Positions 1 to 64,000 of a stretch of DNA of 64,000 nt are shown here, piece by piece. The notes beneath the pieces are model-generated. The model did no database searches, had not been told where the DNA came from, and saw nothing but the letters and a program-made list of their open reading frames with translations. The translations under genes and the position numbers were made by a program. Origin of the DNA: Allacma fusca (lineage: Eukaryota > Arthropoda > Collembola > Symphypleona > Sminthuridae). Location: assembly GCA_947179485.1 (NCBI GenBank), contig OX359246.1:51067632-51131631 (forward strand), given 5' to 3'. Position 1 is the stretch's first letter. Each line of letters opens with the position of its first letter.

Positions 1-289
1 GGTTTCCTGAACTCGTCCGATTCTCCTTAAACTTTGGGAATACTATCGGGCAGTCTACCAAAGCTCAATTCTCGAATTTGAGTTGAATCGAAAAACTTTA
101 AAAATAGCGATAAAAATGTGTCGTTTCTGTGGTAACTTTTTCGGTTGTTCTCTGAACTCGTCCGATTCTCCTCAAACTTTGGCAATACATTCGGGCAGTA
201 TCCTAAAGCTTAATTTTCGAATTTGAGTTGAATCGAACAACTTTAAAAATAGCGATTAAAATGAAGTGTCGTTGCTCTGGTCACTTTTT

Positions 290-3200
290 CAAGGGTTTCC
301 TGAACTCGTCCGAATCCCATCAAACTTTGGGAATACACTCGGGCAGTCTGCCAAAGCTCAATTCTCGACTTTGAGTTGAATCGAAAAACTTTAAAAATAG
401 CGATAAAATGACGTGACGTTTCTGTGGTCACTTTTTCGGTTGTTTTCTGAACCGGTCCGAATCCCCTCAAACTTTGGGAATACACTCGGGCAGTCTGCCA
501 AAGCTCAATTCTCGAATTTGAGGTGAATCGAAAAACTTTAAAAATAGCGATAAAAATGACGTGTCGTTTCTGTGGTCACTTTTTCGGTTGTTTTCTGAAC
601 TCGTCCGATTCTCCTCAAACTTTGGGAATACACTCGGGCAGTCTGCCAAAGCTCAATTCTCGAATTTGAGGTGAATCGAAAAACTTTAAAAATAGCGATT
701 AAAATGAAGTGTCGTTGCTCTGGTCACTTTTTCAACGGTTTGCTGAACTCGTCCGATTCTCCTCAAACTTTGGGAATACATTCGGGCAGTATCCTAAAGC
801 TTAATTCTCGAATTTGAGTTGAATCGAAAAACTTTCAAAATAGCGATTAAAATGAAGTGTCGTTGCTCTAGTCACTTTTTTAAGGGTTTCCTGAACTCGT
901 CCGAATCCCCTCAAACTTGGGGATTGCACTCGGGCAGTCTGCCAAAGCTCAATTCTCGAATTTGAGTTGAATCGAAAAACTTTAAAAATAGCGATGAAAA
1001 TGACGTGCTGTTGCTCTGGTCACTTTTTCAAGGGTTTCCTGAACTCGTCCGATTCTCCTCAAACTTTGGCAATACACTCGGGCAGTCTGCCAAAGCTCAA
1101 TTCTCGATTTTGAGGTGAATCGAAAACCTTTAAAAATTGCGATGAAAATGACCATCGTTGCTCTGGTCACTTTTTTAAGGGTTTCCTGAACTCGTCCGAT
1201 TCTCCTTAAACTTTGGGAATACTATCGGGCAGTCTACCAAAGCTCAATTCTCGAATTTGAGGTGAATCGGAAAACTTTAAAAATAGCGATAAAAATGTGT
1301 CGTTTCTGTGGTAACTTTTTCGGTTGTTCTCTGAACTCGTCCGATTCTCCTCAAACTTTGGCAATACATTCGGGCAGTATCCTAAAGCTTAATTTTCGAA
1401 TTTGAGTTGAATCGAACAACTTTAAAAATAGCGATAAAAATGACGTGTCGTTTCTGTGGTCACTTTTTCGGTTGTTTTCTGAACTTGTCCGATTCTCCTC
1501 AAACTTTGGGAATACACTCGGGGAGTCTGCCAAAGCTCAATTCTCGAATTTGAGGTGAATCGAAAAACTTTAAAAATAGCGATAAAAATGACGTGTCGTT
1601 TCTGTGGTCACTTTTTCGGTTGTTTTCTGAACTCGTCCGATTCTCCTCAAACTTTGGGAATACACTCGGGCAGTCTGCCAAAGCTCAATTCTCGAATTTG
1701 AGGTGAATCGAAAAACTTTCAAAATAGCGATTAAAATGAAGTGTCGTTGCTCTGGTCACTTTTTCAACGGTTTGCTGAACTCGTCCGATTCTCCTCAAAC
1801 TTTGGGAATACATTCGGGCAGTATCCTAAAGCTTAATTCTCGAATTTGAGTTGAATCGAAAAACTTTCAAAATAGCGATTAAAATGAAGTGTCGTTGCTC
1901 TAGTCACTTTTTTAAGGGTTTCCTGAACTCGTCCGAATCCCATCAAACTTTGGGAATACACTCGGGCAGTCTGCCAAAGCTCAATTCTCGACTTTGAGTT
2001 GAATCGAAAAACTTTAAAAATAGCGATAAAATGACGTGACGTTTCTGTGGTCACTTTTTCGGTTGTTTTCTGAACCGGTCCGAATCCCCTCAAACTTTGG
2101 GAATACACTCGGGCAGTCTGCCAAAGCTCAATTCTCGAATTTGAGGTGAATCGAAAAACTTTAAAAATAGCGATAAAAATGACGTGTCGTTTCTGTGGTC
2201 ACTTTTTCGGTTGTTTTCTGAACTCGTCCGATTCTCCTCAAACTTTGGGAATACACTCGGGCAGTCTGCCAAAGCTCAATTCTCGAATTTGAGGTGAATC
2301 GAAAAACTTTAAAAATAGCGATTAAAATGAAGTGTCGTTGCTCTGGTCACTTTTTCAACGGTTTGCTGAACTCGTCCGATTCTCCTCAAACTTTGGGAAT
2401 ACATTCGGGCAGTATCCTAAAGCTTAATTCTCGAATTTGAGTTGAATCGAAAAACTTTCAAAATAGCGATTAAAATGAAGTGTCGTTGCTCTAGTCACTT
2501 TTTTAAGGGTTTCCTGAACTCGTCCGAATCCCCTCAAACTTGGGGATTGCACTCGGGCAGTCTGCCAAAGCTCAATTCTCGAATTTGAGTTGAATCGAAA
2601 AACTTTAAAAATAGCGATGAAAATGACGTGCTGTTGCTCTGGTCACTTTTTCAAGGGTTTCCTGAACTCGTCCGATTCTCCTCAAACTTTGGCAATACAC
2701 TCGGGCAGTCTGCCAAAGCTCAATTCTCGATTTTGAGGTGAATCGAAAACCTTTAAAAATTGCGATGAAAATGACCATCGTTGCTCTGGTCACTTTTTTA
2801 AGGGTTTCCTGAACTCGTCCGATTCTCCTTAAACTTTGGGAATACTATCGGGCAGTCTACCAAAGCTCAATTCTCGAATTTGAGGTGAATCGGAAAACTT
2901 TAAAAATAGCGATAAAAATGTGTCGTTTCTGTGGTAACTTTTTCGGTTGTTCTCTGAACTCGTCCGATTCTCCTCAAACTTTGGCAATACATTCGGGCAG
3001 TATCCTAAAGCTTAATTTTCGAATTTGAGTTGAATCGAACAACTTTAAAAATAGCGATAAAAATGACGTGTCGTTTCTGTGGTCACTTTTTCGGTTGTTT
3101 TCTGAACTTGTCCGATTCTCCTCAAACTTTGGGAATACACTCGGGGAGTCTGCCAAAGCTCAATTCTCGAATTTGAGGTGAATCGAAAAACTTTAAAAAT
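290..3200. repeat. Higher-order duplication in satellite A, offset 1,623 bp (11 monomers)
   Basis: The stretch from about 290 to 1,580 recurs at about 1,913 to 3,203. Shared landmarks lie exactly 1,623 bp apart: the CCCATCAAACTTTGGG monomer at about 300 and 1,923, and the TTTGAGGTGAATCGAAAACC variant near 1,110 and 2,733. The match ends near 1,580, where the first copy has GATAAAAATGACG and the second GATTAAAATGAAG. This is unequal exchange or segmental duplication within the array, recent enough that rare variants are shared. Confidence 0.85.
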
Positions 3201-4204
3201 AGCGATTAAAATGAAGTGTCGTTGCTCTGGTCACTTTTTCAAGGGTTTCCTGAACTCGTCCGAATCCCATCAAACTTTGGGAATACACTCGGGCAGTCTG
3301 CCAAAGCTCAATTCTCGAATTTGAGGTGAATCGAAAAACTTTCAAAATAGCGATTAAAATGAAGTGTCGTTGCTCTGGTCACTTTTTCAACGGTTTGCTG
3401 AACTCGTCCGATTCTCCTCAAACTTTGGGAATACATTCGGGCAGTATCCTAAAGCTTAATTCTCGAATTTGAGTTGAATCGAAAAACTTTCAAAATAGCG
3501 ATTAAAATGAAGTGTCGTTGCTCTAGTCACTTTTTTAAGGGTTTCCTGAACTCGTCCGAATCCCATCAAACTTTGGGAATACACTCGGGCAGTCTGCCAA
3601 AGCTCAATTCTCGACTTTGAGTTGAATCAAAAAACTTTAAAAATAGCGATGAAAATGACGTGCCATTGCTCTAGTCACTTTTTCAAGGGTTTCCTGAACT
3701 CGTCCGATTCTCCTCAAACTTTGGGAATACACTCGGGCAGTCTGCCAAAGCTCAATTCTCGAATTTGAGGTGAATCGAAAAACTTTAAAAATAGCGATTA
3801 AAATGAAGTGTCGTTGCTCTGGTCACTTTTTCAACGGTTTGCTGAACTCGTCCGATTCTCCTCAAACTTTGGGAATACATTCGGGCAGTATCCTAAAGCT
3901 TAATTCTCGAATTTGAGTTGAATCGAAAAACTTTAAAAATAGCGATGAAAATGACGTGCCGTTGCTCTAGTCACTTTTTTAAGGGTTTCCTGAACTCGTC
4001 CGATTCTCCTCAAACTTTGGGAATACTATCGGGCAGTCTGCTCAAGCTTAATTCTCGACTTTGAGGTGAATCGAAAAACTTTAAAAATAGCGATTAAAAT
4101 GAAGTGTCGTTGCTCTGGTCACTTTTTCAACGGTTTGCTGAACTCGTCCGATTCTCCTCAAACTTTGGGAATACACTCGGGCAGTCTGCCAAAGCTTAAT
4201 TCTC

Positions 4205-7200
4205 GAATTTGAGGTGAATCAAAAAACTTTAAAAATAGCGATGAAAATGAAGTGTCGTTGCTCTGGTCACTTTTTCAACGGTTTGCTGAACTCGTCCGAT
4301 TCTCCTCAAACTTTGGGAATACATTCGGGCAGTACCCTAAAGCTTAATTCTCGAATTTGAGTTGAATCGAAAAACTTTCAAAATAGCGATTAAAATGAAG
4401 TGTCGTTGCTCTAGTCACTTTTTTAAGGGTTTCCTGAACTCGTCCGAATCTCCTAAAACTTTGGGAATACACTCGGGCAGTCTGCCAAAGCTCAATTCTC
4501 GAATTTGAGGTGAATCAAAAAACTTTAAAAATAGCGATGAAAATGACGTGCTGTTGCTCTGGTCACTTTTTCAAGGGTTTCCTGAACTCGTCCGATTCTC
4601 CTCAAACTTTGGCAATACACTCAGGCAGTCTGCCAAAGCTCAATTCTCGATTTTGAGGTGAATCGAAAACCTTTAAAAACTGCGATGAAAATGACCATCG
4701 TTGCTCTGGTCACTTTTTCAAGGGTTTCCTGAACTCGTCCGAATCCCATCAAACTTTGGGAATACACTCGGGCAGTCTGCCAAAGCTCAATTCTCGACTT
4801 TGAGTTGAATCGAAAAACTTTAAAAATAGCGATAAAATGACGTGACGTTTCTGTGGTCACTTTTTCGGTTGTTTTCTGAACCGGTCCGAATCCCCTCAAA
4901 CTTTGGGAATACACTCGGGCAGTCTGCCAAAGCTCAATTCTCGAATTTGAGGTGAATCGAAAAACTTTAAAAATAGCGATAAAAATGACGTGTCGTTTCT
5001 GTGGTCACTTTTTCGGTTGTTTTCTGAACTCGTCCGATTCTCCTCAAACTTTGGGAATACACTCGGGCAGTCTGCCAAAGCTCAATTCTCGAATTTGAGG
5101 TGAATCGAAAAACTTTAAAAATAGCGATTAAAATGAAGTGTCGTTGCTCTGGTCACTTTTTCGACGGTTTGCTGAACTCGTCCGATTCTCCTCAAACTTT
5201 GGGAATACATTCGGGCAGTATCCTAAAGCTTAATTCTCGAATTTGAGTTGAATCGAAAAACTTTCAAAATAGCGATTAAAATGAAGTGTCGTTGCTCTAG
5301 TCACTTTTTTAAGGGTTTCCTGAACTCGTCCGAATCCCCTCAAACTTTGGGATTGCACTCGGGCAGTCTGCCAAAGCTCAATTCTCGAATTTGAGTTGAA
5401 TCGAAAAACTTTAAAAATAGCGATGAAAATGACGTGCTGTTGCTCTGGTCACTTTTTCAAGGGTTTCCTGAACTCGTCCGATTCTCCTCAAACTTTGGCA
5501 ACACACTCGGGCAGTCTGCCAAAGCTCAATTCTCGATTTTGAGGTGAATCGAAAACCTTTAAAAATTGCGATGAAAATGACCATCGTTGCTCTGGTCACT
5601 TTTTTAAGGGTTTCCTGAACTCGTCCGATTCTCCTTAAACTTTGGGAATACTATCGGGCAGTCTACCAAAGCTCAATTCTCGAATTTGAGGTGAATCGAA
5701 AAACTTTAAAAATAGCGATAAAAATGTGTCGTTTCTGTGGTAACTTTTTCGGTTGTTCTCTGAACTCGTCCGATTCTCCTCAAACTTTGGCAATACATTC
5801 GGGCAGTATCCTAAAGCTTAATTTTCGAATTTGAGTTGAATCGAACAACTTGAAAAATAGCGATTAAAATGAAGTGTCGTTGCTCTGGTCACTTTTTCAA
5901 GGGTTTCCTGAACTCGTCCGAATCCCATCAAACTTTGGGAATACACTCGGGCAGTCTGCCAAAGCTCAATTCTCGACTTTGAGTTGAATCGAAAAACTTT
6001 AAAAATAGCGATAAAATGACGTGTCGTTTCTGTGGTCACTTTTTCGGTTGTTTTCTGAACCTGTCCGAATCCCCTCAAACTTTGGGAATACACTCGGGCA
6101 GTCTGCCAAAGCTCAATTCTCGAATTTGAGGTGAATCAAAAAACTTTAAAAATAGCGATGAAAATGAAGTGTCGTTGCTCTGGTCACTTTTTCAACGGTT
6201 TGCTGAACTCGTCCGATTCTCCTCAAACTTTGGGAATACATTCGGGCAGTACCCTAAAGCTTAATTCTCGAATTTGAGTTGAATCGAAAAACTTTCAAAA
6301 TAGCGATTAAAATGAAGTGTCGTTGCTCTAGTCACTTTTTTAAGGGTTTCCTGAACTCGTCCGAATCTCCTAAAACTTTGGGAATACACTCGGGCAGTCT
6401 GCCAAAGCTCAATTCTCGAATTTGAGGTGAATCAAAAAACTTTAAAAATAGCGATGAAAATGACGTGCTGTTGCTCTGGTCACTTTTTCAAGGGTTTCCT
6501 GAACTCGTCCGATTCTCCTCAAACTTTGGCAATACACTCAGGCAGTCTGCCAAAGCTCAATTCTCGATTTTGAGGTGAATCGAAAACCTTTAAAAACTGC
6601 GATGAAAATGACCATCGTTGCTCTGGTCACTTTTTCAAGGGTTTCCTGAACTCGTCCGAATCCCATCAAACTTTGGGAATACACTCGGGCAGTCTGCCAA
6701 AGCTCAATTCTCGACTTTGAGTTGAATCGAAAAACTTTAAAAATAGCGATAAAATGACGTGACGTTTCTGTGGTCACTTTTTCGGTTGTTTTCTGAACCG
6801 GTCCGAATCCCCTCAAACTTTGGGAATACACTCGGGCAGTCTGCCAAAGCTCAATTCTCGAATTTGAGGTGAATCGAAAAACTTTAAAAATAGCGATAAA
6901 AATGACGTGTCGTTTCTGTGGTCACTTTTTCGGTTGTTTTCTGAACTCGTCCGATTCTCCTCAAACTTTGGGAATACACTCGGGCAGTCTGCCAAAGCTC
7001 AATTCTCGAATTTGAGGTGAATCGAAAAACTTTAAAAATAGCGATTAAAATGAAGTGTCGTTGCTCTGGTCACTTTTTCGACGGTTTGCTGAACTCGTCC
7101 GATTCTCCTCAAACTTTGGGAATACATTCGGGCAGTATCCTAAAGCTTAATTCTCGAATTTGAGTTGAATCGAAAAACTTTCAAAATAGCGATTAAAATG

Positions 7201-8053
7201 AAGTGTCGTTGCTCTAGTCACTTTTTTAAGGGTTTCCTGAACTCGTCCGAATCCCCTCAAACTTTGGGATTGCACTCGGGCAGTCTGCCAAAGCTCAATT
7301 CTCGAATTTGAGTTGAATCGAAAAACTTTAAAAATAGCGATGAAAATGACGTGCTGTTGCTCTGGTCACTTTTTCAAGGGTTTCCTGAACTCGTCCGATT
7401 CTCCTCAAACTTTGGCAACACACTCGGGCAGTCTGCCAAAGCTCAATTCTCGATTTTGAGGTGAATCGAAAACCTTTAAAAATTGCGATGAAAATGACCA
7501 TCGTTGCTCTGGTCACTTTTTTAAGGGTTTCCTGAACTCGTCCGATTCTCCTTAAACTTTGGGAATACTATCGGGCAGTCTACCAAAGCTCAATTCTCGA
7601 ATTTGAGGTGAATCGAAAAACTTTAAAAATAGCGATAAAAATGTGTCGTTTCTGTGGTAACTTTTTCGGTTGTTCTCTGAACTCGTCCGATTCTCCTCAA
7701 ACTTTGGCAATACATTCGGGCAGTATCCTAAAGCTTAATTTTCGAATTTGAGTTGAATCGAACAACTTGAAAAATAGCGATTAAAATGAAGTGTCGTTGC
7801 TCTGGTCACTTTTTCAAGGGTTTCCTGAACTCGTCCGAATCCCATCAAACTTTGGGAATACACTCGGGCAGTCTGCCAAAGCTCAATTCTCGACTTTGAG
7901 TTGAATCGAAAAACTTTAAAAATAGCGATAAAATGACGTGTCGTTTCTGTGGTCACTTTTTCGGTTGTTTTCTGAACCTGTCCGAATCCCCTCAAACTTT
8001 GGGAATACACTCGGGCAGTCTGCCAAAGCTCAATTCTCGAATTTGAGGTGAAT
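4205..8053. repeat. Tandem duplication of a 1,917-bp, 13-monomer block (4,205-6,121 and 6,122-8,053)
   Basis: Rare variants recur at an offset of exactly 1,917 bp: AGTACCCTAAAGC (near 4,332 and 6,249), CACTCAGGCAG (4,618 and 6,535), AAAAACTGCGATG (4,675 and 6,592), TTTTTCGACGG (5,158 and 7,075), GCAACACACTCGG (5,499 and 7,416) and ACAACTTGAAAAATAG (5,845 and 7,762). I saw no difference between the copies by eye. They diverge only at the edges (near 4,200 and at 6,137 versus 8,054). This is either a very recent duplication or an assembly duplication. Confidence 0.88.
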
Positions 8054-8535
8054 CGAAAAACTTTCAAAATAGCGATTAAAATGAAGTGTCGTTGCTCTGG
8101 TCACTTTTTCAACGGTTTGCTGAACTCGTCCGATTCTCCTCAAACTTTGGGAATACATTCGGGCAGTATCCTAAAGCTTAATTCTCGAATTTGAGTTGAA
8201 TCGAAAAACTTTCAAAATAGCGATTAAAATGAAGTGTCGTTGCTCTAGTCACTTTTTTAAAGGTTTCCTGAACTCGTCCGAATCCCATCAAACTTTGGGA
8301 ATACACTCGGGCAGTCTGCCAAAGCTCAATTCTCGACTTTGAGTTGAATCAAAAAACTTTAAAAATAGCGATGAAAATGACGTGCCATTGCTCTAGTCAC
8401 TTTTTCAAGGGTTTCCTGAACTCGTCCGATTCTCCTCAAACTTTGGCAATACACTCGGGCAGTCTGCCAAAGCTCAATTCTCGAATTTGAGGTGAATCGA
8501 AAAACTTTAAAAATAGCGATTAAAATGAAGTGTCG

Positions 8536-10015
8536 TTGCTCTGGTCACTTTTTCAACGGTTTGCTGAACTCGTCCGATTCTCCTCAAACTTTGGGAATAC
8601 ATTCGGGCAGTATCCTAAAGCTTAATTCTCGAATTTGAGTTGAATCGAAAAACTTTAAAAATAGCGATGAAAATGACGTGCCGTTGCTCTAGTCACTTTT
8701 TTAAGGGTTTCCTGAACTCGTCCGATTCTCCTCAAACTTTGGGAATACTATCGGGCAGTCTGCTCAAGCTTAATTCTCGACTTTGAGGTGAATCGAAAAA
8801 CTTTAAAAATAGCGATTAAAATGAAGTGTCGTTGCTCTGGTCACTTTTTCAACGGTTTGCTGAACTCGTCCGATTCTCCTCAAACTTTGGGAATACACTC
8901 AGGCAGTCTGCCAAAGCTTAATTCTCGACTTTGAGGTGAATCGAAAAACTTTAAAAATAGCGATTAAAATGAAGTGTCGTTGCTCTGGTCACTTTTTCAA
9001 CGGTTTGCTGAACTCGTCCGATTCTCCTCAAACTTTGGGAATACACTCAGGCAGTCTGCCAAAGCTTAATTCTCGAATTTGAGGTGAATCAAAAAACTTT
9101 AAAAATAGCGATGAAAATGAAGTGTCGTTGCTCTGGTCACTTTTTCAACGGTTTGCTGAACTCGTCCGATTCTCCTCAAACTTTGGGAATACATTCGGGC
9201 AGTATCCTAAAGCTTAATTCTCGAATTTGAGTTGAATCGAAAAACTTTCAAAATAGCGATTAAAATGAAGTGTCGTTGCTCTGGTCACTTTTTCAACGGT
9301 TTGCTGAACTCGTCCGATTCTCCTCAAACTTTGGGAATACATTCGGGCAGTATCCTAAAGCTTAATTCTCGAATTTGAGTTGAATCGAAAAACTTTAAAA
9401 ATAGCGATGAAAATGACGTGCCGTTGCTCTAGTCACTTTTTTAAGGGTTTCCTGAACTCGTCCGATTCTCCTCAAACTTTGGGAATACTATCGGGCAGTC
9501 TGCTCAAGCTTAATTCTCGACTTTGAGGTGAATCGAAAAACTTTAAAAATAGCGATTAAAATGAAGTGTCGTTGCTCTGGTCACTTTTTCAACGGTTTGC
9601 TGAACTCGTCCGATTCTCCTCAAACTTTGGGAATACACTCAGGCAGTCTGCCAAAGCTTAATTCTCGACTTTGAGGTGAATCGAAAAACTTTAAAAATAG
9701 CGATTAAAATGAAGTGTCGTTGCTCTGGTCACTTTTTCAACGGTTTGCTGAACTCGTCCGATTCTCCTCAAACTTTGGGAATACACTCAGGCAGTCTGCC
9801 AAAGCTTAATTCTCGAATTTGAGGTGAATCAAAAAACTTTAAAAATAGCGATGAAAATGAAGTGTCGTTGCTCTGGTCACTTTTTCAACGGTTTGCTGAA
9901 CTCGTCCGATTCTCCTCAAACTTTGGGAATACATTCGGGCAGTATCCTAAAGCTTAATTCTCGAATTTGAGTTGAATCGAAAAACTTTCAAAATAGCGAT
10001 TAAAATGAAGTGTCG
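8536..10015. repeat. Tandem duplication of a 740-bp, 5-monomer block
   Basis: The rare monomer with TACTATCGGGCAGTCTGCTCAAGC occurs at about 8,747 and again 740 bp later at about 9,487. The following monomers with CACTCAGGCAG and TTTGAGGTGAATCAAAAAAC keep the same offset. The match ends near 9,276 versus 10,016, where the next monomer subtype differs. This shows that exchange in this array also operates on blocks as short as five monomers. Confidence 0.8.
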
Positions 10016-10699
10016 TTGCTCTAGTCACTTTTTTAAGGGTTTCCTGAACTCGTCCGAATCTCCTAAAACTTTGGGAATACACTCGGGCAGTATGCCAAAG
10101 CTCAATTCTCGAATTTGAGGTGAATCAAAAAACTTTAAAAATAGCGATAAAAATGACGTGCTGTTGCTCTGGTCACTTTTTCAAGGGTTTCCTGAACTCG
10201 TCCGATTCTCCTCAAACTTTGGCAATACACTCAGGCAGTCTGCCAAAGCTCAATTCTCGATTTTGAGGTGAATCGAAAAACTTTAAAAATAGCGATAAAA
10301 ATGTGTCGTTTCTGTGGTAACTTTTTCGGTTGTTCTCTGAACTCGTCCGATTCTCCTCAAACTTCGGCAATACATTCGGGCAGTATCCTAAAGCTTAATT
10401 TTCGAATTTGAGTTGAATCGAACAACTTTAAAAATAGCGATTAAAATGAAGTGTCGTTGCTCTGGTCACTTTTTCAAGGGTTTCCTGAACTCGTCCGAAT
10501 CCCATCAAACTTTGGGAATACACTCGGGCAGTCTGCCAAAGCTCAATTCTCGACTTTGAATTGAATCGAAAAACTTTAAAAATAGCGATAAAATGACGTG
10601 TCGTTTCTGTGGTCACTTTTTCGGTTGTTTTCTGAACCGGTCCGAATCCCCTCAAACTTTGGGAATACACTCGGGCAGTCTGCCAAAGCTCAATTCTCG

Positions 10700-13600
10700 A
10701 ATTTGAGGTGAATCGAAAAACTTTAAAAATAGCGATTAAAATGAAGTGTCGTTGCTCTGGTCACTTTTTCAACGGTTTGCTGAACTCGTCCGATTCTCCT
10801 CAAACTTTGGGAATACATTCGGGCAGTATCCTAAAGCTTAATTCTCGAATTTGAGTTGAATCGAAAAACTTTCAAAATAGCGATTAAAATGAAGTGTCGT
10901 TGCTCTAGTCACTTTTTTAAGGGTTTCCTGAACTCGTCCGAATCCCCTCAAACTTTGGGATTGCACTCGGGCAGTCTGCCAAAGCTCAATTCTCGAATTT
11001 GAGTTGAATCGAAAAACTTTAAAAATAGCGATGAAAATGACGTGCTGTTGCTCTGGTCACTTTTTCAAGGGTTTCCTGAACTCGTCCGATTCTCCTCAAA
11101 CTTTGGCAATACACTCGGGCAGTCTGCCAAAGCTCAATTCTCGATTTTGAGGTGAATCGAAAACCTTTAAAAATTGCGATGAAAATGACCATCGTTGCTC
11201 TGGTCACTTTTTTAAGGGTTTCCTGAACTCGTCCGATTCTCCTTAAACTTTGGGAATACTATCGGGCAGTCTACCAAAGCTCAATTCTCGAATTTGAGGT
11301 GAATCGAAAAACTTTAAAAATAGCGATAAAAATGTGTCGTTTCTGTGGTAACTTTTTCGGTTGTTCTCTGAACTCGTCCGATTCTCCTCAAACTTTGGCA
11401 ATACACTCGGGCAGTCTGCCAAAGCTCAATTCTCGAATTTGAGTTGAATCGAACAACTTTAAAAATAGCGATTAAAATGAAGTGTCGTTGCTCTGGTCAC
11501 TTTTTCAAGGGTTTCCTGAACTCGTCCGAATCCCATCAAACTTTGGGAATACACTCGGGGAGTCTGCCAAAGCTCAATTCTCGAATTTGAGGTCAATCGA
11601 AAAACTTTAAAAATAGCGATAAAAATGACGTGTCGTTTCTGTGGTCACTTTTTCGGTTGTTTTCTGAACTCGTCCGATTCTCCTCAAACTTTGGGAATAC
11701 ACTCGGGCAGTCTGCCAAAGCTCAATTCTCGAATTTGAGGTGAATCGAAAAACTTTAAAAATAGCGATTAAAATGAAGTGTCGTTGCTCTGGTCACTTTT
11801 TCAACGGTTTGCTGAACTCGTCCGATTCTCCTCAAACTTTGGGAATACATTCGGGCAGTATCCTAAAGCTTAATTCTCGAATTTGAGTTGAATCGAAAAA
11901 CTTTAAAAATAGCGATTAAAATGAAGTGTCGTTGCTCTGGTCACTTTTTCAAGGGTTTCCTGAACTCGTCCGAATCCCATCAAACTTTGGGAATACACTC
12001 GGGGAGTCTGCCAAAGCTCAATTCTCGAATTTGAGGTGAATCGAAAAACTTTAAAAATAGCGATTAAAATGAAGTGTCGTTGCTCTGGTCACTTTTTCAA
12101 CGGTTTGCTGAACTCGTCCGATTCTCCTCAAACTTTGGGAATACATTCGGGCAGTATCCTAAAGCTTAATTCTCGAATTTGAGTTGAATCGAAAAACTTT
12201 CAAAATAGCGATTAAAATGAAGTGTCGTTGCTCTAGTCACTTTTTTAAGGGTTTCCTGAACTCGTCCGAATCCCCTCAAACTTTGGGATTGCACTCGGGC
12301 AGTCTGCCAAAGCTCAATTCTCGAATTTGAGTTGAATCGAAAAACTTTAAAAATAGCGATGAAAATGACGTGCTGTTGCTCTGGTCACTTTTTCAAGGGT
12401 TTCCTGAACTCGTCCGATTCTCCTCAAACTTTGGCAATACACTCGGGCAGTCTGCCAAAGCTCAATTCTCGATTTTGAGGTGAATCGAAAACCTTTAAAA
12501 ATTGCGATGAAAATGACCATCGTTGCTCTGGTCACTTTTTTAAGGGTTTCCTGAACTCGTCCGATTCTCCTTAAACTTTGGGAATACTATCGGGCAGTCT
12601 ACCAAAGCTCAATTCTCGAATTTGAGGTGAATCGAAAAACTTTAAAAATAGCGATAAAAATGTGTCGTTTCTGTGGTAACTTTTTCGGTTGTTCTCTGAA
12701 CTCGTCCGATTCTCCTCAAACTTTGGCAATACACTCGGGCAGTCTGCCAAAGCTCAATTCTCGAATTTGAGTTGAATCGAACAACTTTAAAAATAGCGAT
12801 TAAAATGAAGTGTCGTTGCTCTGGTCACTTTTTCAAGGGTTTCCTGAACTCGTCCGAATCCCATCAAACTTTGGGAATACACTCGGGGAGTCTGCCAAAG
12901 CTCAATTCTCGAATTTGAGGTCAATCGAAAAACTTTAAAAATAGCGATAAAAATGACGTGTCGTTTCTGTGGTCACTTTTTCGGTTGTTCTCTGAACTCG
13001 TCCGATTCTCCTCAAACTTTGGCAATACACTCGGGCAGTCTGCCAAAGCTCAATTCTCGAATTTGAGTTGAATCGAACAACTTTAAAAATAGCGATTAAA
13101 ATGAAGTGTCGTTGCTCTGGTCACTTTTTCAAGGGTTTCCTGAACTCGTCCGAATCCCATCAAACTTTGGGAATACACTCGGGGAGTCTGCCAAAGCTCA
13201 ATTCTCGAATTTGAGGTCAATCGAAAAACTTTAAAAATAGCGATAAAAATGACGTGTCGTTTCTGTGGTCACTTTTTCGGTTGTTTTCTGAACTCGTCCG
13301 ATTCTCCTCAAACTTTGGGAATACACTCGGGCAGTCTGCCAAAGCTCAATTCTCGAATTTGAGGTGAATCGAAAAACTTTAAAAATAGCGATTAAAATGA
13401 AGTGTCGTTGCTCTGGTCACTTTTTCAACGGTTTGCTGAACTCGTCCGATTCTCCTCAAACTTTGGGAATACATTCGGGCAGTATCCTAAAGCTTAATTC
13501 TCGAATTTGAGTTGAATCGAAAAACTTTAAAAATAGCGATTAAAATGAAGTGTCGTTGCTCTGGTCACTTTTTCAAGGGTTTCCTGAACTCGTCCGAATC

Positions 13601-14870
13601 CCATCAAACTTTGGGAATACACTCGGAGTGTCTGCCAAAGCTCAATTCTCGAATTTGAGGTGAATCGAAAAACTTTAAAAATAGCGATTAAAATGAAGTG
13701 TCGTTGCTCTGGTCACTTTTTCAACGGTTTGCTGAACTCGTCCGATTCTCCTCAAACTTTGGGAATACATTCGGGCAGTATCCTAAAGCTTAATTCTCGA
13801 ATTTGAGTTGAATCGAAAAACTTTCAAAATAGCGATTAAAATGAAGTGTCGTTGCTCTAGTCACTTTTTTAAGGGTTTCCTGAACTCGTCCGAATCCCCT
13901 CAAACTTTGGGATTGCACTCGGGCAGTCTGCCAAAGCTCAATTCTCGAATTTGAGTTGAATCGAAAAACTTTAAAAATAGCGATGAAAATGACGTGCTGT
14001 TGCTCTGGTCACTTTTTCAAGGGTTTCCTGAACTCGTCCGATTCTCCTCAAACTTTGGCAATACACTCGGGCAGTCTGCCAAAGCTCAATTCTCGATTTT
14101 GAGGTGAATCGAAAACCTTTAAAAATTGCGATGAAAATGACCATCGTTGCTCTGGTCACTTTTTTAAGGGTTTCCTGAACTCGTCCGATTCTCCTTAAAC
14201 TTTGGGAATACTATCGGGCAGTCTACCAAAGCTCAATTCTCGAATTTGAGGTGAATCGAAAAACTTTAAAAATAGCGATAAAAATGTGTCGTTTCTGTGG
14301 TAACTTTTTCGGTTGTTCTCTGAACTCGTCCGATTCTCCTCAAACTTTGGCAATACACTCGGGCAGTCTGCCAAAGCTCAATTCTCGAATTTGAGTTGAA
14401 TCGAACAACTTTAAAAATAGCGATTAAAATGAAGTGTCGTTGCTCTGGTCACTTTTTCAAGGGTTTCCTGAACTCGTCCGAATCCCATCAAACTTTGGGA
14501 ATACACTCGGGGAGTCTGCCAAAGCTCAATTCTCGAATTTGAGGTCAATCGAAAAACTTTAAAAATAGCGATAAAAATGACGTGTCGTTTCTGTGGTCAC
14601 TTTTTCGGTTGTTTTCTGAACTCGTCCGATTCTCCTCAAACTTTGGGAATACACTCGGGCAGTCTGCCAAAGCTCAATTCTCGAATTTGAGGTGAATCGA
14701 AAAACTTTAAAAATAGCGATTAAAATGAAGTGTCGTTGCTCTGGTCACTTTTTCAACGGTTTGCTGAACTCGTCCGATTCTCCTCAAACTTTGGGAATAC
14801 ATTCGGGCAGTATCCTAAAGCTTAATTCTCGAATTTGAGTTGAATCGAAAAACTTTAAAAATAGCGATTA
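10700..14870. repeat. Satellite A higher-order repeat, three copies at offsets 1,328 and 1,624 bp
   Basis: The monomer with GGGATTGCACTCGGGCAG occurs near 10,957, 12,285 and 13,909, each time followed by the same series of subtypes. The first offset is 9 monomers and the second 11. The second interval is longer because a two-monomer block (about 296 bp, with the GTTGTTCTCTGAACTC landmark at about 12,690 and 12,986) is itself duplicated. The copies therefore differ by a simple local expansion. Confidence 0.8.
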
Positions 14871-17800
14871 AAATGAAGTGTCGTTGCTCTGGTCACTTTT
14901 TCAAGGGTTTCCTGAACTCGTCCGAATCCCATCAAACTTTGGGAATACACTCGGGGAGTCTGCCAAAGCTCAATTCTCGAATTTGAGGTGAATCGAAAAA
15001 CTTTAAAAATAGCGATAAAAATGACGTGTCGTTTCTGTGGTCACTTTTTCGGTTGTTTTCTGAACTCGTCCGATTCTCCTCAAACTTTGGGAATACACTC
15101 GGGCAGTCTGCCAAAGTTTAATTCTCGAATTTGAGGTGAATCGAAAAACTTTAAAAATAGCGATTAAAATGAAGTGTCGTTGCTCTGGTCACTTTTTCAA
15201 CGGTTTGCTGAACTCGTCCGATTCTCCTCAAACTTTGGGAATACATTCGGGCAGTATCCTAAAGCTTAATTCTCGAATTTGAGTTGAATCGAAAAACTTT
15301 CAAAATAGCGATTAAAATGAAGTGTCGTTGCTCTAGTCACTTTTTTAAGGGTTTCCTGAACTCGTCCGAATCCCATCAAACTTTGGGAATACACTCGGGC
15401 AGTCTGCCAAAGCTCAATTCTCGACTTTGAGTTGAATCGAAAAACTTTAAAAATAGCGATGAAAATGACGTGCCATTGCTCTAGTCACTTTTTCAAGGGT
15501 TTCCTGAACTCGTCCGATTCTCCTCAAACTTTGGCAATACACTCAGGCAGTCTGCCAAAGCTCAATTCTCGATTTTGAGGTGAATCGAAAAACTTTAAAA
15601 ATAGCGATGAAAATGACGTGCTGTTTCTCTGGTCACTTTTTCAAGGGTTTCCTGAACTCGTCCGATTCTCCTCAAACTTTGGCAATACACTCAGGCAGTC
15701 TGCCAAAGCTCAATTCTCGATTTTGAGGTGAATCGAAAACCTTTAAAAATTGCGATGAAAATGAAGTGTCGTTGCTCTGGTCACTTTTTCAACGGTTTGC
15801 TGAACTCGTCCGATTCTCCTTAAACTTTGGGAATACTATCGGGCAGTCTGCCAAAGCTCAATTTTCGAATTTGAGGTGAATCGAAAAACTTTAAAAATAG
15901 CGATAAAAATGACGTGTCGTTTCTGTGGTCACTTTTTCGGTTGTTTTCTGAACTTGTCCGATTCTCCTCAAACTTTGGGAATACACTCGGGGAGTCTGCC
16001 AAAGCTCAATTCTCGAATTTGAGGTGAATCGAAAAACTTTCAAAATAGCGATTAAAATGAAGTGTCGTTGCTCTGGTCACTTTTTCAACGGTTTGCTGAA
16101 CTCGTCCGATTCTCCTCAAACTTTGGGAATACACTCGGGCAGTCTGCCAAAGCTCAATTCTCGAATTTGAGGTGAATCGAAAAACTTTAAAAATAGCGAT
16201 TAAAATGAAGTGTCGTTGCTCTGGTCACTTTTTCAACGGTTTGCTGAACTCGTCCGATTCTCCTCAAACTTTGGGAATACACTCGGGCAGTCTGCCAAAG
16301 CTCAATTCTCGAATTTGAGGTGAATCGAAAAACTTTAAAAATAGCGATTAAAATGAAGTGTCGTTGCTCTGGTCACTTTTTCAACGGTTTGCTGAACTCG
16401 TCCGATTCTCCTCAAACTTTGGGAATACACTCGGGCAGTCTGCCAAAGCTCAATTCTCGACTTTGAGTTGAATCGAAAAACTTTAAAAATAGCGATAAAA
16501 TGACGTGTCGTTTCTGTGGTCACTTTTTCGGTTGTTTTCTGAACCGGTCCGAATCCCCTCAAACTTTGGGAATACACTCGGGCAGTCTGCCAAAGCTCAA
16601 TTCTCGAATTTGAGGTGAATCGAAAAACTTTAAAAATAGCGATAAAAATGACGTGTCGTTTCTGTGGTCACTTTTTCGGTTGTTTTCTGAACTTGTCCGA
16701 TTCTCCTCAAACTTTGGGAATACACTCGGGGAAACTGCCAAAGCTCAATTCTCGAATTTGAGGTGAATCGAAAAACTTTAAAAATAGCGATAAAAATGAC
16801 GTGTCGTTTCTGTGGTCACTTTTTCGGTTGTTTTCTGAACTCGTCCGATTCTCCTCAAACTTTGGGAATACACTCGGGCAGTCTGCCAAAGCTCAATTCT
16901 CGAATTTGAGGTGAATCGAAAAACTTTAAAAATAGCGATTAAAATGAAGTGTCGTTGCTCTGGTCACTTTTTCAACGGTTTGCTGAACTCGTCCGATTCT
17001 CCTCAAACTTTGGGAATACATTCGGGCAGTATCCTAAAGCTTAATTCTCGAATTTGAGTTGAATCGAAAAACTTTAAAAATAGCGATTAAAATGAAGTGT
17101 CGTTGCTCTGGTCACTTTTTCAAGGGTTTCCTGAACTCGTCCGAATCCCATCAAACTTTGGGAATACACTCGGGGAGTCTGCCAAAGCTCAATTCTCGAA
17201 TTTGAGGTGAATCGAAAAACTTTAAAAATAGCGATAAAAATGACGTGTCGTTTCTGTGGTCACTTTTTCGGTTGTTTTCTGAACTCGTCCGATTCTCCTC
17301 AAACTTTGGGAATACACTCGGGCAGTCTGCCAAAGTTTAATTCTCGAATTTGAGGTGAATCGAAAAACTTTAAAAATAGCGATTAAAATGAAGTGTCGTT
17401 GCTCTGGTCACTTTTTCAACGGTTTGCTGAACTCGTCCGATTCTCCTCAAACTTTGGGAATACATTCGGGCAGTATCCTAAAGCTTAATTCTCGAATTTG
17501 AGTTGAATCGAAAAACTTTCAAAATAGCGATTAAAATGAAGTGTCGTTGCTCTAGTCACTTTTTTAAGGGTTTCCTGAACTCGTCCGAATCCCATCAAAC
17601 TTTGGGAATACACTCGGGCAGTCTGCCAAAGCTCAATTCTCGACTTTGAGTTGAATCGAAAAACTTTAAAAATAGCGATGAAAATGACGTGCCATTGCTC
17701 TAGTCACTTTTTCAAGGGTTTCCTGAACTCGTCCGATTCTCCTCAAACTTTGGCAATACACTCAGGCAGTCTGCCAAAGCTCAATTCTCGATTTTGAGGT

Positions 17801-20800
17801 GAATCGAAAAACTTTAAAAATAGCGATGAAAATGACGTGCTGTTTCTCTGGTCACTTTTTCAAGGGTTTCCTGAACTCGTCCGATTCTCCTCAAACTTTG
17901 GCAATACACTCAGGCAGTCTGCCAAAGCTCAATTCTCGATTTTGAGGTGAATCGAAAACCTTTAAAAATTGCGATGAAAATGAAGTGTCGTTGCTCTGGT
18001 CACTTTTTCAACGGTTTGCTGAACTCGTCCGATTCTCCTTAAACTTTGGGAATACTATCGGGCAGTCTGCCAAAGCTCAATTTTCGAATTTGAGGTGAAT
18101 CGAAAAACTTTAAAAATAGCGATAAAAATGACGTGTCGTTTCTGTGGTCACTTTTTCGGTTGTTTTCTGAACTTGTCCGATTCTCCTCAAACTTTGGGAA
18201 TACACTCGGGGAGTCTGCCAAAGCTCAATTCTCGAATTTGAGGTGAATCGAAAAACTTTAAAAATAGGGATAAAAATGTGTCGTTTCTGTGGTCACTTTT
18301 TCGGTTGTTTTCTGAACTCGTCCGATTCTCCTCAAACTTTGGGAATACACTCGGGCAGTCTGCCAAAGCTCAATTCTCGAATTTGAGGTGAATCGAAAAA
18401 CTTTCAAAATAGCGATTAAAATGAAGTGTCGTTGCTCTGGTCACTTTTTCAACGGTTTGCTGAACTCGTCCGATTCTCCTCAAACTTTGGGAATACATTC
18501 GGGCAGTATCCTAAAGCTTAATTCTCGAATTTGAGGTGAATCGAAAAACTTTAAAAATAGCGATAAAAATGACGTGTCGTTTCTGTGGTCACTTTTTCGG
18601 TTGTTTTCTGAACTTGTCCGATTCTCCTCAAACTTTGGGAATACACTCGGGGAAACTGCCAAAGCTCAATTCTCGAATTTGAGGTGAATCGAAAAACTTT
18701 AAAAATAGCGATAAAAATGACGTGTCGTTTCTGTGGTCACTTTTTCGGTTGTTTTCTGAACTCGTCCGATTCTCCTCAAACTTTGGGAATACACTCGGGC
18801 AGTCTGCCAAAGCTCAATTCTCGAATTTGAGGTGAATCGAAAAACTTTAAAAATAGCGATTAAAATGAAGTGTCGTTGCTCTGGTCACTTTTTCAACGGT
18901 TTGCTGAACTCGTCCGATTCTCCTCAAACTTTGGGAATACATTCGGGCAGTATCCTAAAGCTTAATTCTCGAATTTGAGTTGAATCGAAAAACTTTAAAA
19001 ATAGCGATTAAAATGAAGTGTCGTTGCTCTGGTCACTTTTTCAAGGGTTTCCTGAACTCGTCCGAATCCCATCAAACTTTGGGAATACACTCGGGGAGTC
19101 TGCCAAAGCTCAATTCTCGAATTTGAGGTGAATCGAAAAACTTTAAAAATAGCGATAAAAATGACGTGTCGTTTCTGTGGTCACTTTTTCGGTTGTTTTC
19201 TGAACTCGTCCGATTCTCCTCAAACTTTGGGAATACACTCGGGCAGTCTGCCAAAGTTTAATTCTCGAATTTGAGGTGAATCGAAAAACTTTAAAAATAG
19301 CGATTAAAATGAAGTGTCGTTGCTCTGGTCACTTTTTCAACGGTTTGCTGAACTCGTCCGATTCTCCTCAAACTTTGGGAATACATTCGGGCAGTATCCT
19401 AAAGCTTAATTCTCGAATTTGAGTTGAATCGAAAAACTTTCAAAATAGCGATTAAAATGAAGTGTCGTTGCTCTAGTCACTTTTTTAAGGGTTTCCTGAA
19501 CTCGTCCGAATCCCATCAAACTTTGGGAATACACTCGGGCAGTCTGCCAAAGCTCAATTCTCGACTTTGAGTTGAATCGAAAAACTTTAAAAATAGCGAT
19601 GAAAATGACGTGCCATTGCTCTAGTCACTTTTTCAAGGGTTTCCTGAACTCGTCCGATTCTCCTCAAACTTTGGCAATACACTCAGGCAGTCTGCCAAAG
19701 CTCAATTCTCGATTTTGAGGTGAATCGAAAAACTTTAAAAATAGCGATGAAAATGACGTGCTGTTTCTCTGGTCACTTTTTCAAGGGTTTCCTGAACTCG
19801 TCCGATTCTCCTCAAACTTTGGCAATACACTCAGGCAGTCTGCCAAAGCTCAATTCTCGATTTTGAGGTGAATCGAAAACCTTTAAAAATTGCGATGAAA
19901 ATGAAGTGTCGTTGCTCTGGTCACTTTTTCAACGGTTTGCTGAACTCGTCCGATTCTCCTTAAACTTTGGGAATACTATCGGGCAGTCTGCCAAAGCTCA
20001 ATTTTCGAATTTGAGGTGAATCGAAAAACTTTAAAAATAGCGATAAAAATGACGTGTCGTTTCTGTGGTCACTTTTTCGGTTGTTTTCTGAACTTGTCCG
20101 ATTCTCCTCAAACTTTGGGAATACACTCGGGGAGTCTGCCAAAGCTCAATTCTCGAATTTGAGGTGAATCGAAAAACTTTAAAAATAGGGATAAAAATGT
20201 GTCGTTTCTGTGGTCACTTTTTCGGTTGTTTTCTGAACTCGTCCGATTCTCCTCAAACTTTGGGAATACACTCGGGCAGTCTGCCAAAGCTCAATTCTCG
20301 AATTTGAGGTGAATCGAAAAACTTTCAAAATAGCGATTAAAATGAAGTGTCGTTGCTCTGGTCACTTTTTCAACGGTTTGCTGAACTCGTCCGATTCTCC
20401 TCAAACTTTGGGAATACATTCGGGCAGTATCCTAAAGCTTAATTCTCGAATTTGAGTTGAATCGAAAAACTTTCAAAATAGCGATTAAAATGAAGTGTCG
20501 TTGCTCTAGTCACTTTTTCAACGGTTTGCTGAACTCGTCCGATTCTCCTCAAACTTTGGGAATACACTCGGGCAGTCTGCCAAAGCTCAATTCTCGACTT
20601 TGAGTTGAATCGAAAAACTTTAAAAATAGCGATAAAATGACGTGTCGTTTCTGTGGTCACTTTTTCGGTTGTTTTCTGAACCGGTCCGAATCCCCTCAAA
20701 CTTTGGGAATACACTCGGGCAGTCTGCCAAAGCTCAATTCTCGAATTTGAGGTGAATCGAAAAACTTTAAAAATAGCGATAAAAATGACGTGTCGTTTCT

Positions 20801-22420
20801 GTGGTCACTTTTTCGGTTGTTTTCTGAACTTGTCCGATTCTCCTCAAACTTTGGGAATACACTCGGGGAAACTGCCAAAGCTCAATTCTCGAATTTGAGG
20901 TGAATCGAAAAACTTTAAAAATAGCGATAAAAATGACGTGTCGTTTCTGTGGTCACTTTTTCGGTTGTTTTCTGAACTCGTCCGATTCTCCTCAAACTTT
21001 GGGAATACACTCGGGCAGTCTGCCAAAGCTCAATTCTCGAATTTGAGGTGAATCGAAAAACTTTAAAAATAGCGATTAAAATGAAGTGTCGTTGCTCTGG
21101 TCACTTTTTCAACGGTTTGCTGAACTCGTCCGATTCTCCTCAAACTTTGGGAATACATTCGGGCAGTATCCTAAAGCTTAATTCTCGAATTTGAGTTGAA
21201 TCGAAAAACTTTAAAAATAGCGATTAAAATGAAGTGTCGTTGCTCTGGTCACTTTTTCAAGGGTTTCCTGAACTCGTCCGAATCCCATCAAACTTTGGGA
21301 ATACACTCGGGGAGTCTGCCAAAGCTCAATTCTCGAATTTGAGGTGAATCGAAAAACTTTAAAAATAGCGATAAAAATGACGTGTCGTTTCTGTGGTCAC
21401 TTTTTCGGTTGTTTTCTGAACTCGTCCGATTCTCCTCAAACTTTGGGAATACACTCGGGCAGTCTGCCAAAGTTTAATTCTCGAATTTGAGGTGAATCGA
21501 AAAACTTTAAAAATAGCGATTAAAATGAAGTGTCGTTGCTCTGGTCACTTTTTCAACGGTTTGCTGAACTCGTCCGATTCTCCTCAAACTTTGGGAATAC
21601 ATTCGGGCAGTATCCTAAAGCTTAATTCTCGAATTTGAGTTGAATCGAAAAACTTTCAAAATAGCGATTAAAATGAAGTGTCGTTGCTCTAGTCACTTTT
21701 TTAAGGGTTTCCTGAACTCGTCCGAATCCCATCAAACTTTGGGAATACACTCGGGCAGTCTGCCAAAGCTCAATTCTCGACTTTGAGTTGAATCGAAAAA
21801 CTTTAAAAATAGCGATGAAAATGACGTGCCATTGCTCTAGTCACTTTTTCAAGGGTTTCCTGAACTCGTCCGATTCTCCTCAAACTTTGGCAATACACTC
21901 AGGCAGTCTGCCAAAGCTCAATTCTCGATTTTGAGGTGAATCGAAAAACTTTAAAAATAGCGATGAAAATGACGTGCTGTTTCTCTGGTCACTTTTTCAA
22001 GGGTTTCCTGAACTCGTCCGATTCTCCTCAAACTTTGGCAATACACTCAGGCAGTCTGCCAAAGCTCAATTCTCGATTTTGAGGTGAATCGAAAACCTTT
22101 AAAAATTGCGATGAAAATGAAGTGTCGTTGCTCTGGTCACTTTTTCAACGGTTTGCTGAACTCGTCCGATTCTCCTTAAACTTTGGGAATACTATCGGGC
22201 AGTCTGCCAAAGCTCAATTTTCGAATTTGAGGTGAATCGAAAAACTTTAAAAATAGCGATAAAAATGACGTGTCGTTTCTGTGGTCACTTTTTCGGTTGT
22301 TTTCTGAACTTGTCCGATTCTCCTCAAACTTTGGGAATACACTCGGGGAGTCTGCCAAAGCTCAATTCTCGAATTTGAGGTGAATCGAAAAACTTTAAAA
22401 ATAGGGATAAAAATGTGTCG
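14870..22420. repeat. Satellite A higher-order repeat, copies at offsets of ~2,219, 1,921 and 2,216 bp
   Basis: The unusual GGGGAAACTGCC variant sits at about 16,731, 18,652 and 20,868. The AAAATAGGGATAAAAATG variant occurs near 18,263, 20,184 and 22,401, and GCTGTTTCTCTGG at about 15,620, 17,839, 19,758 and 21,976. Copies are 13 or 15 monomers long; the alternation reflects presence or absence of a two-monomer block around 16,100-16,450 and 20,450-20,600. The copies are otherwise nearly identical by eye. Confidence 0.82.
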
Positions 22421-25400
22421 TTTCTGTGGTCACTTTTTCGGTTGTTTTCTGAACTCGTCCGATTCTCCTCAAACTTTGGGAATACACTCGGGCAGTCTGC
22501 CAAAGCTCAATTCTCGAATTTGAGGTGAATCGAAAAACTTTCAAAATAGCGATTAAAATGAAGTGTCGTTGCTCTGGTCACTTTTTCAACGGTTTGCTGA
22601 ACTCGTCCGATTCTCCTCAAACTTTGGGAATACATTCGGGCAGTATCCTAAAGCTTAATTCTCGAATTTGAGTTGAATCGAAAAACTTTCAAAATAGCGA
22701 TTAAAATGAAGTGTCGTTGCTCTAGTCACTTTTTTAAGGGTTTCCTGAACTCGTCCGAATCCCATCAAACTTTGGGAATACACTCGGGCAGTCTGCCAAA
22801 GCTCAATTCTCGACTTTGAGTTGAATCAAAAAACTTTAAAAATAGCGATGAAAATGACGTGCCATTGCTCTAGTCACTTTTTCAAGGGTTTCCTGAACTC
22901 GTCCGATTCTCCTCAAACTTTGGCAATACACTCGGGCAGTCTGCCAAAGCTCAATTCTCGAATTTGAGGTGAATCGAAAAACTTTAAAAATAGCGATTAA
23001 AATGAAGTGTCGTTGCTCTGGTCACTTTTTCAACGGTTTGCTGAACTCGTCCGATTCTCCTGAAACTTTGGGAATACATTCGGGCAGTATCCTAAAGCTT
23101 AATTCTCGAATTTGAGTTGAATCGAAAAACTTTAAAAATAGCGATTAAAATGAAGTGTCGTTGCTCTGGTCACTTTTTCAACGGTTTGCTGAACTCGTCC
23201 GATTCTCCTCAAACTTTGGGAATACACTCGGGCAGTCTGCCAAAGCTCAATTCTCGACTTTGAGTTGAATCGAAAAACTTTAAAAATAGCGATAAAATGA
23301 CGTGTCGTTTCTGTGGTCACTTTTTCGGTTGTTTTCTGAACCGGTCCGAATCCCCTCAAACTTTGGGAATACACTCGGGCAGTCTGCCAAAGCTCAATTC
23401 TCGAATTTGAGGTGAATCGAAAAACTTTAAAAATAACGATAAAAATGACGTGTCGTTTCTGTGGTCACTTTTTCGGTTGTTTTCTGAACTTGTCCGATTC
23501 TCCTCAAACTTTGGGAATACACTCGGGGAGTCTGCCAAAGCTCAATTCTCGAATTTGAGGTGAATCGAAAAACTTTAAAAATAGCGATAAAATGACGTGT
23601 CGTTTCTGTGGTCACTTTTTCGGTTGTTTTCTGAACCGGTCCGAATCCCCTCAAACTTTGGGAATACACTGGGGCAGTCTGCCAAAGCTCAATTCTCGAA
23701 TTTGAGGTGAATCGAAAAACTTTAAAAATAGCGATTAAAATGAAGTGTCGTTGCTCTGGTCACTTTTTCAACGGTTTGCTGAACTCGTCCGATTCTCCTC
23801 AAACTTTGGGAATACACTCGAAGTCTGCCAAAGCTCAATTCTCGACTTTGAGTTGAATCGAAAAACTTTCAAAATAGCGATGAAAATGACGTGCCATTGC
23901 TCTAGTCACTTTTTCAAGGGTTTCCTGAACTTGTCCGAATCCCCTCAAACTTTGGGAATACACTCGGGCAGTCTGCCAAAGCTCAATTCTCGAATTTGAG
24001 GTGAATCGAAAAACTTTAAAAATAGCGATAAAAATGACGTGTCGTTTCTGTGGTCACTTTTTCGGTTGTTTTCTGAACTTGTCCGATTCTCCTCAAACTT
24101 TGGGAATACACTCGGGCAGTCTGCCAAAGCTCAATTCTCGAATTTGAGGTGAATCGAAAAACTTTAAAAATAGCGATTAAAATGAAGTGTCGTTGCTCTG
24201 GTCACTTTTTCAAGGGTTTGCTGAACTCGTCCGATTCTCCTCAAACTTTGGGAATACATTCGGGCAGTATCCTAAAGCATAATTCTCGAATTTGAGTTGA
24301 ATCGAAAAACTTTCAAAATAGCGATTAAAATGAAGTGTCGTTGCTCTAGTCACTTTTTTAAGGGTTTCCTGAACTCGTCCGAATCCCATCAAACTTTGGG
24401 AATACACTCGGGCAGTCTGCCAAAGCTCAATTCTCGACTTTGAGTTGAATCGAAAAACTTTAAAAATAGCGATGAAAATGACGTGTCGTTTCTGTGGTCA
24501 CTTTTTCGGTTGTTTTCTGAACTCGTCCGATTCTCCTCAAACTTTGGGAATACACTCGGGCAGTCTGCCAAAGCTCAATTCTCGAATTTGAGGTGAATCG
24601 AAAAACTTTAAAAATAGCGATTAAAATGAAGTGTCGTTGCTCTGGTCACTTTTTCAAGGGTTTGCTGAACTCGTCCGATTCTCCTCAAACTTTGGGAATA
24701 CATTCGGGCAGTATCCTAAAGCATAATTCTCGAATTTGAGTTGAATCGAAAAACTTTCAAAATAGCGATTAAAATGAAGTGTCGTTGCTCTAGTCACTTT
24801 TTTAAGGGTTTCCTGAACTCGTCCGAATCCCATCAAACTTTGGGAATACACTCGGGCAGTCTGCCAAAGCTCAATTCTCGACTTTGAGTTGAATCGAAAA
24901 ACTTTCAAAATAGCGATGAAAATGACGTGCCATTGCTCTAGTCACTTTTTCAAGGGTTTCCTGAACTCGTCCGATTCTCCTCAAACTTTGGCAATACACT
25001 CGGGCAGTCTGCCAAAGCTCAATTCTCGATTTTGAGGTGAATCGAAAAACTTTAAAAATAGCGATGAAAATGACGTGCTGTTGCTCTGGTCACTTTTTCA
25101 AGGGTTTCCTGAACTCGTCCGATTCTCCTCAAACTTTGGCAATACACTCAGGCAGTCTGCCAAAGCTCAATTCTCGATTTTGAGGTGAATCGAAAATCTT
25201 TAAAAATTGCGATGAAAATGAAGTGTCGTTGCTCTGGTCACTTTTTCAACGGTTTGCTGAACTCGTCCGATTCTCCTTAAACTTTGGGAATACTATCGGG
25301 CAGTCTGCCAAAGCTCAATTTTCGAATTTGAGGTGAATCGAAAAACTTTAAAAATAGCGATAAAAATGACGTGTCGTTTCTGTGGTCACTTTTTCGGTTG

Positions 25401-26749
25401 TTTTCTGAACTTGTCCGATTCTCCTCAAACTTTGGGAATACACTCGGGGAGTCTGCCAAAGCTCAATTCTCGAATTTGAGGTGAATCGAAAAACTTTAAA
25501 AATAGGGATAAAAATGTGTCGTTTCTGTGGTCACTTTTTCGGTTGTTTTCTGAACTTGTCCGATTCTCCTCAAACTTTGGGAATACACTCGGGGAGTCTG
25601 CCAAAGCTCAATTCTCGAATTTGAGGTGAATCGAAAAACTTTAAAAATAGGGATAAAAATGTGTCGTTTCTGTGGTCACTTTTTCGGTTGTTTTCTGAAC
25701 TCGTCCGATTCTCCTCAAACTTTGGGAATACACTCGGGCAGTCTGCCAAAGCTCAATTCTCGAATTTGAGGTGAATCGAAAAACTTTAAAAATAGCGATT
25801 AAAATGAAGTGTCGTTGCTCTGGTCACTTTTTCAACGGTTTGCTGAACTCGTCCGATTCTCCTCAAACTTTGGGAATACATTCGGGCAGTATCCTAAAGC
25901 TTAATTCTCGAATTTGAGTTGAATCGAAAAACTTTAATAATAGCGATGAAAATGACGTGCCGTTGCTCTAGTCACTTTTTTAAGGGTTTCCTGAACTCGT
26001 CCGATTCTCCTCAAACTTTGAGAATACTATCGGGCAGTCTGCTCAAGCTCAATTCTCGACTTTGAGGTGAATCCAAAAACTTTAAAAATAGCGATTAAAA
26101 TGAAGTGTCGTTGCTCTGGTCACTTTTTACACGGTTTGCTGAACTCGTCCGATTCTCCTCAAACTTTAGGAATACACTCGGGCAGTCTGCCAAAGCTCAA
26201 TTCTCGAATTTGAGGTGAATCAAAAAACTTTAAAAATAGCGATGAAAATGAAGTGTCGTTGCTCTGGTCACTTTTTCAACGGTTTGCTGAACTCGTCCGA
26301 TTCTCCTCAAACTTTGGGAATACATTCGGGCAGTATCCTAAAGCTTAATTCTCGAATTTGAGTTGAATCGAAAAACTTTCAAAATAGCGATTAAAATGAA
26401 GTGTCGTTGCTCTAGTCACTTTTTTAAGGGTTTCCTGAACTCGTCCGATTCTCCTCAAACTTTGGGAATACTATCGGGCAGTCTGCTTAAGCTCAATTCT
26501 CGACTTTGAGGTGAATCGAAAAACTTTAAAAATAGCGATGAAAATGATGTGCCGTTGCTCTAGTCACTTTTTCAAGGGTTTCCTGAACTCGTCCGAATCC
26601 CATCAAACTTTGGGAATACACTCGGGCAGTCTGCCAAAGCTCAATTCTCGACTTTGAGTTGAATCGAAAAACTTTAAAAATAGCGATAAAATGACGTGTC
26701 GTTTCTGTGGTCACTTTTTCGGTTGTTTTCTGAACCGGTCCGAATCCCC

Positions 26750-27400
26750 TCAAACTTTGGGAATACACTCGGGCAGTCTGCCAAAGCTCAATTCTCGAAT
26801 TTGAGGTGAATCGAAAAACTTTAAAAATAGCGATAAAAATGACGTGTCGTTTCTGTGGTCACTTTTTCGGTTGTTTTCTGAACTTGTCCGATTCTCCTCA
26901 AACTTTGGGAATACACTCGGGGAGTCTGCCAAAGCTCAATTCTCGAATTTGAGGTGAATCGAAAAACTTTAAAAATAGCGATAAAAATGACGTGTCGTTT
27001 CTGTGGTCACTTTTTCGGTTGTTTTCTGAACTTGTCCGATTCTCCTCAAACTTTGGGAATACACTCGGGGAGTCTGCCAAAGCTCAATTCTCGAATTTGA
27101 GGTGAATCGAAAAACTTTAAAAATAGCGATAAAAATGACGTGTCGTTTCTGTGGTCACTTTTTCGGTTGTTTTCTGAACTTGTCCGATTCTCCTCAAACT
27201 TTGGGAATACACTCGGGGAGTCTGCCAAAGCTCAATTCTCGAATTTGAGGTGAATCGAAAAACTTTAAAAATAGCGATAAAAATGACGTGTCGTTTCTGT
27301 GGTCACCTTTTCGGTTGTTTTCTGAACTCGTCCGATTCTCCTCAAACTTTGGGAATACACTCGGGCAGTCTGCCAAAGCTCAATTCTCGAATTTGAGGTG
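26750..27400. repeat. Locally homogenised run of four 148-bp monomers
   Basis: Four successive monomers of the TTTCTGTGG/CGGTTG subtype follow at an exact 148-bp period, almost without differences (GAACTTGTCC in three, GAACTCGTCC in the fourth). Elsewhere this subtype is interspersed with others, so this is a small recent one-monomer amplification. It gives the cleanest reading of the basic unit length in the window. Confidence 0.85.
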
Positions 27401-27902
27401 AATCGAAAAACTTTAAAAATAGCGATTAAAATGAAGTGTCGTTGCTCTGGTCACTTTTTTAAGGGTTTCCTGAACTCGTCCGAATCCCATCAAACTTTGG
27501 GAATACACTCGGGCAGTCTGCCAAAGCTCAATTCTCGACTTTGAGTTGAATCGAAAAACTTTAAAAATAGCGATTAAAATGAAGTGTCGTTGCTCTGGTC
27601 ACTTTTTACACGGTTTGCTGAACTCGTCCGATTCTCCTCAAACTTTGGGAATACACTCGGGCAGTCTGCCAAAGCTCAATTCTCGAATTTGAGGTGAATC
27701 AAAAAACTTTAAAAATAGCGATGAAAATGAAGTGTCGTTGCTCTGGTCACTTTTTCAACGGTTTGCTGAACTCGTCCGATTCTCCTCAAACTTTGGGAAT
27801 ACATTCGGGCAGTATCCTAAAGCTTAATTCTCGAATTTGAGTTGAATCGAAAAACTTTCAAAATAGCGATGAAAATGACGTGCCGTTGCTCTAGTCACTT
27901 TT

Positions 27903-27931
27903 GAATTGATTGAGTCACACTCTAGCTGAAT
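27903..27931. other. Junction between satellite families A and B (truncated monomer)
   Basis: The last A monomer runs normally to GCTCTAGTCACTTTT. About 29 bp follow (starting GAATTGATTGAGTCACAC) that do not fit either consensus in place, and then B-type sequence begins with TGTCGAATTTGAGATG. Roughly 70 bp of a monomer are missing here. Before this point I see only A-type monomers and after it only B-type, so the change is abrupt and not a gradient. Confidence 0.75.
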
Positions 27932-29645
27932 TGTCGAATTTGAGATGAATCGAAAAACTAAAAATAGCATGTCATTGCTGTGGTCACTTTTTCAGGTGTT
28001 TGCTGAACTCGTCCGAATCTCCTTAAACTTTAGGAATACACTCGGCTAGTCTGCCAAAGCCAAATCCTCGAATTTGAGATGAATCAAAAACTAAACATAA
28101 GGAAATTGACATGACGTTGCTCTGGTCACATTTTTGATGTTTGTTGAACTCGTCAGAATCTCCTCATACTTTAATAGAACACTCGGTCAGTCTGAAAAAG
28201 CTAAATTGTCGAATTTGAGATGAATCGAAAAACTAAAAATAGCATGTCAGTGCTGTGGTCACTTTTTCAGGTGTTTGCTGAACTCGTCCGAATCTCCTTA
28301 AACTTTAGGAATACACTCAGGCAGTCTGCCAAAGCCAAATCCTCGAATTTGAGATGGATCGAGACACTTTAAAAATGCGATGAAAATGACGTGTTGTTGC
28401 TCTGGTCAATTTTTCAGGTGTTTGCTGAACTGGTCTAAATCTCTTTAAACTTTGGGAATACATTCCGGGGGTCTGCCAAAACTCAATTCTCGAATTTGAG
28501 ATGAATCAAAAACTAAACATAAGGAAATTGACTTGACGTTGCTCTGGTCACATTTTTGATGTTTGCTGAACTTGTCAGAATCTCCTCATACTTTGATAGT
28601 ACACTCGGTCAGTCTGAAAAAGCTAAATTGTCGAATTTGAGATGAATCGAAAAACTAAAAATAGCATGTCAGTGCTGTGGTCACTTTTTCAGGTGTTTGC
28701 TGAACTCGTCCGAATCTCCTTAAACTTTAGGAATACACTCGGCTAGTCTGCCAAAGCCAAATCCTCGAATTTGAGATGAATCGAAACACTAAAAATGCGA
28801 TGAAAATGACGTGTCGTTCCTCTGGTTACTTTTCAGGTGTTTGCTGAACTGGTCTAAATCTCTTTAAACTTTAATAATACATTCCGGGGGTCTGCCAAAA
28901 CTCAATTCTCGAATTTTATATGAATCGGAAAACTAAAAATAGCGATGCAAATAGTACTTCGGTGCTGTAGTCACTGTTTCAGGTGTTTGCTGAACTCGTC
29001 AGAATCTCCTCATACTTTAATAGAACACTCGGTCAGTCTGAAAAAGCTAAATTGTCGAATTTGAGATGAATCGAAAAACTAAAAATAGCATGTCAGTGCT
29101 GTGGTCACTTTTTCAGGTGTTTGCTGAACTCGTCCGAATCTCCTTAAACTTTAGGAATACACTCGGCTAGTCTGCCAAAGCCAAATCCTCGAATTTGAGA
29201 TGAATCAAAAACTAAACATAAGGAAATTGACATGACGTTGCTCTGGTCACATTTTTGATGTTTGCTGAACTCGTCAGAATCTCCTCATACTTTAATAGAA
29301 CACTCGGTCAGTCTGAAAAAGCTAAATATTCGAATTTGAGATGAATCGAAAAACTAAAAATAGCATGTCAGTGCTGTGGTCACTTTTTCAGGTGTTTGCT
29401 GAACTCGTCCGAATCTCCTTAAACTTTAGGAATACACTCGGCTAGTCTGCCAAAGCCAAATCCTCGAATTTGAGATGAATCGAAACACTAAAAATGCGAT
29501 GAAAATGACGTGTCGTTCCTCTGGTTACTTTTCAGGTGTTTGCTGAACTGGTCTAAATCTCTTTAAACTTTAATAATACATTCCGGGGGTCTGCCAAAAC
29601 TCAATTCTCGAATCTGATATGAATCGGAAAACTAAAAATAGCGAT

Positions 29646-32600
29646 GCAAATAGTACTTCGGTGCTGTAGTCACTGTTTCAGGTGTTTGCTGAACTCGTCA
29701 GAATCTCCTCATACTTTAATAGAACACTCGGTCAGTCTGAAAAAGCTAAATTGTCGAATTTGAGATGAATCGAAAAACTAAAAATAGCATGTCATTGCTG
29801 TGGTCACTTTTTCAGGTGTTTGCTGAACTCGTCCGAATCTCCTTAAACTTTAGGAATACACTCGGCTAGTCTGCCAAAGCCAAATCCTCGAATTTGAGAT
29901 GAATCAAAAACTAAACATAAGGAAATTGACATGACGTTGCTCTGGTCACATTTTTGATGTTTGCTGAACTCGTCAGAATCTCCTCATACTTTAATAGAAC
30001 ACTCGGTCAGTCTGAAAAAGCTAAATTGTCGAATTTGAGATGAATCGAAAAACTTAAAATAGCATGTCAGTGCTGTGGTCACTTTTTCAGGTGTTTGCTG
30101 AACTCGTCCGAATCTCCTTAAACTTTAGGAATACACTCAGGCAGTCTGCCAAAGCCAAATCCTCGAATTTGAGATGGATCGAGACACTTTAAAAATGCGA
30201 TGAAAATGACGTGTTGTTGCTCTGGTCAATTTTTCAGGTGTTTGCTGAACTGGTCTAAATCTCTTTAAACTTTGGGAATACATTCCGGGGGTCTGCCAAA
30301 ACTCAATTCTCGAATTTGAGATGAATCAAAAACTAAACATAAGGAAATTGACATGACGTTGCTCTGGTCACATTTTTGATGTTTGCTGAACTTGTCAGAA
30401 TCTCCTCATACTTTGATAGTACACTCCGTCAGTCTGAAAAAGCTAAATTGTCGAATTTGAGATGAATCGAAAAACTAAAAATAGCATGTCAGTGCTGTGG
30501 TCACTTTTTCAGGTGTTTGCTGAACTCGTCCGAATCTCCTTAAACTTTAGGAATACACTCGGCTAGTCTGCCAAAGCCAAACCCTCGAATTTGAGATGAA
30601 TCGAAACACTAAAAATGCGATGAAAATGACGTGTCGTTCCTCTGGTTACTTTTCAGGTGTTTGCTGAACTGGTCTAAATCTCTTTAAACTTTAATAATAC
30701 ATTCCGGGGGTCTGCCAAAACTCAATTCTCGAATTTTATATGAATCGGAAAACTAAAAATAGCGATGCAAATAGTACTTCGGTGCTGTAGTCACTGTTTC
30801 AGGTGTTTGCTGAACTCGTCAGAATCTCCTCATACTTTAATAGAAAACTCGGTCAGTCTGAAAAAGCTAAATTGTCGAATTTGAGATGAATCGAAAAACT
30901 AAAAATAGCATGTCAGTGCTGTGGTCACTTTTTCAGGTGTTTGCTGAACTCGTCCGAATCTCCTTAAACTTTAGGAATACACTCGGCTAGTCTGCCAAAG
31001 CCAAATCCTCGAATTTGAGATGAATCAAAAACTAAACATAAGGAAATTGACATGACGTTGCTCTGGTCACATTTTTGATGTTTGCTGAACTCGTCAGAAT
31101 CTCTTCATACTTTAATAGAACACTCGGTCAGTCTGAAAAAGCTAAATTGTCGAATTTGAGATGAATCGAAAAACTAAAAATAGCATGTCAGTGCTGTGGT
31201 CACTTTTTCAGGTGTTTGCTGAACTCGTCCGAATCTCCTTAAACTTTAGGAATACACTCGGCTAGTCTGCCAAAGCCAAATCCTCGAATTTGAGATGAAT
31301 CAAAAACTAAACATAAGGAAATTGACATGACGTTGCTCTGGTCACATTTTTGATGTTTGCTGAACTCGTCAGAATCTCCTCATACTTTAATAGAACACTC
31401 GGTCAGTCTGAAAAAGCTAAATTGTCGAATTTGAGATGAATCGAAAAACTTAAAATAGCATGTCAGTGCTGTGGTCACTTTTTCAGGTGTTTGCTGAACT
31501 CGTCCGAATCTCCTTAAACTTTAGGAATACACTCGGCTAGTCTGCCAAAGCCAAATCCTCGAATTTGAGATGAATCGAAACACTAAAAATGCGATGAAAA
31601 TGACGTGTCGTTCCTCTGGTTACTTTTCAGGTGTTTGCTGAACTGGTCTAAATCTCTTTAAACTTTAATAATACATTCCGGGGGTCTGCCAAAACTCAAT
31701 TCTCGAATCTGATATGAATCGGAAAACTAAAAATAGCGATGCAAATAGTACTTCGGTGCTGTAGTCACTGTTTCAGGTGTTTGCTGAACTCGTCAGAATC
31801 TCCTCATACTTTAATAGAACACTCGGTCAGTCTGAAAAAGCTAAATTGTCGAATTTGAGATGAATCGAAAAACTAAAAATAGCATGTCATTGCTGTGGTC
31901 ACTTTTTCAGGTGTTTGCTGAACTCGTCCGAATCTCCTTAAACTTTAGGAATACACTCGGCTAGTCTGCCAAAGCCAAATCCTCGAATTTGAGATGAATC
32001 AAAAACTAAACATAAGGAAATTGACATGACGTTGCTCTGGTCACATTTTTGATGTTTGCTGAACTCGTCAGAATCTTCTCATACTTTAATACAACACTCG
32101 GTCAGTCTGAAAAAGCTAAATTGTCGAATTTGAGATGAACCGAAAAACTTAAAATAGCATGTCAGTGCTGTGGTCACTTTTTCAGGTGTTTGCTGAACTC
32201 GTCCGAATCTCCTTAAACTTTAGGAATACACTCAGGCAGTCTGCCAAAGCCAAATCCTCGAATTTGAGATGGATCGAGACACTTTAAAAATGCGATGAAA
32301 ATGACGTGTTGTTGCTCTGGTCAATTTTTCAGGTGTTTGCTGAACTGGTCTAAATCTCTTTAAACTTTGGGAATACATTCCGGGGGTCTGCCAAAACTCA
32401 ATTCTCGAATTTGAGATGAATCAAAAACTAAACATAAGGAAATTGACATGACGTTGCTCTGGTCACATTTTTGATGTTTGCTGAACTTGTCAGAATCTCC
32501 TCATACTTTGATAGTACACTCGGTCAGTCTGAAAAAGCTAAATTGTCGAATTTGAGATGAATCGAAAAACTAAAAATAGCATGTCAGTGCTGTGGTCACT

Positions 32601-35600
32601 TTTTCAGGTGTTTGCTGAACTCGTCCGAATCTCCTTAAACTTTAGGAATACACTCGGCTAGTCTGCCAAAGCCAAATCCTCGAATTTGAGATGAATCGAA
32701 ACACTAAAAATGCGATGAAAATGACGTGTCGTTCCTCTGGTTACTTTTCAGGTGTTTGCTGAACTGGTCTAAATCTCTTTACTTTAATAATACATTCCGG
32801 GGGTCTGCCAAAACTCAATTCTCGAATTTTATATGAATCGGAAAACTAAAAATAGCGATGCAAATAGTACTTCGGTGCTGTAGTCACTGTTTCAGGTGTT
32901 TGCTGAACTCGTCAGAATCTCCTCATACTTTAATAGAACACTCGGTCAGTCTGAAAAAGCTAAATTGTCGAATTTGAGATGAATCGAAAAACTAAAAATA
33001 GCATGTCAGTGCTGTGGTCACTTTTTCAGGTGTTTGCTGAACTCGTCCGAATCTCCTTAAACTTTAGGAATACACTCGGCTAGTCTGCCAAAGCCAAATC
33101 CTCGAATTTGAGATGAATCAAAAACTAAACATAAGGAAATTGACATGACGTTGCTCTGGTCACATTTTTGATGTTTGCTGAACTCGTCAGAATCTCCTCA
33201 TACTTTAATAGAACACTCGGTCAGTCTGAAAAAGCTAAATTGTCGAATTTGAGATGAATCGAAAAACTTAAAATAGCATGTCAGTGCTGTGGTCACTTTT
33301 TCAGGTGTTTGCTGAACTCGTCCGAATCTCCTTAAACTTTAGGAATACACTCAGGCAGTCTGCCAAAGCCAAATCCTCGAATTTGAGATGGATCGAGACA
33401 CTTTAAAAATGCGATGAAAATGACGTGTTGTTGCTCTGGTCAATTTTTCAGGTGTTTGCTGAACTGGTCTAAATCTCTTTAAACTTTGGGAATACATTCC
33501 GGGGGTCTGCCAAAACTCAATTCTCGAATTTGAGATGAATCAAAAACTAAACATAAGGAAATTGACATGACGTTGCTCTGGTCACATTTTTGATGTTTGC
33601 TGAACTTGTCAGAATCTCCTCATATATACTTTGATAGTACACTCGGTCAGTCTGAAAAAGCTAAATTGTCGAATTTGAGATGAATCGAAAAACTAAAAAT
33701 AGCATGTCAGTGCTGTGGTCACTTTTTCAGGTGATTGCTGAACTCGTCCGAATCTCCTTAAACTTTAGGAATACACTCGGCTAGTCTGCCAAAGCCAAAT
33801 CCTCGAATTTGAGATGAATCGAAACACTAAAAATGCGATGAAAATGACGTGTCGTTCCTCTGGTTACTTTTCAGGTGTTTGCTGAACTGGTCTAAATCTC
33901 TTTAAACTTTAATAATACATTCCGGGGGTCTGCCAAAACTCAATTCTCGAATCTGATATGAATCGGAAAACTAAAAACAGCGATGCAAATAGTACTTCGG
34001 TGCTGTAGTCACTGTTTCAGGTGTTTGCTGAACTCGTCAGAATCTCCTCATACTTTAATAGAACACTCGGTCAGTCTGAAAAAGCTAAATTGTCGAATTT
34101 GAGATGAATCGAAAAACTAAAAATAGCATGTCAGTGCTGTGGTCACTTTTTCAGGTGTTTGCTGAACTCGTCCGAATCTCCTTAAACTTTAGGAATACAC
34201 TCGGCTAGTCTGCCAAAGCCAAATCCTCGAATTTGAGATGAATCAAAAACTAAACATAAGGAAATTGACATGACGTTGCTCTGGTCACATTTTTGATGTT
34301 TGCTGAACTCGTCAGAATCTCCTCATACTTTAATACAACACTCGGTCAGTCTGAAAAAGCTAAATTGTCGAATTTGAGATGAATCGAAAAACTTAAAATA
34401 GCATGTCAGTGCTGTGGTCACTTTTTCAGGTGTTTGCTGAACTCGTCCGAATCTCCTTAAACTTTAGGAATACACTCAGGCAGTCTGCCAAAGCCAAATC
34501 CTCGAATTTGAGATGGATCGAGACACTTTAAAAATGCGATGAAAATGACGTGTTGTTGCTCTGGTCAATTTTTCAGGTGTTTGCTGAACTGGTCTAAATC
34601 TCTTTAAACTTTGGGAATACATTCCGGGGGTCTGCCAAAACTCAATTCTCGAATTTGAGATGAATCAAAAACTAAACATAAGGAAATTGACATGACGTTG
34701 CTCTGGTCACATTTTTGATGTTTGCTGAACTTGTCAGAATCTCCTCATACTTTGATAGTACACTCGGTCAGTCTGAAAAAGCTAAATTGTCGAATTTGAG
34801 ATGAATCGAAAAACTAAAAATAGCATGTCAGTGCTGTGGTCACTTTTTCAGGTGTTTGCTGAACTCGTCCGAATCTCCTTAAACTTTAGGAATACACTCG
34901 GCTAGTCTGCCAAAGCCAAATCCTCGAATTTGAGATGAATCGAAACACTAAAAATGCGATGAAAATGACGTGTCGTTCCTCTGGTTACTTTTCAGGTGTT
35001 TGCTGAACTGGTCTAAATCTATTTAAACTTTAATAATACATTCCGGGGGTCTGCCAAAACTCAATTCTCGAATTTTATATGAATCGGAAAACTAAAAATA
35101 GCGATGCAAATAGTACTTCGGTGCTGTAGTCACTGTTTCAGGTGTTTGTTGAACTCGTCAGAATCTCCTTATACTTTAATAGAACACTCGGTCAGTCTGA
35201 AAATGCTAAATTGTCGAATTTGAGATGAATCGAAAAACTAAAAATAGCATGTCAGTGCTGTGGTCACTTTTTCAGGTGTTTGCTGAACTCGTCCGAATCT
35301 CCTTAAACTTTAGGAATACACTCGGCTAGTCTGCCAAAGCCAAATCCTCGAATTTGAGATGAATCAAAAACTAAACATAAGGAAATTGACATGACGTTGC
35401 TCTGGTCACATTTTTGATGTTTGCTGAACTCGTCAGAATCTCCTCATACTTTAATAGAACACTCGGTCAGTCTGAAAAAGCTAAATTGTCGAATTTGAGA
35501 TGAATCGAAAAACTTAAAATAGCATGTCAGTGCTGTGGTCACTTTTTCAGGTGTTTGCTGAACTCGTCCGAATCTCCTTAAACTTTAGGAATACACTCAG

Positions 35601-36229
35601 GCAGTCTGCCAAAGCCAAATCCTCGAATTTGAGATGGATCGAGACACTTTAAAAATGCGATGAAAATGACGTGTTGTTGCTCTGGTCAATTTTTCAGGTG
35701 TTTGCTGAACTGGTCTAAATCTCTTTAAACTTTGGGAATACATTCCGGGGGTCTGCCAAAACTCAATTCTCGAATTTGAGATGAATCAAAAACTAAACAT
35801 AAGGAAATTGACATGACGTTGCTCTGGTCACATTTTTGATGTTTGCTGAACTTGTCAGAATCTCCTCATACTTTGATAGTACACTCGGTAAGTCTGAAAA
35901 AGCTAAATTCTCGAATTTGAGATGAATCGAAAAACTAAAAATAGCATGTCAGTGCTGTGGTCACTTTTTCAGGTGTTTGCTGAACTCGTCCGAATCTCCT
36001 TAAACTTTAGGAATACACTCGGCTAGTCTGCCAAAGCCAAATCCTCGAATTTGAGATGAATCGAAACACTTTAAAAATGCGATGAAAATGACGTGTCGTT
36101 CCTCTGGTTACTTTTCAGGTGTTTGCTGAACTGGTCTAAATCTCTTTAAACTTTAATAATACATTCCGGGGGTCTGCCAAAACTCAATTCTCGAATCTGA
36201 TATGAATCGGAAAACTAAAAATAGCGATG
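29646..36229. repeat. Satellite B 8-mer higher-order repeat (~1,121 bp; doubled ~2,244 bp)
   Basis: The GCAAATAGTACTTCGG monomer occurs at 29,646, 30,767, 31,741, 32,860, 33,985, 35,106 and 36,229, mostly 1,119-1,125 bp apart (one interval is 974 bp, one monomer short). Small indels explain the deviations: an extra ATAT near 33,624 and a few missing bases near 32,780. The monomer before each landmark alternates between CTCGAATCTGATATG and CTCGAATTTTATATG, so the true repeating unit is about 2,244 bp. Confidence 0.85.
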
Positions 36230-36930
36230 CAAATAGTACTTCGGTGCTGTAGTCACTGTTTCAGGTGTTTGCTGAACTCGTCAGAATCTCCTCATACTTT
36301 AATAGAACACTCGGTCAGTCTGAAAAAGCTAAATTGTCGAATTTGAGATGAATCGAAAAACTAAAAATAGCATGTCAGTGCTGTGGTCACTTTTTCAGGT
36401 GTTTGCTGAACTCGTCCGAATCTCCTTAAACTTTAGGAATACACTCGGCTAGTCTGCCAAAGCCAAATCCTCGAATTTGAGATGAATCAAAAACTAAACA
36501 TAAGGAAATTGACATGACGTTGCTCTGGTCACATTTTTGATGTTTGCTGAACTCGTCAGAATCTCCTCATACTTTAATAGAACACTCGGTCAGTCTGAAA
36601 AAGCTAAATTGTCGAATTTGAGATGAATCGAAAAACTTAAAATAGCATGTCAGTGCTGTGGTCACTTTTTCAGGTGTTTGCTGAACTCGTCCGAATCTCC
36701 TTAAACTTTAGGAATACACTCGGGCAGTCTGCCAAAGCCAAATCCTCGAATTTGAGATGGATCGAGACACTTTAAAAATGTGATGAAAATGACGTGTCGT
36801 TCCTCTGGTTACTTTTTCAGGTGTTTGCTGAACTGGTCTACATCTCTTTAAACTTTAATATTACATTCCGGGGGTCTGCCAAAACTCAATTCTCGAATTT
36901 GATATGAATCGGAAAACTAAAAATATTGAT

Positions 36931-39900
36931 GCAAATAGTACTTCGGTGCTGTAGTCACTGTTTCAGGTGTTTGCTGAACTCGTCAGAATCTCCTCATACT
37001 TTAATAGAACACTCGGTCAGTCTGAAAAAGCTAAATTGTCGAATTTGAGATGAATCGAAAAACTTAAAATAGCATGTCAGTGCTGTGGTCACTTTTTCAG
37101 GTGTTTGCTGAACTCGTCCGAATCTCCTTAAACTTTAGGAATACACTCGGGCAGTCTGCCAAAGCCAAATCCTCGAATTTGAGATGGATCGAGACACTTT
37201 AAAAATGTGATGAAAATGACGTGTCGTTCCTCTGGTTACTTTTTCAGGTGTTTGCTGAACTGGTCTAAATCTCTTTAAACTTTGGGAATACATTCCGGGG
37301 GTCTGCCAAAACTCAATTCTCGAATTTGAGATGAATCAAAAACTAAACATAAGGAAATTGACATGACGTTGCTCTGGTCACATTATTGATGTTTGCTGAA
37401 CTTGTCAGAATCTCCTCGTACTTTGATAGTACACTCGGTCAGTCTGAAAAAGCTAAATTGTCGAATTTGAGATGAATCGAAAAACTAAAAATAGCATCAG
37501 TGCTGTGGTCACTTTTTCAGGTGTTTGCTAAACTCGTCCGAATCTCCTTAAACTTTAGGAATACACTCGGCTAGTCTGCCAAAGCCAAATCCTCGAATTT
37601 GAGATGAATCGAAACACTTTAAAAATGCGATGAAAATGACGTGTCGTTCCTCTGGTTACTTTTCAGGTGTTTGCTGAACTGGTCCAAATCTCTTTAAACT
37701 TTAATAATACATTCCGGGGGTCTGCCAAAACTCAATTCTCGAATTTGATATGAATCGGAAAACTAAAAATAGCGATGCAAATAGTACTTCGGTGCTGTAG
37801 TCACTGTTTCAGGTGTTTGCTGAACTCGTCAGAATCTCCTCATACTTTGATAGTACACTCGGTCAGTCTGAAAAAGCTAAATTCTCGAATTTGAGATGAA
37901 TCGGAAAACTAAGAATAGCATGTCAGTGCTGTGGTCACTTTTTCAGGTGTTTGCTGAACTCGTCCGAATCTCCTTAAACTTTAGGAATACACTCGGCTAG
38001 TCTGCCAAAGCCAAATCCTCGAATTTGAGATGAATCGAAACACTTTAAAAATGCGATGAAAATGACGTGTTGTTGCTCTGGTCACTTTTTCAGGTGTTTG
38101 CTGAACTGGTCTAAATCTCTTTAAACTTTGGGAATACATTCCGGGGGTCTGCCAAAACTCAATTCTCGAATTTGAGATGAATCAAAAACTAAACATAAGG
38201 AAAATGACATGACGTTGCTCTGGTCACATTTTTGATGTTTGCTGAACTCGTCAGAATCTCCTCATACTTTGATAGTACACTCGGTCAGTCTGAAAAAGCT
38301 AAATTGTCGAAATTGAGATGAATCGAAACACTTTAAAAATGCGATGAAAATGACGTGTCGTTCCTCTGGTTACTTTTCAGGTGTTTGCTGAACTGGTCCA
38401 AATCTCTTTAAACTTTAATAATACATTCCGGGGGTCTGCCAAAACTCAATTCTCGAATTTGATATGAATCGGAAAACTAAAAATAGCGATGCAAATAGTA
38501 CTTCGGTGCTGTAGTCACTGTTTCAGGTGTTTGCTGAACTCGTCAGAATCTCCTCATACTTTGATAGTACACTCGGTCAGTCTGAAAAAGCTAAATTCTC
38601 GAATTTGAGATGAATCGGAAAACTAAGAATAGCATGTCAGTGCTGTGGTCACTTTTTCAGGTGTTTGCTGAACTCGTCCGAATCTCCTTAAACTTTAGGA
38701 ATACACTCGGCTAGTCTGCCAAAGCCAAATCCTCGAATTTGAGATGAATCGAAACACTTTAAAAATGCGATGAAAATGACGTGTTGTTGCTCTGGTCACT
38801 TTTTCAGGTGTTTGCTGAACTGGTCTAAATCTCTTTAAACTTTGGGAATACATTCCGGGGGTCTGCCAAAACTCAATTCTCGAATTTGAGATGAATCAAA
38901 AACTAAACATAAGGAAATTGACATGACGTTGCTCTGGTCACATTATTGATGTTTGCTGAACTTGTCAGAATCTCCTCGTACTTTGATAGTACACTCGGTC
39001 AGTCTGAAAAAGCTAAATTGTCGAATTTGAGATGAATCGAAAAACTAAAAATAGCATCAGTGCTGTGGTCACTTTTTCAGGTGTTTGCTAAACTCGTCCG
39101 AATCTCCTTAAACTTTAGGAATACACTCGGCTAGTCTGCCAAAGCCAAATCCTCGAATTTGAGATGAATCGAAACACTTTAAAAATGCGATGAAAATGAC
39201 GTGTCGTTCCTCTGGTTACTTTTCAGGTGTTTGCTGAACTGGTCCAAATCTCTTTAAACTTTAATAATACATTCCGGGGGTCTGCCAAAACTCAATTCTC
39301 GAATTTGATATGAATCGGAAAACTAAAAATAGCGATGCAAATAGTACTTCGGTGCTGTAGTCACTGTTTCAGGTGTTTGCTGAACTCGTCAGAATCTCCT
39401 CATACTTTGATAGTACACTCGGTCAGTCTGAAAAAGCTAAATTCTCGAATTTGAGATGAATCGGAAAACTAAGAATAGCATGTCAGTGCTGTGGTCACTT
39501 TTTCAGGTGTTTGCTGAACTCGTCCGAATCTCCTTAAACTTTAGGAATACACTCGGCTAGTCTGCCAAAGCCAAATCCTCGAATTTGAGATGAATCGAAA
39601 CACTTTAAAAATGCGATGAAAATGACGTGTTGTTGCTCTGGTCACTTTTTCAGGTGTTTGCTGAACTGGTCTAAATCTCTTTAAACTTTGGGAATACATT
39701 CCGGGGGTCTGCCAAAACTCAATTCTCGAATTTGAGATGAATCAAAAACTAAACATAAGGAAATTGACATGACGTTGCTCTGGTCACATTATTGATGTTT
39801 GCTGAACTTGTCAGAATCTCCTCGTACTTTGATAGTACACTCGGTCAGTCTGAAAAAGCTAAATTGTCGAATTTGAGATGAATCGAAAAACTAAAAATAG

Positions 39901-42717
39901 CATCAGTGCTGTGGTCACTTTTTCAGGTGTTTGCTAAACTCGTCCGAATCTCCTTAAACTTTAGGAATACACTCGGCTAGTCTGCCAAAGCCAAATCCTC
40001 GAATTTGAGATGAATCGAAACACTTTAAAAATGCGATGAAAATGACGTGTCGTTCCTCTGGTTACTTTTCAGGTGTTTGCTGAACTGGTCCAAATCTCTT
40101 TAAACTTTAATAATACATTCCGGGGGTCTGCCAAAACTCAATTCTCGAATTTGATATGAATCGGAAAACTAAAAATAGCGATGCAAATAGTACTTCGGTG
40201 CTGTAGTCACTGTTTCAGGTGTTTGCTGAACTCGTCAGAATCTCCTCATACTTTGATAGTACACTCGGTCAGTCTGAAAAAGCTAAATTCTCGAATTTGA
40301 GATGAATCGGAAAACTAAGAATAGCATGTCAGTGCTGTGGTCACTTTTTCAGGTGTTTGCTGAACTCGTCCGAATCTCCTTAAACTTTAGGAATACACTC
40401 GGCTAGTCTGCCAAAGCCAAATCCTCGAATTTGAGATGAATCGAAACACTTTAAAAATGCGATGAAAATGACGTTGTTGCTCTGGTCACTTTTTCAGGTG
40501 TTTGCTGAACTGGTCTAAATCTCTTTAAACTTTGGGAATACATTCCGGGGGTCTGCCAAAACTCAATTCTCGAATTTGAGATGAATCAAAAACTAAACAT
40601 AAGGAAATTGACATGACGTTGCTCTGGTCACATTATTGATGTTTGCTGAACTTGTCAGAATCTCCTCGTACTTTGATAGTACACTCGGTCAGTCTGAAAA
40701 AGCTAAATTGTCGAATTTGAGATGAATCGAAAAACTAAAAATAGCATCAGTGCTGTGGTCACTTTTTCAGGTGTTTGCTAAACTCGTCCGAATCTCCTTA
40801 AACTTTAGGAATACACTCGGCTAGTCTGCCAAAGCCAAATCCTCGAATTTGAGATGAATCGAAACACTTTAAAAATGCGATGAAAATGACGTGTCGTTCC
40901 TCTGGTTACTTTTCAGGTGTTTGCTGAACTGGTCCAAATCTCTTTAAACTTTAATAATACATTCCGGGGGTCTGCCAAAACTCAATTCTCGAATTTGATA
41001 TGAATCGGAAAACTAAAAATAGCGATGCAAATAGTACTTCGGTGCTGTAGTCACTGTTTCAGGTGTTTGCTGAACTCGTCAGAATCTCCTCATACTTTGA
41101 TAGTACACTCGGTCAGTCTGAAAAAGCTAAATTCTCGAATTTGAGATGAATCGGAAAACTAAGAATAGCATGTCAGTGCTGTGGTCACTTTTTCAGGTGT
41201 TTGCTGAACTCGTCCGAATCTCCTTAAACTTTAGGAATACACTCGGCTAGTCTGCCAAAGCCAAATCCTCGAATTTGAGATGAATCGAAACACTTTAAAA
41301 ATGCGATGAAAATGACGTGTTGTTGCTCTGGTCACTTTTTCAGGTGTTTGCTGAACTGGTCTAAATCTCTTTAAACTTTGGGAATACATTCCGGGGGTCT
41401 GCCAAAACTCAATTCTCGAATTTGAGATGAATCAAAAACTAAACATAAGGAAATTGACATGACGTTGCTCTGGTCACATTATTGATGTTTGCTGAACTTG
41501 TCAGAATCTCCTCGTACTTTGATAGTACACTCGGTCAGTCTGAAAAAGCTAAATTGTCGAATTTGAGATGAATCGAAAAACTAAAAATAGCATCAGTGCT
41601 GTGGTCACTTTTTCAGGTGTTTGCTAAACTCGTCCGAATCTCCTTAAACTTTAGGAATACACTCGGCTAGTCTGCCAAAGCCAAATCCTCGAATTTGAGA
41701 TGAATCGAAACACTTTAAAAATGCGATGAAAATGACGTGTCGTTCCTCTGGTTACTTTTCAGGTGTTTGCTGAACTGGTCCAAATCTCTTTAAACTTTAA
41801 TAATACATTCCGGGGGTCTGCCAAAACTCAATTCTCGAATTTGATATGAATCGGAAAACTAAAAATAGCGATGCAAATAGTACTTCGGTGCTGTAGTCAC
41901 TGTTTCAGGTGTTTGCTGAACTCGTCAGAATCTCCTCATACTTTGATAGTACACTCGGTCAGTCTGAAAAAGCTAAATTCTCGAATTTGAGATGAATCGG
42001 AAAACTAAGAATAGCATGTCAGTGCTGTGGTCACTTTTTCAGGTGTTTGCTGAACTCGTCCGAATCTCCTTAAACTTTAGGAATACACTCGGCTAGTCTG
42101 CCAAAGCCAAATCCTCGAATTTGAGATGAATCGAAACACTTTAAAAATGCGATGAAAATGACGTTGTTGCTCTGGTCACTTTTTCAGGTGTTTGCTGAAC
42201 TGGTCTAAATCTCTTTAAACTTTGGGAATACATTCCGGGGGTCTGCCAAAACTCAATTCTCGAATTTGAGATGAATCAAAAACTAAACATAAGGAAATTG
42301 ACATGACGTTGCTCTGGTCACATTATTGATGTTTGCTGAACTTGTCAGAATCTCCTCGTACTTTGATAGTACACTCGGTCAGTCTGAAAAAGCTAAATTG
42401 TCGAATTTGAGATGAATCGAAAAACTAAAAATAGCATCAGTGCTGTGGTCACTTTTTCAGGTGTTTGCTAAACTCGTCCGAATCTCCTTAAACTTTAGGA
42501 ATACACTCGGCTAGTCTGCCAAAGCCAAATCCTCGAATTTGAGATGAATCGAAACACTTTAAAAATGCGATGAAAATGACGTGTCGTTCCTCTGGTTACT
42601 TTTCAGGTGTTTGCTGAACTGGTCCAAATCTCTTTAAACTTTAATAATACATTCCGGGGGTCTGCCAAAACTCAATTCTCGAATTTGATATGAATCGGAA
42701 AACTAAAAATAGCGATG
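36931..42717. repeat. Satellite B 6-mer higher-order repeat (~845 bp; doubled 1,690 bp)
   Basis: The GCAAATAGTACTTCGG landmark lies at 36,931, 37,777, 38,491, 39,337, 40,183, 41,027, 41,873 and 42,717. Intervals are 846, 714, 846, 846, 844, 846 and 844 bp. The 844-bp units carry ACGTTGTTGC where the 846-bp units carry ACGTGTTGTTGC, and the two versions alternate over 39,337-42,717. A 12-monomer, 1,690-bp block was therefore itself duplicated. The 714-bp interval lacks one monomer. Confidence 0.86.
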
Positions 42718-45700
42718 CAAATAGTACTTCGGTGCTGTAGTCACTGTTTCAGGTGTTTGCTGAACTCGTCAGAATCTCCTCATACTTTGATAGTACACTC
42801 GGTCAGTCTGAAAAAGCTAAATTCTCGAATTTGAGATGAATCGGAAAACTAAGAATAGCATGTCAGTGCTGTGGTCACTTTTTCAGGTGTTTGCTGAACT
42901 CGTCCGAATCTCCTTAAACTTTAGGAATACACTCGGCTAGTCTGCCAAAGCCAAATCCTCGAATTTGAGATGAATCGAAACACTTTAAAAATGCGATGAA
43001 AATGACGTGTTGTTGCTCTGGTCACTTTTTCAGGTGTTTGCTGAACTGGTCTAAATCTCTTTAAACTTTGGGAGTACATTCCGGGGGTCTGCCAAAACTC
43101 AATTCTCGAATTTGAGATGAATCAAAAACTAAACATAAGGAAAATGACATGACGTTGCTCTGGTCACATTTTTGATGTTTGCTGAACTCGTCAGAATCTC
43201 CTCATACTTTGATAGTACACTCGGTCAGTCTGAAAAAGCTAAATTGTCGAAATTGAGATGAATCGAAACACTTTAAAAATGCGATGAAAATGACGTGTCG
43301 TTCCTCTGGTTACTTTTCAGGTGTTTGCTGAACTGGTCTAAATCTCTTTAAACTTTAATAATACATTCCGGGGGTCTGCCAAAACTCAATTCTCGAATTT
43401 TATATGAATCGGAAAACTGAAAATAGCGATGCAAATAGTACTTCGGTGCTGTAGTCACTGTTTCAGGTGTTTGCTGAACTCGTCAGAATCTCCTCATACT
43501 TTAATAGAACACTCGGTCAGTCTGAAAAAGCTAAATTGTCGAATTTGAGATGAATCGAAAAACTAAAAATAGCATGTCAGTGCTGTGGTCACTTTTTCAG
43601 GTGTTTGCTGAACTCGTCCGAATCTCCTTAAACTTTAGGAATACACTCGGCTAGTCTGCCAAAGCCAAATCCTCGAATTTGAGATGAATCAAAAACTAAA
43701 CATAAGGAAATTGATATGACGTTGCTCTGGTCACATTTTTGATGTTTGCTGAACTCGTCAGAATCTCCTCATACTTTAATAGAACACTCGGTCAGTCTGA
43801 AAAAGCTAAATTGTCGAATTTGAGATGAATCGAAAAACTTAAAATAGCATGTCAGTGCTGTGGTCACTTTTTCAGGTGTTTGCTGAACTCGTCCGAATCT
43901 CCTTAAACTTTAGGAATACACTCGGGCAGTCTGCCAAAGCCAAATCCTCGAATTTGAGATGGATCGAGACACTTTAAAAATGTGATGAAAATGACGTGTC
44001 GTTCCTCTGGTTACTTTTTCAGGTGTTTGCTGAACTGGTCTACATCTCTTTAAACTTTAATATTACATTCCGGGGGTCTGCCAAAACTCAATTCTCGAAT
44101 TTGATATGAATCGGAAAACTAAAAATATTGATGCAAATAGTACTTCGGTGCTGTAGTCACTGTTTCAGGTGTTTGCTGAACTCGTCAGAATCTCCTCATA
44201 CTTTGATAGAACACTCGGTCAGTCTGAAAAAGCTAAATTGTCGAATTTGAGATGAATCGAAAAACTAAAAATAGCATGTCAGTGCTGTGGTCACTTTTTC
44301 AGTTGTTTGCTGAACTCGTCCGAATCTCCTTAAACTTTAGGAATACACTCGGCTAGTCTGCCAAAGCCAAATCCTCGAATTTGAGATGAATCAAAAACTA
44401 AACATAAGGAAATTGACATGACGTTGCTCTGGTCACATTTTTGATGTTTGCTGAACTCGTTAGAATCTCCTCATACTTTAATAGAACACTCGGTCAGTCT
44501 GAAAAAGCTAAATTGTCGAATTTGAGATGAATCGAAAAACTTAAAATAGCATGTCAGTGCTGTGGTCACTTTTTCAGGTTTGCTGAACTCGTCCGAATCT
44601 CCTTAAACTTTAGGAATACACTCGGCTAGTCTGCCAAAGCCAAATCCTCGAATTTGAGATGAATCGAAACACTTTAAAAATGCGATGAAAATGACGTGTT
44701 GTTGCTCTGGTCACTTTTTCAGGTGTTTGCTGAACTGGTCTAAATCTCTTTAAACTTTGGGAATACATTCCGGGGGTCTGCCAAAACTCAATTCTCGAAT
44801 TTGAGATGAATCAAAAACTAAACATAAGGAAATTGACATGACGTTGCTCTGGTCACATTATTGATGTTTGCTGAACTTGTCAGAATCTCCTCGTACTTTG
44901 ATAGTACACTCGGTCAGTCTGAAAAAGCTAAATTGTCGAATTTGAGATGAATCGAAAAACTAAAAATAGCATCAGTGCTGTGGTCACTTTTTCAGGTGTT
45001 TGCTAAACTCGTCCGAATCTCCTTAAACTTTAGGAATACACTCGGCTAGTCTGCCAAAGCCAAATCCTCGAATTTGAGATGAATCGAAACACTTTAAAAA
45101 TGCGATGAAAATGACGTGTCGTTCCTCTGGTTACTTTTCAGGTGTTTGCTGAACTGGTCCAAATCTCTTTAAACTTTAATAATACATTCCGGGGGTCTGC
45201 CAAAACTCAATTCTCGAATTTGATATGAATCGGAAAACTAAAAATAGCGATGCAAATAGTACTTCGGTGCTGTAGTCACTGTTTCAGGTGTTTGCTGAAC
45301 TCGTCAGAATCTCCTCATACTTTGATAGTACACTCGGTCAGTCTGAAAAAGCTAAATTCTCGAATTTGAGATGAATCGGAAAACTAAGAATAGCATGTCA
45401 GTGCTGTGGTCACTTTTTCAGGTGTTTGCTGAACTCGTCCGAATCTCCTTAAACTTTAGGAATACACTCGGCTAGTCTGCCAAAGCCAAATCCTCGAATT
45501 TGAGATGAATCGAAACACTTTAAAAATGCGATGAAAATGACGTGTTGTTGCTCTGGTCACTTTTTCAGGTGTTTGCTGAACTGGTCTAAATCTCTTTAAA
45601 CTTTGGGAATACATTCCGGGGGTCTGCCAAAACTCAATTCTCGAATTTGAGATGAATCAAAAACTAAACATAAGGAAAATGACATGACGTTGCTCTGGTC

Positions 45701-48700
45701 ACATTTTTGATGTTTGCTGAACTCGTCAGAATCTCCTCATACTTTGATAGTACACTCGGTCAGTCTGAAAAAGCTAAATTGTCGAAATTGAGATGAATCG
45801 AAACACTTTAAAAATGCGATGAAAATGACGTGTCGTTCCTCTGGTTACTTTTCAGGTGTTTGCTGAACTGGTCCAAATCTCTTTAAACTTTAATAATACA
45901 TTCCGGGGGTCTGCCAAAACTCAATTCTCGAATTTGATATGAATCGGAAAACTAAAAATAGCGATGCAAATAGTACTTCGGTGCTGTAGTCACTGTTTCA
46001 GGTGTTTGCTGAACTCGTCAGAATCTCCTCATACTTTGATAGTACACTCGGTCAGTCTGAAAAAGCTAAATTCTCGAATTTGAGATGAATCGGAAAACTA
46101 AGAATAGCATGTCAGTGCTGTGGTCACTTTTTCAGGTGTTTGCTGAACTCGTCCGAATCTCCTTAAACTTTAGGAATACACTCGGCTAGTCTGCCAAAGC
46201 CAAATCCTCGAATTTGAGATGAATCGAAACACTTTAAAAATGCGATGAAAATGACGTGTTGTTGCTCTGGTCACTTTTTCAGGTGTTTGCTGAACTGGTC
46301 TAAATCTCTTTAAACTTTGGGAATACATTCCGGGGGTCTGCCAAAACTCAATTCTCGAATTTGAGATGAATCAAAAACTAAACATAAGGAAATTGACATG
46401 ACGTTGCTCTGGTCACATTATTGATGTTTGCTGAACTTGTCAGAATCTCCTCGTACTTTGATAGTACACTCGGTCAGTCTGAAAAAGCTAAATTGTCGAA
46501 TTTGAGATGAATCGAAAAACTAAAAATAGCATCAGTGCTGTGGTCACTTTTTCAGGTGTTTGCTAAACTCGTCCGAATCTCCTTAAACTTTAGGAATACA
46601 CTCGGCTAGTCTGCCAAAGCCAAATCCTCGAATTTGAGATGAATCGAAACACTTTAAAAATGCGATGAAAATGACGTGTCGTTCCTCTGGTTACTTTTCA
46701 GGTGTTTGCTGAACTGGTCCAAATCTCTTTAAACTTTAATAATACATTCCGGGGGTCTGCCAAAACTCAATTCTCGAATTTGATATGAATCGGAAAACTA
46801 AAAATAGCGATGCAAATAGTACTTCGGTGCTGTAGTCACTGTTTCAGGTGTTTGCTGAACTCGTCAGAATCTCCTCATACTTTGATAGTACACTCGGTCA
46901 GTCTGAAAAAGCTAAATTCTCGAATTTGAGATGAATCGGAAAACTAAGAATAGCATGTCAGTGCTGTGGTCACTTTTTCAGGTGTTTGCTGAACTCGTCC
47001 GAATCTCCTTAAACTTTAGGAATACACTCGGCTAGTCTGCCAAAGCCAAATCCTCGAATTTGAGATGAATCGAAACACTTTAAAAATGCGATGAAAATGA
47101 CGTTGTTGCTCTGGTCACTTTTTCAGGTGTTTGCTGAACTGGTCTAAATCTCTTTAAACTTTGGGAATACATTCCGGGGGTCTGCCAAAACTCAATTCTC
47201 GAATTTGAGATGAATCAAAAACTAAACATAAGGAAATTGACATGACGTTGCTCTGGTCACATTATTGATGTTTGCTGAACTTGTCAGAATCTCCTCGTAC
47301 TTTGATAGTACACTCGGTCAGTCTGAAAAAGCTAAATTGTCGAATTTGAGATGAATCGAAAAACTAAAAATAGCATCAGTGCTGTGGTCACTTTTTCAGG
47401 TGTTTGCTAAACTCGTCCGAATCTCCTTAAACTTTAGGAATACACTCGGCTAGTCTGCCAAAGCCAAATCCTCGAATTTGAGATGAATCGAAACACTTTA
47501 AAAATGCGATGAAAATGACGTGTCGTTCCTCTGGTTACTTTTCAGGTGTTTCCTGAACTGGTCCAAATCTCTTTAAACTTTAATAATACATTCCGGGGGT
47601 CTGCCAAAACTCAATTCTCGAATTTGATATGAATCGGAAAACTAAAAATAGCGATGCAAATAGTACTTCGGTGCTGTAATCACTGATTCAGGTGTTTGCT
47701 GAACTCGTCAGAATCTCCTCATACTTTGATAGTACACTCGGTCAGTCTGAAAAAGCTAAATTCTCGAATTTGAGATGAATCGGAAAACTAAGAATAGCAT
47801 GTCAGTGCTGTGGTCACTTTTTCAGGTGTTTGCTGAACTCGTCCGAATCTCCTTAAACTTTAGGAATACACTCGGCTAGTCTGCCAAAGCCAAATCCTCG
47901 AATTTGAGATGAATCGAAACACTTTAAAAATGCGATGAAAATGACGTGTTGTTGCTCTGGTCACTTTTTCAGGTGTTTGCTGAACTGGTCTAAATCTCTT
48001 TAAACTTTGGGAATACATTCCGGGGGTCTGCCAAAACTCAATTCTCGAATTTGAGATGAATCAAAAACTAAACATAAGGAAAATGACATGACGTTGCTCT
48101 GGTCACATTTTTGATGTTTGCTGAACTCGTCAGAATCTCCTCATACTTTGATAGTACACTCGGTCAGTCTGAAAAAGCTAAATTGTCGAAATTGAGATGA
48201 ATCGAAACACTTTAAAAATGCGATGAAAATGACGTGTCGTTCCTCTGGTTACTTTTCAGGTGTTTGCTGAACTGGTCTAAATCTCTTTAAACTTTAATAA
48301 TACATTCCGGGGGTCTGCCAAAACTCAATTCTCGAATTTTATATGAATCGGAAAACTAAAAATAGCGATGCAAATAGTACTTCGGTGCTGTAGTCACTGT
48401 TTCAGGTGTTTGCTGAACTCGTCAGAATCTCCTCATACTTTAATAGAACACTCGGTCAGTCTGAAAAAGCTAAATTGTCGAATTTGAGATGAATCGAAAA
48501 ACTAAAAATAGCATGTCAGTGCTGTGGTCACTTTTTCAGGTGTTTGCTGAACTCGTCCGAATCTCCTTAAACTTTAGGAATACACTCGGCTAGTCTGCCA
48601 AAGCCAAATCCTCGAATTTGAGATGAATCAAAAACTAAACATAAGGAAATTGATATGACGTTGCTCTGGTCACATTTTTGATGTTTGCTGAACTCGTCAG

Positions 48701-49086
48701 AATCTCCTCATACTTTAATAGAACACTCGGTCAGTCTGAAAAAGCTAAATTGTCGAATTTGAGATGAATCGAAAAACTTAAAATAGCATGTCAGTGCTGT
48801 GGTCACTTTTTCAGGTGTTTGCTGAACTCGTCCGAATCTCCTTAAACTTTAGGAATACACTCGGGCAGTCTGCCAAAGCCAAATCCTCGAATTTGAGATG
48901 GATCGAGACACTTTAAAAATGTGATGAAAATGACGTGTCGTTCCTCTGGTTACTTTTTCAGGTGTTTGCTGAACTGGTCTACATCTCTTTAAACTTTAAT
49001 ATTACATTCCGGGGGTCTGCCAAAACTCAATTCTCGAATTTGATATGAATCGGAAAACTAAAAATATTGATGCAAATAGTACTTCG
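40850..49086. repeat. ~3.3-kb segmental duplication in satellite B (40,850-44,147 and 45,789-49,086)
   Basis: Landmarks keep a constant offset of 4,939 bp: the ATAGCATCAG variant (41,587 and 46,526; 42,431 and 47,370), the GTCGAAATTGAG variant (43,243 and 48,182), ATTGATATGACG (43,709 and 48,648) and AATATTGATGCAAATAG (44,124 and 49,063). Only scattered single-base differences are seen, for example GGGAGTACATTCC versus GGGAATACATTCC. The second copy runs right up to the LTR element, so 44,148 onward shows one version of what the uninterrupted sequence looks like. Confidence 0.85.
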
Positions 49087-49170
49087 TGTGATGACATATT
49101 AATTATGATCATGTCTTGTACTCGTATTTATGCTATTACACATTTATTGGAATCATGTATGAATGAGTTT

Positions 49171-49403
49171 ACATGTATGTCATACCGTCTATTGCATGAG
49201 TACTGTATGTCATACCCCCTATTGTATGTGTATTGTATGTCATACCCCCTATTGTATGTGTACTGTATGCCATACCCCCTATTGTATGTGTATTGTATGT
49301 CATACCCCCTATTGTATGTGGAGTGTATGCCATACCCCCTATTGTATGTGTATTGTATGTCATACCCCCTATTGTATGTGTACTGTATGCCATACCCCCT
49401 ATT
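49171..49403 (+). repeat. 30-bp tandem repeats with palindrome GTATGNCATAC, 5' LTR
   Basis: Eight units at an exact 30-bp period, each with an 11-bp palindrome (5-bp arms around one base) starting at 49,175, 49,205, 49,235, 49,265, 49,295, 49,325, 49,355 and 49,385. The centre base is T in the first three and then alternates C, T, C, T, C, so later units form a 60-bp dimer pattern. The rest of the unit is a CCCCCTATTGTATGTG block. Palindromes repeated about three helical turns apart in U3 look like a multimeric protein-binding array (enhancer, silencer or insulator). Function is inferred; no known factor site is claimed. Confidence 0.9.
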
Positions 49404-49432
49404 TACACGTGTCATGTAATGCTTGTATGGCC

Positions 49433-49449
49433 CCAGTACTGTGTACTGG
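49433..49449 (+). promoter_or_regulatory. Perfect inverted repeat in U3 (7-bp arms, 3-base loop)
   Basis: CCAGTAC at 49,433-49,439 and its reverse complement GTACTGG at 49,443-49,449 are separated by TGT. The identical structure is in the 3' LTR (56,190-56,206). It may be a protein-binding dyad or an RNA hairpin; which is not decidable from sequence. Confidence 0.6.
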
Positions 49450-49478
49450 AATACCCTTTCTAAAAACCAAAGGTATGA

Positions 49479-49508
49479 CTAAGCCCAGTTCCTGGAATTA
49501 GGGCTTAG
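49479..49508 (+). promoter_or_regulatory. Perfect 8-bp inverted repeat with 14-base loop in U3
   Basis: CTAAGCCC at 49,479-49,486 pairs with GGGCTTAG at 49,501-49,508. It lies about 95 bp upstream of the TATA box. It is conserved in the 3' LTR (56,236-56,265). It could be a dyad binding site or, in 3'-LTR readthrough RNA, a hairpin. No terminator U-tract of the bacterial kind is implied. Confidence 0.6.
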
Positions 49509-49588
49509 CCTTTTTATATGCCATGAGTCATAGCTGGCAATCCCAAATACTGTACTGGACCTGACCGTCCCTTTCACTTTTGTTACTC

Positions 49589-49614
49589 GGCCTTTTGCCA
49601 TATAAGCAAAGGCC
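49589..49614 (+). promoter_or_regulatory. LTR core promoter: TATA box inside an inverted repeat
   Basis: CATATAAG (TATAAG at 49,601-49,606) is a good TATA match, placed about 80 bp before the poly(A) signal as expected for the U3/R border. It is framed by a near-perfect inverted repeat, GGCCTTTTGC at 49,589-49,598 and GCAAAGGCC at 49,606-49,614, which differ by one base in length. Transcription would start about 25-35 bp downstream, near 49,630. A second AT-rich TTTTTATATG near 49,511 is a weaker alternative. Confidence 0.65.
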
Positions 49615-49678
49615 CTTTCTCTTTCCATACACTTGAATTTTGTCTCTTGAGGAGGTTACTCTGCCCAATTCACTCCTG

Positions 49679-49684
49679 AATAAA
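49679..49684 (+). promoter_or_regulatory. Poly(A) signal AATAAA in the 5' LTR
   Basis: A canonical AATAAA followed within about 20-40 bases by T-rich and GT-containing sequence. The 5' copy should be bypassed in the genomic transcript; the equivalent in the 3' LTR (56,436-56,441) would be the functional one. The R/U5 border would then lie near 49,700. Confidence 0.7.
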
Positions 49685-49754
49685 CTTTTACTACGGTTTT
49701 TAACTTTATTGAAATCTGTTCTTGTTACGAACCATTTCTTGATTATTCATCACA

Positions 49755-49768
49755 TGGTAGCTAGAGCG
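49755..49768 (+). promoter_or_regulatory. Primer-binding site, initiator-Met-tRNA-like
   Basis: The sequence directly after the LTR is TGGTAGCTAGAGCG. TGG is complementary to the CCA tail of any tRNA. TGGTAGC followed by AGAGC matches the complement of the usual animal initiator-Met tRNA 3' end, except for one inserted T. There is no spacer after the LTR. Drosophila copia is known to prime from an internal cut of initiator Met tRNA; here the 3' end appears to be used. Primer identity is moderately certain because of the inserted base. Confidence 0.6.
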
Positions 49769-49945
49769 TTAGGTATTTTCTACGGAATTTAAATTGTGGA
49801 TACTGGAATTTAGTTTACAAATTCAGTTCAATTTGAAGTTAGAATATTCTACGCAAGTTTTGATCAGTTCTAGTGAAGTTTCAGTTGGTTTTGAGAGTAT
49901 TTTGATTAAATAAATTCAATTTGTGTCAAATTTTACCCGAGCAAA
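49769..49945 (+). other. 5' untranslated leader of the element
   Basis: AT-rich leader between the primer site and the start codon. It has no long reading frame and several weak T-rich stretches. The region just before the start reads ACCCGAGCAAAATG; the A at -3 and the CAAAATG context fit invertebrate initiation. It would hold any packaging signal, but nothing recognisable is visible. Confidence 0.6.
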
Positions 49946-50845
49946 ATGTCTAAAGTCAAGTCTGACGTCATCGTGAAGTTGAACGGATCAAACTTCAACC
50001 GGTGGAAGTTCCAGGTTACCTTGCTGCTGAAGACCCACGACCTATGGGAAATAGTACTAGGAGTTGCAGACAGACCAGACGATGATGAAGGGATCAAGGC
50101 CTGGATCAAGAAGGATTTGGAAGCTCAAAACATCATCTCCTCAACGGTGGATGACGTCCAATTCAATCACATTTACACGTGTGAGTCATCCTACGAGATG
50201 TTCGAGAAGCTGAAGGAGGCAAACTCAGACTGCAGCTCACTGAATATCCAGCATACGTTGACCAAATTCATGACGTACACCATTGGGAAGGATGAGTCAC
50301 CGGTTGCTGCCATGATGGAGATTGAGAAGTTGGCCCACGCACTCGCGGAAATGGGGATGGGACAACCGGAGCAGACGGTAATTACCAAAATTGTATCATC
50401 TCTCCCCAGGAAATATTCAACTTTAAGGACAGCCTGGAATATCATCCCACTGAAGCACCAAACCCTGGTTGCTTTGAAGGCCCTGCTAAAGAAGGAGGAA
50501 TTTCAGATGCAGGCGGATGAGTCACAAGTCCAGGAGGAAGAGGCAACGGCTGCAAAGGCGTTCCGGTTCAACGTTAAAGGGGAGAAGAAAGACTCCAAGG
50601 AACTGCCCAAGAAGGACGATGGAAGACCTGCCAAACCCAAGGGGAAGTGTTTCAACTGTGGAAAAGCAGGACACTTCAAGAGGGATTGCAGATCCAAGCC
50701 TAAGGAGCAGTCCAGGGACGATGAAAGAAGCGGGAACGGCCGGGCATTTGGGTTCAATGCAGCAAGCACATCCAGAGCACCGACAAATGGACAAGGAAGG
50801 AGAGGGAACTCCAAGGATACAACAGTGGTTAGAGCATTCACAGGA
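49946..50845 (+). other. Gag region of the polyprotein
   Basis: Residues 1-300. The N-terminus has the Copia-type Gag signature (LNGSNFNRW at 12-20, then LLLKTHDLW at 26-34), followed by a helical capsid-like domain to about residue 190 and a lysine-rich linker. A CCHC zinc knuckle follows: C235, C238, H243, C248 (spacing C-x2-C-x4-H-x4-C), as in nucleocapsid. It should form the virus-like particle and bind genomic RNA. No stop or frameshift separates it from protease, unlike many retroelements, so the Gag-to-Pol ratio must be set another way. In Drosophila copia this is done by splicing. Confidence 0.9.
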
Positions 50846-53800
50846 AGATCCGATGACTCATCAGCTGGTGACTGGATCAGTGACTCAGGCGCTACAAACC
50901 ATGTATGTGGGAACAAGGACTGGTTTTCATCCTACACGCCTTTCCCAGAGGACGAGACGAGGAAAATCATCCTTGCTGACAACGCGAGCATCCAAGCTAT
51001 AGGACAAGGCGTTGTAACTCTGGAGGCATTCCTAGGCAACAAATGGGAGGAAATTAGGATAGAAGACGTGTTCTACATCCCTGGAGCTGCTAACCTGTTC
51101 TCGGAAGGACTTGTGGCCCGTAAGACTGGATACAACATCCTGAGGTCAGCGGAAAAGGCTGTGTACTACCGCAAGGACAAGCTTCCAGGACCAGTGGCGT
51201 ATGTCAAAAACAACGTCTACGTGATGAAGTTCCGGCCCATCTGCATGGAAATCCGCGCCAATGTAATCAAGTTTCTTCCCAAGGATCAAACGGCTAAACT
51301 TTGGCACGACAGGATGACTCACATCAACCCACGCTACGTCAAGGAGACGGCACGCAAAGGAGCTGTCAAGGGATTGGACTCCGTGGACGTGAGAGGGGAC
51401 TTCCATTGTGAAGACTGCATCATGGGAAAACAGGCCAGAAAACCTTTTCCAAGGGTCACTACAGTGGACAACTTCAAACCAGCCGAGAAGCTCTACGCTG
51501 ATTTAGCGGGAAAGATGCCGGTTCCATCACTTGGAGGGGCAAACTACTACCTCCTGATCAAGGATCATGCTACGGGATTCCGGTTTGCATACTTCCTGAA
51601 TACGAAGGATGAGACCACGGCATGTGTCAAGGACTGCGTAGCCTACCTGGAGAACCAGACCGGGACTACAGTAAAGAAGTTCATGACTGACAACGGTACG
51701 GAATTCGTAAATAAAAATTTGAAAACTTTTTTCCGGGAGAACGGCATCCATCATGAGACGTCGGCTCCATATTGCCCCGAGAGCAACGGGAAAATCGAGA
51801 GGGAGAATAGGACCATCAAGGACTGCGCCAGGACCATCCTCGTTGCAGCTGATCTCCCACAATTCCTATGGGCTGAGGCAGTGTCGACAACTGTTTATGT
51901 GCACAACCGTGTACTGGATAAGCAAAGTCCGGACATCACTGCCTTCGAAGCCATCTTTAAAAAGAAACCGTCCGTTGGCCATTTACGCGTGTTTGGATGC
52001 ACGGCGTATGCACACATCCCGGATCCAAAGAGGAAGGCTTTTGACCCCAAAAGCACGAAAATGGTGCTAGTTGGATACTGTGGAGAGAGCAAGTACCGGC
52101 TCTACAACGAAGCAACCAACGAAATCCACGAATCCAGGAACGTCACCTTTTGCGAAGAAAAGGAGGAATACGTCGAACTGAAGAGGCCTGTTGCAGCCAA
52201 CAAGCCAGCAGTTCCAACCCCGAGAAGGAAGATCATCCCTCAGCCCATTTACTCTTCATCAAGCGATGACAGCGATGGAAATGATGATGACAACTCATTC
52301 CATGACGCAAATGGCGCAGAACACCTGCCTGACGACGCTCCACTGTTCTCGGATGCAGAAACGACGGAATCGTCAGGAGACTCATCATCACCGCCTACTC
52401 CAGGAAGGTCGGACCCAGCCCCAACCACATCAACTCCAGGGTCATCCAGGACTCGTCGAGTGATTGTCCATACGCCGGATGGAGACTTTGTGGCTGATGT
52501 TCCAGAAGGACAGGATGCCGAGCTAACCATCCCAGGTCAGAAGAAATACAAAGGATGGTTCAAGCCAACTATAACGAAGTCTAGACTCAGGTCAGGAGCC
52601 AAGGATGCAGCCAAGGATGCTGCCAGCAACGCTCCAAAGAAGCTCTTTGCATCACGGATAGTAGATGAGCCAACCACTTACAAGCAAGCCTTGGCGTCTC
52701 CAAATAAACTGAATTGGATCCAAGCCATGGCAGAGGAAGTTGCCAGCCAGGAAGCCAACCAGTCGTGGGAAGTTGTGCCAAAACCACCCCGTGTAAAGCT
52801 CCTGGACACTAAATGGGTATTCAAGGTCAAGACCAACCAGGATGGATCCATTCAGCGTTACAAGGCTCGCTTGGTCATCCGTGGATACCGACAGGAAGAA
52901 GGAGTGGATTACTTCGAGACGTTTGCAGCTGTAGCCCGCTACGAGTCAATCCGACTTCTCCTCAACATTGCGGCCTCGCAGAAACTCTTCATGGAGCAGT
53001 TTGATGTCAAAACTGCATTCCTGCATGGAGACCTGGACGAGGAAATATACGTCAAGATACCCCAAGGATATGAAGTCGACGGGGATGACAAGGTCTTGCG
53101 GCTCCTAAAAAGCATCTACGGATTGAAGCAATCACCCCGATGCTGGAATAAGAAGCTATCGGATTGCCTAGCCGCCCTTGGACTCCAAGCTGCCCAACAC
53201 GAGCCCAGCGTGTTTTTCGGGAAGATCAGCGGCCAACTCGTAATTCTTGCTATATATGTGGATGATGGGCTCATCATGTCTGCCAACAAGGCCGTGCTGC
53301 ATGGAGTTCTGGACGGAATTTCAAAATCTTTTGAAATCACCCGTGGATCCCCAACAAGCTACGTGGGATTGGAAATTCACCAATCCGCATCTGGAAGCAT
53401 CAGGATCACCCAGCGGAAGTACGTGGAGAAGATGCTGGAAAAATTCCACATGGATGATTCTCACCCTTGCAGCGTTCCCCTGCAGCCCTATACGGACTTG
53501 GTCCCTTCAAAGGAAATCAACGAGGATCTTCCTTATAGGCAATTAATTGGCTCCCTTATCTTTTTAGCCAAGTGTTCGCGCCCGGACATTTCCTTTTCCG
53601 TATCCAGATTGGCCCAATTCATGAGCGGATACGACGAAACTCACTGGAAAGCTGCCAAAAACGTGCTGCGTTACCTCAAAGGAACACTGGACATGGGCAT
53701 CACATACAGCACCGGGGGCAACATGAGACTCGTTGGATACACGGACTCGGATTACGCTGGAGACAAGCTCAGCAGGAAATCCACCACAGGGACAGCAATC

Positions 53801-55786
53801 TTCCTTAACGACGGGATCGTGTCTTGGACAAGCCAGAAGCAACCCTGTGTAGCCCTGTCATCAACGGAGGCTGAGTACATCGCTTTGGCATCCGGAGCAA
53901 GGGAAGCAGTCTGGCTAAGGTCTCTGTTGGACGAATTGGACTTCCCCCAGGACGAACCTACAAAAATCCTGGTGGACAACCAGAGTGCCATCCGATTGGT
54001 GAAGAATCCCGAGATGCACTCCAGGACGAAGCACATTGATGTGCGTTACCATTACATCAGGGAACTTGTAGAGGACGACCAAATCAGCGTGGACTACATC
54101 CCAACAACGGAGCAGCTTGCTGACGGCTTAACGAAGCCTCTGATGAAGGGAAAGCTGGAGGAGAATCGCACCGGACTAGGACTTACGCAAGTCACCCCAA
54201 CCAGCAAGAGGACGCAGGGAAAGGGTCCATTCTCCCCTCTTCTAGCCGTGGCAATCCTTTCGGTGCTAACCGTATGCAGCGCAACCTCGGATCACCACAC
54301 GCCGCCCGTATTATGGAGGAAAAGCGACACCCCTATAACTACTGGGCATCACCAAATCAGCCTACAAGTGGATTTTGTCAACCCCTGTGACATTATAGGC
54401 AATTCATCATTTCACCACGATCTGACGAAAGAGGCGCGGCTACGATGCCTACAGGCCTACGACAGCATCTTTGTAAAGGAACTTAAGATGATGTGCCCCC
54501 AAAACCGATGGACGCAAATTGGAAGTCGCCAGAAGCGTTTTGTGGACCTGTTAATCCTGCTTATTGTAATTTCAGTAGTTGCCAGCATCTCACTGGGAGT
54601 TGGAGGAACGGCAACCGCTGCTGTCAATTCTGCTAAACTGGGATCTCTGGAAAATCGGGAAATTTTGGTGGGAGACATGCTGAACGATTTGGAGCGCCAA
54701 ATCAAACGAAATCACGAGGACATTCGGAACCTGACGATCAAGTTCAACAGTGCAATGGGAAACTTGAGCATCTTACAAGCCGACCACGATGAGCTGAAGG
54801 GAAAGTCAATAGGAACAAACTTCGCCATTTCCTACTTTATCAGCCGGTTCTTGATTGGAAAGACTGTGATCCAGGAGGCCAACAGGGAATGGAAGCAAGG
54901 ACGAGTCAGCGGGGCATTCTTGGACTATTTCAACCTGACGCTGCCGTGCGGGGACCAGTGCCCCATTCACCTCGCAAAACCCCAAAGATGTGGCATCTCC
55001 GAGGACGGAACCAAACTCTACATGGAGTTCTCCTCACCCGTAGTCAGCCAGGATCTTACCCTAGTTGAAGCGGACCCTTTTGACCTGATGGCGAGGAAAG
55101 GAGACAAGACGTGCATGATCAAGTACACAGGACCTAGGAACGCCATCCTTTCGGAAGTTAACCAATGCGTTTACTCCGTCAACGTGAAGCATCCGATCAA
55201 GCACGATCTCATCCTGGCCCCATCCAGAGGATGCATGCCCAGGACGAAGAGCTCCAACGAAACCAAGCACTTCAGCATCGATCATTGCGAGAAGCGCCAA
55301 CCGTTGGATGAGCTCAACTTTATCCAAATCAAGCCCTACAATGGTCAATACCATATCTACTGCCCAGAATCCAACCTAACCGTTGAAGGAGTAGAAAACC
55401 GATGTCCAAACGACGTGGTCATCTTCCCAATGAGGACGAACTTCACCATCAACGACTTGGAGTTCTCTGGATCCCGGATCAGCATATCCCATCAGGAGAC
55501 CTTGGACCCAGTCTTTACTGTGAAGACAAATTGGCATCTCCAACCAATGGTCAACTGGACCTCACTTATGAAGGAAATCAACGCAACGGACGATTTCCAT
55601 GAAGTCAGCATTGCAGACTTCCATTACATTAACAACTATTGGTCAACCATAGGATGCGTGTCAATTATTTTCCTGATGGCCATTGTACTCATCTGCATGC
55701 TGAAAAGACGAAACAATGAACCATTGAGAGTCTCTGTACTAGCTACACCTATTTCTGATAATATACAAATGCGTGCTATTAATTAA
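49946..55786 (+). CDS. Copia Gag-Pol polyprotein fused in frame to an envelope-like glycoprotein (1,946 aa)
   Basis: This one frame encodes all the element's proteins. Domains in order: Gag (about 1-300, zinc knuckle 235-248), aspartic protease (about 305-400, DSG at 313-315), integrase (about 445-735; H454, H459, C488, C491; D519, D582, E618), reverse transcriptase (about 935-1185; D1020, YVDD at 1104-1107), RNase H (about 1260-1400; D1267, E1308, D1344, D1365) and an envelope-like region (about 1421-1946). Gag-Pol of about 1,413 residues matches the size of the Drosophila copia polyprotein (1,409); the remaining ~530 residues are additional. All catalytic residues I can check are present and there is no internal stop or frameshift, so the protein looks intact. 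The start is the first ATG after the leader, in good context, and begins a typical Copia Gag N-terminus (LNGSNFNRW at 12-20). How the env part is separated from pol is not evident. Confidence 0.97.
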   Translation: MSKVKSDVIVKLNGSNFNRWKFQVTLLLKTHDLWEIVLGVADRPDDDEGIKAWIKKDLEAQNIISSTVDDVQFNHIYTCESSYEMFEKLKEANSDCSSLNIQHTLTKFMTYTIGKDESPVAAMMEIEKLAHALAEMGMGQPEQTVITKIVSSLPRKYSTLRTAWNIIPLKHQTLVALKALLKKEEFQMQADESQVQEEEATAAKAFRFNVKGEKKDSKELPKKDDGRPAKPKGKCFNCGKAGHFKRDCRSKPKEQSRDDERSGNGRAFGFNAASTSRAPTNGQGRRGNSKDTTVVRAFTGRSDDSSAGDWISDSGATNHVCGNKDWFSSYTPFPEDETRKIILADNASIQAIGQGVVTLEAFLGNKWEEIRIEDVFYIPGAANLFSEGLVARKTGYNILRSAEKAVYYRKDKLPGPVAYVKNNVYVMKFRPICMEIRANVIKFLPKDQTAKLWHDRMTHINPRYVKETARKGAVKGLDSVDVRGDFHCEDCIMGKQARKPFPRVTTVDNFKPAEKLYADLAGKMPVPSLGGANYYLLIKDHATGFRFAYFLNTKDETTACVKDCVAYLENQTGTTVKKFMTDNGTEFVNKNLKTFFRENGIHHETSAPYCPESNGKIERENRTIKDCARTILVAADLPQFLWAEAVSTTVYVHNRVLDKQSPDITAFEAIFKKKPSVGHLRVFGCTAYAHIPDPKRKAFDPKSTKMVLVGYCGESKYRLYNEATNEIHESRNVTFCEEKEEYVELKRPVAANKPAVPTPRRKIIPQPIYSSSSDDSDGNDDDNSFHDANGAEHLPDDAPLFSDAETTESSGDSSSPPTPGRSDPAPTTSTPGSSRTRRVIVHTPDGDFVADVPEGQDAELTIPGQKKYKGWFKPTITKSRLRSGAKDAAKDAASNAPKKLFASRIVDEPTTYKQALASPNKLNWIQAMAEEVASQEANQSWEVVPKPPRVKLLDTKWVFKVKTNQDGSIQRYKARLVIRGYRQEEGVDYFETFAAVARYESIRLLLNIAASQKLFMEQFDVKTAFLHGDLDEEIYVKIPQGYEVDGDDKVLRLLKSIYGLKQSPRCWNKKLSDCLAALGLQAAQHEPSVFFGKISGQLVILAIYVDDGLIMSANKAVLHGVLDGISKSFEITRGSPTSYVGLEIHQSASGSIRITQRKYVEKMLEKFHMDDSHPCSVPLQPYTDLVPSKEINEDLPYRQLIGSLIFLAKCSRPDISFSVSRLAQFMSGYDETHWKAAKNVLRYLKGTLDMGITYSTGGNMRLVGYTDSDYAGDKLSRKSTTGTAIFLNDGIVSWTSQKQPCVALSSTEAEYIALASGAREAVWLRSLLDELDFPQDEPTKILVDNQSAIRLVKNPEMHSRTKHIDVRYHYIRELVEDDQISVDYIPTTEQLADGLTKPLMKGKLEENRTGLGLTQVTPTSKRTQGKGPFSPLLAVAILSVLTVCSATSDHHTPPVLWRKSDTPITTGHHQISLQVDFVNPCDIIGNSSFHHDLTKEARLRCLQAYDSIFVKELKMMCPQNRWTQIGSRQKRFVDLLILLIVISVVASISLGVGGTATAAVNSAKLGSLENREILVGDMLNDLERQIKRNHEDIRNLTIKFNSAMGNLSILQADHDELKGKSIGTNFAISYFISRFLIGKTVIQEANREWKQGRVSGAFLDYFNLTLPCGDQCPIHLAKPQRCGISEDGTKLYMEFSSPVVSQDLTLVEADPFDLMARKGDKTCMIKYTGPRNAILSEVNQCVYSVNVKHPIKHDLILAPSRGCMPRTKSSNETKHFSIDHCEKRQPLDELNFIQIKPYNGQYHIYCPESNLTVEGVENRCPNDVVIFPMRTNFTINDLEFSGSRISISHQETLDPVFTVKTNWHLQPMVNWTSLMKEINATDDFHEVSIADFHYINNYWSTIGCVSIIFLMAIVLICMLKRRNNEPLRVSVLATPISDNIQMRAIN
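50181..50186 (+). promoter_or_regulatory. Candidate splice donor in gag
   Basis: ACACGT followed by GTGAGT: the intron side matches the donor consensus well, the exon side only partly. It is the best donor-like site I see in the first ~450 nt of the transcript. The exon would end after the first base of codon 79. It matters only in combination with the acceptor at 54,230-54,245, which has the same phase. Confidence 0.35.
50858..51145 (+). other. Aspartic protease region
   Basis: Residues about 305-400. The active-site triad is D313-S314-G315 in the Copia-type DSGATNHV motif, followed by the ILADN flap-region motif at 342-346 and a hydrophobic strand around 366-385. As in other retroelements one subunit would supply half of a dimeric active site. 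It should process Gag, integrase and RT-RNase H. Whether it also cuts between RNase H and the env-like region is unknown. Confidence 0.88.
51278..52150 (+). other. Integrase region
   Basis: Residues about 445-735. The N-terminal zinc site is H454, H459, C488 and C491 (H-x4-H...C-x2-C). The catalytic core has D519 (LYADLAG), D582 (TDNGTEF) and E618 (NGKIERENR); D582 and E618 are separated by exactly 35 residues, the classic DDE spacing. The C-terminal part has the Copia pattern VFGCTAY (683-689) to SRNVTF (730-735). It lies before reverse transcriptase, which defines the Ty1/Copia order. An acidic, serine-rich linker (about 770-830) follows. Copia integrases normally create 5-bp target duplications, which makes their absence here notable. 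Confidence 0.93.
52748..54184 (+). other. Reverse transcriptase and RNase H region
   Basis: Residues about 935-1413. RT (RVT_2 type) starts near SWEVV, with KWVFKVK at 956-962, the first catalytic aspartate D1020 in FDVKTAFLHG, the SIYGLKQSPRCW motif at 1056-1067 and the YVDD catalytic box at 1104-1107. RNase H follows with D1267 (YTDSDYAG), E1308 (SSTEAEY), D1344 (VDNQSAI) and D1365 (KHIDVRYH). The region closes with ADGLTKPL (1392-1399) and a GLGL end at about 1413, as Copia polyproteins usually finish. In an ordinary Copia element a stop codon would come within a few residues; here the frame continues. Confidence 0.95.
54206..55786 (+). other. Envelope-like glycoprotein region (class I fusogen architecture)
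   Basis: Residues about 1421-1946. A basic stretch and a hydrophobic core (1431-1443) ending near A1446 look like an internal signal peptide. The ectodomain (about 1447-1898) has 12 cysteines and N-glycosylation sequons at 1486, 1595, 1606, 1663, 1771, 1810, 1832, 1870 and 1879. A furin-type site RQKR lies at 1528-1531, directly followed by a long hydrophobic, glycine- and alanine-rich segment (1532-1561) resembling a fusion peptide. A seven-heptad hydrophobic repeat spans 1565-1617. A transmembrane segment (about 1899-1919) is followed by KRR and a ~27-residue tail. The short first subunit and long second subunit resemble the layout of insect errantivirus and baculovirus F proteins, but I cannot assign the family by eye. 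Alternatively 1532-1555 could be a second membrane span. Confidence 0.85.
54230..54245 (+). promoter_or_regulatory. Candidate splice acceptor at the pol/env border
   Basis: TTCTCCCCTCTTCTAG is an uninterrupted pyrimidine tract ending in TAG, a strong acceptor-like signal, placed within ~25 codons of the end of pol and inside the signal-peptide codons of env. The downstream exon would begin at the second base of codon 1434. Retroviral and errantiviral env genes are normally expressed from RNA spliced at this position. In the full-length frame it simply encodes the hydrophobic stretch, so selection on protein could also explain it. Confidence 0.45.
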
Positions 55787-55834
55787 ATCATCTCATCGTG
55801 TTTGTGTATTTGCTTTTGTTTTATATTTGTGATT
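55787..55834 (+). other. Short 3' untranslated segment
   Basis: A 48-bp T-rich spacer between the stop codon (TAA at 55,784-55,786) and the polypurine tract. I see no further reading frame or structure in it. It leaves no room for an accessory gene between env and the LTR. Confidence 0.7.
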
Positions 55835-55843
55835 GAGGGAAAG
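55835..55843 (+). promoter_or_regulatory. Polypurine tract
   Basis: GAGGGAAAG, nine purines directly abutting the TGTG of the 3' LTR, preceded by a T-rich stretch. This is the expected primer for plus-strand DNA synthesis after RNase H digestion, and its exact adjacency confirms the LTR boundary. Confidence 0.85.
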
Positions 55844-56511
55844 TGTGATGACATATTAATTATGATCATGTCTTGTACTCGTATTTATGCTATTACACAT
55901 TTATTGGAATCATGTATGAATGAGTTTACATGTATGTCATACCGTCTATTGCATGAGTACTGTATGTCATACCCCCTATTGTATGTGTATTGTATGTCAT
56001 ACCCCCTATTGTATGTGGAGTGTATGCCATACCCCCTATTGTATGTGTATTGTATGTCATACCCCCTATTGTATGTGGAGTGTATGCCATACCCCCTATT
56101 GTATGTGTATTGTATGTCATACCCCCTATTGTATGTGTACTGTATGCCATACCCCCTATTTACACGTGTCATGTAATGCTTGTATGGCCCCAGTACTGTG
56201 TACTGGAATACCCTTTCTAAAAACCAAAGGTATGACTAAGCCCAGTTCCTGGAATTAGGGCTTAGCCTTTTTATATGCCATGAGTCATAGCTGGCAATCC
56301 CAAATACTGTACTGGACCTGACCGTCCCTTTCACTTTTGTTACTCGGCCTTTTGCCATATAAGCAAAGGCCCTTTCTCTTTCCATACACTTGAATTTTGT
56401 CTCTTGAGGAGGTTACTCTGCCCAATTCACTCCTGAATAAACTTTTACTACGGTTTTTAACTTTATTGAAATCTGTTCTTGTTACGAACCATTTCTTGAT
56501 TATTCATCACA
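55844..56511 (+). repeat. 3' long terminal repeat
   Basis: 668 bp, same length and termini as the 5' LTR. The only differences I find are two bases in the third GTATGTG unit, where it reads GTGGAGTG as in a neighbouring unit. It contains the same inverted repeats, TATA box (56,358-56,363) and AATAAA (56,436-56,441). The latter would end the element's transcripts; the TATA box could drive readthrough into the satellite downstream. Confidence 0.97.
55928..56160 (+). repeat. 30-bp tandem repeats with palindrome GTATGNCATAC, 3' LTR
   Basis: Eight units, with palindromes starting at 55,932 and every 30 bp to 56,142. Compared with the 5' LTR, the third unit has the GAG-type spacer of the fifth unit. 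That is better explained by template slippage or gene conversion between units than by two independent point mutations. Confidence 0.9.
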
Positions 56512-59500
56512 TGTAGTCACTGTTTCAGGTGTTTGCTGAACTCGTCAGAATCTCCTCATACTTTGATAGTACACTCGGTCAGTCTGAAAAAGCTAAATTC
56601 TCGAATTTGAGATGAATCGGAAAACTAAGAATAGCATGTCAGTGCTGTGGTCACTTTTTCAGGTGTTTGCTGAACTCGTCCGAATCTCCTTAAACTTTAG
56701 GAATACACTCGGCTAGTCTGCCAAAGCCAAATCCTCGAATTTGAGATGAATCGAAACACTTTAAAAATGCGATGAAAATGACGTGTTGTTGCTCTGGTCA
56801 CTTTTTCAGGTGTTTGCTGAACTGGTCTAAATCTCTTTAAACTTTGGGAATACATTCCGGGGGTCTGCCAAAACTCAATTCTCGAATTTGAGATGAATCA
56901 AAAACTAAACATAAGGAAATTGACATGACGTTGCTCTGGTCACATTTTTGATGTTTGCTGAACTCGTCAGAATCTCCTCATACTTTGATAGTACACTCGG
57001 TCAGTCTGAAAAAGCTAAATTGTCGAATTTGAGATGAATCGAAAAACTAAAAATAGCATGTCAGTGCTGTGGTCACTTTTTCAGGTTTGCTGAACTCGTC
57101 CGAATCTCCTTAAACTTTAGGAATACACTCGGCTAGTCTGCCAAAGCCAAATCCTCGAATTTGAGATGAATCGAAACACTTTAAAAATGCGATGAAAATG
57201 ACGTGTCGTTCCTCTGGTTACTTTTCAGGTGTTTGCTGAACTGGTCTAAATCTCTTTAAACTTTAATAATACATTCCGGGGGTCTGCCAAAACTCAATCC
57301 TCGAATTTGATATGAATCGGAAAACTAAAAATAGCGATGCAAATAGTACTTCGGTGCTGTAGTCACTGTTTCAGGTGTTTGCTGAACTCGTCAGAATCTC
57401 CTCATACTTTGATAGAACACTCGGTCAGTCTGAAAAAGCTAAATTGTCGAACTTCAGATGAATCGAAAAACTAAAAATAGCATGTCAGTGCTGTGGTCAC
57501 TTTTTCAGGTGTTTGCTGAACTCGTCCGAATCTCCTTAAACTTTAGGAATACACTCGGCTAGTCTGCCAAAGCCAAATCCTCGAATTTGAGATGAATCGA
57601 AACACTTTAAAAATGCGATGAAAATGACGTGTTGTTGTTCTGGTCACTTTTTCAGGTGTTTGCTGAACTGGTCTAAATCTCTTTAAACTTTGGGAATACA
57701 TTCCGGGGGTCTGCCAAAACTCAATTCTCGAATTTGAGATGAATCGAAAAACTAAAAATAGCATGTCAGTGCTGTGGTCACTTTTTCAGGTGTTTGCTAA
57801 ACTCGTCCGAATCTCCTTAAACTTTAGGAATACACTCGGCTAGTCTGCCAAAGCCAAATCCTCGAATTTGAGATGAATCGAAACACTTTAAAAATGCGAT
57901 GAAAATGACGTGTCGTTCCTCTGGTTACTTTTCAGGTGTTTGCTGAACTGGTCCAAATCTCTTTAAACTTTAATAATACATTCCGGGGGTCTGCCAAAAC
58001 TCAATTCTCGAATTTGATATGAATCGGAAAACTAAAAATAGCGATGCAAATAGTATTTCGGCGCTGTAGTCACTGTTTCAGGTGTTTGCTGAACTCGTCA
58101 GAATCTCCTCATACTTTGATAGTACACTCGGTCAGTCTGAAAAAGCTAAATTCTCGAATTTGAGATGAATCGGAAAACTAAGAATAGCATGTCAGTGCTG
58201 TGGTCACTTTTTCAGGTGTTTGCTGAACTCGTCCGAATCTCCTTTAACTTTAGGAATACACTCGGCTAGTCTGCCAAAGCCAAATCCTCGAATTTGAGAT
58301 GAATCGAAACACTTTAAAAATGCGATGAAAATGACGTGTTGTTGCTCTGGTCACTTTTTCAGGTGTTTGCTGAACTGGTCTAAATCTCTTTAAACTTTGG
58401 GAATACATTCCGGGGGTCTGCCAAAACTCAATTCTCGAATTTGAGATGAATCAAAAACTAAACATAAGGAAATTGACATGACGTTGCTCTGGTCACATTT
58501 TTGATGTTTGCTGAACTCGTCAGAATCTCCTCATACTTTGATAGTACACTCGGTCAGTCTGAAAAAGCTAAATTGTCGAATTTGAGATGAATCGAAAAAC
58601 TAAAAATAGCATGTCAGTGCTGTGGTCACTTTTTCAGGTTTGCTGAACTCGTCCGAATCTCCTTAAACTTTAGGAATACACTCGGCTAGTCTGCCAAAGC
58701 CAAATCCTCGAATTTGAGATGAATCGAAACACTTTAAAAATGCGATGAAAATGACGTGTCGTTCCTCTGGTTACTTTTCAGGTGTTTCCTGAACTGGTCT
58801 AAATCTCTTTAAACTTTAATAATACATTCCGGGGGTCTGCCAAAACTCAATTCTCGAATTTGATATGAATCGGAAAACTAAAAATAGCGATGCAAATAGT
58901 ACTTCGGTGCTGTAGTCACTGTTTCAGGTGTTTGCTGAACTCGTCAGAATCTCCTCATACTTTAATAGAACACTCGGTCAGTCTGAAAAAGCTAAATTGT
59001 CGAATTTGAGATGAATCGAAAAACTAAAAATAGCATGTCAGTGCTGTGGTCACTTTTTCAGGTGTTTGCTGAACTCGTCCGAATCTCCTTAAACTTTAGG
59101 AATACACTCGGCTAGTCTGCCAAAGCCAAATCCTCGAATTTGAGATGAATCAAAAACTAAACATAAGGAAATTGACATGACGTTGCCCTGGTCACATTTT
59201 TGATGTTTGATGAACCCCTTAGAATCTCCTCATACTTTAATAGAACACTCGGTCAGTCTGAAAAAGCTAAATTGTCGAATTTGAGATGAATCGAAAAACT
59301 TAAAATAGCATGTCAGTGCTGTGGTCACTTTTTCAGGTTTGCTGAACTCGTCCGAATCTCCTTAAACTTTAGGAATACACTCGGCTAGTCTGCCAAAGCC
59401 AAATCCTCGAATTGGAGATGAATCGAAACACTTTAAAAATGCGATGAAAATGACGTGTTGTTGCTCTGGTCACTTTTTCAGGTGTTTGCTGAACTGGTCT

Positions 59501-62500
59501 AAATCTCTTTAAACTTTAATAATACATTCCGGGGGTCTGCCAAAACTCAATTCTCGAATTTGAGATGAATCAAAAACTAAACATAAGGAAATTGACATGA
59601 CGTTGCTCTGGTCACATTATTGATGTTTGCTGAACTTGTCAGAATCTCCTCGTACTTTGATAGTACACTCGGTCAGTCTGAAAAAGCTAAATTGTCGAAT
59701 TTGAGATGAATCGAAAAACTAAAAATAGCATCAGTGCTGTGGTCACTTTTTCAGGTGGTTGCTAAACTCGTCCGAATCTCCTTAAACTTTAGGAATACAC
59801 TCGGCTAGTCTGCCAAAGCCAAATCCTCGAATTTGAGATGAATCGAAACACTTTAAAAATGCGATGAAAATGACGTGTCGTTCCTCTGGTTACTTTTCAG
59901 GTGTTTGCTGAACTGGTCTAAATCTCTTTAAACTTTAATAATACATTCCGGGGGTCTGCCAAAACTCAATTCTCGAATCTGATATGAATCGGAAAACTAA
60001 AAATAGCGATGCAAATAGTACTTCGGTGCTGTAGTCACTGTTTCAGGTGTTTGCTGAACTCGTCAGAATCTCCTCATACTTTAATAGAACACTCGGTCAG
60101 TCTGAAAAAGCTAAATTGTCGAATTTGAGATGAATCGAAAAACTAAAAATAGCATGTCATTGCTGTGGTCACTTTTTCAGGTGTTTGCTGAACTCGTCCG
60201 AATCTCCTTAAACTTTAGGAATACACTCGGCTAGTCTGCCAAAGCCAAATCCTCGAATTTGAGATGAATCAAAAACTAAACATAAGGAAATTGACATGAC
60301 GTTGCTCTGGTCACATTTTTGATGTTTGCTGAACTCGTCAGAATCTCCTCATACTTTAATAGAACACTCGGTCAGTCTGAAAAAGCTAAATTGTCGAATT
60401 TGAGATGAATCGAAAAACTTAAAATAGCATGTCAGTGCTGTGGTCACTTTTTCAGGTGTTTGCTGAACTCGTCCGAATCTCCTTAAACTTTAGGAATACA
60501 CTCAGGCAGTCTGCCAAAGCCAAATCCTCGAATTTGAGATGGATCGAGACACTTTAAAAATGCGATGAAAATGACGTGTTGTTGCTCTGGTCAATTTTTC
60601 AGGTGTTTGCTGAACTGGTCTAAATCTCTTTAAACTTTGGGAATACATTCCGGGGGTCTGCCAAAACTCAATTCTCGAATTTGAGATGAATCAAAAACTA
60701 AACATAAGGAAATTGACATGACGTTGCTCTGGTCACATTTTTGATGTTTGCTGAACTCGTCAGAATCTCCTCATACTTTGATAGTACACTCGGTCAGTCT
60801 GAAAAAGCTAAATTGTCGAATTTGAGATGAATCGAAAAACTAAAAATAGCATGTCAGTGCTGTGGTCACTTTTTCAGGTTTGCTGAACTCGTCCGAATCT
60901 CCTTAAACTTTAGGAATACACTCGGCTAGTCTGCCAAAGCCAAATCCTCGAATTTGAGATGAATCGAAACACTTTAAAAATGCGATGAAAATGACGTGTC
61001 GTTCCTCTGGTTACTTTTCAGGTGTTTCCTGAACTGGTCTAAATCTCTTTAAACTTTAATAATACATTCCGGGGGTCTGCCAAAACTCAATTCTCGAATT
61101 TGATATGAATCGGAAAACTAAAAATAGCGATGCAAATAGTACTTCGGTGCTGTAGTCACTGTTTCAGGTGTTTGCTGAACTCGTCAGAATCTCCTCATAC
61201 TTTGATAGAACACTCGGTCAGTCTGAAAAAGCTAAATTGTCGAATTTCAGATGAATCGAAAAACTAAAAATAGCATGTCAGTGCTGTGGTCAGTTTTTCA
61301 GGTGTTTGCTGAACTCGTCCGAATCTCCTTAAACTTTAGGAATACACTCGGCTAGTCTGCCAAAGCCAAATCCTCGAATTTGAGATGAATCAAAAACTAA
61401 ACTCAAGGAAATTGACATGACGTTGCCCTGGTCACATTTTTGATGTTTGATGAACCCCTTAGAATCTCCTCATACTTTAATAGAACACTCGGTCAGTCTG
61501 AAAAAGCTAAATTGTCGAATTTGAGATGAATCGAAAAACTTAAAATAGCATGTCAGTGCTGTGGTCACTTTTTCAGGTTTGCTGAACTCGTCCGAATCTC
61601 CTTAAACTTTAGGAATACACTCGGCTAGTCTGCCAAAGCCAAATCCTCGAATTTGAGATGAATCGAAACACTTTAAAAATGCGATGAAAATGACGTGTTG
61701 TTGCTCTGGTCACTTTTTCAGGTGTTTGCTGAACTGGTCTAAATCTCTTTAAACTTTGGGAATACATTCCGGGGGTCTGCCAAAACTCAATTCTCGAATT
61801 TGAGATGAATCAAAAACTAAACATAAGGAAATTGACATGACGTTGCTCTGGTCACATTATTGATGTTTGCTGAACTTGTCAGCATCTCCTCGTACTTTGA
61901 TAAAACACTCGGTCAGTCTGAAAAAGCTAAATTGTCGAATTTGAGATGAATCGAAAAACTAAAAATAGCATCAGTGCTGTGGTCACTTTTTCAGGTGTTT
62001 GCTAAACTCGTCCGAATCTCCTTAAACTTTAGGAATACACTCGGCTAGTCTGCCAAAGCCAAATCCTCGAATTTGAGATGAATCGAAACACTTTAAAAAT
62101 GCGATGAAAATGACGTGTCGTTCCTCTGGTTACTTTTCAGGTGTTTGCTGAACTGGTCCAAATCTCTTTAAACTTTAATAATACATTCCGGGGGTCTGCC
62201 AAAACTCAATTCTCGAATTTGATATGAATCGGAAAACTAAAAATAGCGATGCAAATAGTACTTCGGTGCTGTAGTCACTGTTTCAGGTGTTTGCTGAACT
62301 CGTCAGAATCTCCTCATACTTTGATAGTACACTCGGTCAGTCTGAAAAAGCTAAATTCTCGAATTTGAGATGAATCGGAAAACTAAGAATAGCATGTCAG
62401 TGCTGTGGTCACTTTTTCAGGTGTTTGCTGAACTCGTCCGAATCTCCTTAAACTTTAGGAATACACTCGGCTAGTCTGCCAAAGCCAAATCCTCGAATTG

Positions 62501-64000
62501 GAGATGAATCGAAACACTTTAAAAATGCGATGAAAATGACGTGTTGTTGCTCTGGTCACTTTTTCAGGTGTTTGCTGAACTGGTCTAAATCTCTTTAAAC
62601 TTTAATAATACATTCCGGGGGTCTGCCAAAACTCAATTCTCGAATTTGAGATGAATCAAAAACTAAACATGAGGAAATTGACATGACGTTGCTCTGGTCA
62701 CATTATTGATGTTTGCTGAACTTGTCAGAATCTCCTCGTACTTTGATAGTACACTCGGTCAGTCTGAAAAAGCTAAATTGTCGAATTTGAGATGAATCGA
62801 AAAACTAAAAATAGCATCAGTGCTGTGGTCACTTTTTCAGGTGGTTGCTAAACTCGTCCGAATCTCCTTAAACTTTAGGAATACACTCGGCTAGTCTGCC
62901 AAAGCCAAATCCTCGAATTTGAGATGAATCGAAACACTTTTAAAATGCGATGAAAATGACGTGTCGTTCCTCTGGTTACTTTTCAGGTGTTTGCTGAACT
63001 GGTCTAAATCTCTTTAAACTTTAATAATACATTCCGGGGGTCTGCCAAAACTCAATTCTCGAATCTGATATGAATCGGAAAACTAAAAATAGCGATGCAA
63101 ATAGTACTTCGGTGCTGTAGTCACTGTTTCAGGTGTTTGCTGAACTCGTCAGAATCTCCTCATACTTTAATAGAACACTCGGTCAGTCTGAAAAAGCTAA
63201 ATTGTCGAATTTGAGATGAATCGAAAAACTAAAAATAGCATGTCATTGCTGTGGTCACTTTTTCAGGTGTTTGCTGAACTCGTCCGAATCTCCTTAAACT
63301 TTAGGAATACACTCGGCTAGTCTGCCAAAGCCAAATCCTCGAATTTGAGATGAATCAAAAACTAAACATAAGGAAATTGACATGACGTTGCTCTGGTCAC
63401 ATTTTTGATGTTTGCTGAACTCGTCAGAATCTCCTCATACTTTAATAGAACACTCGGTCAGTCTGAAAAAGCTAAATTGTCGAATTTGAGATGAATCGAA
63501 AAACTTAAAATAGCATGTCAGTGCTGTGGTCACTTTTTCAGGTGTTTGCTGAACTCGTCCGAATCTCCTTAAACTTTAGGAATACACTCAGGCAGTCTGC
63601 CAAAGCCAAATCCTCGAATTTGAGATGGATCGAGACACTTTAAAAATGCGATGAAAATGACGTGTTGTTGCTCTGGTCAATTTTTCAGGTGTTTGCTGAA
63701 CTGGTCTAAATCTCTTTAAACTTTGGGAATACATTCCGGGGGTCTGCCAAAACTCAATTCTCGAATTTGAGATGAATCAAAAACTAAACATAAGGAAATT
63801 GACATGACGTTGCTCTGGTCACATTATTGATGTTTGCTGAACTTGTCAGCATCTCCTCGTACTTTGATAAAACACTCGGTCAGTCTGAAAAAGCTAAATT
63901 GTCGAATTTGAGATGAATCGAAAAACTAAAAATAGCATCAGTGCTGTGGTCACTTTTTCAGGTGTTTGCTAAACTCGTCCGAATCTCCTTAAACTTTAGG
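56512..64000. repeat. Satellite family B, continuation downstream of the element
   Basis: Same monomer types and orientation as 27,932-49,086, continuing in the same monomer phase after the element. Higher-order structure is seen again: the damaged monomer with TTGATGAACCCCTTAG occurs near 59,208 and 61,448 (offset 2,240 bp), and the CTCGAATCTGATATG variant recurs near 59,975 and 63,059 (offset about 3,085 bp). A four-base deletion variant, TTTTTCAGGTTTGCTG, is common here (57,080; 58,632; 59,331; 60,872; 61,572) and rare before the element. No gene is visible; the array runs off the window end. Confidence 0.95.

What the first reader, a model, noticed from the sequence alone, without database searches (positions are those of the whole stretch)
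54206..55786. Animal Ty1/Copia element carrying an envelope-like glycoprotein in frame with pol
Seen: after a complete Copia Gag-Pol (about 1,413 residues, GLGL end) the same frame continues for ~530 residues with an internal signal peptide, RQKR site, hydrophobic fusion-peptide-like segment, heptad repeat, nine glycosylation sequons, twelve ectodomain cysteines and a C-terminal anchor. Known: env capture is well documented in Ty3/Gypsy errantiviruses and BEL/Pao elements, and in plant Copia sireviruses as a separate, debated ORF. Inference: an independent env capture by an animal Copia lineage, making a potentially infectious retrovirus-like element. I cannot name the donor family from memory.
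Basis: partly seen in the sequence, partly recalled or inferred. Interest (0 to 1): 0.92.

Follow-up and report, generated by a model that had tools for sequence, protein, structure and literature searches.

The report
Springtail Copia elements with virus-like envelope
A jumping gene of the Copia type in a springtail genome carries, fused to its replication enzymes, a complete membrane-fusion protein whose predicted shape is that of parainfluenza and baculovirus fusion proteins, and most Copia elements looked at in that genome carry one too, so an animal Copia lineage may have gained the tool that retroviruses use to enter cells.

Summary
Window 49087-56511 is a complete, recent Ty1/Copia element in satellite DNA of a genome that matches the springtail Allacma fusca. 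One intact 1946-residue frame holds Copia Gag, protease, integrase and RT, then 526 residues with signal peptide, RQKR site, fusion-peptide-like segment, heptad helix, 12 ectodomain cysteines, 9 sequons and an anchor. AlphaFold2 models of two Env proteins 28% identical (medium confidence) both match paramyxovirus/pneumovirus F first in the PDB (Foldseek E 6e-10, 2e-9); a baculovirus F leads the viral library. It is no single-copy accident: 129 of 150 Copia RT places in this genome have an env within 4 kb downstream; 11 families keep Gag-Pol-Env in one open frame; RT and env trees share 13 of 25 splits (shuffles mean 0.26); env is under purifying selection; relatives occur in Folsomia candida and unnamed contigs. 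Nine searches of open-access papers showed no env-bearing animal Copia. Best reading: an old env capture by a springtail Copia lineage, kept because it serves spread between cells. Expression, fusion and infectivity are inferred; the donor is unknown.

The parts
49087..49754 (+). 5' LTR, 668 bp, termini TGTGATGA...TCATCACA, with a 30-bp tandem repeat at 49174-49403
49755..49773 (+). primer-binding-site position directly after the 5' LTR (TGGTAGC...); primer tRNA not identified
   Evidence: sequence; inference from position
49946..55786 (+). single open frame Gag-Pol-Env, 1946 aa, one stop at the end
50021..50518 (+). Copia Gag (Retrotran_gag_2)
   Evidence: E 1.5e-20
50642..50692 (+). CCHC zinc knuckle
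50873..51118 (+). Pol beta-barrel domain (protease region)
   Evidence: E 3.1e-19
51215..51388 (+). GAG-pre-integrase domain
51479..52165 (+). integrase core (rve) and SH3-like domain
52757..53485 (+). Copia-type reverse transcriptase (RVT_2)
53486..54185 (+). RNase H region up to the GLGL end (no Pfam match; placed from recalled Copia layout)
   Evidence: inference
54221..54292 (+). internal signal peptide (hydrophobic peak, residues 1426-1449); no Met between GLGL and it
54293..54538 (+). F2-like chain ending in the RQKR furin-type site (54527-54538)
54539..54625 (+). fusion-peptide-like hydrophobic segment
54662..54895 (+). long helix / heptad repeat A (model residues 153-230 of Env)
54947..55405 (+). 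Cys-rich beta domain of F1 (Cys at residues 1668-1820; five of these Cys invariant in 32 rows, seven in 22)
55634..55714 (+). C-terminal membrane anchor, followed by a short tail
55835..55843 (+). polypurine tract GAGGGAAAG just before the 3' LTR
55844..56511 (+). 3' LTR, 668 bp

Best explanation
The element is a young copy of a Ty1/Copia (Pseudoviridae) lineage of springtails that carries a class I fusion glycoprotein of the paramyxovirus-F / baculovirus-F type. SHOWN by sequence or model: one open frame Gag-PR-IN-RT-RH-Env; F-like fold (models of medium confidence); cleavage site, fusion segment, heptad helix, anchor; recurrence over many families; purifying selection; recent copies with 5-bp target duplications. 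INFERRED: the env was taken up before the Copia families of this genome diversified; the LTR transcript is read as a Gag-Pol-Env polyprotein (or partly spliced); the internal signal peptide sends the last 500 residues into the ER; signal peptidase cuts Env loose; a furin-like protease cuts at RQKR into linked F2 and F1; and trimers on membrane-wrapped particles fuse with other cells, carrying the RNA from soma to germ line or between animals.
Against: Models are of medium confidence (pLDDT 69.3 and 70.5, pTM 0.48); TM-scores only 0.2-0.5; sequence matches to F proteins (E about 0.01) rank among unrelated coiled coils. No Pfam fusion-protein family matches. The viral library also lists filovirus, torovirus, retrovirus, chu-related and herpesvirus proteins at E below 1e-5, so the fold match names a class and no donor. 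No expression, particle or fusion data. The trees conflict at L013/L019; the six unnamed full or long rows are one set in env (97/97) but not in RT (2 changes, one long branch); trees are unrooted. One very young pair has dN/dS 0.45 at dS 0.01. Two RT places (L110, L143) show no env within about 3 and 2.2 kb, though their frames are broken.
Confidence: 0.78

Rival explanations
1. The Env works only inside the animal: it carries particles from somatic support cells to the germ line (as is reported for errantiviruses) and gives no transfer between animals.
For: All evidence for a working Env fits. Errantivirus soma-to-germline passage is described in PMC13269885 (passages) and PMC13172572 (passages). 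Young copies in this genome show recent germ-line insertion.
Against: Nothing here separates it from transfer between animals; an env row of an unnamed contig (P0002) nests beside the window's family, which may be relatedness of hosts or transfer.
Confidence: 0.45
2. Env is expressed from a separate spliced mRNA, not as part of a polyprotein.
For: Errantivirus and retrovirus env use splicing (recalled). A pyrimidine tract and AG (ttctcccctcttctag) lies at the start of the env signal peptide.
Against: The frame is open through pol into env in 11 families and 15 of 17 junctions, which splicing would not require. In the 181 bases around the gag start I saw no donor in matching phase (by eye).
Confidence: 0.35
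3. Env came from another retroelement (an errantivirus or TelKA-like element) by recombination, rather than straight from an RNA or DNA virus.
For: F-type env is known in those elements (PMC5408684 passages; PMC5962544 passages). A baculovirus F is the best viral-library fold match.
Against: No errantivirus or baculovirus protein was reached by sequence or profile search; arthropod mononegavirus glycoproteins match nearly as well.
Confidence: 0.35
4. Host membrane protein or chance read-on of the frame, without function.
For: No named family matches the window's Env at 0.001; weak stray hits to membrane families in some relatives.
Against: 129 of 150 RT places, purifying selection, fold matches.
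Confidence: 0.02

Closest known systems
Bdelloid rotifer TelKA LTR elements (PMC5408684, passages)
   Same: Invertebrate LTR element with a class I F-type env about 600 aa long, most similar to paramyxovirus F
   Different: TelKA is a retrovirus-like, non-Copia lineage (lineage partly recalled) with env as ORF3; here pol is Copia (integrase before RT) and env is in frame with pol
Insect errantiviruses (gypsy, ZAM; Metaviridae) with baculovirus-F-like env (PMC5962544, PMC13172572, passages)
   Same: F-type env, retrotransposon carrier, arthropods
   Different: Ty3/Gypsy pol; env a separate ORF made from spliced RNA (recalled); no sequence likeness of Env detected here
BEL/Pao elements with chuvirus-type glycoprotein (PMC7642597 in listing; PMC13172572 passage)
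   Same: Animal LTR retrotransposon that captured a viral glycoprotein
   Different: BEL pol and a type III fusion glycoprotein (passage)
Plant Copia sireviruses such as SIRE-1 (reference seen in PMC11599104 and PMC5408684 passages)
   Same: Ty1/Copia element with an extra frame after pol in the env position
   Different: Plant hosts; env function 'still unclear' (PMC5408684 passage); no fusogen fold known to me
Drosophila Copia, whose capsids pass between cells at the synapse (PMC11835246, search listing and start of abstract only)
   Same: Animal Copia with transfer between cells
   Different: That transfer is of capsids, and no env is mentioned in what I saw

Membership tests
Ty1/Copia (Pseudoviridae) | Copia-type RT (RVT_2), Copia Gag, integrase placed before RT | tested here: met
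Ty1/Copia (Pseudoviridae) | LTRs with TG...CA ends and short (5-bp) target duplication | tested here: met
   LTRs; duplications in sister copies; the window copy itself lacks one
Errantivirus (Ty3/Gypsy with env) | Gypsy pol order PR-RT-RH-IN | tested here: not met
   integrase before RT, RVT_2 match
Errantivirus (Ty3/Gypsy with env) | Env homologous to baculovirus F by sequence | tested here: inconclusive
   no Pfam match; fold match to baculovirus F
BEL/Pao | BEL-type RT | tested here: not met
   RVT_2 was the only RT family matched
Class I F-type fusogens (paramyxo/pneumovirus F, baculovirus F) | F-like fold | tested here: met
   models of medium confidence
Class I F-type fusogens (paramyxo/pneumovirus F, baculovirus F) | basic cleavage site followed at once by a hydrophobic fusion segment, heptad helix, C-terminal anchor | tested here: met
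   window. Of 20 relatives L009-L028, 17 have the [RK]-x-[KR]-R pattern; L016 and L017 lack it; the L020 match starts beyond the site
Class I F-type fusogens (paramyxo/pneumovirus F, baculovirus F) | match to the curated sequence family | tested here: not met
   no Pfam match for the window Env, nor for two divergent ones at 0.001
Class I F-type fusogens (paramyxo/pneumovirus F, baculovirus F) | membrane fusion activity, trimer, pre/post-fusion change | not testable with these tools
   needs experiment
Sirevirus (plant Copia) | plant host | tested here: not met
   genome matches a springtail
Sirevirus (plant Copia) | RT inside the sirevirus clade | not tested
   no plant RT sequences at hand
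Infectious retrovirus | extracellular particles that infect other cells | not testable with these tools
   needs experiment

The most novel reading that the evidence does not exclude
Springtails harbour an old, diverse and still active lineage of Ty1/Copia elements that are in effect enveloped retroviruses, built on a Copia pol and making Gag, Pol and an F-type Env as one polyprotein; in Allacma fusca this has become nearly the only kind of Copia element.
Probability: 0.5. Interest if true: 0.92.

Novelty: new variant of a known kind. Interest (0 to 1): 0.82.

Why it matters
Env capture turned Gypsy-like elements into errantiviruses and is held to be how retroviruses arose; for animal Copia I found no such case in print. 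A Copia lineage with a recognisable, selected viral fusogen would show that the step from transposon to potential virus is open to Copia too, give a new branch of F-type fusogens, and make springtails (with unusual chromosome loss in Allacma males, PMC10427803 passage) a place to test soma-to-germline or between-animal spread of Copia particles.

Tried and rejected
Sequence routes to the donor: phmmer of Env against 5.8 billion proteins and with a 22-row profile listed only proteins of this env family; the search is word-based and limited in reach. Prokaryote genome contigs and viral contigs gave no confirmed match. Pfam, NCBIfam and PHROGs: nothing at 0.001 for the window Env. PDB sequence profile: a phage needle and coiled coils rank with or above F proteins, so I use it only as support for register. 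Splicing: looked by eye, left open. Primer tRNA not identified. Env-less Copia as outgroup: 4 of the 21 RT places without a listed env were looked at; L141 and L142 carry env pieces, L110 and L143 show none but have broken frames; the other 17 were not looked at. The 129 of 150 rests on capped env searches, so it is a lower bound; the 150 are the scored part of 221 candidates. No rooted tree against other animal or plant Copia was made, as no such sequences were at hand. The 16 junctions were chosen among env places and include near-copies (L063/L064, L072/L073). Class II and III fusogens did not appear among the listed PDB rows; that absence was not tested further. Papers: ten searches of open-licence PMC papers, of which one search was only for the host genome; no env-bearing animal Copia in the listings or in the passages read; most subscription papers, bioRxiv and Repbase were not searched.
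Full report
What is there. The window lies in a genome of 392.74 Mb in 91 contigs whose six large contigs (81.89, 75.61, 66.08, 58.81, 55.59, 48.06 Mb) agree to about 0.01 Mb with chromosomes 1-4, X1 and X2 of Allacma fusca, a springtail (392.8 Mb, 95 scaffolds; PMC10427803, passages). The window is at 51.07-51.13 Mb of the contig that matches chromosome 2. Apart from the element the window is tandem satellite (units of about 134-148 bp and 420 bp). The element runs from 49087 to 56511: two 668-bp LTRs with perfect inverted ends and only two differences, both inside a 30-bp minisatellite, a polypurine tract before the 3' LTR, and one open frame of 1946 aa. Pfam calls the first part Copia without doubt.

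Not a single accident. In the own genome the window's Env finds 83 places from 100% down to 30% identity, and a divergent Env finds 90 (overlapping). Of 150 RT places of PF07727 (a cap), 129 have an env within 4 kb downstream on the same strand (of 20 loci chosen because one search had listed no env for them, 19 turned out to have one). Of the 21 left, four were looked at: two have env pieces, two none, with frames broken near residue 388. In some searches I count 11 families, env under 90% identical to each other, with an unbroken frame of 1910-2216 aa. One of them has 25 places with frames of 2144-2147 aa on six large contigs (25 of the 27 full-length env rows at 87-88% identity).

Kept by selection and inherited with pol. 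In six pairs of families env synonymous sites are saturated (pS 0.74-0.86) while pN is 0.19-0.30; RT in the same pairs gives pS 0.86-0.90 and pN 0.20-0.29. Of five close pairs, the one with dS 0.19 gives dN/dS 0.15; four with dS 0.006-0.027 give 0.11, 0.13, 0.14 and 0.45. Trees of RT and env for the same 28 elements share 13 of 25 splits; label shuffles share 0.26 on average and 3 at most. Near-copies inflate this, but splits of 6, 9 and 10 rows are among the shared ones. Against it: L013 and L019 are placed differently with support, and the six unnamed rows are one set in env but not in RT. Env of the window, L009 and an unnamed contig (P0002) form a supported set.

How it may be made. The pol-env frame has no stop in 15 of 17 junctions read, across linkers of clearly different length and sequence, and the window's family has no Met between GLGL and the signal peptide. 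A constant frame without a constant linker argues for translation as part of the polyprotein with an internal signal peptide, as in some viral structural polyproteins (recalled); a spliced mRNA is not excluded.

Copies and age. Flanks of 17 other near-identical copies: eight show perfect 5-bp duplications (GCTAT, GATCA, CCCCG, TGTAG, ACTAT, ATTCC, and GTTGC twice in what looks like a duplicated segment on C10 and C12); two more are a tandem dimer that shares one LTR, with TACTA outside; two more (AAAAG, GGGTA) I read by eye from the same output; five give none, one of them (C9:1224775) with both LTR ends found. The window copy has no duplication: its left flank stops nine bases (GTGCTGTAG) before the point reached in sister copy C8:50791694, which has TGTAG on both sides at the same satellite position. 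So insertions are recent, many lie in satellite by eye, and the window copy has lost a few bases of flank or was reshuffled within the array.

What is known. Gypsy errantiviruses with baculovirus-like env, Cer and Tas elements (PMC5962544, passages), BEL/Pao with chuvirus-type glycoprotein (PMC13172572, passages; PMC12440569, passages), bdelloid TelKA with paramyxovirus-like F (PMC5408684, passages) and plant Copia with debated env (same paper) are the nearest. The introduction of PMC12440569 (passages) names baculovirus- and chuvirus-type captures and no Copia one. Drosophila Copia capsids are reported to pass between cells (PMC11835246, listing and start of abstract), so transfer between cells by animal Copia is not new in itself; an envelope would be. 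I found no report of an animal Copia with env in the nine searches that bear on it; that is not proof of absence in print.

Verdict. It is a new variant of a known kind (env capture by an LTR element), in a group where I found no animal case, and on a genome-wide scale.

Noticed in passing
49174-49403 and 55931-56160: Each LTR holds a 30-bp tandem repeat of about 7.7 copies; the only two LTR differences lie in it.
   Followed up: partly
2-49077 and 56512-63998: The rest of the window is satellite array; near-identical copies of the element sit in similar arrays on C1, C8, C9, C10 and C12 (flanks judged by eye), which may mean a taste for satellite DNA or amplification together with it.
   Followed up: partly
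L029-L032 (C8:51155231-51169712): Two elements in tandem share one LTR, with a common 5-bp duplication TACTA outside.
   Followed up: yes
L059-L062 (C10:63520794 and C12:57883276): Two copies on different contigs have the same flanks and the same duplication GTTGC, as after a segmental duplication.
   Followed up: no
L110 and L143: Two Copia RT places without env found both lose their frame at residue 387-388 after the RT start; a separate env-less branch or a shared broken ancestor.
   Followed up: no
P0013 and P0018 (Folsomia candida gene models): Predicted proteins join integrase-side Copia domains to env without a recognised RT; in P0013 the join falls at the start of the fusion-peptide side. 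Gene-model artefact, deletion or a real splice.
   Followed up: no
rows at 87-88% identity: A second family with 25 copies of 2144-2147 aa open frames on six large contigs looks recently active, with places spread along the contigs unlike the clusters of the window's family.
   Followed up: no
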